From assembly GCA_014238905.1 (NCBI GenBank), contig JABAAE010000013.1, positions 1-64,000 of the forward strand: 64,000 bases of DNA, written 5' to 3'. Each line of letters starts with the position of its first letter. Position 1 is the stretch's first letter. Source of the DNA: Planctomycetota bacterium. GTDB lineage: Bacteria; Planctomycetota; Planctomycetia; Pirellulales; Pirellulaceae. The translations under genes and the position numbers were made by a program. This document shows positions 1-64,000 of this stretch, in pieces. The notes below the pieces were generated by a model. The model was not told where the DNA came from and searched no databases. It was given only the letters and a program-made list of their open reading frames with translations.

Positions 1-331
1 ACTTGCTAAGACCTTTTATGAAAATAAAGTCCGGTTCATTGGGATGTTTCTTGAACCAATTTCTTTTGTAAAGTTCCGCAGTAACGACAATTTTTATTAG
101 CACCTTCTCCCGATTTTCCAGCTGAATTTCATAACTTATTGTGATCTCGTTACGTGGTCGGAAAACAGCGCCGTCCCAAGGCGTATTCTTGATCCACCGA
201 AAGCCCGCATCAATGGCGGTGTCATTCCAGGCGCCGCCGTTGTTGGATTTACCACCTTCGTTTTGGGATAAGGATGTTTTGCAGGTACAAAGAATCGTAA
301 AAGCGGTGACTATTATTAGGAATCGATTCAT
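1..331 (-). CDS. Secreted protein of unknown function, 3' end beyond the left edge
   Basis: The reverse strand is open from an ATG at 331 to the window edge (110 codons, no stop). GAGGAG lies six bases upstream of the ATG. The product starts with a basic residue and a hydrophobic stretch (MNRFLIIVTAFTILC), so it is probably exported; Cys-15 or Cys-17 might be a lipidation site, but the lipobox is not canonical. The rest is polar with several aromatic residues (FRWIKNTPWDGAVF) and a beta-rich pattern. I do not recognise the family. The plus-strand frame over 141-398 is a shadow: it has no ribosome binding site and low-complexity composition. The start is supported by the signal peptide and the Shine-Dalgarno site; the function is unknown. 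Confidence 0.7.
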   Translation of the reverse strand, partial: MNRFLIIVTAFTILCTCKTSLSQNEGGKSNNGGAWNDTAIDAGFRWIKNTPWDGAVFRPRNEITISYEIQLENREKVLIKIVVTAELYKRNWFKKHPNEPDFIFIKGLSK

Positions 332-582
332 TTCTTTCTCCTCAATAGGAAACGATAAGTTACAAAAATGTTATAGATATCATATAGATATATCGTAACT
401 TGGGATTTGCTATTTCAAGCCAATTCAATACGATTGTCGCAGATTCGACACATCAATTTTTATTGCCGATGAATTTGTGTACCGTTGATGACAGAAGGCG
501 GGCGTAACCGGAGATTACATAGAAACATGAAGCTGATCGCTTTTAGTCTTCGCAAACAACGGGATAAAACCGCCGCGAGGGT

Positions 583-1176
583 TTGGCCATTGTTGGAACC
601 ATGGATATGAACAGGTCATTAGGGGAATACGAACGTGTCTCAGTCCAACTGGGCCGGCCAGCGAGGGGTTTGAAAGAGGTGATGTGCCGTCGGCAAGATG
701 GCACACCGTTAGTTATTCGGGTAGCCAATGTTGTTGACCGAAGACCGTTTCCCACTCTTTTTTGGTTGACCGATCCGGAGGCAACCCGTCTCGTCGGCGA
801 GTTGGAATCCAATGGATGGGCGGCCGATTTACAAGGGAAACTGGATGAAGAACCGACTTTGATCCAACAAATGACTCGAGACCATCAGGCGTTAATGGCC
901 CAACGCCGGTCCTATCTCACGAGGGAGGAAAAGGAAGCTCTGATCGGACTGGATTGTCTGGATTCATTCCTTGACAAAGGTGTGGGCGGTGTCAGCAATT
1001 TTTCTCGCGTGAGATGTCTGCATGCCTGGTTCGCGAGCCATCTAGTGATTGAAAACACCATCGGTAAGTTAATCGTCTCGGAATTGCGTGAATCTCATCC
1101 GGATTTTTTCGAGTCCATCGATACTGTCCGAATGAATGCCGCCCTTCCTGATGCCCCATTCCGGGAATCGAATTAA
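583..1176 (+). CDS. DUF501 family protein
   Basis: A 197-residue cytoplasmic protein, or 191 residues if the ATG at 601 is used. It shows the hallmarks of the DUF501 family: a central FPTLFWLTDPEA block followed by LVGELES, then a C-terminal GVGG and RVRCLHAW block. In other members the cysteine and histidine of the last block are conserved; both are present here. Biochemical function of the family is not established. The gene stands alone: the next gene is about 400 bases downstream. The family assignment is firm; the exact start is not, because neither start has a clear ribosome binding site. Confidence 0.85.
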   Translation: MAIVGTMDMNRSLGEYERVSVQLGRPARGLKEVMCRRQDGTPLVIRVANVVDRRPFPTLFWLTDPEATRLVGELESNGWAADLQGKLDEEPTLIQQMTRDHQALMAQRRSYLTREEKEALIGLDCLDSFLDKGVGGVSNFSRVRCLHAWFASHLVIENTIGKLIVSELRESHPDFFESIDTVRMNAALPDAPFRESN

Positions 1177-1572
1177 ACCGTTTGGAAAAGAGTTTCCGGT
1201 CATTTGACAGCACCATCTTTTCCGACCGAAAGTCAGGCTGTGATCTTCGTTCGTCCCGGCCAGTTTAGGGTTCAGGTGATTTCCGCCTGAATGTCTTGGC
1301 CATGCCAGATCGCTGCCGACTCTATTGTCCTCTTTTGTCAGCTGGGCAGATTTTGAACGTGGTGTGAAGATGGCTGATGGGCTCGATCGGCGGATTGATT
1401 AGCTAGCATCCCTGTTTTCGCCGCAATTCGTCTGGCGGTCGGCTGTCATTCCTTTTACTCTACCGGCAGAGTCCCTATTCAATTGTTGGGTTCTGATGGG
1501 CGCAAATCCAGCCAAGTCTGAGGTGACTCGGAAGGACCCTGATAACCTGACCGACGTACGGAGGCGTCAGTA
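1177..1572. other. Intergenic, one possible hairpin and one short leader frame
   Basis: No normal-sized gene is seen. At 1258-1301 a nested hairpin is possible: GGCCA pairs with TGGCC, enclosing TTCAGG with CCTGAA; no T-tract follows. A 25-codon frame (1496-1573) ends in a TAATG overlap with the next gene's start and could be a leader peptide or chance. Confidence 0.3.
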
Positions 1573-2712
1573 ATGGCACGCCGCAGACGATCTTTTCTTT
1601 CCCGGTTTCGAATGATCACTCGCAATTTGAGGAACTTTCTGCCCGCCTTGATAGGCTTATTGGTCTTGGGATCAGTAGGTTATTTTTCGATTGCGGGGAT
1701 CAGTTACAGTTGGCTGCCCGTTGCATTAGACGATGATCTCGACCAAGTATTGCTAGGAGAGAACAGTGAGGGGGCATCAGCGGGTGATGCGATCGAACAG
1801 GCTGCACGGATTGAGTCGGCGGCGATTTCCGCAGCAAAGAACTGGATTTCGACGGTCGTGCCTCCAATCAAATCGCCAGCAGAAATTGCCATCGGGACGT
1901 TTAATGTCCAGAGGTTCGGTGCTTCCCAATTGCAATCGCCGAATGTGATGAAATCATTGGTAGAGATTTCCCAGGAATTTGATGTTTTGGCTATTCAGGA
2001 AATCACTCACAAAAATGGTCGCCTGCTTAATACCTTTGTGGAAATCCTCAATATGGTTCCAGGCAACCACTACGATTATCTGATCAGTCCGCTGCTCGGT
2101 AAAAAGGAACCGGGCAGTTACAAGGAACAATTTGGGTTCCTTTATGACAAGAACAGAATTCGTTTGCGAAATGAGGATCTGCCAGGTTTTGTGGTCAGTG
2201 AAAAAAAGTTCGCCACGAAATTTGATCGTCTTCCTGTCGTGACCCGATTCCAGGTTTCCCCCGAGGTTAACCAATCACCTTTCACTTTTTCGCTGGTGAA
2301 TTTGCATACGGTTCCCAAAAGGGTTGCGGTCGAATTGGCAAATCTGAACGATGTCTATCTGGATGTGAAAACGATCCTTGCTGACGAAGATGATGTCATC
2401 CTGCTGGGTGACTTCAACGCCTCTTTTCAGGTCATTCACAAAGCTCTTTCGATTTCCAAATTACCCATCCGAACTGCCATTACGGACCAATCGACTAATT
2501 TGAAGAAGACCGCATCGTATGACAATATTGTTTTCGACGAACAGAAAACCAGCGAATTTCGCTCTGCAAAGGTGATCGACTTTACGCCAATTTGTCAAAA
2601 AAATGGGGTAGATCCTGATAAAGTCTCCGACCATTTTCCGGTGAAAGCGACTTTCTTATCCAAGGAAATCCGGTCAATCCCTAAAATCGCTTCGCAAAAA
2701 CGGCTCCCCTGA
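1573..2712 (+). CDS. Membrane-anchored endonuclease/exonuclease/phosphatase (EEP) family protein
   Basis: A 379-residue protein with a very basic N-terminus (MARRRRSF) and one membrane helix around residues 23-45, then an extracytoplasmic EEP (DNase I-like) domain from about residue 105. The metal and catalytic residues of the fold are all visible: Asn-111 in GTFNVQRF, Glu-143 in AIQEI, His-245 in LVNLHT, Asp-280 and Asn-282 in LLGDFNAS, Asp-317/Asn-318, and the terminal Asp-353/His-354 pair in SDHFPV. It is therefore expected to be a metal-dependent phosphodiesterase. The substrate (DNA, lipid or inositol phosphate) cannot be told from sequence. GGAG precedes the ATG by about nine bases. The active site faces outward if the anchor is N-in, fitting a nutrient-scavenging nuclease, but that is inference. 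Confidence 0.88.
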   Translation: MARRRRSFLSRFRMITRNLRNFLPALIGLLVLGSVGYFSIAGISYSWLPVALDDDLDQVLLGENSEGASAGDAIEQAARIESAAISAAKNWISTVVPPIKSPAEIAIGTFNVQRFGASQLQSPNVMKSLVEISQEFDVLAIQEITHKNGRLLNTFVEILNMVPGNHYDYLISPLLGKKEPGSYKEQFGFLYDKNRIRLRNEDLPGFVVSEKKFATKFDRLPVVTRFQVSPEVNQSPFTFSLVNLHTVPKRVAVELANLNDVYLDVKTILADEDDVILLGDFNASFQVIHKALSISKLPIRTAITDQSTNLKKTASYDNIVFDEQKTSEFRSAKVIDFTPICQKNGVDPDKVSDHFPVKATFLSKEIRSIPKIASQKRLP

Positions 2713-3200
2713 TTCAAGTTTGGTCGCTGGGCTGGATTCCCATTTGTTCAAAAGTGGGGGTTTAGCGAAACTTTTTGGGTTGAACATCGAATAATTCACC
2801 GTTCGGCGGAAAACTCCTAAAATGGGCAGGTGTTTCATTTTAAGACACGAGCTCGATTGCAAGCCGTTGACAACCGTGGTTTCTAGTGACTTTTTCAGAA
2901 AACCGAGTTATGCTGGTGAGGGTAAGGCAACAACTTTCCCAAAATTCCTTCCCCACCCCGGCTTCAGAACGACGAAGTTAAAGTAGTACGGTTTCAGCGA
3001 AATCGTTCCCGCCTGGTCGAATTGATCACATTGGTTCAAACCTGCTTCAAATTAGAATGGCCGTATAAAGCCTTTCACAGAGCTCTGAATCATACGGTTA
3101 TAAAATGGTTGGCTTGGTCAGAAATGGCCAGGGTCCTGTTTTTTCTGAATTTGCATGGGTCTGATTCGAGTGAGAATCGGTTTGGTTGAACTTAAATTGA
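2713..3200. other. Intergenic, 488 bases, nothing recognised
   Basis: No convincing frame on either strand. Presumably holds the promoter of the MacAB-like operon, but no clear -35/-10 pair could be picked. Confidence 0.4.
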
Positions 3201-4943
3201 ATGGTGACTGTCAGATCAATGATTAATGTGAATTCCTCCATGGAAAATGATCAATTGCAAAGCCTAAATCCCAGCTGCAAAGCTGCATTAAGACGTCGTC
3301 AATCCGGTTCGGTTTTGAATCTGGTGTTAATTGGTGTACTTGGCGCTCTGGTATTGGCGATTGGCCTGTATTACTTTACCGCCGGTTCGGGTCAATCCAG
3401 CCTTGAGCAGCCATTGACTGCAATTGCATTCACGGGGTCTTTCTCCAAAGAGGTTCTTGACCAAGGTGAAATTCAAAGCTCAGAAAACGTTGAAATTCGG
3501 TGTGATGTTAAATCGCGTTATGGTTCTCGCGGAGTGACGATCAAAGACATGGTGGAAGAGGGTACCATGGTCTCAGAAGGAGACTTCCTGGTCGAATTGC
3601 GATCGGACGAAATTCAGGCCGGCTTTGAAACCCAGGAAATTGCCCTTGCAAATGCAAACGACGCCGTCAAAGCGGCGACAAATAATTTGGCTGCTGCCAA
3701 TGCCGCCCATAAAGAATATGTCGAGGGGACTTATAAAGAGAGTCGCAGCGAGATTTTGAACAAGATCAGTGAGGCAGAAGAAGCGTTTGAGACAGCCAAG
3801 GAGTTTGTCAAATTCAGTAAGAAGCTGCAGGCAAAGAGTTTTATCACACGGATCCAATTACGTTCTGACGAAGCGGCCAGAGATCGTGCAAAGCGATCAT
3901 TAGAAGCAGCCAAGGAGTCGCTGTTTGTATTGGACAGATACTCCAAAGAGAAAAACGAAAAAGAGCTTGATGCAAAAAAGAACATTGCCCAAAGCAAGCT
4001 GGATGCAGCTCTGGCGGCGCAGAAGATCGAATCCGCTACGTATTCTGAAATCAAGGCACAGTTAGCCGCTTGCATCATTGTTGTTCCCGAAGGCCAGCAA
4101 GGCCAAGTCGTCTACGCAAATGTTTTTTCCCGCCGTGGCAGTGCTGAATTTGTTCTCGAGGAAGGTGCCAGCGTTCGAGAGGGGCAGGTGCTCATTCGCT
4201 TGCCCAATCCAAGTAAGATGCAGGTCCGGGCAACGGTAAATGAGTCCCGTGTAACGTCGATCAAGCAAGAGATGCCAGTCGTGATCGCTGTTGATGCTCT
4301 CAACGGAAAGACGCTTGCGGGGAAAGTAACCAAGGTCAATCAGTACGCCGAGCCTGATGGATGGGGGAGCGGCGGTGTCCGGAAATTTGCAGTCTATATT
4401 GAAATTGAAAATCCGACCCCTGAAATCCGGCCGGGAATGAATGCGTCGGTGACCGTTGAAACCGAGCGGTTGAATGATGCTCTGATGATTCCTATTCAAT
4501 CGGTTTACGGCTACCGTGGAAAGACGTTTTGTTTAATAAAGTCAAACACGTCGGATTGGGAGACCGTAGAAGTCGAGGTTGGCTCCAACAATGATACCAA
4601 TGTTGTGGTGCTTTCCGGTCTATCGGAGGGTGATGAAGTGGCGTTAAATCCGGCCGGGTTCAAAGAATTGATGGATTTGCCGGAGTTACCTGTTTCGGAC
4701 GCCAGCCAAGACGGTAAATCGTCAACCGCTGGCAACAGGGCCGTTAAAGGACGCAGCAAAGAATCCAGTACAAAACCAAAGGCTAAAAAAGCAAACAAAA
4801 AAGGACGGGTTGAGAAAAAGTCTGGTGCCGACGAAACCACTTTCAACAAATCCGGTAAGGACACCCCGGCGTCGTTGAAAACGAATTCTGACAGTGCGAA
4901 AGCTCAAAAACGAGAGGCCGATACCGGCTCAGATTCGGCCTGA
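3201..4943 (+). CDS. HlyD/MacA-type periplasmic adaptor subunit of an ABC exporter
   Basis: A 580-residue membrane fusion protein. One membrane helix lies around residues 32-55 after a cytoplasmic leader. Then come the first half of a lipoyl-like domain, a long Ala/Lys/Glu-rich alpha-helical hairpin (roughly 140-290), the second lipoyl half, and beta-barrel strands (VRATVNESRV, residues about 338-350). Beyond about residue 500 is an unusual tail of some 80 residues rich in Lys, Ser and Ala (KPKAKKANKKGRVEKK), predicted disordered. The next two genes encode the matching ATPase and permease, so this is a MacAB-like tripartite exporter; no TolC-like gene is in the window. The start is uncertain: ATGs at 3201 and 3219 both lack a good ribosome binding site. 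Confidence 0.9.
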   Translation: MVTVRSMINVNSSMENDQLQSLNPSCKAALRRRQSGSVLNLVLIGVLGALVLAIGLYYFTAGSGQSSLEQPLTAIAFTGSFSKEVLDQGEIQSSENVEIRCDVKSRYGSRGVTIKDMVEEGTMVSEGDFLVELRSDEIQAGFETQEIALANANDAVKAATNNLAAANAAHKEYVEGTYKESRSEILNKISEAEEAFETAKEFVKFSKKLQAKSFITRIQLRSDEAARDRAKRSLEAAKESLFVLDRYSKEKNEKELDAKKNIAQSKLDAALAAQKIESATYSEIKAQLAACIIVVPEGQQGQVVYANVFSRRGSAEFVLEEGASVREGQVLIRLPNPSKMQVRATVNESRVTSIKQEMPVVIAVDALNGKTLAGKVTKVNQYAEPDGWGSGGVRKFAVYIEIENPTPEIRPGMNASVTVETERLNDALMIPIQSVYGYRGKTFCLIKSNTSDWETVEVEVGSNNDTNVVVLSGLSEGDEVALNPAGFKELMDLPELPVSDASQDGKSSTAGNRAVKGRSKESSTKPKAKKANKKGRVEKKSGADETTFNKSGKDTPASLKTNSDSAKAQKREADTGSDSA

Positions 4944-5068
4944 CATCATTTTACTATCTGACGGCGTTGGCAAGATCAGGGATGTCATTAAGGATTTTCA
5001 CCAGATTTTGCTACCGAACTAAGTGGTGTTGTTATTAGAATAAAAAATAAAAAGGTTTTTCGATTCGA

Positions 5069-5848
5069 ATGGTAGATTCATCTCTCGCTTGCAAGATCAA
5101 CGATCTAACTAAAACTTACAAGCTTCAAAGCGAAGAAGTTCGCGCGTTAAGAGGCGTGACATTTGACGTCCCACAAGGTGACTACGTTGCGATTATGGGA
5201 CCTTCTGGTTCCGGGAAGAGTACGTTGTTAAACCTGTTGGGATGCTTGGACCGTCCCACATCCGGCTCGTTTTTCCTGGGGAAAGACAACGTCGCGGCCA
5301 TGAACGATGATGAGTTGTCCACTATACGGGCGACTCGAATCGGTTTTGTGTTTCAGTCTTACAATCTGATTGCACAGTTGACCGTTGAAGAGAATATAGA
5401 AGTCCCGTTGTATTACCAGGGACGGCTCAACAAGGACGCCAGAGAAAGATGCCGTGAGCTGGCCGCGTTGGTGGGTTTGGGAGATCGGTTGGGGCATCGA
5501 CCGACGCAGCTTTCCGGTGGTCAGCAACAACGCGTAGCGATTGCTCGTTCACTCGTTAACGATCCGTATTTTATCTTGGCTGATGAGGCAACTGGAAACC
5601 TGGACTCGGTGACCACCGACGAAATTCTCCAGTTGTTTGAAAAACTCAATGATGAAGGCCGGACCATCATCATGGTGACCCACGAAGATGAGGTGTCAGC
5701 GCGTGCAAAACGGGTGATTCGGTTACGGGACGGTTTGGTGCAAACCGACTTGGTCACGGAAAACCGCGTGACCAACGCAAGCCAGATTGCAGAATCCGAC
5801 TTGGGTTCATCTGGATCGGCTTCACCCGATGTAACGGCCAACAGTTAG
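5069..5848 (+). CDS. MacB/LolD-type ABC transporter ATP-binding protein
   Basis: A 259-residue cytoplasmic ATPase with Walker A GPSGSGKST, Q-loop FVFQSYNL, signature LSGGQQQRVAIARS, Walker B ILADEATGNLD, and switch His in VTHEDE. The Walker B block has Ala where most relatives have Pro (DEPTGNLD); this should be tolerated. It belongs to the family that powers MacB, LolCDE and FtsEX-like mechanotransmission systems. It is the second gene of the adaptor-ATPase-permease operon and is followed after 11 bases by the permease ATG, whose Shine-Dalgarno AGGG overlaps this gene's stop codon. The last 35 residues, rich in Ser and Asn, extend beyond the family's core. Confidence 0.95.
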   Translation: MVDSSLACKINDLTKTYKLQSEEVRALRGVTFDVPQGDYVAIMGPSGSGKSTLLNLLGCLDRPTSGSFFLGKDNVAAMNDDELSTIRATRIGFVFQSYNLIAQLTVEENIEVPLYYQGRLNKDARERCRELAALVGLGDRLGHRPTQLSGGQQQRVAIARSLVNDPYFILADEATGNLDSVTTDEILQLFEKLNDEGRTIIMVTHEDEVSARAKRVIRLRDGLVQTDLVTENRVTNASQIAESDLGSSGSASPDVTANS

Positions 5849-5859
5849 GGATTTTGACC

Positions 5860-7203
5860 ATGCTATGGCTTCGCACCTGGGCTCTGGGAGTCAAGAGTCT
5901 CTTGCTGCATCCAATGCGCTCCCTGTTAACCGTTCTTGGCATCTTTATTGGTGTCGCAAGTGTGATTTGGCTATTGGCAATTGGCGAGGGAATCAGCCAA
6001 AAAGCCAAAGAACAAATTGAAGGCTTGGGCGCTGACAATATCATTGTTCGTTCGATCCAGCCCCCTGACGATGATGCCGGTGGATTTAGCGCTCCGAAAA
6101 AATATGGTCTCACCCGTTCGGAATGTGAAACCATTGAAAAAACCATCAGCACTGTAGAAAAGGTGCTGAGAATTCGTGAATTGCCCTACAAATTTTCATA
6201 CGCCGGTAATCCGGACGTAAAGCCCATTGATGGTCGGCTGGTCGGCTGTACATCGGGCTATGCAGAGGTCACAAGGCTCCAGATCGAAGGAGATGGTCGC
6301 TTTCTCGATGATGAGATTGACGTCTCTTCCAATGTTTGTGTTCTGGCAGGCGATCTTGCTCAATACCTGTTCCCCTATGAAGACCCGCTTGGCAAACAGA
6401 TCTACATGCCAGAGTCGAGGTACTACTTCAAAGTTGTTGGAATCCTCAAGCCCAAAAATGCTACCGCGGCGATTGGTGGCTCACTAGAGGCGCAGGATTT
6501 TTCCCGAGATGTCTACATTCATATCAAGACGATGGAGAGGCGTTTTGGGGATACAGTGATCAAACGTGGTAGCGGATCTTTTAGTGCCAAGGTATTTGAA
6601 CTGAGCCAGGCGACTCTAAGAATCAAGGACGTACGGGATGTCCCACGGACCGCCGAAGTCATCAAGGCGACCCTCGAGGCAGGCGGCAAAGAAAAACGGC
6701 AGGACATTTCGGTGATTGTGCCCTATGAATTGCTTGAACAGGCCGAAACCACAAAGTTCATGTTTATGATGTTCATGGGCCTGATCGCTGCCATTTCGTT
6801 GCTGGTGGGAGGTATCGGTATCATGAATATCATGTTGGCCACCGTGACCGAACGGACTCGAGAGATCGGGATTCGTCGAGCCATCGGCGCAAAGCGAAGC
6901 GATATCATCCGGCAATTTTTGATTGAGACCATTGCTCTTTCAGTTGTCGGTGGAGCTACAGGAATCCTTGGCGGACTGCTTTGTCCGCATGTCGTCGAAC
7001 TTTCCCGATCGCTTATTCAGCAATTTGCCCCTGATGTTATGAAAAATCTACCTGAAATCGTCAAGGAGACCGAAGCGATTATCGTTCCGCTCTCGATTCC
7101 ATTGGCTTTTTGTATTTCCGTCATGGTGGGCGTCATTTTTGGAATTTATCCGGCGATGCGAGCTGCTCAAATGGATCCTATCGAGGCATTAAGGCACGAA
7201 TAA
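5860..7203 (+). CDS. MacB-like/FtsX-family ABC transporter permease
   Basis: A 447-residue inner-membrane protein. The first membrane helix follows HPMRSLLTVLGIFIGVAS near the N-terminus. A periplasmic MacB-type domain spans about residues 45-300. Three C-terminal helices follow, including the typical TVTERTREIGIRRAIGAKR cytoplasmic loop, and the protein ends in PIEALRHE, as MacB permeases do. In E. coli MacB the ATPase and permease are one chain; here they are two proteins, as in many other phyla. I chose the ATG at 5860 over an in-frame TTG at 5854 because AGGG sits nine bases before it. With its two upstream neighbours it should form a pump for peptides, lipopeptides or other amphiphiles; the cargo is unknown. 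Confidence 0.93.
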   Translation: MLWLRTWALGVKSLLLHPMRSLLTVLGIFIGVASVIWLLAIGEGISQKAKEQIEGLGADNIIVRSIQPPDDDAGGFSAPKKYGLTRSECETIEKTISTVEKVLRIRELPYKFSYAGNPDVKPIDGRLVGCTSGYAEVTRLQIEGDGRFLDDEIDVSSNVCVLAGDLAQYLFPYEDPLGKQIYMPESRYYFKVVGILKPKNATAAIGGSLEAQDFSRDVYIHIKTMERRFGDTVIKRGSGSFSAKVFELSQATLRIKDVRDVPRTAEVIKATLEAGGKEKRQDISVIVPYELLEQAETTKFMFMMFMGLIAAISLLVGGIGIMNIMLATVTERTREIGIRRAIGAKRSDIIRQFLIETIALSVVGGATGILGGLLCPHVVELSRSLIQQFAPDVMKNLPEIVKETEAIIVPLSIPLAFCISVMVGVIFGIYPAMRAAQMDPIEALRHE

Positions 7204-7453
7204 GCGGTCGAAATCTTCAACGCGATTCAACGCTTTTCCAATACGGATCGGTGATGATGACGATGGTCCCCGAAGCGGCTTGTCTAATACTGGGGGAGTG
7301 ATTGCTGGGTGTCGAGAAGACCAGTCGCCATTGAATGTGCGTTGTTTTCGCCGGTTGCCGGACTTGATCTCTCTGGCGGCCCGTTTGGTTGGGTGGCTAC
7401 CTGCCGCTCGACTTGATCCGCTGGCGTCCAATCTGTTGTTGCGCCGGATCAGC

Positions 7454-9103
7454 ATGATAAACTTGAATCGGTGGCCAGTTGCTTGTGGCTGCCGTTTGGC
7501 GAAGTCAATCGTCCTAAGCGTGGGAGTTCAGGATTTGGTGAAATCATCTTTCGGATTATCAAGACGCCTTTGTTGGGCAGCCTCCTGGCTGATTTTTATT
7601 GGCGGTCTTTCCCAGACGGCCACCGCTCTTGCTGAACCAGGCGCCGACTATTTTTCCATTCGTGTTGTTGACGACGTGACCGGTCGGGGCGTTCCCATGG
7701 TGGAACTCAGGACCGTTAATAATATCCGCTACTATACCGATTCCGCGGGATTGATCGCGATCAATGAGCCCGGCTTGGTTGGACAAAAGGTGTACTTTCA
7801 TCTCAACAGTCATGGCTACCAATTCCCCAAGGATGGTTTCGGATACCGGGGAACCGCGTTGGCAATTACCCTTGGCGAGGAATCGACTCTCAAGATGACT
7901 CGCATCAACATTGCCGAACGGCTTTACCGCGTGACGGGTGCGGGCATCTATCGAGATACGGTGTTGGTCGGCAAAGAACCACCGGTTAAGCGAGCTCTGC
8001 TTAACGGTCAGGTCTTCGGATCTGACAGTGTAGTGAATGCGGTTTTTAATGGAAAAATTTATTGGTTCTGGGGTGATACAAATCGTGCTTCGTATCCCTT
8101 GGGCAACTTTCATGTACCAGGTGCGACATCCCGGTTGCCAGCCGATGGCGGGCTCGATCCAGAAACTGGTATTGATCTGAATTATTTTCTGAACCAAAAA
8201 GGATTTGCCAAGCCGACGGCCAAGATGCCCGGAAATGGACCTACCTGGATTAACGGCTTGGTGACAGTCAAGGGTGCACAGGAAAAAGAGGAGCTCTATG
8301 CAACCTATGTTAAAATTAAACCTCCCCTGTCGGTCTATCAAAAAGGACTCGTTCGTTTTAACGAAGAGGAAAAACGCTTTGAGAAGATCACGGAGTTTGA
8401 TCTGGAGGCGGCCATTTTTCCATTTGGCCATCCGTTGAAACACAAAACTGGAGAGGTCGAGTATGTGTATTTCGGAAATCCATTCCCGCTGGTCCGCGTT
8501 CCCGCAAACGCTAATGCCTTGAAGGACCTGTCCGCCTATGAAGCCTATACCTGTCTCCGAAAGGGAAGCCGAGAGGGGGACATGGCCGTGGAGCGAAAAA
8601 ACGGATCGCTGATCTATCAATGGAAAAAAGACACGATTCCCTTTACCCCCAAATTGCAGGCTCGGTTGGTCGGCGAAAAAAAAATCACGTCCACCGAAGG
8701 GTTGTTTCAGATTCGTGACGACCAAGGAAAGCTGGTAACGATCCAAAGCGGTTCCATCGGTTGGAACTCCTATCGCCAAAGATGGATCATGATTGGTGTT
8801 CAGTCGTTTGGCTCTTCGTATCTGGGTGAGGTTTGGTATGCCGAATCGAGACAGTTGACCGGACCTTGGCTGGCGGGCTGCAAAATTGCCACCCATGAGA
8901 AATACAGTTTCTACAATCCAAAGCAGCACAAGATGTTTGATAAAGATAACGGGCGATACATTTTTTTTGAAGGAACCTATACCAACATGTTTTCTGGTAA
9001 CCCGGATCAGACGCCTCGGTACGATTACAATCAGATCATGTACAAACTCGACTTGGCTCACCCTGTCTTAAAAAAATGTCTCCTCCCGTTAGAAGCGGAT
9101 TGA
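7454..9103 (+). CDS. Secreted protein with regulatory-like beta domain and beta-propeller-like region
   Basis: A hydrophobic segment (CWAASWLIFIGGLSQ) ending in ALA|EPG is a clear signal peptide. A short beta-sandwich resembling carboxypeptidase regulatory-like domains follows (IRVVDDVTGRGVPMVELRTV). Then comes a long region with repeated blade-like strands (NAVFNGKIYWFWGDTNR; WIMIGVQSFGSSYLGEVWYA; YRQRWIMIG), resembling five-bladed propeller glycosidase-like proteins. No catalytic residues can be assigned. The start is uncertain: TTG 7280, ATG 7454 and GTG 7538 are in frame. GTG 7538 would give a signal peptide of normal length and has AGGA four bases upstream. A 500-codon antisense frame over 7559-9061 is judged a shadow. 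The gene may be cotranscribed with the exporter, but that is unclear. Confidence 0.72.
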   Translation: MINLNRWPVACGCRLAKSIVLSVGVQDLVKSSFGLSRRLCWAASWLIFIGGLSQTATALAEPGADYFSIRVVDDVTGRGVPMVELRTVNNIRYYTDSAGLIAINEPGLVGQKVYFHLNSHGYQFPKDGFGYRGTALAITLGEESTLKMTRINIAERLYRVTGAGIYRDTVLVGKEPPVKRALLNGQVFGSDSVVNAVFNGKIYWFWGDTNRASYPLGNFHVPGATSRLPADGGLDPETGIDLNYFLNQKGFAKPTAKMPGNGPTWINGLVTVKGAQEKEELYATYVKIKPPLSVYQKGLVRFNEEEKRFEKITEFDLEAAIFPFGHPLKHKTGEVEYVYFGNPFPLVRVPANANALKDLSAYEAYTCLRKGSREGDMAVERKNGSLIYQWKKDTIPFTPKLQARLVGEKKITSTEGLFQIRDDQGKLVTIQSGSIGWNSYRQRWIMIGVQSFGSSYLGEVWYAESRQLTGPWLAGCKIATHEKYSFYNPKQHKMFDKDNGRYIFFEGTYTNMFSGNPDQTPRYDYNQIMYKLDLAHPVLKKCLLPLEAD

Positions 9104-9484
9104 TCAGCCACGACGACAGGTTAGGATTCTAATTGGATTTTGCCGGTGCTCTGCCCAAAGGGGGCCTGTCCAATCACCCATTCTTTCCAGCAAAGAGACA
9201 TGACGATTGCCTAACGGTGTATCTTTCTCAGTGATTAGCCGTCTTCCCGCAGGAGCGATTTCGCCTCCCTTGCCAGCAAGAATGAAGGGGCAAATTGTGC
9301 TCGTGGTGACTATTTTTATTGGGAACCGAGCAATCGGACACGATCAATGAACTGTCCAGAAGTGAACCATGCTCTTGGTCGACTGACTTCATTCGACTCA
9401 ATAACAAGCGACCGGTTCTGAGGGTCGTCCTCAGAATTCGTTGTTCTATTGTCGCCTTGTCCCAACCGACAGCGGGATTCTTCT
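9104..9484. other. Intergenic between convergent genes, 381 bases
   Basis: No supported gene. Frames present on both strands here lack ribosome binding sites and family motifs. No strong terminator hairpin with a T-tract was seen. Confidence 0.4.
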
Positions 9485-11923
9485 TTATTGGGGAGATTCG
9501 ACTTGCCGCCAGGATGACTGTTGGCGATAGAGATCGATCCGGGCCCAAAAAGGATGTTGCCGATCTCTGCGGGTCCGCACGTCCTCCAACAGTGTGTTGA
9601 CACTTGGTTGGTATTTGACCGTAGTCCCGTTCATTTTGAGTTTCTTGGTTAGATCAAAATTTTCAGGAGCAAGCCAAACCGTTGCATTGGACGCAGGCGA
9701 TTGAATATTAACCACGTAGTCTCCGGTCGCGGCTGTTTTGGTAATGTTGGCTTTCACAACGGCGGCTGCGCGATTTCCTCCATCGGGTGTTTTTGGCTTT
9801 TCTGTGACCCACTCTTCAGGAAGGATCGTGTTTTTTCGGTCGAGGTTTCTTACTTCGACCCACCAAAAGAAGTTGTCCCAGGGACGATAGGTTCGGCAAT
9901 CAATGGAATCCTTTTTGACGCTTCGCCGTTGAACCTTCATCCAGTCAAAAAGATTGCCGATTTCTTCCTGGAAGTGTTCATGCACTCGGCCCTGAAACTG
10001 ACAGACGATGATGTCATTCTTTGGACTTACCATGTAGCTTTTCCATTCGCTGACATTCATTTCCTCAAGGTTGTAATCATGTTCGCCATGAACGAAATAC
10101 ATCGGGAAAGCACCTCTCAGGTTTTGAGAATAAAACTTGATGTACTTGGCGTTTCCACCCGCAATAGGAATGACGCCTGCCCACAGATCGGGGTGCGACA
10201 ATGCAATATCCCATGCAGCATCAGCTCCCATCGAATGCCCGGAGAGGAAGACTCGATCGGTGTCTACCGAAAATTTCTTTTTAACATCCAGCAGGCTGCG
10301 AAGGACTGCAGCGTGTTCATGAACATTATATTTGTAATGTGATTGGGTTTCGGATTTCCACATCGGAGCGATGACAATGTGTCCGTGGTACCCGGCATAC
10401 CCTACACGATGTTTTTCCGGGTCTAGAGATTCGCCAGCCCACCAGTCGAGCTGGATCTTTGGATTTGATCCTTGGCCGCAAAGGGTGACCACAACAGGAT
10501 AGCGGCGATACGGATTGTATTCTGGTGGCAGCTGGACAAGATATTCATACGATTTGCCGGCGGTCAAACTTGGGATCTTCACTCGGTAACATCCTGGCCC
10601 AATCCGTTCGGTTTCATCCAGAGCACCATAGGGCGTCAGGTTAGTGACGATTTTGGCGATATTGGCAACAGAGGCTCCCTCCATGGATTCCAGTTTTCTG
10701 AGGATTTCATTTCGATGAACATGATTATCCGAGTTCAGGTATTCAACGACCAGGTCGCGGACGGTGAGTAGTGAAAGTGCTGTGGAAAAGTTTTGCCGTC
10801 CTGATCCGCTTCCCATCAACCAGCCGGTAATCGCCAGCGATACTTTTTCATCGGCTTCCTGTGAAGCGTCATCAAAAAATCTGAAAAAATCGGCCAACCG
10901 GGGCAGGCTGATTCGATCAAGATCTGAATCCAGTGTTTTCAGGAGTTGATCGACTCTGGTAGCGCTCTCGCCAACCAACTTGTCTTGCTTTTTCAGGATG
11001 GCGACAAATTCACCCAGCTTTTTTAATATCGCTGTCCGTTCGCCGGCAATCTTGGTTGTGTCAGATTCGAGGTCAGCAAGCTCGACTAGAGTTTCATCGT
11101 CGACCTGCCGTTCCTTGAAGCCGTCAATCAGTTTTTGGGCATTCTGGTATTGCCCGACTCCAAGGAGAGATCGTATCTGCCGGATCTGGTATTTGGAGAG
11201 GGCCGCAGCCAACGCCTGGATTTCTTTTTTTCTCAGCTCACGTTGTTCAGGAAAATCCCGAATGATTGCTTTCAGTTCGAGCATCGCCGCGTTGTACATC
11301 TCCGCTTGACGATAGAAGGAGACGATTCTCAGGCGACCGGCAAGATCTTCGCGATTTTTCACCTGATGCCTCAGAAGCCGACTCAGGGTTTCACGAGGCA
11401 ACGTCGAAGTCGACATCCGCATCTCCCATGTCAGGCTCGCTGCATTGCGTTCATTCAAACAGCTGACAACGAAATAACGGGGAGTAATTTTTGTGATCCC
11501 CTGAAAAACAAACCTGGGCTTGGGGTTGATGCCGGTAGTGATTGTGCAAATCCGGTGACCGAATTCGTCAAAGTCCCCGGCGCTCAACAGATAGATTCCT
11601 TTTGGCTTTCCGGTGGAGCTGATTTGTATTTTGGGTTGGGGAATAATGAATTCTTCTTCTGCAACACTTGGAATGGCTGCCGGTCGATTCCGTAACAAAC
11701 GACTGTGGAACCAGTACCTGCGGACGTCATCATTGACCATCCAGACTTGCCCTTTTCCCAGCACAAAAATTTCAGCTGCGCTCGACGATTCGCCTTGGAT
11801 TTGAACCCCATTAATGAGGGAGACGATTTCCTGCGCCGGTAGGGATGTGGCTGTTATCCCATCAAGAACGAACAGCAGCAGAAAGGGCGTTAACAGGGTT
11901 TTTAATGGCGTGACGATGTTCAT
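9485..11923 (-). CDS. Secreted alpha/beta hydrolase with N-terminal helical-repeat region
   Basis: An 812-residue exported protein from the ATG at 11923. The signal peptide is TLLTPFLLLFVLDGITATSLPAQ. Residues about 35-150 are beta-rich and about 185-330 are helical, TPR-like (AEMYNAAMLELKAIIRDFP). A poly(3-hydroxybutyrate) depolymerase/feruloyl esterase-like alpha/beta hydrolase fold covers about 445-670. Its triad is visible: Ser-564 in SGHSMGAD, Asp-616 in HGEHDYN and His-648 or His-650 in RVHEHF. The enzyme probably cleaves esters of polysaccharides or polyesters outside the cytoplasm. An in-frame extension to 11989 exists but would place 22 extra residues before the signal peptide. It stands alone on the minus strand, convergent with the preceding gene. 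Confidence 0.85.
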   Translation of the reverse strand: MNIVTPLKTLLTPFLLLFVLDGITATSLPAQEIVSLINGVQIQGESSSAAEIFVLGKGQVWMVNDDVRRYWFHSRLLRNRPAAIPSVAEEEFIIPQPKIQISSTGKPKGIYLLSAGDFDEFGHRICTITTGINPKPRFVFQGITKITPRYFVVSCLNERNAASLTWEMRMSTSTLPRETLSRLLRHQVKNREDLAGRLRIVSFYRQAEMYNAAMLELKAIIRDFPEQRELRKKEIQALAAALSKYQIRQIRSLLGVGQYQNAQKLIDGFKERQVDDETLVELADLESDTTKIAGERTAILKKLGEFVAILKKQDKLVGESATRVDQLLKTLDSDLDRISLPRLADFFRFFDDASQEADEKVSLAITGWLMGSGSGRQNFSTALSLLTVRDLVVEYLNSDNHVHRNEILRKLESMEGASVANIAKIVTNLTPYGALDETERIGPGCYRVKIPSLTAGKSYEYLVQLPPEYNPYRRYPVVVTLCGQGSNPKIQLDWWAGESLDPEKHRVGYAGYHGHIVIAPMWKSETQSHYKYNVHEHAAVLRSLLDVKKKFSVDTDRVFLSGHSMGADAAWDIALSHPDLWAGVIPIAGGNAKYIKFYSQNLRGAFPMYFVHGEHDYNLEEMNVSEWKSYMVSPKNDIIVCQFQGRVHEHFQEEIGNLFDWMKVQRRSVKKDSIDCRTYRPWDNFFWWVEVRNLDRKNTILPEEWVTEKPKTPDGGNRAAAVVKANITKTAATGDYVVNIQSPASNATVWLAPENFDLTKKLKMNGTTVKYQPSVNTLLEDVRTRRDRQHPFWARIDLYRQQSSWRQVESPQ

Positions 11924-12206
11924 TCTGAAGGAATACCTGTATTTGATTTCCGAATTCAGTCGACCCACCGAACCTCGGAATATTGCCACGCCCCGACAAT
12001 TATTCTGAATTGCGGTTGATTGGTCAACAAAATGGCGTGGATTCCTGCCGCTTTTCCGACATTTTTGTGGTTGGCGTTAGTAACAGGCCATTTCATGAGC
12101 CAGAGAATCCAGCCTCTTTTGGAATGCGTCCGCCGAAATTTAGATCGCACTTAAGTAGGGCGCGACTTTAATCCCATGGGTTGGCAATTGTATCGAATTT
12201 TGATGA

Positions 12207-13199
12207 TTATGCCGGTTGTTGTTGTGAAAGGCAATGAAACGATCCCAGTCCGACAGCCAGTTCAATCGAAGACGCCCCAATCACCGTTCGCCCCGGAAAA
12301 AATTCCCTCAATTGATTGGCTGCGATAGAGTCGGTAGAAACTCCAAATTCTGGCGAGACGACGATTCCGTTGGCGATGAAAAAATTAGTGTAACTGGCGG
12401 GAATGGTCTGTCCGAATTTCCTGATTAATGGTGGTTTTGGCAGGCTATGGAGTTCCAGCTCAGCATCACAATGATTTGTGTTATTTGGGAGGCTTAGCGT
12501 TCTTTCAAGCTGTTTGCGCTGAGAGCTGCAGCAGACAATATTTTTTTTGTCAACGAATCGGGCGACCTGATCAATGTGGCCGTCGGTATCGTCACCTTCG
12601 ATGGCAACCGGCTCTACGAGGACGACCGTCGGGCAACCGAGTCGTGTGGTTAGCTCTTTTTTTATCTCACGAATCGGCCACTTGGGATTGCGTTGTTCCA
12701 GACAGGATCGAGTGGTCAGGCAAATCCCGCTACCATTGGTTTCGATGGCGCCCCCCTCCATGACCAGCTTGCTTTTGATTTTTTCGAGTCCAAGGTGGCT
12801 GATGATCCAATCTGCAGCAGCGGCATCAAGGTCGTAGGGAGGGTACTTTTCACCCCAGCTATTGTATGTCCAAGTGACGCCGGCAATTGAGTTCCCCATC
12901 GGGTTGCGGACGAATGTGGGACCAAAATCCCGAATCCAACTGTCGTTGGTCTGGTAGCTGACCAACTGCAGGTTTTTGCATCCCGAAAGTCGTTTCTCTA
13001 CGGCCGTCTTTTGGGAGTCTGCGACCAGCAGTTTGACAGGTTCGGCGTCATTGAGGATTCGCACGAATCGTTCAAATTCGATTTGTGCACCCGGCAAATT
13101 ACTGGGCCATGTCTGGCTGTTGTGCGGCCATGCTAACCAGCTGCAAGCATGGTGCTCCCATTCAGCAGGGAATTGATACTGGATTTGACCGTCTTCCAT
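12207..13199 (-). CDS. Agmatine deiminase/peptidylarginine deiminase family protein
   Basis: A 330-residue cytoplasmic enzyme of the PAD_porph family, which hydrolyses guanidino groups (agmatine to N-carbamoylputrescine, or peptidyl-arginine to citrulline). Conserved blocks are AEWEHHACSWLAWPH, NDSWIRDFGPTFV, MEGGAIETNG, EGDDTDGHIDQVARF (His-208) and a C-terminal GSFHCLSQQ with the nucleophilic Cys-323. Length fits bacterial agmatine deiminases. The last block has SFHCLS where typical enzymes have an Asn-Ile-His-Cys-Ile-Thr block, so substrate preference is open. It is the third gene of a tight minus-strand operon, 36 bases after fabH. No signal peptide is seen. Confidence 0.9.
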   Translation of the reverse strand: MEDGQIQYQFPAEWEHHACSWLAWPHNSQTWPSNLPGAQIEFERFVRILNDAEPVKLLVADSQKTAVEKRLSGCKNLQLVSYQTNDSWIRDFGPTFVRNPMGNSIAGVTWTYNSWGEKYPPYDLDAAAADWIISHLGLEKIKSKLVMEGGAIETNGSGICLTTRSCLEQRNPKWPIREIKKELTTRLGCPTVVLVEPVAIEGDDTDGHIDQVARFVDKKNIVCCSSQRKQLERTLSLPNNTNHCDAELELHSLPKPPLIRKFGQTIPASYTNFFIANGIVVSPEFGVSTDSIAANQLREFFPGRTVIGASSIELAVGLGSFHCLSQQQPA

Positions 13200-13235
13200 C
13201 GCTCGACCATCAAGTCAAGAACCATCAAGAGTTCG

Positions 13236-14279
13236 TTACCACTGGAAGACCGCAGCACCCCAGGTCAGGCCAGCGCCAAAACCGCACAGTACGGTTTTAC
13301 TTCCCGGCTTGATCAACCCGACGGACTTGGCTTCGTCAATCGCCAAAGGAACACTTCCCGCTGAGGTGTTTCCGTAATTGTGAAGATTGGTAAATACCTT
13401 TTCCGCCGGAATACCCAAGTCGTTGACTGCTGCGTCAAGTATTCGGATGTTGGCTTGATGAAAAATGAAGGCGTCAATGTCGTCGAGACTCAAATCGGCA
13501 TCAGCAACCACGTTTCGAGTCGACTGGGCAACTTGACGGACCGCCCATTTGAAAACGGGTCGACCGTCCATCTGCAAATAATGTCGGCCCTCCTTAATTC
13601 GCTCGACGGTAATCGGTTCCCTGAATGCTCCAGATGGAATCAGTAGCAAATCACCCTGTGAACCATCCGAACCCAATTCAAAAGAGAGGATTCCGCAGCT
13701 CTGATCTCCATCCTCGGACGGACCCAATATGACCGCACCAGCGGCGTCACCAAAAAGCGGGACGGTTTTGATATCTTTGGGATCAACGAGGCGGGCCATC
13801 GTCTCGGCACCGATCAGCAAAATACGCTTATAGCAGCCCGATTTGATGAATTGAGCAGCAGTAATCAATCCATAAATGAAGCCGGAACAGGCGGCGTTCA
13901 TATCAAACGCCGGGGCTTGGCAACCTAAACGATGTTGGACAATACAGGCCGTGGAGGGAGCGTAATGGTCCGGCGTCATGGTCGCTATCATGATCAGGTC
14001 AATCTCATCGACCGAGGTTCCCGACTTAACGAGACAATCCAAAGCTGCTTCGTAAGCCAGATCACTGGTCGCCTGATCCTCAGGGGCAATTCGCCTCTCG
14101 AGAATTCCTGTACGCTGCCTGATCCATTCGGTGTCACATCCCAGTTCAGCGAGGTCCTCGTTCTTTAAAACGACTTCCGGCACGAAGGAACCGGTTCCAA
14201 GGATTTTGACACCGGTGACAGAGCGAGTTGCCAACTGAGGCGTGCTTGCCAAATCGGTTTTCGGGAGGAGAGAAGCCAT
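13236..14279 (-). CDS. fabH: 3-oxoacyl-ACP synthase III
   Basis: A 347-residue beta-ketoacyl-ACP synthase III, which condenses an acyl-CoA primer with malonyl-ACP to start fatty acid synthesis. The catalytic triad is intact: Cys-131 in NAACSGF, His-274 in FHQANIR and Asn-304 in NYGNTSAGS. GFGAGLTWGA at the C-terminus is also typical. The ATG at 14279 was chosen over an in-frame TTG at 14291; GAAAG precedes it by five bases. The N-terminal 20 residues are longer than in E. coli FabH. It is the middle gene of an operon with an oxidoreductase and an agmatine deiminase-like enzyme rather than with plsX, fabD and acpP, so it may be a secondary copy. Its role cannot be settled from this window. Confidence 0.93.
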   Translation of the reverse strand: MASLLPKTDLASTPQLATRSVTGVKILGTGSFVPEVVLKNEDLAELGCDTEWIRQRTGILERRIAPEDQATSDLAYEAALDCLVKSGTSVDEIDLIMIATMTPDHYAPSTACIVQHRLGCQAPAFDMNAACSGFIYGLITAAQFIKSGCYKRILLIGAETMARLVDPKDIKTVPLFGDAAGAVILGPSEDGDQSCGILSFELGSDGSQGDLLLIPSGAFREPITVERIKEGRHYLQMDGRPVFKWAVRQVAQSTRNVVADADLSLDDIDAFIFHQANIRILDAAVNDLGIPAEKVFTNLHNYGNTSAGSVPLAIDEAKSVGLIKPGSKTVLCGFGAGLTWGAAVFQW

Positions 14280-14329
14280 GGAAACTTTCAATTAAATTCG
14301 CTTTAGCACCAAACTAAATGTGCTTTCAA

Positions 14330-15436
14330 TCAACGAGGTTCAGTGGCTATGTCAATCCAAGCTCTGTCTTGTTGGGACTGCAGGACTGCGTCGGCAACAA
14401 TTTGAGCTTGCAGGCCGTCGAAAAAACATGGATCGGCAGGGCGATTTTCAGCGATAGCCGAAACAAACTCCCACACCAAATCATATCGGAAAACAGTTCC
14501 TGGTTCTCCCTGAGTGGGGTCCCGTGGGCTTCCCGCAGGTTTCAGAAACTCATCTGGCACCAGCATCGGTTCCAGATCTCCCCCGGTTTTACCAAATAAT
14601 AGGTGGTTTGGGTCATGCATTCTATAAACTGCGGTCGCTTCGCTGCCATTTATTTCGGCCCATTCGTGTCCAAATCCCTTTAATTGGTAACCTCGAGCGA
14701 GTGTGGTGCCCTCCCAGACGCCCACCGCGCCCGACTCGAACTCGCCAATCAGAGCCGACCAATCGTCGACATCCGAAGGTCGGCAGGGTTCGCCGGTTTG
14801 GGTCTTGTCTCGTTCAGCAAATCGGGCGACGCCGCCGGAAATGGACTTGAGGGGTCCCAAAAGATCGATGGCAAAATCGATCCGATGAATCGTCATATCA
14901 AATAAATCCCCCGCTCCAGCCAATTCACTGTATTGCCGCCAGCCCCAACTGGTTTCCGGCAGGTCCAGAAATCGTTGGCTGCGAAAATGGCGTGGAGTGC
15001 CTAAAACACCTGTTTTTAGCAGGTGTTTCATGAATATCATCGATGGCGCAAATCGATAGGTGAAAGCGGTCATGTGCACGATTTGGTTGTCCCGTGCAGC
15101 CTCGTACATCTCCCTGACTTCATTGGCTGATAGTGCCAAAGGTTTTTCACACATGACGTGAACCCCATGGGCTGCCGCTTCAAGGCAAATATCCCGATGG
15201 GTAAAGTTGGGGGTGGCAACAATAATAGCGTCGATTTGGTCGCTGCGGATTAACTCCTGCGGTTGGGTGGTGACAAAATCCACTCCAAGTTCGCGGGACT
15301 TTTCCTGCAATAACTCTTCATTGGTGTCACAAAGCCCAGCCAATTCAGCGCGAGGATCCAGCGCGATTCCCGGAAAATGGTGATAATCTGAAACCATTCC
15401 AACGCCGACAACGCCGATTCGAATTTTTTTGGTCAA
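14330..15436 (-). CDS. Gfo/Idh/MocA family NAD(P)-dependent oxidoreductase
   Basis: A 368-residue protein with an N-terminal Rossmann fold (RIGVVGVGMVSDYHH), the conserved cofactor and catalytic block HVMCEKPLALS, and a C-terminal alpha/beta dimerisation domain with the GGAxxFAxR-like region (GGVARFAERD). The family oxidises sugars, inositols or related polyols; planctomycetes carry many paralogues. The start is TTG at 15436, with AAGAAG about six bases upstream. It is first in the minus-strand operon with fabH (50 bases to its ATG) and the deiminase. No signal peptide is seen, so it should be cytoplasmic. Substrate unknown. Confidence 0.92.
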   Translation of the reverse strand: MTKKIRIGVVGVGMVSDYHHFPGIALDPRAELAGLCDTNEELLQEKSRELGVDFVTTQPQELIRSDQIDAIIVATPNFTHRDICLEAAAHGVHVMCEKPLALSANEVREMYEAARDNQIVHMTAFTYRFAPSMIFMKHLLKTGVLGTPRHFRSQRFLDLPETSWGWRQYSELAGAGDLFDMTIHRIDFAIDLLGPLKSISGGVARFAERDKTQTGEPCRPSDVDDWSALIGEFESGAVGVWEGTTLARGYQLKGFGHEWAEINGSEATAVYRMHDPNHLLFGKTGGDLEPMLVPDEFLKPAGSPRDPTQGEPGTVFRYDLVWEFVSAIAENRPADPCFFDGLQAQIVADAVLQSQQDRAWIDIATEPR

Positions 15437-15669
15437 GGGTCTTCTTTTCGATGGAAAACAATAAATAGCCGAGGCTTACGTCAGGGCTGAAAATCAAACT
15501 AACACAGGAGGAAAAACGGCAAGGGCATAGAATACTGCATTAATCCTAATAACTGCTAAACAGATTACTACAGCACCCCCCATGAGAGGGTGTTATGCTC
15601 GCCGAATTCATTTACATTTGAATTTTTCTAATCCCAATCTGACCAGATAGAAAGTGAGCCGAAAATCGG

Positions 15670-16446
15670 ATGAGCCTATTGGCAGTTTTATATAAGCTTG
15701 TGCCTGAATCTCCAATTTTAATTGCTTTTAACAGGGAGGAGTTACTCACTCATAAAGTTAATAAACCTACTATACAGTCTGGAAAACCTCGAATTCTCGC
15801 CAGCATGGACGGGGTAGCGGGTGGAACCTGGCTGGGTGTTAACCAACACGGCATGATGGTTGGTGCGACACCTCGGAAAAAATATGTTTCGACGATGGCG
15901 CACAAGTCACGCGAAGCCTTGTCTCGGGATCTCTTGAAGTCCGTTTCGGCACGTGACGCTGTTAATACGGCAATGGAAGAGTTGCATTCCAACGAGTATG
16001 AGGGTGTCAACTATATCATCGCCGATTCCGAAAGTGGCTGGATTGTCCATGGTGGCAATGAATTGGAGGCCCATGAATTGGAAGAGGGGCTGAATATTGT
16101 GTCCGACCGCAACGTCAATGACCCTCGAGATGAAAGGGTGGCAATGGCGAAGAGGTTATTGACACTGCAAACTCTTGATTCACCAGTGAAGTTTCTTGCC
16201 GTTGCGAGCAAGGTGCTCGCTCGGGCTCCTTCCAGTCCAGACCGTCCCAGCATGGTCGTTCGAGATGGCGATTATGGCACCGTCAGTTCCACTCTGGTTT
16301 CTTTGGGCGTCAAGCCAAGGGACGCGATTTATCAGTTTGCCAACGGCAGTCCGGATGAGAATAAATTTGAAGACTACTCTCCCATGTTGCGGGATATCCT
16401 CAGCAGGGGATTACGAGAAGCTCGAATCAAAACGGCGACGGTCTGA
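15670..16446 (+). CDS. NRDE (TANGO2-like) family protein with Ser-2
   Basis: A 258-residue protein of the NRDE family, related to vertebrate TANGO2 and to N-terminal-nucleophile (Ntn) hydrolases. The family's namesake Asn-Arg-Asp-Glu block appears as FNREEL (Asn-21 to Glu-24), followed by GGTWLGVNQHGMMVGATPR. Most members begin Met-Cys, and the Cys would be the Ntn nucleophile after Met removal; here codon 2 is AGC (Ser). Other blocks are NYIIADSESGWIVHGG and YGTVSSTLVSL. Function in bacteria is unclear; heme handling and lipid metabolism have been proposed for TANGO2. It is divergent from the oxidoreductase operon and closed by the terminator at 16475. Confidence 0.87.
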   Translation: MSLLAVLYKLVPESPILIAFNREELLTHKVNKPTIQSGKPRILASMDGVAGGTWLGVNQHGMMVGATPRKKYVSTMAHKSREALSRDLLKSVSARDAVNTAMEELHSNEYEGVNYIIADSESGWIVHGGNELEAHELEEGLNIVSDRNVNDPRDERVAMAKRLLTLQTLDSPVKFLAVASKVLARAPSSPDRPSMVVRDGDYGTVSSTLVSLGVKPRDAIYQFANGSPDENKFEDYSPMLRDILSRGLREARIKTATV

Positions 16447-16474
16447 GTTTCCGCAAAAAGAAGCCAAGTCGATC

Positions 16475-16502
16475 AGCCGCAGTTTTACTGCGGCTTTTTT
16501 TA
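16475..16502 (+). terminator. Rho-independent terminator after the NRDE gene
   Basis: A perfect 9-bp stem (AGCCGCAGT with ACTGCGGCT) with a TTT loop is followed by six or seven T residues. It begins 29 bases after the NRDE gene stop. Confidence 0.93.
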
Positions 16503-16576
16503 TGATTAATCGTAAAATTTCAACTTGGTTTACCGATTAACCAATTGTTTCGCCAAAACCTTTACAGGATATTTCG

Positions 16577-17755
16577 ATGCTGGACCTCTTGCCTGCCCAT
16601 TTCTGTACTCGATGGATGGTCTTGCTCTTTTGGGGAGGGGTGATTTCCATTTCCGCCTCATCATCAGGTCAAGACACTTCATCATCAGGTCAAAAAGCAC
16701 TAGTAGTGGGGCAAAAGACCAATGAAACGGGGAAGTCAGCGGAAAATTTAATCCTGATTACAGTCGACGGGCTGCGCTGGCAGGAAGTCTTTGGCGGTGC
16801 CGATCAGCGGTTGATGACCAAGGAAAATGGCGTCCGCGATGTCGGTGGCCTGCGAGGGAAATTCTGGAGAGAAACAGCCGAAGATCGGAGGGAGAGGTTA
16901 CTTCCTTTTTTTTGGAAAACAATAGCGGCATCGGGTCAGATCATAGGAGACCCTGCCAAGGATAGCATGGCAAATACGACCAATGGCTTCGATTTTTCCT
17001 ATCCAGGCTATAACGAAATACTGACCGGTCGAGCCGATCCACGGGTTTCTTCCAACAGTAAAACTTACAACAGGAACATGACGTTTCTGGAGTGGTTAAA
17101 CCAGCGGAAAAATTTCCAAGGACGGGTTGCTGCTTTTTGTTCCTGGGACGTTTTTCCTTTTATCATCAACGACAAACGCAGTGGAATTTATGTCAATGCC
17201 GGATGGGTTCCAATAGAGTTTGGCGAGAGGGGGGAGGTCACCGCTTTGAATCGTTTTGCGGCTGAATCGCCCCGGGTGTGGCCCAACGTACGAATGGATG
17301 TTTTTACGGTCGATGGGGCGATCGCCTACCTGAAGTCACGCAAGCCCAAAGTGCTTTATGTTGCTGTTGGTGAAACAGATGACTGGGCCCATGATGGCCG
17401 CTATGACATGTACCTTGAATCGGCTTACCGAACCGACCAATATATACAGCGAATTTGGAAAACACTGCAGTCGATTCCCCAGTACCGTGATAAGACAACT
17501 ATGTTGTTGACCACAGACCATGGTCGCGGTGATGGAAGGGAAGGGTGGAAAAATCATGGAGTGATTTACCCAGGTTCCGACCGGATTTGGGTAGCTGCGA
17601 TTGGCCAGGGTGTTGCACCGCTTGGGAATCGGGCGGGTCAAAACGTGGAACAGTCACAGATTGCCGCAACGGCCGTCGGGCTGCTCGGGTACGATTATGC
17701 TCCCGATCGACCCTCCGGAAAATCAATAGACTTGCTGCAGTCCAAGCCTGAGTGA
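16577..17755 (+). CDS. Secreted alkaline-phosphatase-superfamily phosphodiesterase-like protein
   Basis: A 392-residue exported protein with an N-terminal hydrophobic segment (residues 11-27). A Ser/Gly/Gln-rich linker contains an exact duplication of SSSGQ encoded by a 21-bp period repeat. The alkaline phosphatase/nucleotide pyrophosphatase fold follows: the metal Asp-64 in LITVDGLRW, a nucleophile region YNEILTGRADP, GETDDWAHDGRY, and TTDHGRGDG with a further His in WKNHG. Such proteins hydrolyse phosphate mono- or diesters or sulfates; the substrate is unknown. AGGA lies eight bases before the ATG. The gene begins 75 bases after a strong terminator, so it has its own promoter. Confidence 0.85.
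   Translation: MLDLLPAHFCTRWMVLLFWGGVISISASSSGQDTSSSGQKALVVGQKTNETGKSAENLILITVDGLRWQEVFGGADQRLMTKENGVRDVGGLRGKFWRETAEDRRERLLPFFWKTIAASGQIIGDPAKDSMANTTNGFDFSYPGYNEILTGRADPRVSSNSKTYNRNMTFLEWLNQRKNFQGRVAAFCSWDVFPFIINDKRSGIYVNAGWVPIEFGERGEVTALNRFAAESPRVWPNVRMDVFTVDGAIAYLKSRKPKVLYVAVGETDDWAHDGRYDMYLESAYRTDQYIQRIWKTLQSIPQYRDKTTMLLTTDHGRGDGREGWKNHGVIYPGSDRIWVAAIGQGVAPLGNRAGQNVEQSQIAATAVGLLGYDYAPDRPSGKSIDLLQSKPE
16658..16693 (+). repeat. 21-bp period in-frame direct repeat
   Basis: TCATCATCAGGTCAA occurs at 16658-16672 and 16679-16693, in frame, encoding SSSGQ twice just after the signal segment of the phosphodiesterase-like protein. Confidence 0.85.
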
Positions 17756-17818
17756 ATTTTTTTCTGTTACATACTAAGGATTAACCGTCCTCTCACCATT
17801 CATTGATAGATAGGTATC

Positions 17819-18544
17819 ATGTCCGGCCTTATTGTTACTGATTTAAAAAAAACATTTTCTGGTCAGAATCAGGATTTGGAAATATTAAAGGGAATTTCAT
17901 TTTCGATGGAGGGAAATGAAAAAGGGGGCAGTAACATCGCGGTCCTTGGACCCAGCGGTTCTGGAAAAAGTACTCTGTTGCACATCATAGGGACGCTCGA
18001 CTGTCCGACTTCGGGGAAACTGCAGCTTGATGGTCAGGATCCATTCGATCTGGATGAAAAGGGGTTGGCTGCTTTTCGAAACCAGAATATTGGATTTGTG
18101 TTCCAGGAACATCATCTTCTTCCACAGCTTAGCGTGCTTGAAAACGTGCTGTTGCCAACGCTTGCCAACGGCAAGAGTTCAGCGAATGAAATTGACCGGG
18201 CAAAATATCTGATCGAGCGTATTGGACTTGCTGAGCGGATTCGACATCGTCCCGCAGAACTATCGGGTGGAGAGCGACAACGGGTCGCGATTGCACGGGC
18301 AATGATATTTCAGCCCAGAATCATCCTCGCTGACGAACCAACAGGTAGCCTTGATCAGAAAAATTCTGACCGTGTTGGAGAAATGCTATTGGAAATGCAG
18401 CAAGCCGAAAAAGCCATGCTGATCACCGTGACCCATAGTGTTGAACTCGCTAACCGGTTTGCACGAAAACTTCATTTTGTGGACGGGCTCGTTACCGAAA
18501 GCGATCTTGATGGAGTCGATCAGCAGGAAAGGATCGAATCATGA
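17819..18544 (+). CDS. LolD-type ABC transporter ATP-binding protein
   Basis: A 241-residue ATPase with Walker A GPSGSGKST, Q-loop FVFQEHHLLPQL, signature LSGGERQRVAIARA, Walker B ILADEPTGSLD and switch His in VTHS. The sequence is close to LolD and MacB-type ATPases, which couple to FtsX-fold permeases. It overlaps the next gene by four bases (ATGA), showing translational coupling with the giant permease. The last residues (VDQQERIES) are a short variable tail. The partner suggests export or extraction of lipoproteins or other lipid-linked cargo; this is inference. Confidence 0.95.
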   Translation: MSGLIVTDLKKTFSGQNQDLEILKGISFSMEGNEKGGSNIAVLGPSGSGKSTLLHIIGTLDCPTSGKLQLDGQDPFDLDEKGLAAFRNQNIGFVFQEHHLLPQLSVLENVLLPTLANGKSSANEIDRAKYLIERIGLAERIRHRPAELSGGERQRVAIARAMIFQPRIILADEPTGSLDQKNSDRVGEMLLEMQQAEKAMLITVTHSVELANRFARKLHFVDGLVTESDLDGVDQQERIES

Positions 18545-21500
18545 ATCGGATTCAATTTGTCCTTCGCAGCCTGTTCTATTTTGCCCGCATCAACCTTGCC
18601 GTCAGCCTGGGAGTATTAGCCGCAACGGCAGTTCTCACCGGCGCACTGTTGGTCGGGGATAGCATGCGTGGTAGCCTGCGGAACATCTCGCTGGACGGCT
18701 TGGGAAAAATAGACGAAATCCTTTTGTCAGAACGTTTTTTTCGAGCCGAGCTGGCGGCCGAGCTCGAGGCGACCGATGGTTTTGATGAGCAATTTGATCG
18801 CTCCGAAGCCATTGTCATATTTCCCAATGCCTCTGCCTCCATGAAGGTTTCTGCCGATGAGAAAAATGTCGCCAACGAAGTGACCTTAATCGGATGCAAG
18901 AATTCATTTTGGGACTTTAGCGATGACAAAATTCGTCCACGAGGCCCAAACGGCGTTCTCCCTGATTTTGACAATATTGATCTTTCGTCGACAACAGTGC
19001 CGGTGGTCATCAACGAGCCGCTCGCATCAGATCTGGGAGTCACCAGGGATGATTTGTCAGGAGACAGCGAAACCCTCCTGACGGTCCAGATTCCAAAGCC
19101 TCAGTTAATCAACGCCGACAATCCGATTGGTAAAAAAGAAGATCTTTACGAGACCATCGCCCGATTGAAAATAGTTGATATTCTTCCAGCAAAAAGTGTT
19201 GGCAGATTGACACTCCATCCCACGCAGTTATTGCCCCGGATTGTTTTTGCTCCTTTGGAAACGGTTCAGGAAGCGTTGCAAAAGGAAGGAGGCTGTAATG
19301 CGTTAATCGTTTCTGCGAAAAATGCACCGTTTGGCACTACGCCTCAACAGACTCGGCAGCTCAACGACCTGCTGAAGCCAACCAGTGACGATCTGGGAAT
19401 ACTGTTCAAGGAAGTCCGGCAGTTTTACCCGGTCCGCACTGGCGATCAAGAAGAGGCGACCACCAAAGATGTGTTTGCCTATACCAGCCTTTCATCGGAA
19501 CAACTGGTGCTTAATGATGAATTGGTAAGAGTAGGAAAAAAAGCATTTGCGGATTTGACGAGCCAACCAATTTTGACTTACCTCGCCAACGGGATTCAAT
19601 GGGTGGATGGCGAGGCTGATTCCATCCCTTTTTCCATGGTGACCGCAGCGGACTGGAGCGATGGGTTTCGCCTTCGTTCGGCAGTGACCGGTGAGGTGAT
19701 CGGAGACTTGGCGGAAGATGAAATAGTTCTTAATCAATGGGCCGCCACCGACTTGCTTTTGTCGGCGGGTAAGCTGACAGAGGGGTATTCCAAATCTGAT
19801 TTGCTTGACCAGTGGCGTACTTTGATCGGGGAGTTGATTTCCGTTAATTTTTACGAGCCCGAGGCCTCCCATGGAAAATTGAACTCCCGTACCCGAGTGT
19901 TCAAGCTACAGGATATCGCCGCCATCACCCAACCAAAAACACCTTTTAATCGACGGCGTAACGCTGAATTCGAAACCAGCCCGACGCTGGCGAATGACCC
20001 CGATTTGACGCCATTCGTTCCGGGGGTAACGGATCAAAACTCGATCAATAAATGGGATTTGCCTTTTAAAACAGAAGTTCGTCCGCAGGACGATGACTAT
20101 TGGCAATTCTATCGAACGACGCCTAAGGCATTTGTTAATTTAGCGGTCGGACAGGAATTGTGGGGTAGTCGATTTGGAAAAGTGACATCGCTACGGATTG
20201 CGACAACCGAAGTCTCACCGCTTGAGCTTGGCGAACGATTTACAAACGCAGCAGCTCAGGAAAATCTGAACTTTGGTTTTCAATTTACACCCATCAAGAG
20301 ACGCAATTATCAGGCCTCCTCGGGATCAACACCGTTTGACGTTCTTTTTCTGGCCCTCAGTTTTTTCATTATTGCCTCCGCATTGATTTTGATTGCTCTT
20401 TTGTTTCGCCTTGGCGTAGAGCAAAAATCGCAGCAACTGGGTCTTTTATCATCGGTCGGCCTCGGTCAAAAGCAGCTATCGAGTTTGTTACTGATGGAGG
20501 GGTTGGTCATTTCGTTCTGGGGCTCATTGGCCGGAGTCTTGGTGGGTGTTGGTTATGCGAAGTTAATGGTGTTTGGTTTAACCACCTGGTGGGTGGGTGC
20601 GGTCATGACTTCGTTTATGGAGTTCCACTGGACCTGGCAATCTCTTTCGATTGGCTTTTTGGTAGGAATTGTAGTTTCGCTAGGGACGATCGGGGTAACG
20701 ATTGGGAGAATACGAAGGACGACTGTCCGAGAATTGTTGAGTGGAAAATTTGACCCTCAAATACAGGTCCAACGTGCCGATTGGGGACGTTTAAAGCTGT
20801 TCACCTTGGGTTGCTTTCTTCTTGCTGTCGTTTTGTCGGTTGTGGCTGCAATTTCACTCGGCGGCGAGGCACAAGCCGGTGCGTTCATGGGAGGTGGTTT
20901 TCTGATGTTGACCGCCTTACTTAGTCTGGTATGGATGGAATTCAATCGTCCAACCAATCCATTCGGCGGATTGTCAGCGACCGGCTTGGCAGTTCAGAAT
21001 GCCCGACGCAATCCTTTGCGAAGTACCTTGACGATTGGGCTGGTTGCCTCGGCAACATTTTTGATTGTCGCGGTCAGTTCATTCCACTTGACACCCAGTG
21101 AACGAGGGACTGGAGGATTTGAATTCATTGGCCAAAGTAGTCGGCCAGTGGTTGGTGATTTTCAGGATCCTCTGGCAAGGCAAGACCTTCTAGGCGAAAG
21201 TCTTGCGGACTTGGATGATCTCGAAGTTTTTTCTTTGCGGCTTTTGCCGGGAGACGAGGCTGGCTGCAACAATCCATTTCAGGCTCAACGGCCCAAGGTT
21301 TTGGGGGTGACGCAAGCTTTGATCGACCGCTTTAATTCTCGCCCAGATTCCGATGTCGGAGGATTTGACTGGGGAGGTAGCATTGCCGCAAGTGAACCTG
21401 AAGAGCAGAACCCCTGGTTGCTGTTGGATCGAGAGACGTCCGACGGGTCCATTCCGGTGGTGATCGACAAAAATACAGCGATGTACAGTCTGAAGATTTT

Positions 21501-22197
21501 TGGAGTGGGTGGCCTTTACGAAGTTGAATTTGATGGTGGAAAAAAAGTCTCTTTTAAAGTGGCGGGACTCCTGTCGAACAGTACCTTGCAGGGAAGCCTG
21601 ATTGTTAGCGAAAAGAACTTTGTCAAGCTGTTTCCTTCGGTGACCGGTTACCGGGCGTTTCTTATTTCGAGGCATTTAGACCACTCCAATCCAAAGGTCG
21701 ATGATGGAGTCGCCCAGTCACAAATCTCCAAGTTGGAAAATGAACTTTCGGACTATGGGCTGGATGTTTCAAAATCCATGGAGGTTTTGTCGGAGTTTCT
21801 GGCCGTTCAGAATACTTACCTGTCGACGTTCCAGACGCTCGGCGCGTTTGGCTTGTTGCTGGGAACTTTTGGTTTGGCTACTGTGCAACTTCGCAATGTC
21901 GTCGAACGACGTGGCGAATTAGCGTTAATGCAGGCGATCGGTTTTTCGCGGGGCAGGGTGGGCCAAATAGTGTTGGCCGAACATGCTGTCTTGTTGTTAT
22001 CCGGAATGCTGATCGGGTTGGTTGCTGCCTTGTTTTCGGTTCTTCCCCATCTCTTGTTCGGTGACGCTTCGGTTCCACTGTTGCTGCTATCGATGGTTTT
22101 GGTAGCAATCCTTCTGACAGGACTGAGCTCCGGACTGGTCGCTGTCAGAATGTCGGCCAAAACACCGATTTTATCGACACTACGAGCAGATAACTGA
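18541..22197 (+). CDS. Giant FtsX-family ABC transporter permease (1218 residues)
   Basis: A very large permease with one N-terminal helix (LAVSLGVLAATAVLTGALLVG) and an extracytoplasmic domain of about 550 residues. A first FtsX core follows at roughly residues 598-725 (LFLALSFFIIASALILIALL; then EQKSQQLGLLSSVGLGQKQL). Additional helices and a second extracytoplasmic domain come next. The C-terminal FtsX core at about 1095-1215 contains LRNVVERRGELALMQAIGFSRG. Two FtsX cores in one chain match the duplicated permease type that can work as a monomer with an ATPase dimer. The ATPase gene overlaps the start. There is no adaptor gene beside it, unlike the first system in this window. Confidence 0.92.
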   Translation: MNRIQFVLRSLFYFARINLAVSLGVLAATAVLTGALLVGDSMRGSLRNISLDGLGKIDEILLSERFFRAELAAELEATDGFDEQFDRSEAIVIFPNASASMKVSADEKNVANEVTLIGCKNSFWDFSDDKIRPRGPNGVLPDFDNIDLSSTTVPVVINEPLASDLGVTRDDLSGDSETLLTVQIPKPQLINADNPIGKKEDLYETIARLKIVDILPAKSVGRLTLHPTQLLPRIVFAPLETVQEALQKEGGCNALIVSAKNAPFGTTPQQTRQLNDLLKPTSDDLGILFKEVRQFYPVRTGDQEEATTKDVFAYTSLSSEQLVLNDELVRVGKKAFADLTSQPILTYLANGIQWVDGEADSIPFSMVTAADWSDGFRLRSAVTGEVIGDLAEDEIVLNQWAATDLLLSAGKLTEGYSKSDLLDQWRTLIGELISVNFYEPEASHGKLNSRTRVFKLQDIAAITQPKTPFNRRRNAEFETSPTLANDPDLTPFVPGVTDQNSINKWDLPFKTEVRPQDDDYWQFYRTTPKAFVNLAVGQELWGSRFGKVTSLRIATTEVSPLELGERFTNAAAQENLNFGFQFTPIKRRNYQASSGSTPFDVLFLALSFFIIASALILIALLFRLGVEQKSQQLGLLSSVGLGQKQLSSLLLMEGLVISFWGSLAGVLVGVGYAKLMVFGLTTWWVGAVMTSFMEFHWTWQSLSIGFLVGIVVSLGTIGVTIGRIRRTTVRELLSGKFDPQIQVQRADWGRLKLFTLGCFLLAVVLSVVAAISLGGEAQAGAFMGGGFLMLTALLSLVWMEFNRPTNPFGGLSATGLAVQNARRNPLRSTLTIGLVASATFLIVAVSSFHLTPSERGTGGFEFIGQSSRPVVGDFQDPLARQDLLGESLADLDDLEVFSLRLLPGDEAGCNNPFQAQRPKVLGVTQALIDRFNSRPDSDVGGFDWGGSIAASEPEEQNPWLLLDRETSDGSIPVVIDKNTAMYSLKIFGVGGLYEVEFDGGKKVSFKVAGLLSNSTLQGSLIVSEKNFVKLFPSVTGYRAFLISRHLDHSNPKVDDGVAQSQISKLENELSDYGLDVSKSMEVLSEFLAVQNTYLSTFQTLGAFGLLLGTFGLATVQLRNVVERRGELALMQAIGFSRGRVGQIVLAEHAVLLLSGMLIGLVAALFSVLPHLLFGDASVPLLLLSMVLVAILLTGLSSGLVAVRMSAKTPILSTLRADN

Positions 22198-22470
22198 CCG
22201 CGATGACAATATCAAAAGACACCTTGATTGAGATGGGGTTAACATCGCCTTGGCTGTGTTATCGCCTACGCCAAAACACCTGATCGTTTTGACTTTCCAG
22301 AGCACTGAGCCTACTTGTCAAATGACATCAAAATTTGTGACAAATTCCCGGTTTCAGTCGGTGACATCACAAGACAATAGAATGCGGACTTGTGCGTGCG
22401 ATAGAATTGGATGATTTCTGGTTCCGGCTGGGTGATCATTTTCGTTATTTTCTGAAGGCGAAGTCGCTGT

Positions 22471-22899
22471 ATGACAATCGGTGAGAAACTCCTGTTCCTG
22501 TTTGTGGTGATTGGGGTGCCATTGACTTTTATTGGCGTGCCAATATTTGTCTTAATGGGCGGCATTCAGAAGTTTGCGTTGAAACCGCTCCAGAAGCGAT
22601 TCGCGGGACTCGACTTACATGACTCTCCGCAACCCGGAGACGTCTCTTTCGTTTATCATACGTACCGGGGATTTCTCGTGTGGTTCGTGCAGGATGAACA
22701 CCGAATCTCCGCACCTCCCGAGGACGCCCGATTACTGTTGACGAGCTTGCTTCGTTTCAACCTCACGTGGGGAATGCTCAGCTACGGACTAATTTTCATC
22801 CCGTTAATTGCAATCGGCAACTACTACGCTCAAAAGCGATCAATCGAAAACCAAGAACGTGAGTTTACTGCGGCAAGTAGCTTCCAAGAACGCAAATAA
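22471..22899 (+). CDS. Small membrane protein of unknown function
   Basis: 142 residues with two predicted membrane helices, at about 8-30 (FLFVVIGVPLTFIGVPIFVL) and 97-116 (WGMLSYGLIFIPLIAIGNYY). A soluble segment lies between them (DSPQPGDVSFVYHTYRGFLVWFV), and the tail is charged. No family recognised. GAAGGCGAAG about 8-10 bases upstream could be a weak ribosome binding site. A hairpin terminator follows at 22912. It stands 270 bases after the ABC permease and is probably a separate unit. Confidence 0.65.
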   Translation: MTIGEKLLFLFVVIGVPLTFIGVPIFVLMGGIQKFALKPLQKRFAGLDLHDSPQPGDVSFVYHTYRGFLVWFVQDEHRISAPPEDARLLLTSLLRFNLTWGMLSYGLIFIPLIAIGNYYAQKRSIENQEREFTAASSFQERK

Positions 22900-22911
22900 C
22901 AATCGAATGCA

Positions 22912-22937
22912 CCCGAGCGACAAAGTCGGGCATTTTT
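22912..22937 (+). terminator. Probable Rho-independent terminator after the small membrane protein gene
   Basis: CCCGA (22912-22916) pairs with TCGGG (22926-22930) across a 9-base loop, followed by CATTTTT. It begins 12 bases after the stop codon. Confidence 0.6.
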
Positions 22938-23078
22938 AAATCGACAATCTCTCGTCGCCACCCGGTTATCGTTAACTTTATTTGGCTTACACATTACGGA
23001 GGACGGCATGTTAAAGGGAAAACGACTCAAACGGTTCGCTGCTTAATCCAATTGTTTAACTGACAGTTTCTCAGCGAC

Positions 23079-23394
23079 TTGGGCAGACGAAGTACCTTTG
23101 ATGGAAAAAATAACACGCGTTGCTCCCCGTTCTTTTCTAAGCCCGTTGTCGGACTGGCAGTTGCTCTTGTGCCATTCTTGCCGGTGATGCCGGCGACGTT
23201 CAAACCTGGTCGCGTATTACACATTTCGGGCATCATGTTCGCAGTTGGTTTGCTCGGCATTGGATTGACACCGTCTAAGGATCATTTTGTTCTCCCCCCA
23301 AGTTGCTCCGGGAATCGGGTTGGTCGCGCTGCTGGTGGTGGGTGGATGTCTTGTTCTTCCTCGCCCGATCGGTTGGTTATCAGTCGTAAGTTGT
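23079..23394 (+). pseudogene. Possible decayed small membrane protein gene (frameshift)
   Basis: One frame encodes a hydrophobic stretch (PVVGLAVALVPFLPVMPATF, then HISGIMFAVGLLGIGL) up to about 23300. A different frame from about 23298 continues with another hydrophobic helix-like stretch (GIGLVALLVVGGCLVLPRP) to a stop near 23393. Two adjacent membrane-helix-like segments in different frames suggest one small integral membrane protein broken by a frameshift. No ribosome binding site or family is clear, so this could also be chance. Confidence 0.3.
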
Positions 23395-23581
23395 TGAAAT
23401 AGAAGGAGATACCGCAATTCAGTGAATTAGTTCGTTATTTTTAGAACCTGTCTCTTTCGAGAATCGGGTCATGGGTTAAAATCAGGGCTTCAATTCAACT
23501 GAACCGGTGGACCAGAAAACACTTCTTTTTGTATTGTCTGAGACAGTCCGACAGGTCCCCGTTGTTCGAAGAATCAATCAC

Positions 23582-23629
23582 TTCTCAACTTCTCAACTTC
23601 TCAACCTCTCAACCTCTCAACCTCTCAAC
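23582..23629 (+). repeat. Six tandem copies of an 8-bp unit
   Basis: TTCTCAAC three times followed by CTCTCAAC three times, perfectly in register, in the non-coding stretch 120 bases before rpe. The clean switch from one variant to the other suggests slippage in both halves. Confidence 0.95.
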
Positions 23630-23749
23630 CTCTGGAACTCTTCTATTTGGATGGACAACGGGCCTTCATCTCCGTTTCACTAATTAAGCAGACTTCTCTC
23701 CAAGGCAATCCTGATTCAACCGGTTAACTCGGACCATGAATTCAGTGCT

Positions 23750-24451
23750 ATGAATCATATCGAAAAATCTATTGACAGCTTGCGCTCCCATCGGCCATTG
23801 ATACTGCCATCAATGCTCATGTGTGACTTCTCGGATATTCGAGAGCAATGCCGTCTTTTGCAGGATGGCGGTGCCGAGGCACTACATCTTGATGTCATGG
23901 ACGGACGGTTCGTGCCAAACCTGTCGTATGGCCTTCCTATTGTCGCTGCGTTTCGAGAGAGTACCGACATGTTGCTGGACGTTCATTTGATGATGGACCA
24001 TCCGGAAAACTATATTTCCCAGTTTGCCGATGCTGGAGCTGACATCTTGACGATTCATCAGGAATCGACTGAGAATGCAGGTGCCTGTATCGAAGAGATT
24101 CACCGGTGCGGAGTGTTGGCTGGAATTGCCGTGAACCCCGATACCGACCTCGATTTAATTCTTGACGTCGCCTCAAGTTGTGATCTTGTTTTGATCATGA
24201 GCGTGCATGCCGGTTTTGGTGGACAGACATTTATTGACAAATCAATTTCCCGCATCGAAACCATGCGCGACCACAGCGAAAACTACCTGCTGGAAGTCGA
24301 TGGTGGGATTAACGCCAGTACCATCGGAAATTGCGCGAATGCAGGCGTTGACCTGTTTGTTGTAGGATCAGCACTTTTTAATCAGAAGGATTATGGATCA
24401 ACACTCTCGCATCTAGCGGGTTTGGCTGAGCCACACAAAGATAATGCTTAA
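23750..24451 (+). CDS. rpe: Ribulose-phosphate 3-epimerase
   Basis: A 233-residue (beta/alpha)8 enzyme that interconverts D-ribulose 5-phosphate and D-xylulose 5-phosphate in the pentose phosphate pathway. Seen: PSMLMCDFSD near the N-terminus (relatives have Ser-Ala-Asp at the start strand), HLDVMDGRFVPNLSYG with the metal His and catalytic Asp, DVHLMMDHPE, MSVHAGFGGQTF, and EVDGGINAST with the second catalytic Asp. Length is typical. The ATG has no clear Shine-Dalgarno site. Its 3' end overlaps the next gene by eight bases (ATGCTTAA), so the two are translationally coupled. Confidence 0.95.
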   Translation: MNHIEKSIDSLRSHRPLILPSMLMCDFSDIREQCRLLQDGGAEALHLDVMDGRFVPNLSYGLPIVAAFRESTDMLLDVHLMMDHPENYISQFADAGADILTIHQESTENAGACIEEIHRCGVLAGIAVNPDTDLDLILDVASSCDLVLIMSVHAGFGGQTFIDKSISRIETMRDHSENYLLEVDGGINASTIGNCANAGVDLFVVGSALFNQKDYGSTLSHLAGLAEPHKDNA

Positions 24452-25025
24452 GATTTTTTTAGTACGTTCCGGCTCGACCGAGTTTGACGAGCAGGGTCGA
24501 ATCAAGGGTAGCTTGGATATACCGCTCAGCGAAGCTGGGATAGAGCAGGTGAGCCGGGCTGCGGAAGAATTAAGCCAGTTCGATATTTCGCGGATCTATT
24601 CGTCGCCTTGTCGTTCGGCGATTCAGACCGCTGAGAGGCTCTCCAGAAAGGGCCAAATCAAGATCAAGACGATAGAAAAATTTGTCAATCTGGACCATGG
24701 TTTATGGCACGGAAAATTGATCGAGGAATTGAAGGCCACGCAACCCAAAAAATATCGCCAATTTGCGGACAATCCCGCGGCAATTTGCCCGCCAGGAGGT
24801 GAGACTCTGCAGTCGGCTCAAGAGCGAGTCGCTTCTGCCTTGAATAAATTGCTCAAAAAACACAAGGACGATCAGGTGATATTGGTGTTGCCCGATCCGT
24901 TGGCCACCATTATTCATGCCATGCTGGCAAGCGAAGACGTTGGTGATTTGTGGAAATCAGAGTGCCAATGTTGCCGATGGGAAGTGATCGATGTGAGCAG
25001 CAGTAAATTCGAGATCGCCAGTTAA
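24444..25025 (+). CDS. Histidine-phosphatase-fold protein lacking catalytic residues
   Basis: A 193-residue member of the histidine phosphatase (phosphoglycerate mutase-like) superfamily by fold: LVRSGSTEFDEQGRIKG, DIPLSEAGIEQ, IYSSPCRSAIQTAE. The residues that do the chemistry are changed. The RHG nucleophile motif is RSG (Ser-9), the acidic residue region reads NLDHGLWHG, and the second histidine motif (usually SHG) reads LPDP (149-152). Arg-8 and Arg-57, which bind phosphate, are kept. It probably cannot form a phosphohistidine and may be a phosphosugar-binding or regulatory protein. It overlaps rpe by eight bases, which suggests a link to pentose phosphate or related sugar phosphates. Confidence 0.85.
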   Translation: MLKIFLVRSGSTEFDEQGRIKGSLDIPLSEAGIEQVSRAAEELSQFDISRIYSSPCRSAIQTAERLSRKGQIKIKTIEKFVNLDHGLWHGKLIEELKATQPKKYRQFADNPAAICPPGGETLQSAQERVASALNKLLKKHKDDQVILVLPDPLATIIHAMLASEDVGDLWKSECQCCRWEVIDVSSSKFEIAS

Positions 25026-25204
25026 AGTTCCTCCAAACCGGATGACGATCCATCGCTGATCGCAATTTTTACAGGAAAGTCTTATTCGCCTCGAAAAAAA
25101 AACCAGCCGAAGTTAAACTAGGGTGACTTGCCCGATCATCGAAACCACCGCTTTTCAACGTGCACCAAACATTGACTTGTGGTACGCGGAATCATTACCA
25201 AGCT

Positions 25205-26056
25205 ATGTCAGAAATCGTTCCAACAAAAACCAAGCCCGAAACGAAATCAAAGAGCCCTAAGCGGGGGATTCCCGAGGGGCTTTGGTTACGGTGTCATGGA
25301 TGTAACGAAGCCATCTTCCGAAAGGAGATGCAGCGGCGTTTGAATACATGTCCGGAATGTAACCACCATTTTTACGTGTCTGCGAAAGATCGCGTGGAAC
25401 AGGTACTCGATGTTGGAACGTTTGAAGAGTGGGATGCCAACCTGCTCCCAGGTGATCCTCTTGAGTTCAAGGACAAAAAGAAGTACTCCGAACGCCTGGT
25501 CGCTGAACAAAATCGGACCGGATTACGCGAGGCGGCACTCACAGGTATAGGAATGGTACGAGCTCGTAGAGTTGCCTTTGGTGTCACCGATTCTGCTTTT
25601 ATTATGGGAAGCATGGGTTCGGTGGTTGGCGAAAAGTTGACCCGCTTGATTGAACGGGCTGCCGATCAACAATTGCCATTGATCATCGTCAGTGGTAGCG
25701 GAGGCGGTGCTAGAATGCATGAAGGAATCCTCTCGTTGATGCAAATGGCAAAAGTCTCTGCCGGGCTTGCCAGATATGATAAGTCCGGTGGTTTATTCAT
25801 TTCAGTTTTAACCAACCCAACCATGGGAGGCGTCGCCGCGAGCTTTGCTTCTTTGGGGGATTTGGTCTTTGCCGAACCGAGGGCGTTGATTGGTTTTGCA
25901 GGTCCCCGGACCATCAAGGCGACCATCGGCGTTGAACTGCCAGAGGGCTTCCAGACGAGCGAATTTCTACTGGAGCATGGTTATATCGATCGGATTGTCG
26001 CACGTGACAAGCTGAAATCGGAGATCGCCAGAGCAATTGACTATTGCGGTAAATGA
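25205..26056 (+). CDS. accD: Acetyl-CoA carboxylase carboxyltransferase subunit beta
   Basis: 283 residues from the ATG at 25205. AccD, with AccA, transfers the carboxyl group from carboxybiotin to acetyl-CoA, giving malonyl-CoA for fatty acid synthesis. The N-terminal zinc ribbon is complete: Cys-30, Cys-33, Cys-49 and Cys-52. Crotonase-like blocks follow: [49 protein letters not shown] and [16 protein letters not shown]. An in-frame GTG at 25160 would add 15 residues without a motif and is not preferred. It follows the phosphatase-like gene by 180 bases. AccA is not in the window. Confidence 0.96.
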
Positions 26057-26118
26057 CGGACTTTTCATACTGAAGCTGTTGTACTTTCCTGTTCCAGCCA
26101 TTGGCCAGCAGATCTCCT

Positions 26119-27087
26119 ATGTCCCTATTCGAAAAAATCAAAGGCTTTTTTCAAAAAGACAGTTCGGACAATCCGGAGAAGTCAGGCTCAGATTCTTCGC
26201 AGCCAACGATAGCGGATCCGTCCAGACTATCTGTTAAGCAGAGGCGTGGGCAAAAGCTTGATGTCGCAACCCGATTTGAGTTGGACAAACATGCTTTTAA
26301 CGGCACGATGTCCCAATTTCGCGTGGCCAAAGATTTTAAATCGGGGAAAACGGTCGGTCTGAAGTTTATCGATCGTGAGAAGGCCAAGCAGTTTGAGGAT
26401 CGATTTGTTGGTCTTCAGAAACCTGCCGAAGGCGAGATCGCCATGCAGCTTATCGATCCCTGCATCGTCGAAACCTACGAGGTCGGCACAACAACCAATA
26501 ACCAGCCTTATATCTTGATGGAATACATCAACGGACCAGGGTTGGATTCACTGATCAATGAACGTTCAAACCGTTTGGACGGTAAGAGGATTCCTTTGAT
26601 CCGTCAAATGGCGAATGCGGTAGCAGCGGTTCACAAAGCTGGCTTTATTCACCGGGATATTTGTCCTCGTAATTTTATTTGTGACGAAAGCCTTGATTGG
26701 CTGAAAATGATTGATTTCGGTCTGACTGTACCTGATAAGCCGGAATTCAAACGACCAGGAAATCGAACGGGTACGCCGTTATACATGGCTCCGGAAATCG
26801 TCAGGCGGCGAACAACGAATCTTCAGGTTGATATATTTTCGTTTGGAGTGACCTGCTTTCGGCTGTTGGTGTTTGACCATCCCTGGTCCAGTTCGGATAC
26901 CACTGGAAAAGCAGCGTTGGCCCATGATACTCGACCGCCCACTGAATTGTTGACGGTGAATCCAAATCTCAACGAGGCGTTGTCCAAAGCGGTGATGAGT
27001 TGTTTGGCAGCAGACCCGAATAGCCGACCGGAATCAATGGAGCATTTCCTGAGGATGATTCGAAAAGTTGAAAACGAAGAACAATAA
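26119..27087 (+). CDS. Hanks-type serine/threonine protein kinase
   Basis: 322 residues from ATG 26119; an upstream in-frame TTG at 26101 is less likely. Residues 1-45 are a polar leader; the kinase domain covers about 52-320. The ATP Lys-82 (VGLKFID), catalytic HRD (178-180), Asn-185, DFG (199-201) and APE (224-226) are present, so it should be active. Two deviations: the glycine-rich loop reads FNGTMSQF, with one glycine, and the catalytic-loop Lys of HRDxKPxN is Cys-182 (HRDICPRNF). There is no transmembrane segment or PASTA/TPR module, so it is cytosolic. The next gene starts 20 bases before its stop, so the kinase and the glycosyltransferase are cotranscribed. Confidence 0.9.
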   Translation: MSLFEKIKGFFQKDSSDNPEKSGSDSSQPTIADPSRLSVKQRRGQKLDVATRFELDKHAFNGTMSQFRVAKDFKSGKTVGLKFIDREKAKQFEDRFVGLQKPAEGEIAMQLIDPCIVETYEVGTTTNNQPYILMEYINGPGLDSLINERSNRLDGKRIPLIRQMANAVAAVHKAGFIHRDICPRNFICDESLDWLKMIDFGLTVPDKPEFKRPGNRTGTPLYMAPEIVRRRTTNLQVDIFSFGVTCFRLLVFDHPWSSSDTTGKAALAHDTRPPTELLTVNPNLNEALSKAVMSCLAADPNSRPESMEHFLRMIRKVENEEQ

Positions 27088-28396
27088 AAGCCTATCGGCT
27101 GATTACCGATGGTTGGTCGTCGCGTTTTCAATCGCATTCTTGATTCGCCTCGGAGCTCAGATTGTTTTCTTTGATGATCTCCATGCTGATCCTGATGCCT
27201 ACGTCCAAATTTCAGAAAACCTGGTCAACCACGGGGTGTATGGTCAGCGGTTTGGAGATGGGCCGGTTCAGCCAACGGCCTACCGGCCACCACTCTATCC
27301 GCTGATCCTGAGCACTCTGGTTTTTAAAGGTCATTTGGCGATCATCGGCGTCGCTTTATTTCATTTCCTTTTGGGCTGTGGCACGATTGGATTTGGATTC
27401 CTCTATTCACGCCAGTTTGACTTGCCCCGATGGAGCGGTGGTTTAATGGTTCTGCTGGTGGCGATGGACCCCATTCAACTCAGGCAGTCTTCGCTGGTGA
27501 TGACGGAGTCATTGGCCACGTTCCTTGCCGCTGGTGCCCTGTGGTATAGCGGGTGTTTATTTTCCAAGGGGCTACCCCCTTGGAGGTTGTTTCTATTGGG
27601 GTCCCTGATCGGGCTGGCTGCACTGTGCAGGCCAACTTTTGTAATCTGGGCCGGGTTGTTAACGATGGCCATCGTGGTGGTTGGTCGTTCAGCGGAAGGG
27701 GTTAGCTGGAGATCTGCGGTTTGCAAAGCCGGCCTGTTTTTACTTGGAGTGTTGCTTCTGTTATCTCCTTGGATGGCTCGCAATCAAGGTCTACTGGGAA
27801 GGCCCCTGTTTGCCACAACCCACGGTGGTTACACCATTTTTCTCGGGAACAATCCCTGGTTTTTTGATTATCTTGAATCCGATCGTACGGATATCTGGAA
27901 TGGTGAAAAGGACCTTGCGACAGTTGTAAAACAAGTGCGGAAACAGAGTTTAAGGCCAGATGGAACCGTCGATGAACTCGCCAAGGATCGCCAGTATTAT
28001 ACGCTGGCATGGAAAGCAATCCGGGAACGGCCTGACGATTTTGTTTTTGCGACGGGGACTCGGGTGCTCCGCTTTTGGTCGTTCATGCCACGAAACAACG
28101 GGGGTTCGGAAAAGAGTCGATGGATTGGGGTACTCTCCTGTGTTTGGTACGCCCCGATTTTTCTGATGGCGTTCATTGGATTGGTGTCCTGTTTCCAAAA
28201 ACGAGGAAATTTCTCCGCCATCGCTCCACTGTTGCCTGGTCTGTTGATGATATTGGCGATCCAGGGTTTACATCTGTTGTACTGGAGCAATATGCGTATG
28301 CGGGCACCATTGGTGGTCATCCTCTCACTGCTAGCGGTCATGGGATTTCAGGCGATCTGGGAAAGAATGCGGCCGTCACAACAGTCCGCCAGCTGA
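27068..28396 (+). CDS. GT39-like integral membrane glycosyltransferase
   Basis: A 442-residue polytopic membrane protein. The first helix (WLVVAFSIAFLIRLG) is followed by a large first loop with the acidic motif HADPDAYVQISENL and PTAYRPPLYPLIL. This is the signature of the ArnT/PMT/glycosyltransferase-39 fold (GT-C), whose first-loop acidic residue is catalytic. At least eight further hydrophobic segments follow. It probably moves a sugar from a polyprenyl-phosphate donor to lipid or protein on the outer side of the membrane. The start is TTG at 27068, overlapping the kinase gene by 20 bases. Donor and acceptor are unknown; a DegT aminotransferase and a mannose-6-phosphate isomerase follow. 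Confidence 0.85.
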   Translation: MKTKNNKSLSADYRWLVVAFSIAFLIRLGAQIVFFDDLHADPDAYVQISENLVNHGVYGQRFGDGPVQPTAYRPPLYPLILSTLVFKGHLAIIGVALFHFLLGCGTIGFGFLYSRQFDLPRWSGGLMVLLVAMDPIQLRQSSLVMTESLATFLAAGALWYSGCLFSKGLPPWRLFLLGSLIGLAALCRPTFVIWAGLLTMAIVVVGRSAEGVSWRSAVCKAGLFLLGVLLLLSPWMARNQGLLGRPLFATTHGGYTIFLGNNPWFFDYLESDRTDIWNGEKDLATVVKQVRKQSLRPDGTVDELAKDRQYYTLAWKAIRERPDDFVFATGTRVLRFWSFMPRNNGGSEKSRWIGVLSCVWYAPIFLMAFIGLVSCFQKRGNFSAIAPLLPGLLMILAIQGLHLLYWSNMRMRAPLVVILSLLAVMGFQAIWERMRPSQQSAS

Positions 28397-28525
28397 TTGT
28401 CGATATGTCTGGCAGGTGGTTTCGGGTTGACCTGATTTTGGCAACCAATTAACTTTTTAGAGGTTTTGCGGTTCTTCTGAAAGTTGACACCATGTCGACT
28501 TGCCAAAAGAGGAGAACCCCCCCCG

Positions 28526-28566
28526 GCACGTAGCGTGCTTGTAAGACAGGATGTCTTTTATTTTTT
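28526..28566 (+). terminator. Possible terminator or attenuator hairpins before the aminotransferase
   Basis: Two short stems lie in tandem: GCACG with CGTGC (loop TAG), and AAGACA with TGTCTT (loop GGA), then TTATTTTTT. They sit about 20 bases before the next gene's start and 130 after the glycosyltransferase stop. Stems are only 5-6 bp. Confidence 0.45.
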
Positions 28567-28584
28567 GATCCGCAGGAGGCGGGA

Positions 28585-29751
28585 ATGAGTTACGAAGCGG
28601 TTGATCGTGTCCCTTTACTAGATATTTCAAAAGGCAATGCTGCGGACCATGAAGAAATCATGGCCGCTCTCGAGGAAGTCGTAAAGAGCGGCTGGTTTGT
28701 TGGTGGACCCAACCTGGCCCGTTTTGAAGAACAGGTGTGCGAAGTCACCGGAGCAAAACACTCCATTGGCTGTGCTTCGGGAAGCGATGCCCTATTGTTA
28801 TCCCTGATGGCATTGGACGTCGGTCCGGGTGCCGAGGTGATCGTGCCCAGTTTCACCTTTTTCGCAACCGCAAGTGCTGCCTGGCGGTTGGGTGCCAAAC
28901 CGGTTTTTGTGGATATCGATCCCAAGACCTTCAACATCGATCCAGAATCATTCGCCAAGGCCATTTCCAAACGAACCAAGGCCGTGATTCCCGTGCATCT
29001 TTTCGGCCAATGTGCCGAGATGGATCCGATCATGGAAATTGCACAGGCTAACGGGATTGACGTCATAGAAGATGCCGCACAGGCGCTTGGAGCAAAATAC
29101 GACGGTGTAGGGGCTGGCGCTATTGGCCGAACGGGCTGCTTCAGCTTTTATCCCACCAAGAATTTGGGCGGATTTGGTGATGGTGGATTGATCACGACCA
29201 ACGATGATGAACTTGCCGAAAAGATTCGACTGTTTACCAATCACGGCATGAAACCCCGTTATTACCACTCCGAAGTGGGTGCCAATAGTCGACTGGATGC
29301 TGTCCAAGCTGCAGTCCTGTCGATCAAGATAAAAAGACTCGACGAAATTACCAATGCCCGTCGTGCAAACGCGCGACGGTATCAACAGTTGTTTGAATCC
29401 GCTGGGATTCTCGACCAGATCGAAATTCCAAGTGAAACCGATCGGTGTCATCATGTCTGGAATCAGTACACCGTTCGAATTCCTGGCCAGGATCGCGACG
29501 GTTTTCGCGATCAACTCAATCAAAAGGGTATTGGCAGCGAAGTCTACTATCCAGTTCCATTGCACCAACAGCGGTGTTTTCTTTCTTTGTTTACCGACCC
29601 CGATCTATTGCCAGAAACCAATCGGGCCGCCAACGAGGTACTCAGTCTGCCAATATTTCCCGAGATGACGGTCGAACAGCAGAATCTGGTTGTTGATCGA
29701 TTTGTCGAGTGCCTCAAAGGGGCTCAAAAAGAGTACCGTATTGCTTCCTAG
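28585..29751 (+). CDS. DegT/DnrJ/EryC1/StrS family sugar aminotransferase
   Basis: A 388-residue PLP enzyme of fold type I. The PLP Lys-192 sits in SFYPTKNLGGFGDGG, Asp-163 in IEDAAQALGA binds the pyridine nitrogen, and the substrate region includes GCASGSDALLL and VPSFTFFATASA. These enzymes transfer an amino group to UDP- or dTDP-linked keto-sugars, for cell-surface glycans. AGGAGG precedes the ATG by about eight bases, one of the strongest ribosome binding sites in the window. Its place after a GT39-like transferase and before a mannose-6-phosphate isomerase fits envelope-sugar synthesis. The exact nucleotide sugar cannot be read from sequence. Confidence 0.94.
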   Translation: MSYEAVDRVPLLDISKGNAADHEEIMAALEEVVKSGWFVGGPNLARFEEQVCEVTGAKHSIGCASGSDALLLSLMALDVGPGAEVIVPSFTFFATASAAWRLGAKPVFVDIDPKTFNIDPESFAKAISKRTKAVIPVHLFGQCAEMDPIMEIAQANGIDVIEDAAQALGAKYDGVGAGAIGRTGCFSFYPTKNLGGFGDGGLITTNDDELAEKIRLFTNHGMKPRYYHSEVGANSRLDAVQAAVLSIKIKRLDEITNARRANARRYQQLFESAGILDQIEIPSETDRCHHVWNQYTVRIPGQDRDGFRDQLNQKGIGSEVYYPVPLHQQRCFLSLFTDPDLLPETNRAANEVLSLPIFPEMTVEQQNLVVDRFVECLKGAQKEYRIAS

Positions 29752-29931
29752 CGTTTTGTTTGCCAAACAGAGATCGGTCTCGATTTGTCATTTTAGTCAA
29801 ACCGAGACGCCGTGGTTTCAGAATGGTTGGTCCGGCTTTTTTAGTCTGGACCAGGATGGGTAATAGTGTTCATCGGCGCTGGATTGATGAGCTCCAAAAA
29901 CCAGCATTAGCTCTTTGAGAACGAGGTTTTC

Positions 29932-30957
29932 GTGGTGTTGTATCCCCTGCGGTTTAAGCCAATTTTTCAGCAATATCTTTGGGGAGGCCGTCGGCTTGGC
30001 ACGGAACTGAATAAGCCAATTGGCGATGGACCGACCTATGCCGAGAGCTGGGAAATTGTTGATCACGGTAAAGACCAAAGTCACGTTCAATTCGGTGAAT
30101 ACGCTGGAAAATCGCTGGGAGAAATGGTTCGAGATCATGGCGAGTGTTTGCTGGGAAGAGAAACGGCGGCAGACATCCAAAAGGAAACACGTCCTACCAA
30201 TCTTCGAAATCGTTTTCCACTGTTATTCAAATTTCTGGATGCCTGCCAGAATTTGAGTGTGCAGGTTCATCCCGATGACCGGATGGGAATGACACTCATC
30301 CCACCCGACTTGGGAAAAACTGAGGCATGGGTGGTCCTGGATACAATCCCAGGAGCAAAAATTTACGCCGGGTTGAAATCAGGCGTCGATGAAAACATAT
30401 TAAGAAAAGCCATAGAAGAGGCTGCTGCCGAAGAGGTCTTACACAGTTTTGAACCTGGTATTGGGGATTGTGTTTTTATCCCTGCTGGCACCGTCCATGC
30501 ATTGGGGAAAGGTTTGTTGATCGGCGAAATTCAACAATGCAGTAACACCACGTTTCGGCTTTACGATTGGGGACGTGTTGATACTGACGGAAACTCCCGG
30601 GAATTGCATATCGAAGCGGGGATTTCGGCGACCGATTTTTTGCGTGGGCCGGTCCATCCGCAAATCCCTTCCCGCCTGGATGGGATTGCCGAATGCCTGT
30701 TGGAATGTAAGGAATTTTCAATGAAACGGCTGACATTGGCCGCGGATTTAAATTGGACTCCAAACGAAATCGAGTTGTCCAGCTATTCCCCTGTGAATCG
30801 GTTTCGTCTGCTGGTTGTCTTGAGCGGAGAGATCTCCTTACCGGATGATCCCGCAGGTCAGCCCCTTGGAAAAGCGGAAACCGTCTTGATACCAGCGTCG
30901 ATGGAAAATGTGACGGTGCAGTATTCCCGAACGACGGAATTGCTCCTGATATCCTGA
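29932..30957 (+). CDS. manA: Mannose-6-phosphate isomerase, class I
   Basis: A 341-residue zinc enzyme interconverting fructose 6-phosphate and mannose 6-phosphate. Zinc ligands are all visible: Gln-111 and His-113 in SVQVHPDD, Glu-131 in GKTEAWVV, and His-189 in AGTVHALG. EIQQCSNTTFRLYDWGR is also conserved. The length matches the short bacterial class I type. The start is GTG at 29932, with GAGG upstream. It provides mannose 6-phosphate for GDP-mannose, or uses mannose as carbon source; GDP-mannose is also the route to GDP-fucose. The gene is convergent with the methyltransferase. Confidence 0.93.
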   Translation: MVLYPLRFKPIFQQYLWGGRRLGTELNKPIGDGPTYAESWEIVDHGKDQSHVQFGEYAGKSLGEMVRDHGECLLGRETAADIQKETRPTNLRNRFPLLFKFLDACQNLSVQVHPDDRMGMTLIPPDLGKTEAWVVLDTIPGAKIYAGLKSGVDENILRKAIEEAAAEEVLHSFEPGIGDCVFIPAGTVHALGKGLLIGEIQQCSNTTFRLYDWGRVDTDGNSRELHIEAGISATDFLRGPVHPQIPSRLDGIAECLLECKEFSMKRLTLAADLNWTPNEIELSSYSPVNRFRLLVVLSGEISLPDDPAGQPLGKAETVLIPASMENVTVQYSRTTELLLIS

Positions 30958-31196
30958 TCCATGGGGTCTCTGGCGACGGCTCTGAGGAGCTCTATTTTTG
31001 GATCGTGCTGTTTTGACGATCGGTCAATGCCGGAGGTGGTCATTGATGTCATCAGATCAAGTGATTTTGATTCCGGCGTCTGCTTGGGGACTACGGTGTG
31101 TGAGGCGAAAAGGAGTCGCGATTTCCCCAAGTGACCATTTTTTGACTTGAGATATCCATGTTTGGGTTCAAGTCAATTGGCGAGCACCGAGCATGA

Positions 31197-31853
31197 TCAG
31201 CCCCCGGGGAAAAACTTTAGCTTGTCCTTGATTTTGTTGAAATCCACTTCTTCAGGTTCATTGGGAGGAGGAACCCAGTTGGGATCAACGAGCATCGGTG
31301 TTTTGAAAAAATAGATGTCCGCTTCCGGTAACAACTTGACACCCGTTGTGAGTTTTTCTTTCTTTAACTCCGGGACCCCTGGCATCTCCCAACGATGGGA
31401 AACGACCCGGACTCCATCCTTGAGGGTTTGGAGGAAGGGCATCAGGCGAAGGTTCATATTGGGATAAAGGTACATCGTGACGATGGTCGCGTCAGTTGGG
31501 AGTTCGGCCTCGTAGATATCCTGCTGAACAAATTCAACCAAGTCTTCCACACCCTCCCGCTTCGCATTCTTGCGGCATAGATTAATCAATTTTGGATCGA
31601 TATCGTAACCAATTCCCCGGCATCCGTATTTTTTTGCCGCGGTGATGATGATTCGACCATCACCACATCCAAGATCAAGAACATAGTCGTCGGAATTCGG
31701 TTCGCACCATTCCAGCATGCGGTCCACGATAACTTGCGGCGTCGTGACGAAGGGAACTTCACGTGGGTCCCTGTCGAGCGGTTTTGAGTAATCGTATTCA
31801 GATGAGCAGGAAACCAGGCACAGCAGGCCCAGAAAGGCAAGGGACCGATTCAT
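31197..31853 (-). CDS. Lipoprotein with SAM-dependent methyltransferase domain
   Basis: 218 residues from ATG 31853. The N-terminus MNRSLAFLGLLCLVSCSS is a lipoprotein signal with lipobox LVSC, so the mature protein should start with a lipidated Cys. It continues into a class I methyltransferase fold: motif I VLDLGCGDGRIIITAAKK, then GYDIDPKLINLCRKNA, and motif IV-like ATIVTMYLYPNM. The family otherwise looks like ordinary small-molecule or protein methyltransferases. The tail PNWVPPPNEPEEVDF is Pro-rich. An exported SAM enzyme is unexpected, because SAM is cytosolic. An upstream in-frame start at 31910 would add 19 residues before the signal. It is divergent from the MoeA fusion gene. Confidence 0.85.
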   Translation of the reverse strand: MNRSLAFLGLLCLVSCSSEYDYSKPLDRDPREVPFVTTPQVIVDRMLEWCEPNSDDYVLDLGCGDGRIIITAAKKYGCRGIGYDIDPKLINLCRKNAKREGVEDLVEFVQQDIYEAELPTDATIVTMYLYPNMNLRLMPFLQTLKDGVRVVSHRWEMPGVPELKKEKLTTGVKLLPEADIYFFKTPMLVDPNWVPPPNEPEEVDFNKIKDKLKFFPGG

Positions 31854-32183
31854 GAAAAAGACGACCTTAATAAGAGGTGGCGAGTCATTGGATGGCTGGC
31901 TGGTTGTCAAGATAAAAAGATCCAGGAATTGGGGGGATTTCCTTACTGATACCGGATTTTGCCCGAAATCAGCAGCGAAACAGATGACTTCATCGCAGCC
32001 AGCAACCGATAACAGTTTCAGCCGCTATGCCACCGAGCTCGAAAAACCGAATCCGGGGAAGCTGCTTAATCGGCCATCTGGCTTGATCCATACTGCGGAC
32101 CATCTATTTTGTATGAGTTCGCTCCATTCTACAATGATCCAGCATCGTTTCCTCCTGGCACCAATTTAGGGGTGACTGAATCC
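31854..32183. promoter_or_regulatory. Divergent intergenic region between methyltransferase and MoeA fusion genes
   Basis: Must hold both promoters; no clear -35/-10 pair or molybdenum-cofactor riboswitch fold was recognised. AGGGGTGA (32168-32175) is a good ribosome binding site for the GTG at 32184. Confidence 0.4.
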
Positions 32184-34181
32184 GTGAGTCGACAAACCCA
32201 GTTCCTTAATGTGGTTGATCGTGAAGAGGCGCACCGGCGGTTTAACAGCGTATTGAACATCGCCCCGCTGGGTGTCGAAGAGGTGGCGATAGACGCTGCA
32301 TTGGGCCGCGTCCTTAGCCAGGACATGATTTCCAAGACGAACGTCCCCTCTTTTGACCGCTCGAACTTTGATGGATTTGCTGTTCAGGCTGGTGAAACAG
32401 TCGGTGCTGACGAGAACCACCCCGTCCATTTGAAGTTGCGGCCGGAAAAAATTGCAGCGGGAGATTATCCCGAATTCGAGATTTTTCGTGGGGAAGCGGT
32501 ATCGATCGCGACCGGTGGAATGGTGCCCCGCGGAGCCAATGCGATCTGTCTGATCGAAAATACTGAAGCCCAAAGCGGATCCGATCTTTTGGCTAACCGA
32601 TCGGTTTTTCCCGGATCGGGTATTACCTTTGCAGGAACCGATATTTCGATCGGGGAAACTGTCCTTCGGGCGGGCCAAAAACTCTCCAGTCGAGAAACGG
32701 GAGTTCTAGCGGCATTGGGAGAGACTCAGGTTTCTGTATTTCGGCAACCCAAAGTGGCCGTTATTTCGACCGGCAATGAAATTATTCCGCCCGGTGGATC
32801 GATTCAACCTGGACAGGTTTATGATTCCAATGCCCGCATGATTGCCGATGCGGTCAAGGAGTCCGGTGGTGAGCCATGGGAACTCGGCATAGCCATCGAT
32901 GATATGGATCAATTGACGGCGATCATTGATCAGGCTCTTGCGTCAGCGGATGTTGTGTTGTTGTCCGGCGGAACGAGCAAGGGTGAAGGGGATTTATCCT
33001 ATCAGGTGGTTTCGAGATTTACTGATCCTGGCATTGTTGTCCACGGCGTTGCGCTCAAGCCGGGTAAGCCTATTTGTTTGGGAGTCACCTGTCAGAAGCC
33101 GATTGTGATTCTACCGGGGTTCCCCACGTCGGCTGTTTTTACGTTCCATGAATTTGTTGCTCCGCTGATTCGCGGACTGGCTGGTGTTCCTTCAAAGAGC
33201 TATTCGACAGTCGGCGCAACCTTGGCTTCCAAAGTCCAGTCAGCTGTTGGCAGGACAGAGTATCTATTGGTGGGCCTGACGCAAAAGCTGGAATCCAATG
33301 ACACGATCGGATTAAGGGATCAGCATGCCGGTACCGGTTGCCAATCAACCCGGGAACGCGCCAGCCTCAGAGCTTTTCCAATGGGAAAAGGTTCTGGTAG
33401 CGTCACGACTTTCAGCCAGGCTGAGGGATTTATCACCATCGACAGGCAAACCGAGTTTCTCGATGCCAATACGGAGGTGGTTGTTCAATTGATCAGTCCG
33501 AAGATCAACCCTCCCGACCTTGTCTTTGCGGGAAGTCATTGCATTGGCGTCGACCACATTTTGGGTGAACTGCAAAAAATGGGTTTTCTGTCAAAGTACC
33601 TGGCGATTGGATCGACCGGTGGATTACGGGCCGTCGAATCTGGCGATTGCGATCTCGCTGGGCTGCATTTGCTTGATCCGGTGACGGGCGAATATAACAT
33701 CCCCTTTGTCAGCGGGGATCTTGGTTTCCAAAAGGGATATTTTCGCAGGCAGGGAATCGTGTTTCGGCAAGATGACGCTCGATTTCAGTCGAGGGATTCA
33801 GAACAATTGATTCAGTCGGCGGTCCAACTGCCCAATTGCCTGATGATCAATCGCAACCAGGGAAGTGGAACAAGAATGCTGATTGACCAGCTCTTGGAAA
33901 GGAATTGCCAAGGCGGGCAGCGTCCTGCCGGTTATGAAATTCACGCCAACAATCATCACGCCGTTTGTTCAGCGATCCAGCAGTCCAGAGCAGACTGGGG
34001 AATTGCCATTGAATCGGTTGTGGATCAAACCAAATTGAAATTTATTCCCATTGCAGACGAATCGTACGATTTTGTGATCGCCCCGGGGCACCAGAGACGG
34101 CCAGCCGTGCAGGCCTTTTTTAAAGTCCTCGGTGACCCAGCGATTCGAGAGATTTTGCAAAACCGAAAGCTGCTCTTTTGA
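32184..34181 (+). CDS. MoeA-type molybdopterin molybdenumtransferase fused to periplasmic-binding-protein-like domain
   Basis: 665 residues from GTG 32184; in-frame alternatives are GTG 32172 and TTG 32109. AGGGGTGA lies eight bases before 32184. The first 400 residues are a MoeA: SFDRSNFDGFAV, ISTGNEIIPPGG, LSGGTSKGEGDLSYQVV and LPGFPTSAVFTFHEF. They insert molybdenum into adenylylated molybdopterin. The last 230 residues are a PBP-like domain (AGSHCIGVDHILGELQ, GSTGGLRAVESGDCDLAGLHLL, NRNQGSGTRMLIDQLL, HHAVCSAIQQSRADWGIA), as in MoeA-LysR-type substrate-binding fusions. There is no signal peptide, so the binding domain is cytosolic and may present molybdate or sense it. No modABC genes are near. 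Confidence 0.92.
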   Translation: MSRQTQFLNVVDREEAHRRFNSVLNIAPLGVEEVAIDAALGRVLSQDMISKTNVPSFDRSNFDGFAVQAGETVGADENHPVHLKLRPEKIAAGDYPEFEIFRGEAVSIATGGMVPRGANAICLIENTEAQSGSDLLANRSVFPGSGITFAGTDISIGETVLRAGQKLSSRETGVLAALGETQVSVFRQPKVAVISTGNEIIPPGGSIQPGQVYDSNARMIADAVKESGGEPWELGIAIDDMDQLTAIIDQALASADVVLLSGGTSKGEGDLSYQVVSRFTDPGIVVHGVALKPGKPICLGVTCQKPIVILPGFPTSAVFTFHEFVAPLIRGLAGVPSKSYSTVGATLASKVQSAVGRTEYLLVGLTQKLESNDTIGLRDQHAGTGCQSTRERASLRAFPMGKGSGSVTTFSQAEGFITIDRQTEFLDANTEVVVQLISPKINPPDLVFAGSHCIGVDHILGELQKMGFLSKYLAIGSTGGLRAVESGDCDLAGLHLLDPVTGEYNIPFVSGDLGFQKGYFRRQGIVFRQDDARFQSRDSEQLIQSAVQLPNCLMINRNQGSGTRMLIDQLLERNCQGGQRPAGYEIHANNHHAVCSAIQQSRADWGIAIESVVDQTKLKFIPIADESYDFVIAPGHQRRPAVQAFFKVLGDPAIREILQNRKLLF

Positions 34182-34578
34182 GCGGCATCGCGACATGGAC
34201 GCCAAAAAGTAATCAATCCACAGACATAAGCGGTCGTCCCATTTCAAAGGTGATGTCGTTATAGTGAAAAGTCATTTTTTGCGCGGGGTAAGTAATCAAA
34301 AACAGGCTAAGCCAAATGAAAACGAACAGTGTTTTCACTTAAATTCGTACTGTTGATGGTTCGGCGTCCGGAAAAAGGTAGCTGAATGGATTAGGGATAC
34401 CCATCCAGGGAATTACCAGAGTTGGCACATGTCATTCGATACCCCGTCTCAACGATATTCAACGGACTGTGAAGAACGTGAATAAACGAAAGGCTCAATC
34501 TGCGACAACGAAGACATGATCGGCGCGATATAATGATTAGAGAACCCAACAAACGATGACAGATTGGAATGACTGAAT
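34182..34578. other. Intergenic, 397 bases, nothing recognised
   Basis: Separates the MoeA fusion from the DUF1592 operon and must hold that operon's promoter. No frame on either strand has a ribosome binding site and family motif. Confidence 0.4.
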
Positions 34579-37014
34579 TTGATCTATCCATTGCCCCGCC
34601 GAAAAACGGGCCTCAAAACGGCCAATAATTATCTGTTGACGGTGATTGCCATCTTGGCAATTTTTCCCGGCGGTAGACAGACAATGGAATTGTCTGGTCA
34701 GGACAATGACCGTAATCGTCATCTTGGCACGAACAGAGAGCCCCCCGAACTCGTCGAGGAACTCTTGAACGAACGTTGCCTGGAGTGCCACTCCGGTGAC
34801 ACAAAGGAAGGGGGAATCGACTTGGAAGAACTGCTTGAAGGTTTTTCTCCCGATCGGGATTGGAAAGTCTGGAGTCTGGTTGATTCAGTCATCACAAGTC
34901 GAAAAATGCCTCCGGCCGATGAAGATCCACTCTCCAACGAACAGTTGGGCAGAATGGCCGATTGGTTTGAAGCCGAGTTTGTAAAACCGGGCGGAATGCA
35001 AGTCGCGGGTCCTCATTTGGCGCGGCGACTGACCAGGGAAGAACTGCAGAACACGCTAGAGGATATTCTGCACATTGAAATGAGGGCCGCGGTCACCAAC
35101 AGCCGGTTGCATGTTATTCCCGATACGGTGGTAGAGAAGTTCTTTCCGCCAGGTATCCGGGGCGAATCCGGATTCTCCAATGATGCGATTACCCTGGGGA
35201 AAGAGCCTGTCGATATTCAGAAATTAGCCAGGTGCTATTCGCTGTTGATTGCCCGGTTGGAGTCCAATAGAGAGGCTTATCGTATGGTACTGGGACGCGA
35301 GACCATCCCCGACTCCATCGCCGTGGACGAAATCAGAGAAATACTCGCTGATTTTGGTCGCGTTGCTTTTCGAAGAAATTTGACCTCGGAAGAATTGACA
35401 ACTTACACGGACGTCTATGCGAAGAGGAGGACGCAACGATCGGCGTCGGATTCCCTGCGGTCGAGCGTTCTGGCCATCTTGCTTTCGCCCCAATTTCTCT
35501 ATCGAATTGAATCCCCCGTCGACACAGAGAAATTCCGGTCAGGCCAGCAAAAGGTGGTTGGGGTTGAGTTGGCAACCCGGCTTTCCTATTTCCTCTGGTC
35601 AGCACCTCCGGACCAGGAACTGGCCGAATTGGCTGCCGCTGGAAAACTTGCGCAGCCGAATGTTTTTCGCCAACAGATCCGGCGGATGTTGCGCGACCCG
35701 AAGAGGATTGCCCTTGCCGAAAACCTTGGTGGCGAGTGGTTTGATTACAAGCTGTTGCGGCAGAAAAGTGCTGTTAACCAGCGTAGCGACAAGATGGCCG
35801 GTTTTTATCGAACGCAATATGAAGAAGCGATTCTTTTTTTCGACAGTCTCCTTCGGTTCGACCAATCTGTTTTTCGATTGGTCGATGCGGATTGGACTTT
35901 CTTAAACCGACACCAAACCAATATCTATCGATTGCAGACAGTAACAAAAACGATGGAAACACCCTCTTCCCTGCCACCGATCAACTTGCATTTCCGAAAT
36001 GAAATGCAGCAGGTGGAAGAAGGGAACTACGAATACAAGCATCAGGCTTTAACCCTGGTGGGTCTTCAGGATCCTAGTCGTGGTGGATTTTTGACGATGG
36101 GACCAACCTTAAGTGTTACTTCGACACCCAACCGAACCAGCCCGATTCGGCGGGGCGTTTGGGTGATCGAGCGCATTCTAGGAAAGCACTTTAAGCAGCC
36201 GGAAAATGTGCCGGATTTGGAAGCATCCCGAAAGAAGGCCAAAAAGCAGAACCTCAAGCTCACTGCCAATGAAATCTTGAAGATTCATTCTTCACAGGTC
36301 GGTTGTGCTTCCTGCCATCGATTTATCGATCCCATTGGTTTCGGACTGGAGGTGTACGATCAAATAGGCGTTGAGAGGGCGGGTCAACTAACCGTTGAAG
36401 CGGGGGAAAAGCTGAATTGGACAGCTAACCAGGTTCCCCCAAACTATCAAGAACGCTCTTGGGTACTTACCAAGCCCTTGGTGGGGGGATCAAAAACACT
36501 CGTTCAATTTCAACGAAAATCCGGAGCCCATCGCCTGGATATCAGGGATGTCAGGCTGACATCTGGCAAGTTGGAGATTCTCGATTCTCATGTAGGATCT
36601 ACCGGAAGTAGTCATCGAGATAACATCTGGTTCTTTCCAATCTCCAAGGGAGAACCGCTGTCACCTTGGACTTTGACGGCACGGGTTCGCGGCAGTGGGG
36701 GAACCGATTCCAACGGTGTCATTACGGTGGCCGGACCGGATGATCAGGAACCGGGATTTCAAATGCCAAACGGAAGAGAATTCCGGCAACCCGCGGAGCT
36801 GAAATCGATCCTGCTAACAGATTTCGGTGAGCAGTTTATCGACAATGCCATCCGCCGTGTTCTGGCCTATGCACTGGGCCGGAGTGTTCTACCGGTTGAT
36901 CGTCCTGCACTGGAAAAGATCAAGGAACAACTCCGTCAACAGGACCACAAATTCCTGGCTTTGATTGAAGCGGTGGCCATGAGTTACCCTTTCCTCCATA
37001 AAACCAGCAGGTAG
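34579..37014 (+). CDS. DUF1592 family c-type cytochrome-like protein with inserted beta domain
   Basis: An 811-residue exported protein, starting at TTG, with a signal segment at about 16-32 (NNYLLTVIAILAIFPGG). Order of parts: planctomycete cytochrome c motif CLECH (67-71), DUF1587 (RRLTREELQNTLEDIL), DUF1595 (FGRVAFRRNLTSEEL), DUF1592 (AILLSPQFLYRIES, SYFLWSAPPDQEL), DUF1588 with a second heme-like motif CASCH (576-580, then RFIDPIGFGLEVYD), and DUF1585 (DNAIRRVLAYALGRSV). Between DUF1588 and DUF1585 about 130 extra residues (600-728) form a beta-rich insert with a VQFQRKSGAHRLDIRDVRL start, absent from the paralogue at 55758. The role of this family is unknown; it is usually paired with DUF1552, as here. 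Confidence 0.92.
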   Translation: MIYPLPRRKTGLKTANNYLLTVIAILAIFPGGRQTMELSGQDNDRNRHLGTNREPPELVEELLNERCLECHSGDTKEGGIDLEELLEGFSPDRDWKVWSLVDSVITSRKMPPADEDPLSNEQLGRMADWFEAEFVKPGGMQVAGPHLARRLTREELQNTLEDILHIEMRAAVTNSRLHVIPDTVVEKFFPPGIRGESGFSNDAITLGKEPVDIQKLARCYSLLIARLESNREAYRMVLGRETIPDSIAVDEIREILADFGRVAFRRNLTSEELTTYTDVYAKRRTQRSASDSLRSSVLAILLSPQFLYRIESPVDTEKFRSGQQKVVGVELATRLSYFLWSAPPDQELAELAAAGKLAQPNVFRQQIRRMLRDPKRIALAENLGGEWFDYKLLRQKSAVNQRSDKMAGFYRTQYEEAILFFDSLLRFDQSVFRLVDADWTFLNRHQTNIYRLQTVTKTMETPSSLPPINLHFRNEMQQVEEGNYEYKHQALTLVGLQDPSRGGFLTMGPTLSVTSTPNRTSPIRRGVWVIERILGKHFKQPENVPDLEASRKKAKKQNLKLTANEILKIHSSQVGCASCHRFIDPIGFGLEVYDQIGVERAGQLTVEAGEKLNWTANQVPPNYQERSWVLTKPLVGGSKTLVQFQRKSGAHRLDIRDVRLTSGKLEILDSHVGSTGSSHRDNIWFFPISKGEPLSPWTLTARVRGSGGTDSNGVITVAGPDDQEPGFQMPNGREFRQPAELKSILLTDFGEQFIDNAIRRVLAYALGRSVLPVDRPALEKIKEQLRQQDHKFLALIEAVAMSYPFLHKTSR

Positions 37015-37297
37015 ACATCGTTGATTTGCCTGTTGGGCGGATTTGGGGGCGTTGATCCAAATGGTCAAAGGCAGAATCGTCACCGGGATGAGCCGCGGTG
37101 TCCAATCCGCTCTTTTTTGTTGCCGAAATCGTCGCCGGCCATCTTCCTCTTGATGGTTGGGTGAAAATTTGACTTTTCACGTTCTCAGATCGATAATCTT
37201 CAGCTTGACCGGATCGGATCCCATCCCCGATCATTCTGCAGAATTTCATGCGCCGGTTGCCTTTTTAGACACTGCCCTATTCAAGGAGTTCCCACCG

Positions 37298-38548
37298 ATG
37301 GACACCCGACCCCAGCACCCGGCTGTACGATTTCCCAAACCATTGGCCCGCCAAACAACATTGGTGTTTTTGATTTCGCTTTTTTCTTGGGCGATTGGAT
37401 CCTCGGCCCAAGAAGGAGAGAAGGGAAACAAAAAAGAAAAGCCCGTACTTTGCCAGGGTAACTACCAGTCGGAGGCAGCTGCGATCAAGCAATTGGCCAG
37501 GTTGGCCGCGACGTATAAGAATCAGCCACAATGGAATAGTCGAGCGGCCAAGATCAAAAGGCAGATACGTGTCGGAGCAGGGTTGTACCCGTTTCCCAAG
37601 CGGACGCCGCTGAAACCGATTATTAACAATCTGCGAAATTACGATGGCTATTCTGTCGAGTCAGCTGCGTTCGAGGCTCGCCCTGGTTTTTATGTTTACG
37701 GGACATTGTATCGCCCGGCGGGCTCGGCGAAGAACGGACAATTTCCAGCTGTTCTTTGTCCACATGGTCATTCACGCGGTCCCGACGGTGGTCGTTATCG
37801 CGCCGACCAGCAGCATCGCTGCGCTACACTGGCTCGGATGGGCGCGGTCGTCTTTTCATACGACATGATTGGGTTTGGTGATTCTCTTCACCTGGGCTGG
37901 AATCATCAGCATTCACAGGCATTGACGTTGCAAACCTGGAGCAGTATTCGTGCGATCGACTTCCTCGAGTCATTAAAGGATGTCGATAAAACCAGAATCG
38001 GTGTCACGGGTTGTTCCGGTGGAGGAACGCAGACATTTTTGTTGGCTGCGTTGGACGACCGGGTAGCGGTCTCAGTCCCCGTTGTGATGGTTTCAGCACA
38101 CTTCTTTGGAGGTTGCGATTGCGAAAGCGGGATGCCCATTCACAAAACGAGCGAACTGGAAACCAACAATGCCGAGATTGCGGCATTGGCTGCTCCCCGC
38201 CCGCTGCTCTTGGTATCTGTTGGTGGTGACTGGACCAAGAATACGCCGGGAGTCGAGTTTCCCTATATCCAAAACGTGTATCGAATATGTGGCAAAAAAG
38301 AGAATGTCGAAAACGTTCACCAGCCCGATGAAGGTCACGGTTACCAATTTCCAAAGCGTCAGGCAATGTACCCGTTCCTTGTCAAACATCTCGGTTTAAA
38401 TGCCGATGGCGTACTGGATCCTGCCAGTGGCGTTTATGACGAAAGCAAAACGGTTTTGGAATCACCCCAACAAATGCGGGTTTTTAATAAAAAAGTCAGG
38501 CTGCCCGATCATGCTTTGCCACCCGGTAGTCAAGTCCGTCTGGATTGA
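37298..38548 (+). CDS. Secreted alpha/beta hydrolase (acetyl xylan esterase-like)
   Basis: 416 residues from ATG 37298, with AAGGAG about nine bases upstream. The signal segment is TTLVFLISLFSWAIGSSAQ. The domain is of the large alpha/beta hydrolase type often annotated as acetyl xylan esterase or dienelactone hydrolase. An HGH oxyanion block lies at 156-158 (LCPHGHSRGP), the nucleophile Ser-240 in TGCSGGGTQTF, and a late His in PDEGHGYQFP. It probably removes acyl groups from a polysaccharide. It lies between the DUF1592 and DUF1552 genes on the same strand, so it is part of that operon. A second esterase of similar build is at 49892. Confidence 0.87.
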   Translation: MDTRPQHPAVRFPKPLARQTTLVFLISLFSWAIGSSAQEGEKGNKKEKPVLCQGNYQSEAAAIKQLARLAATYKNQPQWNSRAAKIKRQIRVGAGLYPFPKRTPLKPIINNLRNYDGYSVESAAFEARPGFYVYGTLYRPAGSAKNGQFPAVLCPHGHSRGPDGGRYRADQQHRCATLARMGAVVFSYDMIGFGDSLHLGWNHQHSQALTLQTWSSIRAIDFLESLKDVDKTRIGVTGCSGGGTQTFLLAALDDRVAVSVPVVMVSAHFFGGCDCESGMPIHKTSELETNNAEIAALAAPRPLLLVSVGGDWTKNTPGVEFPYIQNVYRICGKKENVENVHQPDEGHGYQFPKRQAMYPFLVKHLGLNADGVLDPASGVYDESKTVLESPQQMRVFNKKVRLPDHALPPGSQVRLD

Positions 38549-38719
38549 TTGGTATGCCATCAAGGGAAATCACTGCCGAAAATGTAATTAAATACCGGAA
38601 TCCGCGTGTGGTTTTGCCGATTATTTGGCTAAGCTGTTTTTGGCAAACGTTGTTGTGGGTCCACCAGATCATTGTCCTGATGACGGCCCGCCATTATTCC
38701 CCGTAGAGAGATTGTTGTG

Positions 38720-40033
38720 ATGAAAAAGAGGTATCGGATCCCTCGGCGTAGTTTCCTTCGAGGGGCTGGGGTTTGCATGGCTTTGCCAGCCCTCGAGATT
38801 ATGCAGCCAGCGACGGCCATTGCCAGTGGATCGTGGGATGCTCGCGAACGGGAAGGTGAAAAAAAAACCGACAAGATTCCATTGCGATTGGGGATTTTTC
38901 ATAAAGGCAATGGCATCGATCCAACGAACTGGGAAGCGACTGGAAGTGAAACCAAATTCTCACTTTCAAAGAACCTGGCTCCTTTGGAGAATTGCAAAAA
39001 AGATATCACCATCTTGTCTAATGTGAGCAACCAGCCCAAGGGGGACCATTACGGTGCCATGCCACTGTTTATGACCGGTATTCAAACCCGCAATCCAGGT
39101 TATACCTTTGACCAGGTGATTGCCGATCAGATCGGAAATGAGAGTCCGTTTCGGTCGTTTCAGCTTTCCGCTGATCCGGTGGATGTCCGCTCGACGACGT
39201 TGAACAGTTTGGCTTATGACAAAGATGGAAACGCTCAATTTGTCGAACGGAATGCACAGTTTGCCTTTGATCGGCTGTTTCGTGGCCTTGGTGATCCAGA
39301 CGTTCGCTTGGAGTTGGGTAGTGTTCTGGATGCGGTTCGGGAGCCGACCGCGAGATTAATGAAAAAAGCCAGTCGATTGGACCGATCGGTTCTCTCCAGT
39401 TATCTGGATTCGGTTCGGGATCTGGAAATCGAAATTGAAAAACAGGACCAGCCGGATTCATCGCGACCCCTTAGGCAACACATCGGTAATGAGGTGGTCC
39501 AGCTAGGTGATTTTCCTTCCAAAATGAAGACCATGATGGACTTGGTTGCCTTGGCATTCTGGACCGATGCTACTCGGGTTGCTTCCTGTATTATGGCCTT
39601 GGAAAGTAGCCGCCGTATCCATGATTTTCTAGATCTGCGAGCGGACTTTCACTGGTCATCCCATTTTGAAAATAATAAGCGTTTGGCAGCGGAATTTAAC
39701 ACCGCCAACACCTGGTACGTGTCCCAGTTTGCTTACGTCATTTCGAAAATGAAGTCTCTGAAGGAGTTCGATGGGTCAACTGTTTTTGACCATTCAGTCC
39801 TGATGTTTGGATCTGGACTCAGTCACGGCGGTAAGCACATTGGCTCAAATTTGCCTTTGGTTCTGGCTGGCGGAAGCCAAACCGGACTGAACACCGGTCG
39901 GCTTTTGCATTACCCAGACCAACCGCCACATGCCAACTGTCTGTTGACGTTGATTCAACATTTTGGCGGTAAGCAGCAACGTTATTCAAATTCAACCGGA
40001 ACATTGGATCGAGTGATAAAAAATTCGCGTTAA
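38720..40033 (+). CDS. DUF1552 family exported protein
   Basis: A 437-residue protein with a twin-arginine signal ([20 protein letters not shown]), so it should be exported folded. DUF1552 hallmarks: [56 protein letters not shown], and [26 protein letters not shown] near the end. The fold is related to the alkaline phosphatase/sulfatase-like DUF1501 group. Function unknown, but it nearly always follows a DUF1592 gene, as here. A GTG at 38717 directly precedes the ATG; either may be used, with GAGAG upstream. Confidence 0.93.
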
Positions 40034-40127
40034 ATCTGGGTCTGTTAACCCGCGCGGGAACAGTCTGAAAGATTGGACCGGCCAGCGTCGGCGATTCCGT
40101 GCGATTGGCTTACCTGAGGAGTGCAGT

Positions 40128-41597
40128 ATGAAATTGGGCCGACTCTGTTTTGCGATCATCCTGGGGGTGCTGCCGGCAGTTGTTTTCTCATTGGGTTTTG
40201 CAGCCGAACGCCCACATGTCATTTTGGTGATGGCAGACGATCAGGGTTGGGGCCAGACAGGGTATTACGGGCATCCTATCCTGAAAACACCACACCTTGA
40301 TGCGATGGCGGCAGCCGGGTTGCGGTTGGATCGGTTTTACGCCGGTGGGCCCGTTTGTTCGCCAACAAGAGCCAGTGTCCTCACCGGGAGGACTCACAAT
40401 CGGACCGGTGTCATTTCTCACGGATATGCCCTTCACCGACAGGAAAAGACGATTGCCCAGGCTTTGAGTCGGGCAGGTTACTCAACAGGTCACTTTGGGA
40501 AGTGGCATCTTAATGGAATTCGGGGACCGGGTGTCCCGGTGTTGGAATCTGACCATTACCATCCTGGCCATTTTGGGTTTGATCAATGGCTCACGGTAAC
40601 CAATTATTTTGATCGTAATCCGCTGATGAGTCGCAATGGAGAATTCGAAGAATTCCGAGGTGATTCATCCGAAATCATTGTGGGTGAAGCATTGAAATTT
40701 ATAACGCGGAATGTCGAACTGGGGAAACCAAGTTTCTCCGTCATCTGGTATGGCTCTCCCCACAGCCCATGGGTGGCCAGTAATAAAGACAAAATCGTGG
40801 GAGAGGCAATGGCCTCTGCCAATCACCACGGAGAGCTTGTTGCCATGGATCGGAGCATTGGGGCGTTACGATCCGGCTTGAAACGACTTGGCATTCAACG
40901 CAATACGTTGGTTTGGTTCTGCAGTGATAACGGTGGATTGAAGGGTGTCGGTCACGATTCCGTTGGTGGTTTGCGTGGTCACAAAGGAAGTATTTGGGAG
41001 GGTGGTCTCCGGGTACCGGGTATTATCGAGTGGCCAGCCGGAATTCAGCCTCGGGTAACATCGTTTACGGCCGGGGTAGTAGATATTTTTCCTACCTTGG
41101 TTGAGCTGTTGAAAATTCCTGAGGATGCAATGCTGGATAGGATCGATGGTGTCAGTCTTGTAAAGCTTCTGGAGAAGGAGACAGGTTTGAGATCCAAGCC
41201 GTTGGGATTTGTTTACCAGAACAAAGCGGCTCTGATCCATAACGATTGGAAAATCGTGACTGAAAAGATGAAGAGCGACCAATATGTTCTTTATAACCTG
41301 AGGACGGATCCCACAGAGTCACAGGACCTGATGGCTGGCCGACCTGATCTAGCTGAGTCAATGCAGAAGCAGCTTGAAGAATTCATTCAGTCGGTCGCTA
41401 ACAGCCAAAAAGGAAATGATTATCCCGAGGGCAAGGTCACGCGGGAGGGGCCACATGGTCGATTCTGGTACGATATTGATGGCTATCAGCCCTTTCTGAA
41501 AGGATGGTCGTTAAGACCGGAGTACAAGGGTTGGGTTGCTCGCAGCAAAAACAGACTGAATAAAACGAAGGCGAAAAAGCGTCTTCAAGAAAAATAA
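40128..41597 (+). CDS. Formylglycine-dependent sulfatase
   Basis: A 489-residue exported type I sulfatase. The signal peptide is [19 protein letters not shown]. Metal ligands Asp-37/Asp-38 are in [10 protein letters not shown]. The CxPxR maturation motif is CSPTR (Cys-77 to Arg-81), where Cys is converted to formylglycine. HFGKWHL and CSDNGG are further active-site blocks. It belongs to the same subfamily as the sulfatase at 52755: both have a FDQWL or FNQWL block followed by N-x-F-x-x-N-P, SRNG and SSEI. It ends the DUF1592-esterase-DUF1552-sulfatase operon; GGAG lies upstream of the ATG. An anaerobic- or oxygen-dependent maturase is needed but not seen here. Substrate: a sulfated glycan, by context. 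Confidence 0.95.
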
Positions 41598-41693
41598 TAC
41601 GACCGTCGCATGGCCGGCAGGCCGTGGCTACGCACGGAGAAATCGTCCATCTTTCCGCTTTGAAAGCAAAAAAGTGGATCACTTAATGAAAAA

Positions 41694-41718
41694 AAGCGGT
41701 GATAAGTTATCACCGCTT
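41694..41718 (+). terminator. Near-perfect 12-bp inverted repeat, probable terminator after the sulfatase
   Basis: AAGCGGTGATAA pairs with TTATCACCGCTT around a single G. An A-rich run precedes it and CTTCTTGTT follows, so the T-tract is weak on the plus strand but an A-run gives one on the minus strand. It lies 97 bases after the sulfatase stop. Confidence 0.6.
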
Positions 41719-42070
41719 CTTGTTGGGCGTCTCATCTCCCATTTTTGTCTACTGCATAAAACACCCGCCGGCAGCAGAAGTCTCTATTGAAATAAAAAAA
41801 AATAAAAATCCGTTGCCGAAACGTGTTTTTTGCAGGAAAGCCCTGAAAAAACCACTGACATTGGCAATCTTTGCCCGATGACAATCCTCAACAACCAATG
41901 CGGCGGGATGTTATTTGATTCGGTTAAAGAGTTTGGGCAGTTTATGAAAGAGTCATTCAGTCCTGCCAGCTCCTAGAAAAACTGCCGATTTCTGTTGATC
42001 CTATCGATGGTGATTAAAAAAATGAAAATCATTGTGTCTGGACTGGCTCTTTTAAGGGGGTGATCTTTCG
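41719..42070. other. Intergenic, A-rich, nothing coding
   Basis: Contains an A-tract (41790-41810 region) that could be bent DNA or part of a promoter for glpK. GGGGGTGAT directly before the glpK start is its ribosome binding site. Confidence 0.4.
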
Positions 42071-43549
42071 ATGAAGTATGTCTTGGCTTTAGATCAGGGT
42101 ACCACCAGCTCCCGAGCGATCCTGTTTGATCATGAGGGGTCGGTGCAGAGCATCGCTCAGGAAGAATTCCCACAAATTTATCCGCATTCTGGATGGGTAG
42201 AGCATGACCCTGATGATATTTGGGTGTCTCAATTGGCAGTGGCACGGAGAGTTCTCGGTCAATCGGGAATTCCTGCGACCGACATTGCTGCGATCGGAAT
42301 CACCAATCAGAGAGAGACAACAATAGTCTGGGATCGCCGCACCGGTGAACCGATAGCCAATGCGATTGTCTGGCAGGATCGGAGGACAGCGAACGACTGC
42401 CAGGCACTGATTGAGAGTGGTCATAATGCATCGGTTCAACGCAAGACCGGGCTTTTGATCGATTCGTATTTTTGCGCTTCGAAAATCCGTTGGCTGTTGG
42501 ATCATGTTCCCGGCGCTCGAGAACGGGCTGAAAAGGGTGATTTGGCTTTTGGGACCGTTGACAGTTGGCTGTTATGGAAATTATCGGGCGGTCGAATTCA
42601 TCAAACAGATCTCACCAACGCTTCGCGAACGATGTTGATGAATATTGATACCGGTACTTGGGATGATGAACTGCTTTGGTTATTTGATGTTCCAAAAAAA
42701 ATATTACCTGAGATTCGGCCCTCCAGCTTCCATTTTGGATTGACCGATCCCTCGATCTTTGGCAACCCGGTTCCCTTGGGTGGAGTCGCTGGAGATCAAC
42801 AAGCGGCGCTATTTGGTCAGAACTGTACCCGCCCTCAAATGGCAAAAAGTACTTATGGTACAGGTTGTTTCCTTTTGATGAATATTGGTGATCATCACGC
42901 GATGTCAAAGTGTCAGCTGCTGACGACGTTGGCCTGCACAACAGACGTACCAAGGGAATATGCCATGGAGGGAAGTGTTTTTGTTGCCGGTGCCGTCGTT
43001 CAGTGGTTGCGCGATGGCCTTGGTATTATTGAATCATCCGCTGAGGTCGAGACCCTGGCCGGTTCGGTCACCGGCAGCGATGGTGTCTACCTGGTTCCGG
43101 CATTCACCGGACTGGGCGCGCCCCATTGGGATTCGAGTGCCCGCGGTACAATGGTTGGGCTGACCCGAGGGACAACCGGTGCTCATATTGCTCGGGCAGC
43201 GTTGGAAGGAATTGCCTTCCAGGCGGCTGATGTTTTGGATGCGATGGAAAAGGATGCCGGGATTCCCATCGATGAACTTCGTGTTGATGGTGGTGCTGCG
43301 GCGAATGACCTGCTGATGCAATTTCAGACCGATTTACTCCGCATTCCGGTTGTACGGCCCAAAGTGATCGAGACGACGTCTTTGGGCGCCGCCTTCCTGG
43401 CGGGGCTGGCGGTTGGGTTTTGGGAGGACCGGGTCGAAATCGAGCGGCTATGGCAAACCGATCGTGTTTTTGAACCCAAAATGTCCGCAGACGAAGCCCT
43501 CCAACGTCGCCAAGGCTGGAGCGTCGCATTAGGGCGAGCGAAGTCTTGA
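42071..43549 (+). CDS. glpK: Glycerol kinase
   Basis: A 492-residue FGGY-family kinase converting glycerol and ATP to glycerol 3-phosphate. The N-terminal [17 protein letters not shown] phosphate-binding block, [61 protein letters not shown] and [15 protein letters not shown] are all typical of GlpK rather than xylulokinase or fuculokinase. A strong GGGGGTGA lies about eight bases upstream of the ATG. No glpF or glpD is adjacent. Its place between two glycan-degradation operons suggests that glycerol, or lactaldehyde-derived C3 units, are used, but the first is only general. Confidence 0.95.
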
Positions 43550-43655
43550 GAACGCTGATGCGATATCGGGTCAAGCTTTGAAAATCGAATCCTCTGGTGG
43601 CCGACCAGTAGAAAACAATCGACCCATAACCGCTGGGCAGCCGGTGGGTCAGACC

Positions 43656-44882
43656 TTAAACCAGATCGGTACTACATCCTGCGACATCGGTGGTGACATA
43701 GCACCCATTTTCGATGGTCGCCGGGTGAACGAAGTAATCGCGAAGATGGGGGATGTGCTCCAGAAACAGCTTTTCATGGGCTAACGCGATGTGGTTGAAT
43801 AGGACCAGTTGTTGGTGGATTTGCCCCATGTCACCCACATGGGGAATGACCTTTACCGGAAATTGGGTTGCCAGGATGGACACCGCGAGGTATTCGCTGA
43901 TGCCTGCCAAGCGAGTGCAATCCGCCTGAACAATGCCAACGGCTTTTGCCTGAAGAAAATTTTTCCACATGATTCGATTGCTGACGCATTCACCGATCGC
44001 CACGGGTACCGGGTGAATAGCCGAGGCAATCTTGGCATGCCCTAATACATCATCAGGTTGGGTCGGTTCTTCGACCCAGGACAAATTGAATTGGGATAAC
44101 TCGAGGCAAACTTCAATCGCTGTCGGGACGCTCCATGCCTGATTGGCATCGACCATGATCTTGACATCCGGGCCAACCGCTTCGCGAATCATCCCTATTC
44201 GGGAAATGTCTTTGCGGGGATCAGAAGATCCTACTTTCAGTTTCATCGCCTGGAATCCGGCCTCTACCGCCTTTAAAGCATTGTCGCGAATTTGGTCGTT
44301 ACTGTACTGAAACCAACCAACAGAAGTATCGTACCCCGGATATCCTTCGTCGAGGATGCCTAATCGCTCATGACGGGTGTCCCGTTTGGAATCCAGAATC
44401 TCCATTGCCTGGTCGGCTGTCAGGAGGTCCTCCAGGTAGGAAAAGTCAATCAGGCTGACAATTTCAGCGGATTCCAATGATAAAAGTAATTTCCAGAGTG
44501 GTTGCTTACGTTCTTTTGCCCAGAGATCAAAACAGGCAATCGTGATGGACGCCAATGCCGAGTGGATGACCCCTTTGTGAGGCCCCAGCCAACGAATTGC
44601 AGGATGTTCAGCAATGGATTTTTGGACCCTTCCAAAATCTTGCATCAGCTCTTCAATGTCGCGTCCCAAAATGGGTTGAATCAGTAATTCGATGGCTTCA
44701 CAAATCAGGTTGGTGCCGCCACCCAAGGTGTAGGCAATTCCAGTCCCCTTCTTGCCGGAATCAGAAAAAAGCTCGGTGACGGCGTAGCCATACTGTGGAT
44801 CAACATGAACTGCGTCTGAACCGGCCCCTTGTTCCAGATCAAAACGACGGTCCAAGGCCCGATGGGACGAGATGTTGCTCAT
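43656..44882 (-). CDS. L-fuconate dehydratase-like enolase-superfamily enzyme
   Basis: A 408-residue mandelate racemase-subgroup enzyme closely resembling L-fuconate dehydratase/ENOSF1: GSDAVHVDPQYGYAV, RWLGPHKGVIHSALASI, the KxK base pair Lys-214/Lys-216 (MKLKVGS), metal ligands in MVDANQAW (Asp-245, Asn-247), WVEEPTQPDD, GECVSNR (Glu-298) and His-348 in VIPHVGDMG. It would dehydrate L-fuconate to 2-keto-3-deoxy-L-fuconate in the non-phosphorylated fucose pathway. It is the last gene of an operon after the PSD1 cytochrome and DUF1501 genes (41 bases after the latter). The other pathway enzymes (dehydrogenase, lactonase, aldolase) are not in the window. Another sugar acid with similar stereochemistry is possible. 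Confidence 0.88.
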   Translation of the reverse strand: MSNISSHRALDRRFDLEQGAGSDAVHVDPQYGYAVTELFSDSGKKGTGIAYTLGGGTNLICEAIELLIQPILGRDIEELMQDFGRVQKSIAEHPAIRWLGPHKGVIHSALASITIACFDLWAKERKQPLWKLLLSLESAEIVSLIDFSYLEDLLTADQAMEILDSKRDTRHERLGILDEGYPGYDTSVGWFQYSNDQIRDNALKAVEAGFQAMKLKVGSSDPRKDISRIGMIREAVGPDVKIMVDANQAWSVPTAIEVCLELSQFNLSWVEEPTQPDDVLGHAKIASAIHPVPVAIGECVSNRIMWKNFLQAKAVGIVQADCTRLAGISEYLAVSILATQFPVKVIPHVGDMGQIHQQLVLFNHIALAHEKLFLEHIPHLRDYFVHPATIENGCYVTTDVAGCSTDLV

Positions 44883-44923
44883 GAATCAATCCGTAAAGGG
44901 GAGTTTTCCTGTATATAATCTGC

Positions 44924-46423
44924 CTAGGTCAAAATATCCTGTATGACCTGACCCTGTTGGGTGGGACCAATTAATCGTTGATCGAGACCTTGGTAGGCAA
45001 AGTGGAACCGATGCGGGTCGATACCCATTTGATGAAGGATCGTGGCTTGCAAATCCCGAACACTGACTTTGTTCTCGGTAGGATAGTAACCAATATCATC
45101 GGTTTGGCCGAAGGACCCCGGCTTAATTCCGCCCCCAGCCATCCACATCGTAAAAGCATGGGGGTGATGATCACGGCCGATGAATCCCTTTTTGAGTTCG
45201 GTATGCCGATTGTTTTGCATCATCGGTGTCCTGCCAAATTCACCTCCCCAAACGATCAGGGTTTCATCCAGCATGTCGCGTTGCTTGAGATCAGTCAGTA
45301 ATCCGGCGATGGCGGTATCGATCTGACGGCACTTGATGGGCAGGGTCTCATCAACGGATTCACCGGGAGATGTCCCGTGGTGATCCCAGCCCCAATCGTA
45401 CAGTTGCACAAATCGAACACCGTTTTCCACCAGCCGCCGAGCGAGAAGACAGTTATTGGCGAATGTTGGATCGTCTGCTTTATAGAGAGTACGTGGATCA
45501 GCGGCAGACTCCGCTTTGGATATGAAGCCCGGTTTGGCACCGTAGAGGTCCAATGTTTTCTGGGATTCCCGGGTAATATCCATCACCTCAGGCACGGCGA
45601 GTTGCATCCGAAATGCTAATTCGTATTGGGCGATACGGGTGATGGTCTCCGGATCACCAATTGTCTGATACTGGAAACGATTCAGATCGTTCAGCGCGTC
45701 CAGTGTTTCTCGGCGGGCTTTTCGCCCCATCCCTTGGGGATTCGACAAAAACAAGATCGGGTCACCCCCATCGGTTCGACATTGCACACCTTGGTAAACC
45801 GTTGGCAGGAATCCTGAACCCCACAGCGACTTGCCGGCGCTGGGAGTTTTTCCACCTGAAGAGAGCACAACAAAACCGGGCAGGTTTTGATTTTCACTAC
45901 CCAAGCCGTAGGTGACCCAGGACCCCATGGAAGGGTTGCCCAGCAGTGGATTCCCCGTATGCATGAAAAGTTGGGCGGGAGAGTGATTAAATTGTTCGGT
46001 GTTTAATGAACGAAGCACACAAACATCGTCGATCACTTTTCCCAATTGCGGAAGCAGTTCGCTAATCCACTGGCCCGTTTTCCCATGTTGTCGATATTTG
46101 AATTGGGGCCCCAGCATTTTCGGGGTTCCCTTGATGAATGCAAAACGTTTACCCGCTAGATATTCCTGAGGGCACTGGGTGTTGTGCAGTTTTTGCAGGG
46201 CTGGTTTGTTCTCGAACAGATCCAGTTGGGATGGGGAACCCGCCATGTGAAGATAGATGATTGATTTGGCTTTTGCTGGAATTTTGTAGCCTGAATCATC
46301 TCCGGCTCCTTCCCGGGAAAGCAGTGATTGCAGTGCGACCGCTCCGAATCCTAAACCGGCATTTTTAAAAAAATGTCGGCGGGTCAGTGCGCGTGCTTTT
46401 TGAAGACGAAGCGAAAGGTTCAT
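44924..46423 (-). CDS. DUF1501 family exported protein
   Basis: A 499-residue protein with a twin-arginine-type signal (ALTRRHFFKNAGLGFGAVAL). DUF1501 hallmarks: SIIYLHMAGSPSQLDLFENKP, HSPAQLFMHTGNPLLGNPSMGSW, NCLLARRLVENGVRFVQLYD, WGWDHHG, VWGGEFGRTPMMQ and GRDHHPHAFTMWMAGGG. The fold is related to sulfatases and phosphatases, with the last two blocks holding metal-ligand-like Asp and His residues, but it has no CxPxR motif. It follows the PSD1 gene by 57 bases. PSD1-DUF1501 pairs are abundant in planctomycete genomes, often beside sulfatases; their joint function is unknown. Confidence 0.95.
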   Translation of the reverse strand: MNLSLRLQKARALTRRHFFKNAGLGFGAVALQSLLSREGAGDDSGYKIPAKAKSIIYLHMAGSPSQLDLFENKPALQKLHNTQCPQEYLAGKRFAFIKGTPKMLGPQFKYRQHGKTGQWISELLPQLGKVIDDVCVLRSLNTEQFNHSPAQLFMHTGNPLLGNPSMGSWVTYGLGSENQNLPGFVVLSSGGKTPSAGKSLWGSGFLPTVYQGVQCRTDGGDPILFLSNPQGMGRKARRETLDALNDLNRFQYQTIGDPETITRIAQYELAFRMQLAVPEVMDITRESQKTLDLYGAKPGFISKAESAADPRTLYKADDPTFANNCLLARRLVENGVRFVQLYDWGWDHHGTSPGESVDETLPIKCRQIDTAIAGLLTDLKQRDMLDETLIVWGGEFGRTPMMQNNRHTELKKGFIGRDHHPHAFTMWMAGGGIKPGSFGQTDDIGYYPTENKVSVRDLQATILHQMGIDPHRFHFAYQGLDQRLIGPTQQGQVIQDILT

Positions 46424-46470
46424 GACTTGTTTTTTGGGGATTGGTTTTTGTAACGTTGGATAGCGAAATC

Positions 46471-46503
46471 AGGGTTTCATCAGGGTTTCATCAGGGTTTC
46501 ATC
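46471..46503. repeat. Three exact copies of an 11-bp unit over the PSD1 gene stop
   Basis: AGGGTTTCATC is repeated three times without mismatch. On the minus strand it encodes the last residues (DETLMKP) and contains the stop codon of the PSD1 gene, since 11 is not a multiple of three. Confidence 0.95.
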
Positions 46504-49419
46504 AAGGTTCAAAAGTACGTTGGCAACGGTAGTCAATCGTGCATCTCCCGATTGACGACCCGCTGCTCTTAACAGGGATTCCTGATTCAGTAATTTTTTT
46601 TCCAGAGAATCATAAAGGATCACTAATCGATCCAGTTCCGCGGGAGTCGCGTCGCGCACAAGCACTATCCGAAAACCGACTGCAATTTTTTGACGAACGG
46701 AACCCGGTTCTGTTTCCATCTTTTTTGCCAGGCTGCCTGCCGCCTCTACAAATGCGGTATCGTTCAGAATGACTAATGCCTGTAGCGGCGTGTTCGTACG
46801 CACTCGGCGAATTTGGCAGACTTCACCACTGCCGGCATCGAACGTTGTCATGGCAGGATAGGGGCTGGTTCGTTTTCGGTAAGTGTAGATTCCTCGTCGG
46901 TAACGGTCCTTGCCGATGGCATTTTTCCACTTTTCACCACTGTACGTCGATTTCCAAATTCCGCCCGGTTGAGGTGGCATTACGGACGGTCCGCCAATCT
47001 GGCGCGTCAACAATCCGGAAACAAACAACGCTTGGTCACGAACCGCCTCGGCAGACAAACGAAAGCGTGGACCACGGGAAAGTAGACGATTCCGCGGGTC
47101 TTTGGTCAATCGATCCGATGTGATTTGCGAACCCTGCCGGTAGGTTCTCGAAAGAACGATCGTCCTAAGCAGGTTTTTGATCGACCAGTCGTTTTCTCGG
47201 AAGTCGACAGCGAGCCAATCGAGTAAGAAAGGATGGGATGGTGGAAGGCCTTGCGTTCCAAAATCTTCTTCAGTCTCTACAATTCCGACGCCGAAAAGTC
47301 GCGCCCATATTCGATTGACCATAACACGGGCTGTGAGCGGGTTTTCCTTTTGGACGAGCCACTGGGCAACCGCTAGACGATTTGGGGAGACCCCGTTTGG
47401 AAGTGGGCCAAAAAGTGACACCACGGATGGTTGGACGGTTTGACCTTGATCGAGAAAATTCCCGCGGTTATGAACCTTTGTCTTGCGAAGCTTGCCAGGA
47501 TCCAGCTCAAGCATGACTGGCGTTTTGGGAATTTGAGATTCAAGATTTTTCAGAGTGACCTTGGCTCCTTGCAATTTTTTCTCGGCTTCGATTGTTTCTT
47601 GGAAAACATGGTTTGCAAAAACGTTCTCCAGGTCTGGTGCCAAGACGGGAGCCAACCATCTGCCGGGCTGCGAGCTGATGGAAATGCGAGAACGGGCCAG
47701 AAGTAATCCCTCACCGTATTCCTGCTCCAGTATCAATTTTAGTTTTTCACCAGAGACCGGCGTGTCGAATTCATAAATCCCCGTTTGGGGTTGGTTGAAC
47801 TTCGGTGAAAGGCCCCAGCCGGTTTCGGCCTTGCCATCAATTGACTTATGGATTTCCCAGGATCGCTGCGAGTAGGATGCCCGCGGATTTTTTAGCTTCA
47901 ATTTCCTGCTGGAGCCATCAGCGAGAACCAGTTCGGCAGTGAGCTCCCGAATAGCAACATTGGCATCCGGCCACTCTCCCCCCGCAGTAGCTTGCGGGAG
48001 GTAGTCAATTCGAACGGCAGTGAATTTTTTATTTTGCTTGGCAAGCGCGAATGTGAGGGTCCAAGTATCCTTGTCAGGTCGTTCACCTTGGGCAATCAAT
48101 TGCCCTTTTCCGTTTTGTATCAACTTGACGTTTTTGTTGGATGAAAATTCTGCAAGGGCAAGTGTTTCCCAAAGGCTCTCACCGTTGATCGACTTTTTCC
48201 AGAGTTCAAAAGCATTCAAAAACTTCTCGGACCGTTGTTGCTTGGAGGATTCCAGTTGAGCGACCAATGCTTTGGTAGAGGAGATTTTGTCGGCGAGAGT
48301 TTTTGTTGGTGTTGGCCAAAATGGACCCTCGTTGTCGGCATCCTGAGTCTGGTTGAAGAAAGCAAAAAACGAGTAATAGTCGGTCAGGCTGATGGGGTCA
48401 TATTTGTGGGTATGGCACTTGGCGCACCCCATGGTCAAACCCATCCAAACTTGCATCGTTGTATCGACCCGATCTTTGACAGCCGCGATTCGGAATTCTT
48501 CGTTGTCAGTACCGCCTTCATCGTTGGTCATCGTGTTGCGATGAAAGGCGGTGGCCAAAATTTGATTTGTCGTTCGATTTGGAACCAGGTCGCCGGCCAA
48601 CTGATCACGCGTGAATTGGTCATAAGGCATATCATTATTGAAGGCTGCAATGACCCAGTCGCGGAAACGCCAGATATTTCGATGTCGATCTTTTTCATAG
48701 CCTTTGGTGTCGGCATACCTGGCAAGGTCGAGCCACATTCGAGCCCAATGCTCACCATAGGCGTTGGAGTCCAATAAACGGTCCACCACTTTTTCGAAGG
48801 CTTTTTCTGATCGGTCCAAATGAAACGCCTCAGCCTCGTCAAGACTGGGCGGCAGGCCGGTGAGATCGAGTGAAACCCTTCTTAGCCACATGGCTCGCTC
48901 GGCGTCCGCCGTCGGTTTTAATCCACTCGATTCCAGCCTGTGCAAAATGAAATGATCCATTGGCAGCAGCGGCCAGTCAGCCCCTTTGATTTTGGGCAGA
49001 GCCGACTTTAGGGGTGCGGTAAAAGACCAATGAACTTCGTAAGCTGCGCCAGCGGAAATCCATTGGCCTAGAATGTTTTTTTCGTTATCGGTCAGCCGGT
49101 CTCCAGTTTCAGGCGGAGGCATTTGGTGGGCGGGATCTTTGGAGCGAATTCGATCCATCAATTGGCTCGCTGCGATGTCGCCGGGGACAATGGCATCCGC
49201 CTTGAGAGCGGCGGCTCGAATATCCAATCGCAATTCCGCCTCTCGCGCTGTTTCATCCCGACCGTGACAGGCCAGGCAGTGTTTGGCGAGGAGTGGCCGA
49301 ACATCCCGATTGAATTGGACGGTTTCTTCCTGAGGGGATGCTGCACCGCAGTTGGCTGCGACGAGAACATATCCCACAAATAAAAAGCACAATCGAAGAG
49401 AACGGTTCCACATGGGCAT
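46480..49419 (-). CDS. PSD1 and planctomycete cytochrome c domain protein
   Basis: A 979-residue exported protein: signal segment SLRLCFLFVGYVLVAANCGA, PSCyt1 with heme motif CLACH (48-52), PSCyt2/DUF1549 (WPLLPMDHFILHRLESSGL through CAKCHTHKYDPISLTDYY), and a middle beta-sandwich with FTAVRIDYLPQATAGGEWP, which looks like a discoidin-type carbohydrate-binding module. Then comes PSD1/DUF1553 (NPLTARVMVNRIWARLFGVGIVETEEDFG, LSRTYRQGS, PLQALVILND). It may bind and possibly modify a glycan at the cell surface, with heme as an electron or oxygen-active site, but no activity is proven for the family. First gene of the operon PSD1-DUF1501-fuconate dehydratase. An alternative ATG is at 49413. Confidence 0.95.
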   Translation of the reverse strand: MPMWNRSLRLCFLFVGYVLVAANCGAASPQEETVQFNRDVRPLLAKHCLACHGRDETAREAELRLDIRAAALKADAIVPGDIAASQLMDRIRSKDPAHQMPPPETGDRLTDNEKNILGQWISAGAAYEVHWSFTAPLKSALPKIKGADWPLLPMDHFILHRLESSGLKPTADAERAMWLRRVSLDLTGLPPSLDEAEAFHLDRSEKAFEKVVDRLLDSNAYGEHWARMWLDLARYADTKGYEKDRHRNIWRFRDWVIAAFNNDMPYDQFTRDQLAGDLVPNRTTNQILATAFHRNTMTNDEGGTDNEEFRIAAVKDRVDTTMQVWMGLTMGCAKCHTHKYDPISLTDYYSFFAFFNQTQDADNEGPFWPTPTKTLADKISSTKALVAQLESSKQQRSEKFLNAFELWKKSINGESLWETLALAEFSSNKNVKLIQNGKGQLIAQGERPDKDTWTLTFALAKQNKKFTAVRIDYLPQATAGGEWPDANVAIRELTAELVLADGSSRKLKLKNPRASYSQRSWEIHKSIDGKAETGWGLSPKFNQPQTGIYEFDTPVSGEKLKLILEQEYGEGLLLARSRISISSQPGRWLAPVLAPDLENVFANHVFQETIEAEKKLQGAKVTLKNLESQIPKTPVMLELDPGKLRKTKVHNRGNFLDQGQTVQPSVVSLFGPLPNGVSPNRLAVAQWLVQKENPLTARVMVNRIWARLFGVGIVETEEDFGTQGLPPSHPFLLDWLAVDFRENDWSIKNLLRTIVLSRTYRQGSQITSDRLTKDPRNRLLSRGPRFRLSAEAVRDQALFVSGLLTRQIGGPSVMPPQPGGIWKSTYSGEKWKNAIGKDRYRRGIYTYRKRTSPYPAMTTFDAGSGEVCQIRRVRTNTPLQALVILNDTAFVEAAGSLAKKMETEPGSVRQKIAVGFRIVLVRDATPAELDRLVILYDSLEKKLLNQESLLRAAGRQSGDARLTTVANVLLNLDETLMKP

Positions 49420-49891
49420 TTTGATTAGTTCCAGCGTGCGCGCCGGCTCTTGAATGATCAGAAAAACAGGATATCACGAGCGTGCTACCTCTTAAAACCA
49501 TCGTAAACCATTTTGGATCAGGTTGTCATGGCCGTCGGATGTCGCATTGATAGAAACGACTTCAGATCCAGTTCCTGAGGTGGTTTGCCTGGAGATGAAT
49601 CGAGCTTGGAATGGGGTGACCTGTGCCCGTTTTCTCAAGCGATAAACCGGGAAAGGGGTATTCCATTATTTTTGGATGAGAAACCACATTTCCATCATGC
49701 CGAGTCCAGAATGGCCGAATCCTGCGGAAGGAACTCGATAAAAAGGTTCTCAGCGGGTAGGGGGAGAGATCGATCGGTTATATTCTCTCTTGGCAGACAG
49801 CCTTGTTTTTGTTTTGGGATGGTTCATTCAGCTCGTGGGGTTGTGGTGGATGGCAACGAGGTTGACATCGGTTTTTTGATCAGGAGTCTTG
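49420..49891. promoter_or_regulatory. Divergent intergenic region between PSD1 operon and esterase
   Basis: 472 bases that must carry the promoters of the minus-strand PSD1 operon and the plus-strand esterase. No operator-like palindrome or clear promoter was identified. The one longer plus-strand frame here (49585-50001) overlaps the esterase in another frame and is a shadow. CAGGAG at 49881 is the esterase ribosome binding site. Confidence 0.4.
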
Positions 49892-51046
49892 ATGCGATTT
49901 GCAGTTTTTGCCCTAGTCGTTGGCGCGGCGATTTCCAGTCATTCTCAGGAGACACCCGGTCAGCCTCACAAGAAGAGCTCGAGCCCTTTCGTTCAATTTG
50001 ACCCGGTCTCCAAGGCGCTTCTGCAACCACTGCATGGGCAAAAAAGCCCGCTTGCCTGGCGCAAGGATTTTCCCGGTGGTTGGCCAGCTTGGCGAAAAGC
50101 GGCTCGCGAAAAACTGTGGGAGTTGCTAGGAATGGACCGGATGGCGGCAGTCGCCGTCAAGCACCGGGTTAACGTCAAGCTGGGAGAGGTAACACAGGAG
50201 GACGGCTATCAAAGGCAACGGGGAGAGATCGAGACCGAACCAGGCGTCTTCATTCCGTTTTGGGTTCTCACCCCGACGGATTCGCTTTCTAACAAAAGAC
50301 CTGTTGCTCTTTGTGCTCATGGGCACGATTCAGATGGTTGGAACACCTACGCCGGGGTTTACCGTGATGAAAAGCATCGTAGGGAGACATTGGCAAAAGA
50401 GGGCAGTCCGGGCGTGGAGGCGGTTCGACGCGGGTATGTTGCTGTGGTTCCGGCAACCCGTGGTTTAGCAAAGGCGGTTTCGATCACCGATCGCAAGGGA
50501 CGGCACGGAAATCGAAATTGCCGCGCTCAGTTGGTCCATTGCCTGTTGGCGGGCCGAACTCCGCTGGGAGAAAGGGTTTGGGATTCGCAGCGGATTATCG
50601 ATTGGATTATCCAGGATTTGCAGGGAGTGGATACTAAAAAGCTGGTGATGTTGGGGAATTCGGGCGGAGGCGTTCTGACTTTGTACGCAGCAGCCTTGGA
50701 TGATCGAATTCGAGTCGCCATTCCAAGTTGCTCATTCACTTCTTTTACAAGTGCAGAGGGCTTCATTTTTCATTGCGACTGTTGCTTGATTCCACGAGCT
50801 CAATCGGAGCTCTGCGACCTTTCTGACATCGGTGCGCTTGCCGCACCGCGGGCACTCCTGGCGGTGCACGGGCGAAAAGATGGCCTCCACCATTTCGACG
50901 ATGTTCAAAACGCCATGGAGAGAGTGCACCTCATCTACCGAGCGGCCGACGCTGGTGATCGATTCGAACATCGGTGGGGAGATCAGGGACACCAGTTTTA
51001 CCCTCAATTCATCTGGCCATTTATTGAAAAAGAATTGGAAGAATGA
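49892..51046 (+). CDS. Secreted alpha/beta hydrolase (acetyl esterase-like)
   Basis: 384 residues from ATG 49892, with CAGGAG five bases upstream; signal peptide FAVFALVVGAAISSHSQ. The alpha/beta hydrolase core has HGH (143-145) in LCAHGHDSDGW, nucleophile Ser-257 in LGNSGGGVLTLYAA and a late His in WGDQGHQFYP. It matches the large esterase type of 37298 in layout, with the same HGH, GxSGGG and GHxFxP order. It should deacylate glycans or glycosides outside the cytoplasm. It is convergent with the sulfatase at 51173 and divergent from the PSD1 operon, so it is a single-gene unit. Confidence 0.88.
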   Translation: MRFAVFALVVGAAISSHSQETPGQPHKKSSSPFVQFDPVSKALLQPLHGQKSPLAWRKDFPGGWPAWRKAAREKLWELLGMDRMAAVAVKHRVNVKLGEVTQEDGYQRQRGEIETEPGVFIPFWVLTPTDSLSNKRPVALCAHGHDSDGWNTYAGVYRDEKHRRETLAKEGSPGVEAVRRGYVAVVPATRGLAKAVSITDRKGRHGNRNCRAQLVHCLLAGRTPLGERVWDSQRIIDWIIQDLQGVDTKKLVMLGNSGGGVLTLYAAALDDRIRVAIPSCSFTSFTSAEGFIFHCDCCLIPRAQSELCDLSDIGALAAPRALLAVHGRKDGLHHFDDVQNAMERVHLIYRAADAGDRFEHRWGDQGHQFYPQFIWPFIEKELEE

Positions 51047-51110
51047 AAAACCAGTTTCTAATTCAGCGGGTGATTTTTGCCATGTTTTACAATCCAAAAT
51101 CATGAATGGG

Positions 51111-51145
51111 TCCCAAATCATCGAGAGCTCCCAAATCATCGAGAG
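51111..51145 (+). repeat. 18-bp period direct duplication
   Basis: TCCCAAATCATCGAGAGC is followed at once by a second copy lacking only the last base, between the convergent esterase and sulfatase genes. Confidence 0.9.
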
Positions 51146-51172
51146 GTTTCAAGTGAAGGGAAGCCTTCCTGT

Positions 51173-52696
51173 TTATGAGGCTTTTTTCCAGGGTAAACCC
51201 TTCCACCACAACTGCCCGCCATCATTGGCAACCGCAGGTCCAGGTGTCGATCGACCACGCTCGATCACGCGGCGAAGTTCGTCCCTCAGATTCTTGACCA
51301 CATCGGGGTAATCCGCATGGAGATTTTTTGTTTCACCGGGATCCTGCTGAAGATCATAGAGTTGCAGAGCAGGTAATTTCTGTTTGATCGCGGCGGCTTC
51401 CCTTGGTGGGCTCCAGCCGCCAGAACCATGGCAGAACAACAATTTCCATTTTCCTTTACGAACGGCAAAATGGCCAGAAACGGAATGATGAATGACCAGC
51501 TCATGCAAGGGTTTTGATCTCGGCACGCCCTGCCAAGTGGGAAGCAGGCTGACGCTATCCTCACCTGCATCGTGAGGCAGTTGGTAGCCGATGACATCGG
51601 CACAGGTGGCCATGATGTCTGCCAGCGTAATCGTTTCGGTACTATGGCTACCCGCTTGAATCTTGCCTGGCCATTGGACGACAAATGGAACTCGATGCCC
51701 CCCCTCAAACGCGTCGGCCTTCCAGCCTCGCCAATGTTCATTCAAATGGACGCCGGCAGCGTCGAGCTGTTGGAATTTGGCCTGGGGGGAAGTGCCATTG
51801 TCACACGTAAAGATGACTAGAGTGTTGTTTTTCTGACCGGAGTCCTCCAATGCTTTCATGAGGGTCGCCACGACGTCGTCGGTTTGAAGCAGGAAATCAC
51901 CGTATGGTCCTACACCGGATTTTCCTTGAAATTTCTCATGGGGCGCAATCGGTGTGTGGGGTGATGGGAGTGGGACATAGAGAAAGAATGGCTGTTTTTC
52001 TTCGGCTTGTTGCCGAATATATGCGTCAGCTCTTTTTGAGTATTCTGAAAGGACTGCATTGAAATTCCAGTTGGGAACCGAGGGGCCAGCTGCTACGCCC
52101 GTCAGGGCGCCGGCCTTCATATGAGAACTTAACTGGCCAATGAGTTGATCATTTTCCCGCCACGCATAAGGGGGCCAATTGGGGACATCGTCACCAAAAT
52201 AATAATCGAACCCATGATCGTTCGGACCACCACGGATCGTCTTGGTGAAATCGATTTCCTGGAGTTTTTCGGTGGTCCCTCCACCTTTTTTGGGCCAAAG
52301 CCATCCCAGGTGCCATTTGCCGATGCAGGCGGTGCGGTAGTCCTTCTTATTGAACATGTCAGCGAGTGTGATCCGTTGATTTTTGATGAGGGGGCGTTCC
52401 CATTGATGGACGATCCCTCGTTTCAACCTTGACCGCCAGTTATAACGACCGGTCAGGACACTGTATCGTGTGGGTGTGCAGACGGCTGATGTGGAATGCG
52501 CATCAGAAAACGACATCCCGTCCAGAACCAATCGGTCAATCGCAGGAGTCTTCAGTCCCATTTTTTCATTCAGGGCGGAAACGGAATCTACGCCCATGTC
52601 GTCTGCTAAAATCAGCAGGACGTTGGGTTGGTCGTAGGCTTCGGTTGAAATCGAATGAACACATCCGATCAGAATGAACGCAGCGATGTTTTTCAT
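51173..52696 (-). CDS. Formylglycine-dependent sulfatase (arylsulfatase A-like)
   Basis: A 507-residue exported sulfatase. Signal peptide NIAAFILIGCVHSIS; metal Asp residues in LLILADDMGVDS; maturation motif CTPTR (Cys-73 to Arg-77); ACIGKWHLGW; FTCDNGTSP. It differs from the other two sulfatases here, with a longer insertion (NDHGFDYYFGDDVPNWPPY) and an arylsulfatase A-type C-terminus (LYDLQQDPGETKNLH). AAGGA lies six bases before the ATG. It is the fourth gene of the minus-strand DUF1592-DUF1552-sulfatase-sulfatase operon, 58 bases after the preceding sulfatase. Confidence 0.95.
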   Translation of the reverse strand: MKNIAAFILIGCVHSISTEAYDQPNVLLILADDMGVDSVSALNEKMGLKTPAIDRLVLDGMSFSDAHSTSAVCTPTRYSVLTGRYNWRSRLKRGIVHQWERPLIKNQRITLADMFNKKDYRTACIGKWHLGWLWPKKGGGTTEKLQEIDFTKTIRGGPNDHGFDYYFGDDVPNWPPYAWRENDQLIGQLSSHMKAGALTGVAAGPSVPNWNFNAVLSEYSKRADAYIRQQAEEKQPFFLYVPLPSPHTPIAPHEKFQGKSGVGPYGDFLLQTDDVVATLMKALEDSGQKNNTLVIFTCDNGTSPQAKFQQLDAAGVHLNEHWRGWKADAFEGGHRVPFVVQWPGKIQAGSHSTETITLADIMATCADVIGYQLPHDAGEDSVSLLPTWQGVPRSKPLHELVIHHSVSGHFAVRKGKWKLLFCHGSGGWSPPREAAAIKQKLPALQLYDLQQDPGETKNLHADYPDVVKNLRDELRRVIERGRSTPGPAVANDGGQLWWKGLPWKKAS

Positions 52697-52754
52697 TTGA
52701 ATTCCTTCGCAGTGTGGACCAGCACAATCCAGCCATATCGACTTCTAAATTGAA

Positions 52755-54314
52755 TTAGCGGTAATCGGCTCCCGACAGGCTTTCCAGCACCGATTCTTGC
52801 CAATCTCGTAGTTGTTTCTGCATGGTGGTAGCGATTTTTGGCTTGCTTGTCATCAGATTGTTTTTCTCCCCAGGATCAGCTCGCAGATCAAAAAGCTCTT
52901 TTTGGGAAGGCATGCCTCTTTTCCCCCGAATGATGAATTTATACCGGTTGTCGATCAATGCCCGGGAACCGGAATAATCTTGTTGGGAGATTTTCGGATG
53001 ATGAAAATTACGGAAGTTCCGAGTAGAAATATCTCCCATCAACTTGACCAGTGGAGTCGTTCCCCGCTGAAGATCTGCTTCAATATAAGGCTGGTTTTTG
53101 GATTCTCCGTTGATGTCGAAACTCCAGAATCCGATGGGTTGGGGACGTTGAAGCATTTGACCCTTTATTGAGAGACTCAAATCTATTCCATCCAATGGCC
53201 TTTTCGGCAAAGCCACTTCGGCCAGACTGCAAATTGTCGGCAGTAGGTCGCTAGTGACGACATTCATCTTCGAAAGCCGTGGCGAGGTGATCTTTGCCGG
53301 CCATTCGAGAATACCCGGGACGCGGATCCCACCTTCGTATAGATTCCCTTTTTGTCCCCGCAAGGGTGAAGTGACGATTCCATCACCCGGTGTACCATTA
53401 TCACCGCAGTACCATAGCAGCGTGTTATCTCGAAGTTTGTTTTGCCGCAACCAATCTCTCAACTGCCCAATGGAGCGATCCATAGCAGTGATCTCCGCAT
53501 ACCGTTCACGCAGGACTTCACGCAGCGATCTTTTGATTTGTCGTCCCGTTTTATTGGATGTCAGCCTCACTTTTGTTTGCGAGTATTCACTCGGTAGATG
53601 GTCGTAGAGTGCAAGGTCTTCCGGTAGGCCGCTGTAAGGTTCGTGCGGCGATCCGAACCAGACGACCGCAAGAAAAGGCTGGTTGGCTTGACGGGTTTTT
53701 TCCAGAAACCGAATGGTTTCGGCAACGACGATCTCCGAGCTCTCCCCGGTAAATTTTTGAGGGGGACCTCCGTTGCGGGAAAAGGTCGGGTTTAATTCAA
53801 AAAAATTGTCATGCGAAAGCCATTGATTGAATCCCATAGCGCCGGGAGAGGTGGGCGATGTCGACTTGACCGGACCGAGATGCCATTTCCCGAAGTGCCC
53901 GGTGGCATACCCCTTTTTTTTCAATAAATGGGCGATGGTTTTTTCCTCTTGCCGGATGGAAAAATTAGGTGCGAACGTTCCATAGCGAACCGGATGGCGC
54001 CCCGTTAGAACGCTTCCTCGGGTCGGTGAACAGGAAGGATGTGCTGAATAAAAGCGGTCGAAGCGGAGGCCTGAATTAGCCATTTCATCCAGAATGGGAG
54101 TTTTCAAGTGGGGGTGGCCGTTATAGGCCGTTTCGTCCCATCCGTGGTCATCTCCCATCAGCAGAATGATGTTGGGAGTCTCGTTGGCGATTGACGTGTT
54201 TGCCAAGAAAAAACACAGCAGACTGACCGAGAAACACGCCCAGCTACCGAATCCAATACCGTTGTTTCTCTTCACGATTGCTGTGCAAATGTTCACGATA
54301 CGCACTTCACTCAT
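52755..54314 (-). CDS. Formylglycine-dependent sulfatase, paralogue of the one at 40128
   Basis: 519 residues from ATG 54314. In-frame starts lie at TTG 54341, ATG 54326 and an internal GTG that would begin MKRNNGIG and give an ideal signal peptide (WACFSVSLLCFFLANTSIA). Metal Asp residues are in LLMGDDHGWD, the maturation motif is CSPTR (Cys-95 to Arg-99), then HFGKWHL and YCGDNGTPG. It shares FNQWLSHDNFFELNP, SRNG and SSEIVVAETIRFL with the plus-strand sulfatase, so the two are paralogues. It follows the DUF1552 gene by about 75 bases in the operon. Substrate is probably a sulfated polysaccharide. Confidence 0.93.
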   Translation of the reverse strand: MSEVRIVNICTAIVKRNNGIGFGSWACFSVSLLCFFLANTSIANETPNIILLMGDDHGWDETAYNGHPHLKTPILDEMANSGLRFDRFYSAHPSCSPTRGSVLTGRHPVRYGTFAPNFSIRQEEKTIAHLLKKKGYATGHFGKWHLGPVKSTSPTSPGAMGFNQWLSHDNFFELNPTFSRNGGPPQKFTGESSEIVVAETIRFLEKTRQANQPFLAVVWFGSPHEPYSGLPEDLALYDHLPSEYSQTKVRLTSNKTGRQIKRSLREVLRERYAEITAMDRSIGQLRDWLRQNKLRDNTLLWYCGDNGTPGDGIVTSPLRGQKGNLYEGGIRVPGILEWPAKITSPRLSKMNVVTSDLLPTICSLAEVALPKRPLDGIDLSLSIKGQMLQRPQPIGFWSFDINGESKNQPYIEADLQRGTTPLVKLMGDISTRNFRNFHHPKISQQDYSGSRALIDNRYKFIIRGKRGMPSQKELFDLRADPGEKNNLMTSKPKIATTMQKQLRDWQESVLESLSGADYR

Positions 54315-54389
54315 TATTTCTATCATCGACGGGATTGCCAACTCTGAGGAAATTTGGTCACGGAGAAAAAAACATAAGGGGTGCGGCTG

Positions 54390-55748
54390 TTACTGTTCCA
54401 CTGAAATCAAGTCATCGATGACGCCCGTACTGTCAGCAAACCCTTTGATTTTTAATCCCATCATGCGTGCTTGGGTAAGCCAAAGATTTGCCAGCGGCGT
54501 TCCTTCGGGCATGTGAATATGCTGACCGGATTGGACCCTCTTCCCGCCTCCAGCGAGGATGATCGGAAGGTCATTGTATTGGTGGGTCGAACCATCTCCC
54601 AGGCCTGAACCGTAGGTAAAAAGCGTGTGATCCAAGAGGGATCCACCGTCGGGTTGTTGAATATTGTCCATCTTTTCAAGCAGATAGGCATACTGTTGCA
54701 TATGGAATAGATCGACCTGGAGGAGATCGTCGATCATCCTCGTCTGATTGTGTGACATTTGATGATGGCTTCGTGGTTTATCGAAAAGCCCTTCAAATCG
54801 ATAGGGCGTATCCCAACGTTCTGGTCCAACCATGAAAGTGGTCACATTCGTTAGTCCGGTCTGTAACGCAACGACCATCAGGTCTCCCATGAGCCGGATG
54901 TATTGACCCCGCGGCAAGTAGGCTTCGGGCGGTTCATCGAAATCGATCTTGGCAAGCCCGGATTTCATTTTTTCCAAGCGATCCATTTGTGTTTCAATGG
55001 TGCGAATCGACTCAAAATATTCCTCAAATTTTTGCCGGTCAGAGTGGCCCAAGTCTGTCTTGAGCGACTTGGCATCTTCCAAAACCAGGTTGGTGACGTC
55101 GCGGTAGCGTTTTACCTCACTGGTGGAAAACAGTCGGTGATACATCTTTCTAGGGTCGCGAATCGAGGGAGCAAGATGCCCTGTGCCAAACCAGGAAATG
55201 TTATCAAAGTAGATGGACTCTTTGTTGTCCCGATGGCTGTTGCAACTGAACTCCAGGGTTTTAAAAGGTGTTTTGGTGCCCATGTGATCGGCCACCAGGT
55301 GGTCAAGTGTCCGTGCCAACGGCCAAGCGGTTCCTTCGATGGCGTACGGTTTGGCGCTGCTAAGGTAGCAGGAGGCGCATTGGGCATGGACGTCGGTTCC
55401 CTGCTGAAAGGTCCTGTCCATACCGGTAATCAAGTTGACCTTATTTTTTTTTGCTGTCAGTGGCTCCAGCGTTGGAGTCAGCTGATCGAGGGGCTTCACT
55501 TTGTGCTGAGGATCCTGCTTACCTAGCGATTTCATGACATTTCCGAGGTTTCCCTTGGGAATAATATGATCGGCTTCGCCAGGAAAGAAGCCCCTCCTGA
55601 CGACGCCAATGGGAACATAAAAGTGGGCCATGCGCAGGGGCACCTCCTGATCCGAAGCGGCTTGACAATTACTTTCCATCCATGGAAGAGCCAAGGCTGC
55701 GCCGCCGATTCCCCGCAGTAGTTTCCGGCGTGAAAGGGAATTCCCCAT
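54390..55748 (-). CDS. DUF1552 family exported protein, paralogue of the one at 38720
   Basis: 452 residues with a twin-arginine signal (LSRRKLLRGIGGAALALPWM). Conserved: MAHFYVPIGVVRRGFFPGE, LITGMDRTFQQGTDVHAQC, FEEYFESIRTIETQMDRLEK, HHQMSHNQ, and LFTYGSGLGDGSTHQYNDLPIILAGG. It matches the plus-strand DUF1552 in the order of blocks, including the HxxSH region and the terminal FGSGL/YGSGL block, but the two are clearly diverged. The gene lies nine bases after the DUF1592 stop, so they are tightly coupled. Function unknown. Confidence 0.93.
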   Translation of the reverse strand: MGNSLSRRKLLRGIGGAALALPWMESNCQAASDQEVPLRMAHFYVPIGVVRRGFFPGEADHIIPKGNLGNVMKSLGKQDPQHKVKPLDQLTPTLEPLTAKKNKVNLITGMDRTFQQGTDVHAQCASCYLSSAKPYAIEGTAWPLARTLDHLVADHMGTKTPFKTLEFSCNSHRDNKESIYFDNISWFGTGHLAPSIRDPRKMYHRLFSTSEVKRYRDVTNLVLEDAKSLKTDLGHSDRQKFEEYFESIRTIETQMDRLEKMKSGLAKIDFDEPPEAYLPRGQYIRLMGDLMVVALQTGLTNVTTFMVGPERWDTPYRFEGLFDKPRSHHQMSHNQTRMIDDLLQVDLFHMQQYAYLLEKMDNIQQPDGGSLLDHTLFTYGSGLGDGSTHQYNDLPIILAGGGKRVQSGQHIHMPEGTPLANLWLTQARMMGLKIKGFADSTGVIDDLISVEQ

Positions 55749-55757
55749 GATGACTTT

Positions 55758-57920
55758 CTATTGAATGGGTTTGGTGGTTTTCGGGTTGGATTTTCTCTGG
55801 AATGCATCACTGAGTACGACTTCTCTCAGAAGCGTTTGAATCCTGTAGTCGTCCTGCGATGTCATTTTTACTATTTTGTCGAGCGATTGCTGATCGGCAG
55901 CACCGATCTCCCTAGCCAGTCCATATGACAGCAGGTGTCCGGCCAAAGCTCTCGTAAAACGATTTTTTTCGGCGAGAATAGCATCTTTGAATTCGATGAT
56001 GCTGTTAAAACCGTGGTTGCGGAACAGGGTGCCAGCCATATCGACTTTGCGCCCATTTTCGTATTCGTTCCTCCATGCTCCAACAGGATCGTAGTTTTCC
56101 AGCGCGAATCCAAGCGGATCAATTTGCTGATGACAACCGCGGCAGTTGGCCTGTTTTCGATGGAGTGACAGTCGTTCACGTAACGTCATATTTTCTTGGC
56201 CCTTGGATGGTTCTTCCCCTAAAGCCGGCACGTCGGCTGGTGGAGGTTTTGGTGGATTGTTGAAGATCACACCTGCTACCCAGGCGCCCCGGGTAATCGG
56301 TTGGGTTCGCTCAGGCCCCGATGTCATGGTCATCACGGCAGCGTTGGTGATGACTCCGCCATTGCGTCGGTCGGTCACAGGAATCCTGTGAAACGTCAAC
56401 AAGGCCACACCGCCACCCTTCATCGGGGGAGTATTGGGCGGCAATTTACCCAGTTCTCCATAAGCTTTCTGCAATAAACCGGAGCGATAGGTAAAGTCAG
56501 GATCAATCAGTTGCGTAATGGATTGATTTTCAATCAGGACGGTTTCGAAGAGCAGTAAAGGTTCGAGCATCATATGCATGCTGTTGCGGTACTTGGAAAA
56601 ATAGAATGTTGGATACTTCTGGGGATTGGGAACCGAGGAGATGATCCGCTCAAGTTGCAGCCATTGAGTGGGAAAGCTGTCACAAAACCGTTTTAGTTTT
56701 TTGTCGGCCAGCATGCGATCAAACTGCGTTTTGAGTATTTCGGGATTGGTCAACGACGATGCGGAAGCCAGTTCAAGTAATGTTCGGTCCGGCAAGCTTC
56801 CCCAAAGAAAAAAAGAGAGCCGTGATGCGAGTTCGAAATCGTCGATCGCTGTTTCATGGTTGTCCGAGGATTTGTCGTAGAGATAAAGAAATTTTGGCGA
56901 TGAAATGGTAGCTGCCACCGCCGATTTCATGGCTTTCTCGAAAGGGATTCCGGAACTGATTTGGCGGGATACAAACTGGGTATATCGTTCAAGTGTTGAG
57001 TCGCCGAGCGGGCGGCGGAAAGCCTGCATCAGTAACGGCTTGAGACGCGCACGAATTTCCGAGGCTTGGTCGGTTTCTCCGCCAGGTTCAGCAAACAGAT
57101 CATTCCAACGGCCGACATTTTTGGGAACAAAATCCGGGCTTTGGGTAATGGATTGGCCTAAGTTTAGAAACGACTCCATTAGGAGTGGTGACATCGAAAG
57201 ATGGTCGCCACGATTATCAAAACCATTTTCAGCTCGAAGATCCTGTGGAAATGCTGCGACGCCGGCAAGTCGTTTTTCTATCAACTGACTTTTTCCCAGC
57301 GGACGGCTGCCGACGGTAACGACATCAGCCATCTTTCCAGTGGCTGGTTGGAAATAACCACGGTGTTCCCGCATCATCCTCTCGGGAAGGGTGAATACAT
57401 TGCTCTTCAGATCGAGCAGGTCGATGACCGAGTTGTTGTACTGGAACCGGTTCATGCGTCGAATGGGAGAATTGGTATGACTTCCCCCTTTGGCTACCGA
57501 TGCGGCCAGCACAGCCCTTAATTCGTTGACTAGTTGCCGCCGTAATTTTGGATCAAGCTTGGGTTCCTCTTCGGGCGGCATTTCTTCGAAATCCAGGACA
57601 TTGATCAAATCCTGGATCAGACCAACATTGCCTGAGAGTTTATTGCTTTTTAGCCGTAACAGGTTCACATCGCCTTCGGGATTTTCCTTTTCACCATGAC
57701 ATTTGCCGCAATGTGTCTGGATAGCAGGCGCGATGATTTTTTCAAAACGATCGGAACCGTCGGTTGGGTCTGCCAGGGCGGCTGCCACCGGAAGACTGCA
57801 AGCAGTCAGTACCCAGAGCCAGCAGCTCAAACAAAGAACCAGACGCAAGAAGGGACCGCGATCTGGTGTTTTGGTTTGGCTCCAGTGGCAAAGGACCACA
57901 GGTAAGCGCTGATTTGTCAT
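55758..57920 (-). CDS. DUF1592 family c-type cytochrome-like protein
   Basis: A 720-residue exported protein with a late signal segment (LRLVLCLSCWLWVLTACSLPVAAALA). The heme motif CGKCH is at 71-75, then DUF1587 (IRRMNRFQYNNSVIDLLDL), DUF1595 (LMQAFRRPLGDSTLERY), DUF1592 (ATISSPKFLYLYDKS, SRLSFFLWGSLPDRTLL), DUF1588 with a second CxxCH (CRGCH, then QQIDPLGFALENYDPVG), and DUF1585 (RALAGHLLSYGLAREI). DUF1588 runs directly into DUF1585, unlike the paralogue at 34579. It heads the minus-strand operon. Electron or oxygen chemistry is suggested by the heme motifs only. Confidence 0.94.
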   Translation of the reverse strand: MTNQRLPVVLCHWSQTKTPDRGPFLRLVLCLSCWLWVLTACSLPVAAALADPTDGSDRFEKIIAPAIQTHCGKCHGEKENPEGDVNLLRLKSNKLSGNVGLIQDLINVLDFEEMPPEEEPKLDPKLRRQLVNELRAVLAASVAKGGSHTNSPIRRMNRFQYNNSVIDLLDLKSNVFTLPERMMREHRGYFQPATGKMADVVTVGSRPLGKSQLIEKRLAGVAAFPQDLRAENGFDNRGDHLSMSPLLMESFLNLGQSITQSPDFVPKNVGRWNDLFAEPGGETDQASEIRARLKPLLMQAFRRPLGDSTLERYTQFVSRQISSGIPFEKAMKSAVAATISSPKFLYLYDKSSDNHETAIDDFELASRLSFFLWGSLPDRTLLELASASSLTNPEILKTQFDRMLADKKLKRFCDSFPTQWLQLERIISSVPNPQKYPTFYFSKYRNSMHMMLEPLLLFETVLIENQSITQLIDPDFTYRSGLLQKAYGELGKLPPNTPPMKGGGVALLTFHRIPVTDRRNGGVITNAAVMTMTSGPERTQPITRGAWVAGVIFNNPPKPPPADVPALGEEPSKGQENMTLRERLSLHRKQANCRGCHQQIDPLGFALENYDPVGAWRNEYENGRKVDMAGTLFRNHGFNSIIEFKDAILAEKNRFTRALAGHLLSYGLAREIGAADQQSLDKIVKMTSQDDYRIQTLLREVVLSDAFQRKSNPKTTKPIQ

Positions 57921-58436
57921 GGTTGTTAATTCCTGATCGACTAGCTGGTCATCTTGGATAACAGGAAACCGGTTCTCGTTGGCGTTCGATGGATGGTTAG
58001 TCCTTGTATTAAAATACCTTAATCTCTGGCGTTTCTAATTGCGATTTACGGTCATCGAGTAACAAATCACCTGAATTTGCAGCAAACGGCGTCCGTTGGG
58101 CTTCCCGATTTCAATGGGGTGGGGGGGGCACGCTGAGAAAAAACCTAAAACAGGCGTTATAATTGCCGGCTTTTATTAAGGGAAGCATTCTCGGCCACCT
58201 TGACCGGTCTGGTTTGGGGAGAAAATGGGGCGGATAGGAATAAAGGTCGATCTGTGGCGAAACAGGTACGTTGCCGAGCAGGTCGTCAGGGCAAATATTC
58301 TCTGTTATAGAGGAATGCCCCGCTCACCCGAGAATTGGTACCACACTTTTTCTGAAAGTCCAGCTAGCGGTGTAGCGAACCCCGTGGGGTTTTCTTATGC
58401 TAAAAGTTTCCAACCACAGGTAGTAGGCAGCATCCC
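57921..58436. promoter_or_regulatory. Intergenic, 516 bases, promoter-like and hairpin elements
   Basis: Upstream region of the DUF1592 operon (minus) and the parvulin gene (plus). TATAAT at 58158-58163 could be a -10 box, but no good -35 is at the right distance. AACCCC (58378) and GGGGTT form a short hairpin followed by TTCTT, about 45 bases before the parvulin start. A 71-codon frame (58225-58440) overlapping the parvulin ATG is not supported by any motif. Confidence 0.35.
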
Positions 58437-58718
58437 ATGACCAAGGCCGCAGCACGCCATATTTTGGTAGAAACCGAAGAGGTTTGTTTAGATCTTAAAT
58501 CGCAAATTGAGGGGGGCAAAGACTTCGCCGAAATTGCGGCGGAGTTTTCCGCGTGTCCATCGGGAAGCTCTGGTGGCGCCTTGGGTGAATTCGAACCTGG
58601 TCAAATGGTGGAAGAATTCGACACCGTCGTTTTTAGTGCCGAACTCAATACCGTTCTTGGCCCCGTCAAAACTCAGTTTGGTTACCATCTCATCGAGATT
58701 ACCAGCCGCGAAGACTAA
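58437..58718 (+). CDS. Stand-alone parvulin-type peptidyl-prolyl isomerase
   Basis: A 93-residue protein consisting of one PpiC/parvulin domain and nothing else: ARHILVETEEVC, then GKDFAEIAAEFSACPSGSSG, GALGEFEPGQMVEEFD and the terminal VKTQFGYHLIEITSRED. The two core histidines (His-9 in ARHILV and His-84 in GYHLI) are present. It lacks a signal peptide, so it acts in the cytoplasm, like E. coli PpiC (also 93 residues). It isomerises X-Pro bonds to help folding. It is a single-gene unit convergent with the ThuA-DUF1080 gene. Confidence 0.94.
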   Translation: MTKAAARHILVETEEVCLDLKSQIEGGKDFAEIAAEFSACPSGSSGGALGEFEPGQMVEEFDTVVFSAELNTVLGPVKTQFGYHLIEITSRED

Positions 58719-58860
58719 AGCGACATTTCCACTTTGAATTGAATTTTATTTTTCAATTTTTGCTATGAGCGATGTGCCCAGCGCCGTTGGCTGTGGCAGC
58801 GGGTCTCTGTCGGTCGACGAACCCTTTTCCAATGACAGGGATCGCCAGATTTTCGCTTTG

Positions 58861-58920
58861 TCGCGATTGGCTTTGTCGCGATTGGCTTTGTCGCGATTGG
58901 CTTTGTCGCTATTGGCTTTG
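58861..58920. repeat. Four tandem copies of a 15-bp unit
   Basis: TCGCGATTGGCTTTG occurs three times exactly and once with one change (TCGCTATTGGCTTTG). It lies between convergent genes. As 15 is a multiple of three, frames on both strands stay open through it, giving artificial repeat peptides (KANRD on one strand, LSRLA on the other). Confidence 0.95.
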
Positions 58921-58930
58921 CCGCTGGACG

Positions 58931-60568
58931 CTAGGGTCCGTTCTGCTTTTTTTGACTTGGGTAAGTCAGATAATGACGGTCCAGTGGTCTGACCCAAATG
59001 TTGCGGAACCGTACCGGGTTATCGTGATCCTGAATAAATAATGGGCCGATCATTGTTTTTTGTTTTTGCGCATCGATCTTTCGCAAAAATTCGGTGACCC
59101 CGTGACGAAAGGGGTGGTAGCTGGACCGAGGTTCCGTAAAAAGGGTACCTTTCTGAACCAATTGACCATTGAGCCAGGCGGTGATCGAACCACTCTTGGT
59201 GATTTGCCTATCGGAATCTCGAAGCGGCGCTCGGTAACGTATGTCGTAAACCTGCCATGTTTCGGGTGGCCTGGCAGCATTGACCAAAGGAGGGGCGAAT
59301 CCGTAGAGCGCCCCGATGTCGTTGGCACCGACCTTTTTTTTGCCCGCCGAATTGAAAATCTGCATTTCATAATTGCCATGGATATACAGACCGCTATTCC
59401 CGGGTCCCTGTTTTGGCAGCATGAATTCCGCATGAATGTCTGCGTCCCTGAAATGAAATGTGGAAACGATATGGTTGGTTCGTCGTTTTCCTTTTGAAGA
59501 GACCAGGGTCTGGTTCTTGATTGGCCAATCAATCTTCTCGCCTGTCATGCTGACAAAACGTACCGTATCGGTGCCGTTAAACAAGACAACCGCGTCCTTC
59601 GGTGGAGGAGTTGGTAGCCGATTTTGATTTGGCAAAAACTCATCATCGTTTTTTTTGGTAGCCAACGAGGTTTCGCTGTCCGGCGTGACGGATTTGATTT
59701 CGGACGGTATTGCCGTGCTAATTTTCTTCGGCTTGGCAGCGGCCCATTTGATTCCCTCGAACAGGTGCTGCTTTCCGAATTCTGTATCCAATGATCTCAG
59801 ATCATGTCCCAATTCGGTGTAGAAGAATCGCCCTCCCTGTATTTCGCGGGTCCAGGCAATCGGGTGGTCTGCTCCCATCGGTTTACCATCACGTTGCCTG
59901 AAATATTCACGAACCGGATCGTATGATTGTTCGTCCACGCGGAGGAGGACCTGAACGCCGTCGAGTCCGGTGACTGAGCGAGTATGGTTTGTCCAGTCGG
60001 CAGAATACCAGAACTGGTTTCCAAATCCCTTGACGGTAGGGTGATTTTTAGCGGCAGGGTCGACGAGAATCTTTGCTTTCATAAAATCCGAATCGCTGTC
60101 AAAATCACATCCACCCAGGTTCATTAACCATGGCCAGTCCTGCTGTTTGACCAATGTAGCGTGTAACGCAACGATGGATTTCCCGGATTTGAACCAGTTT
60201 TCAATCGACTTTCTTTCGGACGAAGGGATGACTTCGGCCAGTTGATTGGCGTTGTTAAACAGCAGCACATCGTAATTCTCCAGAGCAGCCGGCGTTAGAT
60301 CTTTCGCGTGTTCGGTGACATCAATTTGAATTTTGCGTTGGTCACCTTCGAGTACCAACCAACGGTTGATCGTAGGGATTTCCGGGTGCCGGTAGAATGC
60401 GGTATTGGAATAGCAAAGAACCCGAATCGGATGCACCCGCGATGGATTCTTGTCATCATCGTGTGCGGTGGTTTGGTAAAACAGTGCCGCAGCGGTAAGG
60501 ACACCAATAAAGGCGATGAACTGGCAAACGGTAAAAGCGATAAATCGTTGAGGCGTCACTGGAAACAT
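58931..60568 (-). CDS. ThuA-like domain fused to DUF1080 (3-keto-disaccharide hydrolase-like) protein
   Basis: 545 residues from ATG 60568. The hydrophobic segment FIAFIGVLTAAALFYQTTA is a signal peptide or anchor. A ThuA-like (trehalose utilisation, glutamine amidotransferase-like) domain spans about 30-275: VLCYSNTAFYRHPEI, ALENYDVLLFNNANQL, SIVALHATLV, GGCDF and GRFFYTELGHD. A DUF1080 jelly-roll domain follows at about 325-530: VLFNGTDTVRF, PGNSGLYIHGNYEMQIFNS, and QDHDNPVRFRNIWVRPL. DUF1080 members include 3-keto-glycoside hydrolases; ThuA proteins associate with keto-sugar metabolism. Both parts thus point to sugar breakdown outside the cytoplasm. The last 14 residues (HYLTYPSQKKQNGP) extend past the normal domain end. 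Confidence 0.9.
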   Translation of the reverse strand: MFPVTPQRFIAFTVCQFIAFIGVLTAAALFYQTTAHDDDKNPSRVHPIRVLCYSNTAFYRHPEIPTINRWLVLEGDQRKIQIDVTEHAKDLTPAALENYDVLLFNNANQLAEVIPSSERKSIENWFKSGKSIVALHATLVKQQDWPWLMNLGGCDFDSDSDFMKAKILVDPAAKNHPTVKGFGNQFWYSADWTNHTRSVTGLDGVQVLLRVDEQSYDPVREYFRQRDGKPMGADHPIAWTREIQGGRFFYTELGHDLRSLDTEFGKQHLFEGIKWAAAKPKKISTAIPSEIKSVTPDSETSLATKKNDDEFLPNQNRLPTPPPKDAVVLFNGTDTVRFVSMTGEKIDWPIKNQTLVSSKGKRRTNHIVSTFHFRDADIHAEFMLPKQGPGNSGLYIHGNYEMQIFNSAGKKKVGANDIGALYGFAPPLVNAARPPETWQVYDIRYRAPLRDSDRQITKSGSITAWLNGQLVQKGTLFTEPRSSYHPFRHGVTEFLRKIDAQKQKTMIGPLFIQDHDNPVRFRNIWVRPLDRHYLTYPSQKKQNGP

Positions 60569-60781
60569 GGGATGTGATGAAAATGTAGAATGGGATTGTA
60601 AGACGAAGTCAATCGACACTGGAGAATCAAGTCATTGTTCAGGAACCATTGTAAACCGATTTCAGGCGAGTCGTGGTGACCAACGTTCCCTTGGCGAATT
60701 GCTGCCGGACGTCTATAGTCTCGACAAACGGTTAGATAAATCAGGAAAACCGTGGTTGAATCTGCCTTGTTTCGCTCCATC

Positions 60782-60810
60782 AACTAATCGGCTCTAAACT
60801 AATCGGCTCT
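60782..60810 (+). repeat. 15-bp period direct duplication
   Basis: AACTAATCGGCTCT at 60782-60795 and again at 60797-60810, separated by one A, 30 bases before the MFS transporter start. Confidence 0.9.
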
Positions 60811-60839
60811 GTTTCGTAAGCTGGGAAACCAGCCACTGA

Positions 60840-62039
60840 ATGATCCTGAAAGCTTGCTCCATTTCACCGCGAACGACTCCCTACGATCGGTCTTTTTTCT
60901 TTTGCTATGCGGCCAACACAGCGATGTTGGTCGCCGTCAGTCTGCTTTTTCGCTATGAAGATTTTGTCAGGGAAATTGGTGGCACGGTTTTCCATCTCGG
61001 TGTGATTGTTGGGACAGGAACGACCGGAGCGATTCTAATGCGGATGGCCCAGGGCGTCGCGATTGATCGTTTGGGAGCAAAGTGGATCTGGTTAGCATGT
61101 CTTGGACTTTATGGAGTTTCCATTGTTTGGCATCTCCAAATTTCGAACTTGGGTCTGCAGGTTTTTTGCGCACGGATTCTGATGAACACCAGTCTCGCGG
61201 GCGCATTTGGTAGTTCGATTGCCTATGTTTCACTGAGATCGCCCCCGGGAAGGGTCGCTGAAACCGTCGGGATGCTAGGGACGTCGGGTTTTGTCGGCAT
61301 GGCAATTGGGCCGGTAATCGGCGATTGGCTTTTTGCCAACGACGACCCCACGGATTTGCAGATTCAGTCGATGTTTTATGCCTGCTTGATCGCCATTGGT
61401 TTGGCGATCGTCCTGGTTCTTTTTTCCGGCAATTCGAAGCGTTCGCAGACCAAGGAGGGTTTGTTGGGTGTTTTGATGATCGTCCGAGACCACCAACCTG
61501 GATTTTTACTGGTCGTTGGCATGGCGATGGGACTGGGTATTTCTTTGCCGCATTCCTTTCTGCGTCCGTATGTCAAAGAGCTGGGGATCGATGAACTGAA
61601 AACCTTTTTTCTTTGCTACACAATTGTGGCTTTTGTTGTGCGGATACTGACTCGAAAGCTGCCGGATTTATGGGGATTTCGTCTTGGAATCCTGATCGGG
61701 CTGTCCTGTTTGGCGTTAAGTATGCCTGCCTACCTGCTGGTGAATCAAACCTGGACATTGATCATCCCTGCCACGATTGCTGGTGTAGCTCATGCCTTTT
61801 TGTTTCCGTCGGTCATTGCGGCGGCCTGTGAGTCTTTTCCGGAGGATCATCGAGGTATTGCCACTTCGATCATATTGGGAATGTTCGATGCCGGCGTATT
61901 AATTGGAGCACCCTTGGTTGGCAGTCTGTTAATGATGACCGAGAGCGCAGGAATTGCTTCTTATCCGACGATGTTCGTTTTTGTTGGTGGCTTGCTGGCG
62001 ATGGTGGCGATTTCTTATTATCGTCTGGACCCAAAATAG
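60840..62039 (+). CDS. Major facilitator superfamily transporter
   Basis: 399 residues with about 11-12 hydrophobic helices. Between helices 2 and 3 the block GVAIDRLGAKWIW matches the MFS A-motif (GxxxDRxGxR/K), and helix 5 has GTSGFVGMAIGPVIGDWLF. The central loop (FSGNSKRSQTKEGLLG) separates two six-helix halves. It should be a secondary transporter of a small solute or drug; sugar, nucleoside or efflux roles cannot be separated. It is divergent from the ThuA-DUF1080 gene. The start has no clear Shine-Dalgarno site. Confidence 0.92.
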   Translation: MILKACSISPRTTPYDRSFFFCYAANTAMLVAVSLLFRYEDFVREIGGTVFHLGVIVGTGTTGAILMRMAQGVAIDRLGAKWIWLACLGLYGVSIVWHLQISNLGLQVFCARILMNTSLAGAFGSSIAYVSLRSPPGRVAETVGMLGTSGFVGMAIGPVIGDWLFANDDPTDLQIQSMFYACLIAIGLAIVLVLFSGNSKRSQTKEGLLGVLMIVRDHQPGFLLVVGMAMGLGISLPHSFLRPYVKELGIDELKTFFLCYTIVAFVVRILTRKLPDLWGFRLGILIGLSCLALSMPAYLLVNQTWTLIIPATIAGVAHAFLFPSVIAAACESFPEDHRGIATSIILGMFDAGVLIGAPLVGSLLMMTESAGIASYPTMFVFVGGLLAMVAISYYRLDPK

Positions 62040-62056
62040 AATTTGATTTTGCAGCC

Positions 62057-62086
62057 ATGCCGCGAAGTCGAATGCAGCGAAGTCGG
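62057..62086 (+). repeat. 15-bp period imperfect duplication
   Basis: ATGCCGCGAAGTCGA is followed by ATGCAGCGAAGTCGG, with two changes, just after the MFS transporter stop. Confidence 0.8.
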
Positions 62087-62391
62087 TCGAATCTTTACTA
62101 CTTGGGAGTTCAACCGGTAAGTGGCTCAAGAGCTTCCCCCCGGGTCTCTAATGGTCTCGCAAGCATGCCGGGCTGTCAGACGTGTGAATGGGTTTGTAGC
62201 TTGTCTGTATTAAACTGTATTCCCGTGAAGAACGAATTAGTGCCAACCGTTGGCCAGTGGTTAAAATCGAGGGTTCTGGAAGACTGCGTACCTCCTGGGA
62301 TTTTTTTGATTTAAATCAGGGATTTTTTTAATTCAAAACAGGTAATTGTTGAATTGGAGGAAGTCATTCTATAGAACGAATCGATCTCAAG

Positions 62392-62455
62392 CGATCAATC
62401 ACGTTCTCGATCAATCACGTTCTCGATCAATCACGTTCTCGATCAATCACGTTCT
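62392..62455 (+). repeat. Four exact copies of a 16-bp unit just upstream of the YVTN cytochrome gene
   Basis: CGATCAATCACGTTCT is repeated four times without mismatch and ends 20 bases before the start codon at 62476, so it lies in the leader or promoter of that gene. Confidence 0.95.
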
Positions 62456-62475
62456 CAAACCAAGGCAAAGACGTT

Positions 62476-64000
62476 ATGTCAAGAATTGGGATTGCACTTT
62501 TTTTTACGGCGATGTTGTTGGCATCATTCCAGAGTCCGGCTGATAAGGGACGGGGTCTGCCCAACGGTGAGGTTCAAGTCCATTCAATCGGGGTGGCCGC
62601 CTCGAATAATAATCGCCAGCCGGCAGGGGTTGGTTACCCATCTCTAATGAGTCCTCATGCCACGCCGATCGCGTCTATCGGAAAACGGGTCTTCGTAGTC
62701 AATACACCGGCCGATACGGTCGATGTAATTGACGCGTCGTCTCGCAGGATTGTTGATCGTATCAGCGTTGGAATTGATCCTGTGGGCATGGCAGTGCGTC
62801 CTGACGGCAAGGAATTATGGGTTTCCAACCATGTTTCTGATTCGGTAAGCGTGATTGACATCGAATTGGGCAGTCCAACCTGCCTGACGGTAGTTGCTAC
62901 GGTTCAGGACCTGGACCCAAAAACCCGTGCAACCCGATTTGACGAACCTGTTGGTATTGCGTTTGCCAGTAACGAGAAAGCCTACGTGGCCCTTTCTTCT
63001 GAAAATGAAATAGCCGTCGTCAATGTCATGACTCGAAAAGTAGAAAAAAAACTTTCGATCACCGCTCAGGATCCTCGAGCAATTACTGTGCGTGGTGATC
63101 GACTCTATGTGATTCCGTTTGAGTCCAACAATAAGACCCAGCTGTCTGGGGGAAAAGCTGCCGATATTGATGGCGATCTGGTTACCTTTGATGCTTGGGA
63201 TCATTCGATTGCCAACAACAATGTTTTGTCTTTGGGGCATGTTGTTGACATCGTCAAAAACCCGAAGGTTCCCGATCGAGATTTGTACGTTTTTGACACC
63301 AGAACTGATCGGCTCATCGAAACGGTGGATACCCTGGGTACTTTGCTGTACGGATTGACGGTAGATTCCACTGGCCGGGTCTATATCGCTCAGACCGATG
63401 CTCGAAATGATGTCAACGGTCGGTCGGGAACCAAAAAACATGGATTGGCCGAATTAGAAAATCGAGCTTTTCTGAACCAAATCACGGCGATTCAGTTCCA
63501 GGACGACACTCCGCAAAAACCGGAATTCATCGATCTCGAACCACTTCCGCCACTGCATCCCGGGCCGGGTGAAGCGTTTGCCACTCCGTTTGCCATTGAG
63601 GTCAGTGATGATGATTCGACCCTCGTTGTAACGGCTGCCGGATCCGACAAACTGCTGACAGTTGATCCTGTTGGTGGTGAAGTGCTTGGCGAGGTCAAGG
63701 TAGATGCGGTGCCCCGCGGCATCGCATTGGAGTCCACTGCTGAGGGGAAGCCTTCCCAGGCCTGGGTCCTGAACTCGATTGCCAATACTGTCTCTTTGGT
63801 GGATCTCTCCAATACCGTCTCACCGAAATTGGTGACGTCGATCTCTTTGGAAGATCCCACCCACGCAGCCTTCAAACGGGGACGCATAGCATTTAATACC
63901 GCTGCTGCGTCAACAACCGGGACGTTTTCCTGTGCAAGCTGTCATCCTGATGGCCACACCGATCAGTTACTTTGGGTTTTGAAGACACCGATTGTGACTG
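62476..64000 (+). CDS. YVTN beta-propeller c-type cytochrome, 3' end beyond the right edge
   Basis: Open from ATG 62476 to the window edge (508 codons). The signal segment is IGIALFFTAMLLASFQSPA. A seven-bladed YVTN-type propeller follows, with blades such as VFVVNTPADTVDVIDASS, ELWVSNHVSDSVSVIDI, AYVALSSENEIAVVNVMTR and AWVLNSIANTVSLVDLS. At the right edge CASCH (CASCHPDGHTD) is a c-type heme motif, and the sequence continues as a cytochrome c domain. Such proteins are exported and are often paired with multiheme electron carriers or metal enzymes in planctomycetes. AAGG lies before the ATG. The small frame over 62346-62543 is a shadow. The 3' part and domain end are not visible. Confidence 0.9.
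   Translation, partial: MSRIGIALFFTAMLLASFQSPADKGRGLPNGEVQVHSIGVAASNNNRQPAGVGYPSLMSPHATPIASIGKRVFVVNTPADTVDVIDASSRRIVDRISVGIDPVGMAVRPDGKELWVSNHVSDSVSVIDIELGSPTCLTVVATVQDLDPKTRATRFDEPVGIAFASNEKAYVALSSENEIAVVNVMTRKVEKKLSITAQDPRAITVRGDRLYVIPFESNNKTQLSGGKAADIDGDLVTFDAWDHSIANNNVLSLGHVVDIVKNPKVPDRDLYVFDTRTDRLIETVDTLGTLLYGLTVDSTGRVYIAQTDARNDVNGRSGTKKHGLAELENRAFLNQITAIQFQDDTPQKPEFIDLEPLPPLHPGPGEAFATPFAIEVSDDDSTLVVTAAGSDKLLTVDPVGGEVLGEVKVDAVPRGIALESTAEGKPSQAWVLNSIANTVSLVDLSNTVSPKLVTSISLEDPTHAAFKRGRIAFNTAAASTTGTFSCASCHPDGHTDQLLWVLKTPIVT

What the first reader, a model, noticed from the sequence alone, without database searches (positions are those of the whole stretch)
24444..25025. Histidine phosphatase homologue that has lost its catalytic histidines, coupled to rpe
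RHG is replaced by RSG, the second histidine motif by LPDP, and the acidic residue region is altered, while phosphate-binding arginines remain. It overlaps rpe by eight bases, so it is made with ribulose-phosphate epimerase. A pseudophosphatase that binds a sugar phosphate and regulates carbon flow is plausible.
Basis: partly seen in the sequence, partly recalled or inferred. Interest (0 to 1): 0.58.

Follow-up and report, generated by a model that had tools for sequence, protein, structure and literature searches.

The report
Ancient planctomycete pseudophosphatase beside rpe/accD
A protein shaped like a phosphatase has lost its catalytic machinery throughout a large group of bacteria, yet is strictly conserved and sits among central carbon metabolism genes, so it probably does a non-enzymatic job that remains to be found.

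Summary
ORF 24444-25025 (193 aa) is a branch-1 histidine phosphatase fold (PF00300, 134 bits; AlphaFold pLDDT 93, best PDB match phosphoserine phosphatase PspA, TM 0.88). This is no strain decay. Of 126 class-level orthologues, none has the nucleophilic or second histidine, and 126 of 126 have Asn in place of the acid. dN/dS is 0 to 0.14 in 14 pairs. A related dead clade occurs in other classes of the phylum (13 sequences; one branch, 100/99). The gene sits next to rpe and/or accD in 136 of 139 loci; the other three lie between pgk and an aldolase. Four same-family genomes lack it cleanly but keep rpe-accD. Best reading: a non-catalytic HP-fold protein whose old active site became a conserved binding site, tied to central carbon metabolism. 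Partner and ligand are unknown; Rpe is not a uniquely favoured partner.

The parts
23750..24451 (+). rpe, ribulose-phosphate 3-epimerase, apparently intact
   Evidence: TIGR01163 231.9 bits over cut-off 212.6; PF00834 1.5e-61; metal/catalytic motifs HLDVMDG, DVHLMM and DGGI read directly from the sequence (motif roles recalled)
24444..25025 (+). pseudo histidine phosphatase (branch 1 fold), the finding
   Evidence: PF00300 6.4e-39; AF2 model pLDDT 93.4, pTM 0.90; nearest structure PspA 4ij6, TM 0.88, Z 24.7
24444..24451 (+). 8-base overlap of the rpe end and the pseudophosphatase start
   Evidence: ORF coordinates
24465..24473 (+). codons R8-S9-G10 (canonical RHG); the nucleophilic His is Ser here, Pro in most orthologues
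   Evidence: sequence; counts
24486..24488 (+). D15 (Asn in active relatives)
   Evidence: D in 117 of 125 class orthologues, N in 10 of 11 active relatives
24615..24617 (+). S58 in place of the second phosphate Arg
24687..24689 (+). N82 in place of the catalytic acid Glu; invariant Asn in the class
   Evidence: 126 of 126
24891..24899 (+). P150-D151-P152 in place of the second His motif; P152 invariant
   Evidence: H 0 of 126 at position 150; P152 126 of 126
25160..26056 (+). accD, acetyl-CoA carboxylase carboxyltransferase beta subunit, conserved next gene
   Evidence: TIGR00515 360.8 bits over cut-off 317.45
26101..27087 (+). Ser/Thr protein-kinase-like gene, often fourth in the cluster
   Evidence: PF00069 6.3e-36; found in 33 of 80 named loci

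Best explanation
An ancient, fixed pseudoenzyme: a histidine-phosphatase fold that lost catalysis, probably once and before the planctomycete classes diverged, and was then remodelled and held under strong selection. Shown: fold, loss of the catalytic residues, purifying selection, gene order. Inferred: it makes no phosphohistidine and does not hydrolyse phosphoesters; its former active-site face is now a conserved binding site for an unidentified metabolite or protein; through that site it acts as a non-catalytic regulatory or scaffolding subunit of central carbon metabolism enzymes encoded beside it (Rpe, AccD, in other lineages Pgk and aldolase), for example matching pentose-phosphate or glycolytic flux to malonyl-CoA synthesis. 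Rough likelihoods: catalytically dead as a phosphatase 0.95; former active site is a selected binding site 0.7; regulator or scaffold of carbon enzymes 0.4.
For: Catalytic residues: at the six pocket positions defined for the Aquifex HFP (PMC12051542, section 9), of 126 class orthologues H9 is 0 of 125 readable, R58 is 1 of 126, E82 is 0 of 126 and H149 is 0 of 126, while all 11 active relatives aligned have H9, R58 and H149. Selection: HP dN/dS 0 to 0.138 in 14 pairs. Remodelling: positions 9, 15, 82, 87, 152 and 154 (among 12 such positions) are at least 80% one residue in the class and at most 20% that residue in active relatives; by the model's secondary structure 9 and 150-152 directly follow strands E2-8 and E144-149. 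One origin: 62 dead and 10 active rows are split by one branch, 100/99. Context: rpe and/or accD adjacent in 136 of 139 loci; the other three are pgk-HP-DeoC/LacD-type aldolase; single loci show GAPDH-pgk-HP-accD (L155), KDPG aldolase-HP-accD (L263) and glucose-6-phosphate dehydrogenase upstream on the opposite strand (L196). Control: other window neighbours recur in 0 or 1 of 80 named loci, rpe in 79 of 80. The genome has its own full-length cofactor-independent PGM.
Against: No ligand, interaction, expression or phenotype data. The rpe-accD neighbourhood exists without the HP gene (L265, L266, L268, L269, L274), so the HP could ride in a cluster whose linkage has another cause; the absence also shows it is dispensable. 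Twelve of 98 near genomes lack a strong orthologue match. Outside the class, dead relatives keep Glu at position 82 in 11 of 13, so the Asn82 pocket is not shared by all. R8 is kept in 110 of 125 class rows, which could still mean anion binding.
Confidence: 0.5

Rival explanations
1. Neofunctionalised enzyme: the pocket catalyses a different reaction with new residues (R8, D15, N82, E/D151) rather than being non-catalytic.
For: Pocket residues are replaced by specific, conserved polar or proline residues, N82 in 126 of 126; strong purifying selection; neighbours are enzymes of carbon metabolism.
Against: No conserved nucleophile or general acid/base set replaces the His pair; 9 and 150 are mostly Pro or small; dead relatives outside the class differ at these positions (A, S, T, C, D at 9).
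Confidence: 0.17
2. Positional passenger: the gene has an unrelated cytosolic function and is merely carried in the rpe-accD cluster for expression reasons.
For: rpe-accD linkage survives without the gene in L265, L266, L268, L269 and L274; scpB also recurs upstream in about 25 of 80 loci, so unrelated housekeeping genes gather here.
Against: When rpe and accD are apart the gene still stays with one of them, and in one family it lies between pgk and an aldolase; other neighbours are not conserved.
Confidence: 0.16
3. Inactive subunit of a heteromeric phosphatase with an active HP paralogue, as recalled for the PspA/PspB enzyme of Hydrogenobacter.
For: PspA is the closest sequence and structure relative. 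No SerB was found in the genome by TIGR00338, although all 14 control genomes ring. A full-length PF00300 paralogue with an RHA motif exists elsewhere in the genome (L092).
Against: The paralogue L092 is not in the cluster; the only other PF00300 hits are two partial ones near 30 bits. An HP paralogue lay near the cluster in one locus only (L075). The Chiba 2012 paper is not held, so PspB's residues could not be checked.
Confidence: 0.12
4. Decaying gene, or still an ordinary phosphatase with odd residues.
For: Recognisable HP profile and fold; the gene is missing from some genomes.
Against: dN/dS 0 to 0.138 in 14 pairs; order- and class-wide fixation; nucleophile, second His, second Arg and acid lost together in 124 of 126 class orthologues, the two exceptions being one Arg at 58 and one row without an N-terminus.
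Confidence: 0.05

Closest known systems
[quoted passage not shown] NF045917)
   Same: Closest by sequence (3.7e-27) and structure (TM 0.88, Z 24.7, 29% identity); similar length and the DHG-x-W-x-G element
   Different: PspA has RHA and the His and Glu pocket residues; ours lacks H9, R58, E82 and H149 and scores 118.9 against a family cut-off of 350
Aquifex aeolicus histidine family phosphatase (ARAPDP phosphatase, PDB 9mmh)
   Same: Fold (Z 23.6), residue numbering of the pocket, Trp at 169/170
   Different: All six pocket residues present and enzymatically active (PMC12051542, abstract, outline and section 9 read); ours keeps only R8
PspB, partner subunit in the iPSP2 heterodimer (recalled, paper not held)
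   Same: Possibly an inactive HP-fold subunit
   Different: Not testable here; no active PspA-like partner is encoded in the cluster
Pseudophosphatases of other folds (MK-STYX, STYX, PTPRU; seen only in a search listing)
   Same: Lost catalytic residues, retained fold, regulatory role
   Different: Cys-based tyrosine/dual-specificity fold in eukaryotic signalling (recalled); unrelated to the HP fold

Membership tests
Histidine phosphatase superfamily branch 1 (PF00300) | Profile and fold | tested here: met
   134.1 bits against cut-off 21.7; AF2 model and PDB matches
Histidine phosphatase superfamily branch 1 (PF00300) | Nucleophilic His of RHG | tested here: not met
   Ser in ours; 0 of 125 readable class orthologues have His
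Histidine phosphatase superfamily branch 1 (PF00300) | Second His (H149) | tested here: not met
   Pro in ours; 0 of 126
Histidine phosphatase superfamily branch 1 (PF00300) | Two phosphate-binding Arg (R8, R58) | tested here: not met
   R8 present (110 of 125), R58 absent (1 of 126)
Histidine phosphatase superfamily branch 1 (PF00300) | Acidic proton donor (E82) | tested here: not met
   Asn 126 of 126 in the class; Glu kept in 11 of 13 dead relatives outside it
Phosphoserine phosphatase PspA (NF045917) | Curated score cut-off | tested here: not met
   118.9 against 350 bits
Alpha-ribazole phosphatase CobC (TIGR03162) | Curated score cut-off | tested here: not met
   101.6 against 162.9 bits
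Pseudoenzyme (conserved dead homologue) | Catalytic residues lost but gene under purifying selection | tested here: met
Pseudoenzyme (conserved dead homologue) | Absence of catalytic activity | not testable with these tools
   Needs a biochemical assay
Inactive subunit of a heteromeric HP (PspB-like) | Active HP partner that binds it | tested here: inconclusive
   Own genome has one other full-length PF00300 protein, unlinked; binding not testable

The most novel reading that the evidence does not exclude
A phylum-wide planctomycete regulator: a phosphatase-derived pseudoenzyme that reads a metabolite or partner through its former active site and controls the split between pentose-phosphate/glycolytic carbon and malonyl-CoA synthesis, by binding Rpe, AccD and, in other lineages, Pgk or aldolase.
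Probability: 0.25. Interest if true: 0.72.

Novelty: new variant of a known kind. Interest (0 to 1): 0.52.

Why it matters
Bacterial pseudophosphatases of the histidine-phosphatase fold seem little described: no report of one turned up in the listings (listings only were seen). [quoted passage not shown] Genomes that lack it beside an intact rpe-accD pair offer natural deletions. It also warns that annotating this family as histidine phosphatase or phosphoglycerate mutase would mislead.

Tried and rejected
Strain-level decay: rejected. Ordinary phosphatase/mutase: rejected on residues; the genome has its own cofactor-independent PGM (TIGR01307, 620.7 bits). Gene fusion of rpe and HP: long open frames in some loci overlap rpe in another frame and are not fusions. 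Exclusive Rpe partner: not supported; rpe-only 19 against accD-only 18 loci, four of these 37 with the flank cut short on the missing side (L035, L077, L144, L149). Promoter/terminator scan at chance level. Literature: searches gave no report of this family; some were empty and 70 was swamped by an unrelated abbreviation. Limits: no interaction or coevolution test was run; the model came without coordinates, so conserved residues were placed by secondary structure and by the published pocket numbering only.

Rows dropped before counts: fragment L087 (second contig of G094); L077 lacks its N-terminus and counts as a gap at positions 8 to 15; 28 duplicate rows; dN/dS for the own pair L001/L165 is saturated at synonymous sites and gives no ratio; the rpe comparison L220/L216 aligned over only 20 codons and is ignored. 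The 40 class loci were taken from the stronger matches and the 20 outside-class loci from the stronger matches, so weaker matches were not examined; the six near genomes with only weak matches were not read either. The 72-row tree used every third order row and every second class row. The search for related loci kept only 80 of 263 relatives.

Full report
OBSERVATION. The ORF at 24444-25025 on the + strand is real, 193 aa, and overlaps rpe by eight bases. It is a clear member of the histidine phosphatase fold: PF00300 134.1 bits, best solved relative PspA of Hydrogenobacter (3.7e-27). An AlphaFold2 model built on 67 sequences has mean pLDDT 93.4 and pTM 0.90; the best PDB matches are 4ij6/4ij5 (TM 0.88-0.89; Z 24.7 and 24.4) and the Aquifex histidine family phosphatase 9mmh (Z 23.6). 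No curated enzyme model of NCBIfam reaches its cut-off.

POCKET. The Aquifex paper (PMC12051542; abstract, outline and section 9 read) names the phosphate pocket R8, H9, N15, R58, E82, H149, and the numbering carries over almost unchanged. Ours reads R8, S9, D15, S58, N82, P150. The Arg in our SPCRSA lies one place before the canonical Arg column.

FIXED, NOT DECAYED. In a search of 98 related genomes, 92 had any match and 86 a strong one (E at most 1e-33). Together with 40 loci from other families of the class, 126 orthologues were compared. H9: 0 of 125 readable (P 112). R58: 1 of 126. E82: 0 of 126, all Asn. H149: 0 of 126. D15: 117 of 125. R8: 110 of 125. P152: 126 of 126. Eleven active relatives in the same alignment all have R8, H9, R58 and H149, with E or D at 82. 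dN/dS (Nei-Gojobori) for the gene is 0 to 0.138 in 14 close pairs, lower than for rpe in 11 of the 13 pairs where both could be had. The pair with the sister genome is saturated at synonymous sites (pS 0.89, pN 0.21). The changed positions are mostly not drifting: among 193 positions, 82, 15, 9 and 8 rank 2nd (tied), 22nd, 25th and 28th in conservation; 58 (100th) and 150 (70th) are looser. This looks like a reused site rather than an abandoned one.

DEPTH. A class-wide search gave matches at E at most 1e-25 in 197 of 297 genomes, and a phylum-wide one at 1e-15 in 180 of 393; those tallies include active paralogues. Of 20 strong matches fetched outside the class, 13 lack H9, R58 and H149, and 7 are active paralogues. 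The 13 keep Glu at position 82 in 11 cases, so loss of the histidines is probably the older event and Glu-to-Asn belongs to the class. In a 72-row maximum-likelihood tree, dead and active sequences are separated by one branch with 100/99 support, consistent with one origin; the root was not tested. Of the 80 named relatives kept from 263, 78 bear planctomycete names and two are titled only 'bacterium'; the nearest is an uncultured Pirellulaceae MAG, L165, 68% identical. The class is therefore taken to be Planctomycetia and the order Pirellulales (for the lineage).

GENE ORDER. In 139 loci (86 + 40 + 13), rpe lies directly upstream and accD downstream in 99, rpe alone in 19, accD alone in 18, neither in 3. 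The 3 come from one family in another class and read pgk - HP - DeoC/LacD-type aldolase. One class locus without rpe reads GAPDH - pgk - HP - accD (L155), one outside the class KDPG aldolase - HP - accD (L263), and one Pirellulales locus without rpe has glucose-6-phosphate dehydrogenase upstream on the other strand (L196). As a control, the other window genes around the cluster recur in 0 or 1 of 80 named loci, against rpe 79, accD 50 and the kinase 33; those loci were found through the HP gene, so the count says nothing about rpe without it. Conversely, G003, G006, G027, G033 (same family) and G133 (same class) keep rpe next to accD with only about 70 to 235 bases between the rpe end and the start of AccD homology, so the HP is cleanly absent there.

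WORKING MODEL. Shown: fold, residue loss, selection, a dead clade, linkage. Follows from established HP chemistry: without the nucleophilic His there is no phosphohistidine intermediate. Inferred: the former active-site face, where several class-specific conserved positions lie (9, 15, 82, 87, 152, 154), is a binding site for a metabolite or protein, and the protein adjusts enzymes made from the same locus. The Asp at 15 and the lost Arg argue against plain phosphate binding. The linkage does not single out Rpe; AccD is an equally good partner, and a partner common to glycolysis, the pentose phosphate pathway and fatty-acid synthesis cannot be excluded.

RIVALS AND CONTEXT. A new catalytic activity, a passenger in a housekeeping cluster, and an inactive subunit of an HP heteromer (PspB-like, recalled) remain open; decay and ordinary phosphatase activity do not. 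The genome has a full-length cofactor-independent PGM, one other full-length HP (RHA motif read; PF00300), a distant second epimerase homologue at 32% identity, and no SerB hit, in an assembly that is 93.7% complete.

VERDICT. A real pseudoenzyme family of the histidine-phosphatase fold in Planctomycetota, unreported within the searches listed, linked to central carbon metabolism genes; new variant of a known kind. The mechanism is open and testable.

Noticed in passing
window 26101-27087: A small Ser/Thr protein-kinase-like gene (VGLKF, HRDICPRN, DFG motifs present) follows accD and recurs in 33 of 80 named loci, also in genomes that lack the pseudophosphatase. A possible kinase acting on AccD was not pursued.
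   Followed up: partly
window 23583-23641: Tandem array of an 8-base unit (TCTCAACC, 6.4 copies, 97% matches) about 110 bases upstream of the rpe start.
   Followed up: no
G000 (whole genome): No SerB (TIGR00338) match, while all 14 control genomes gave one; the phosphoserine phosphatase of this organism is unidentified, though the assembly is 93.7% complete.
   Followed up: partly
L249, L252, L254: In one family of another class the dead HP lies between pgk and a DeoC/LacD-type aldolase gene, a glycolytic setting instead of rpe/accD.
   Followed up: yes
L179:4272-5063, L200:4015-5046, L221:1076-1891, L068:869-1663: scpB (segregation and condensation protein) recurs upstream of the cluster, in about 25 of 80 named loci.
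   Followed up: partly
L024 (G029:C127:41283-41855): The orthologue in this genome has one in-frame TGA inside the matched stretch; sequencing error or local decay not distinguished.
   Followed up: no
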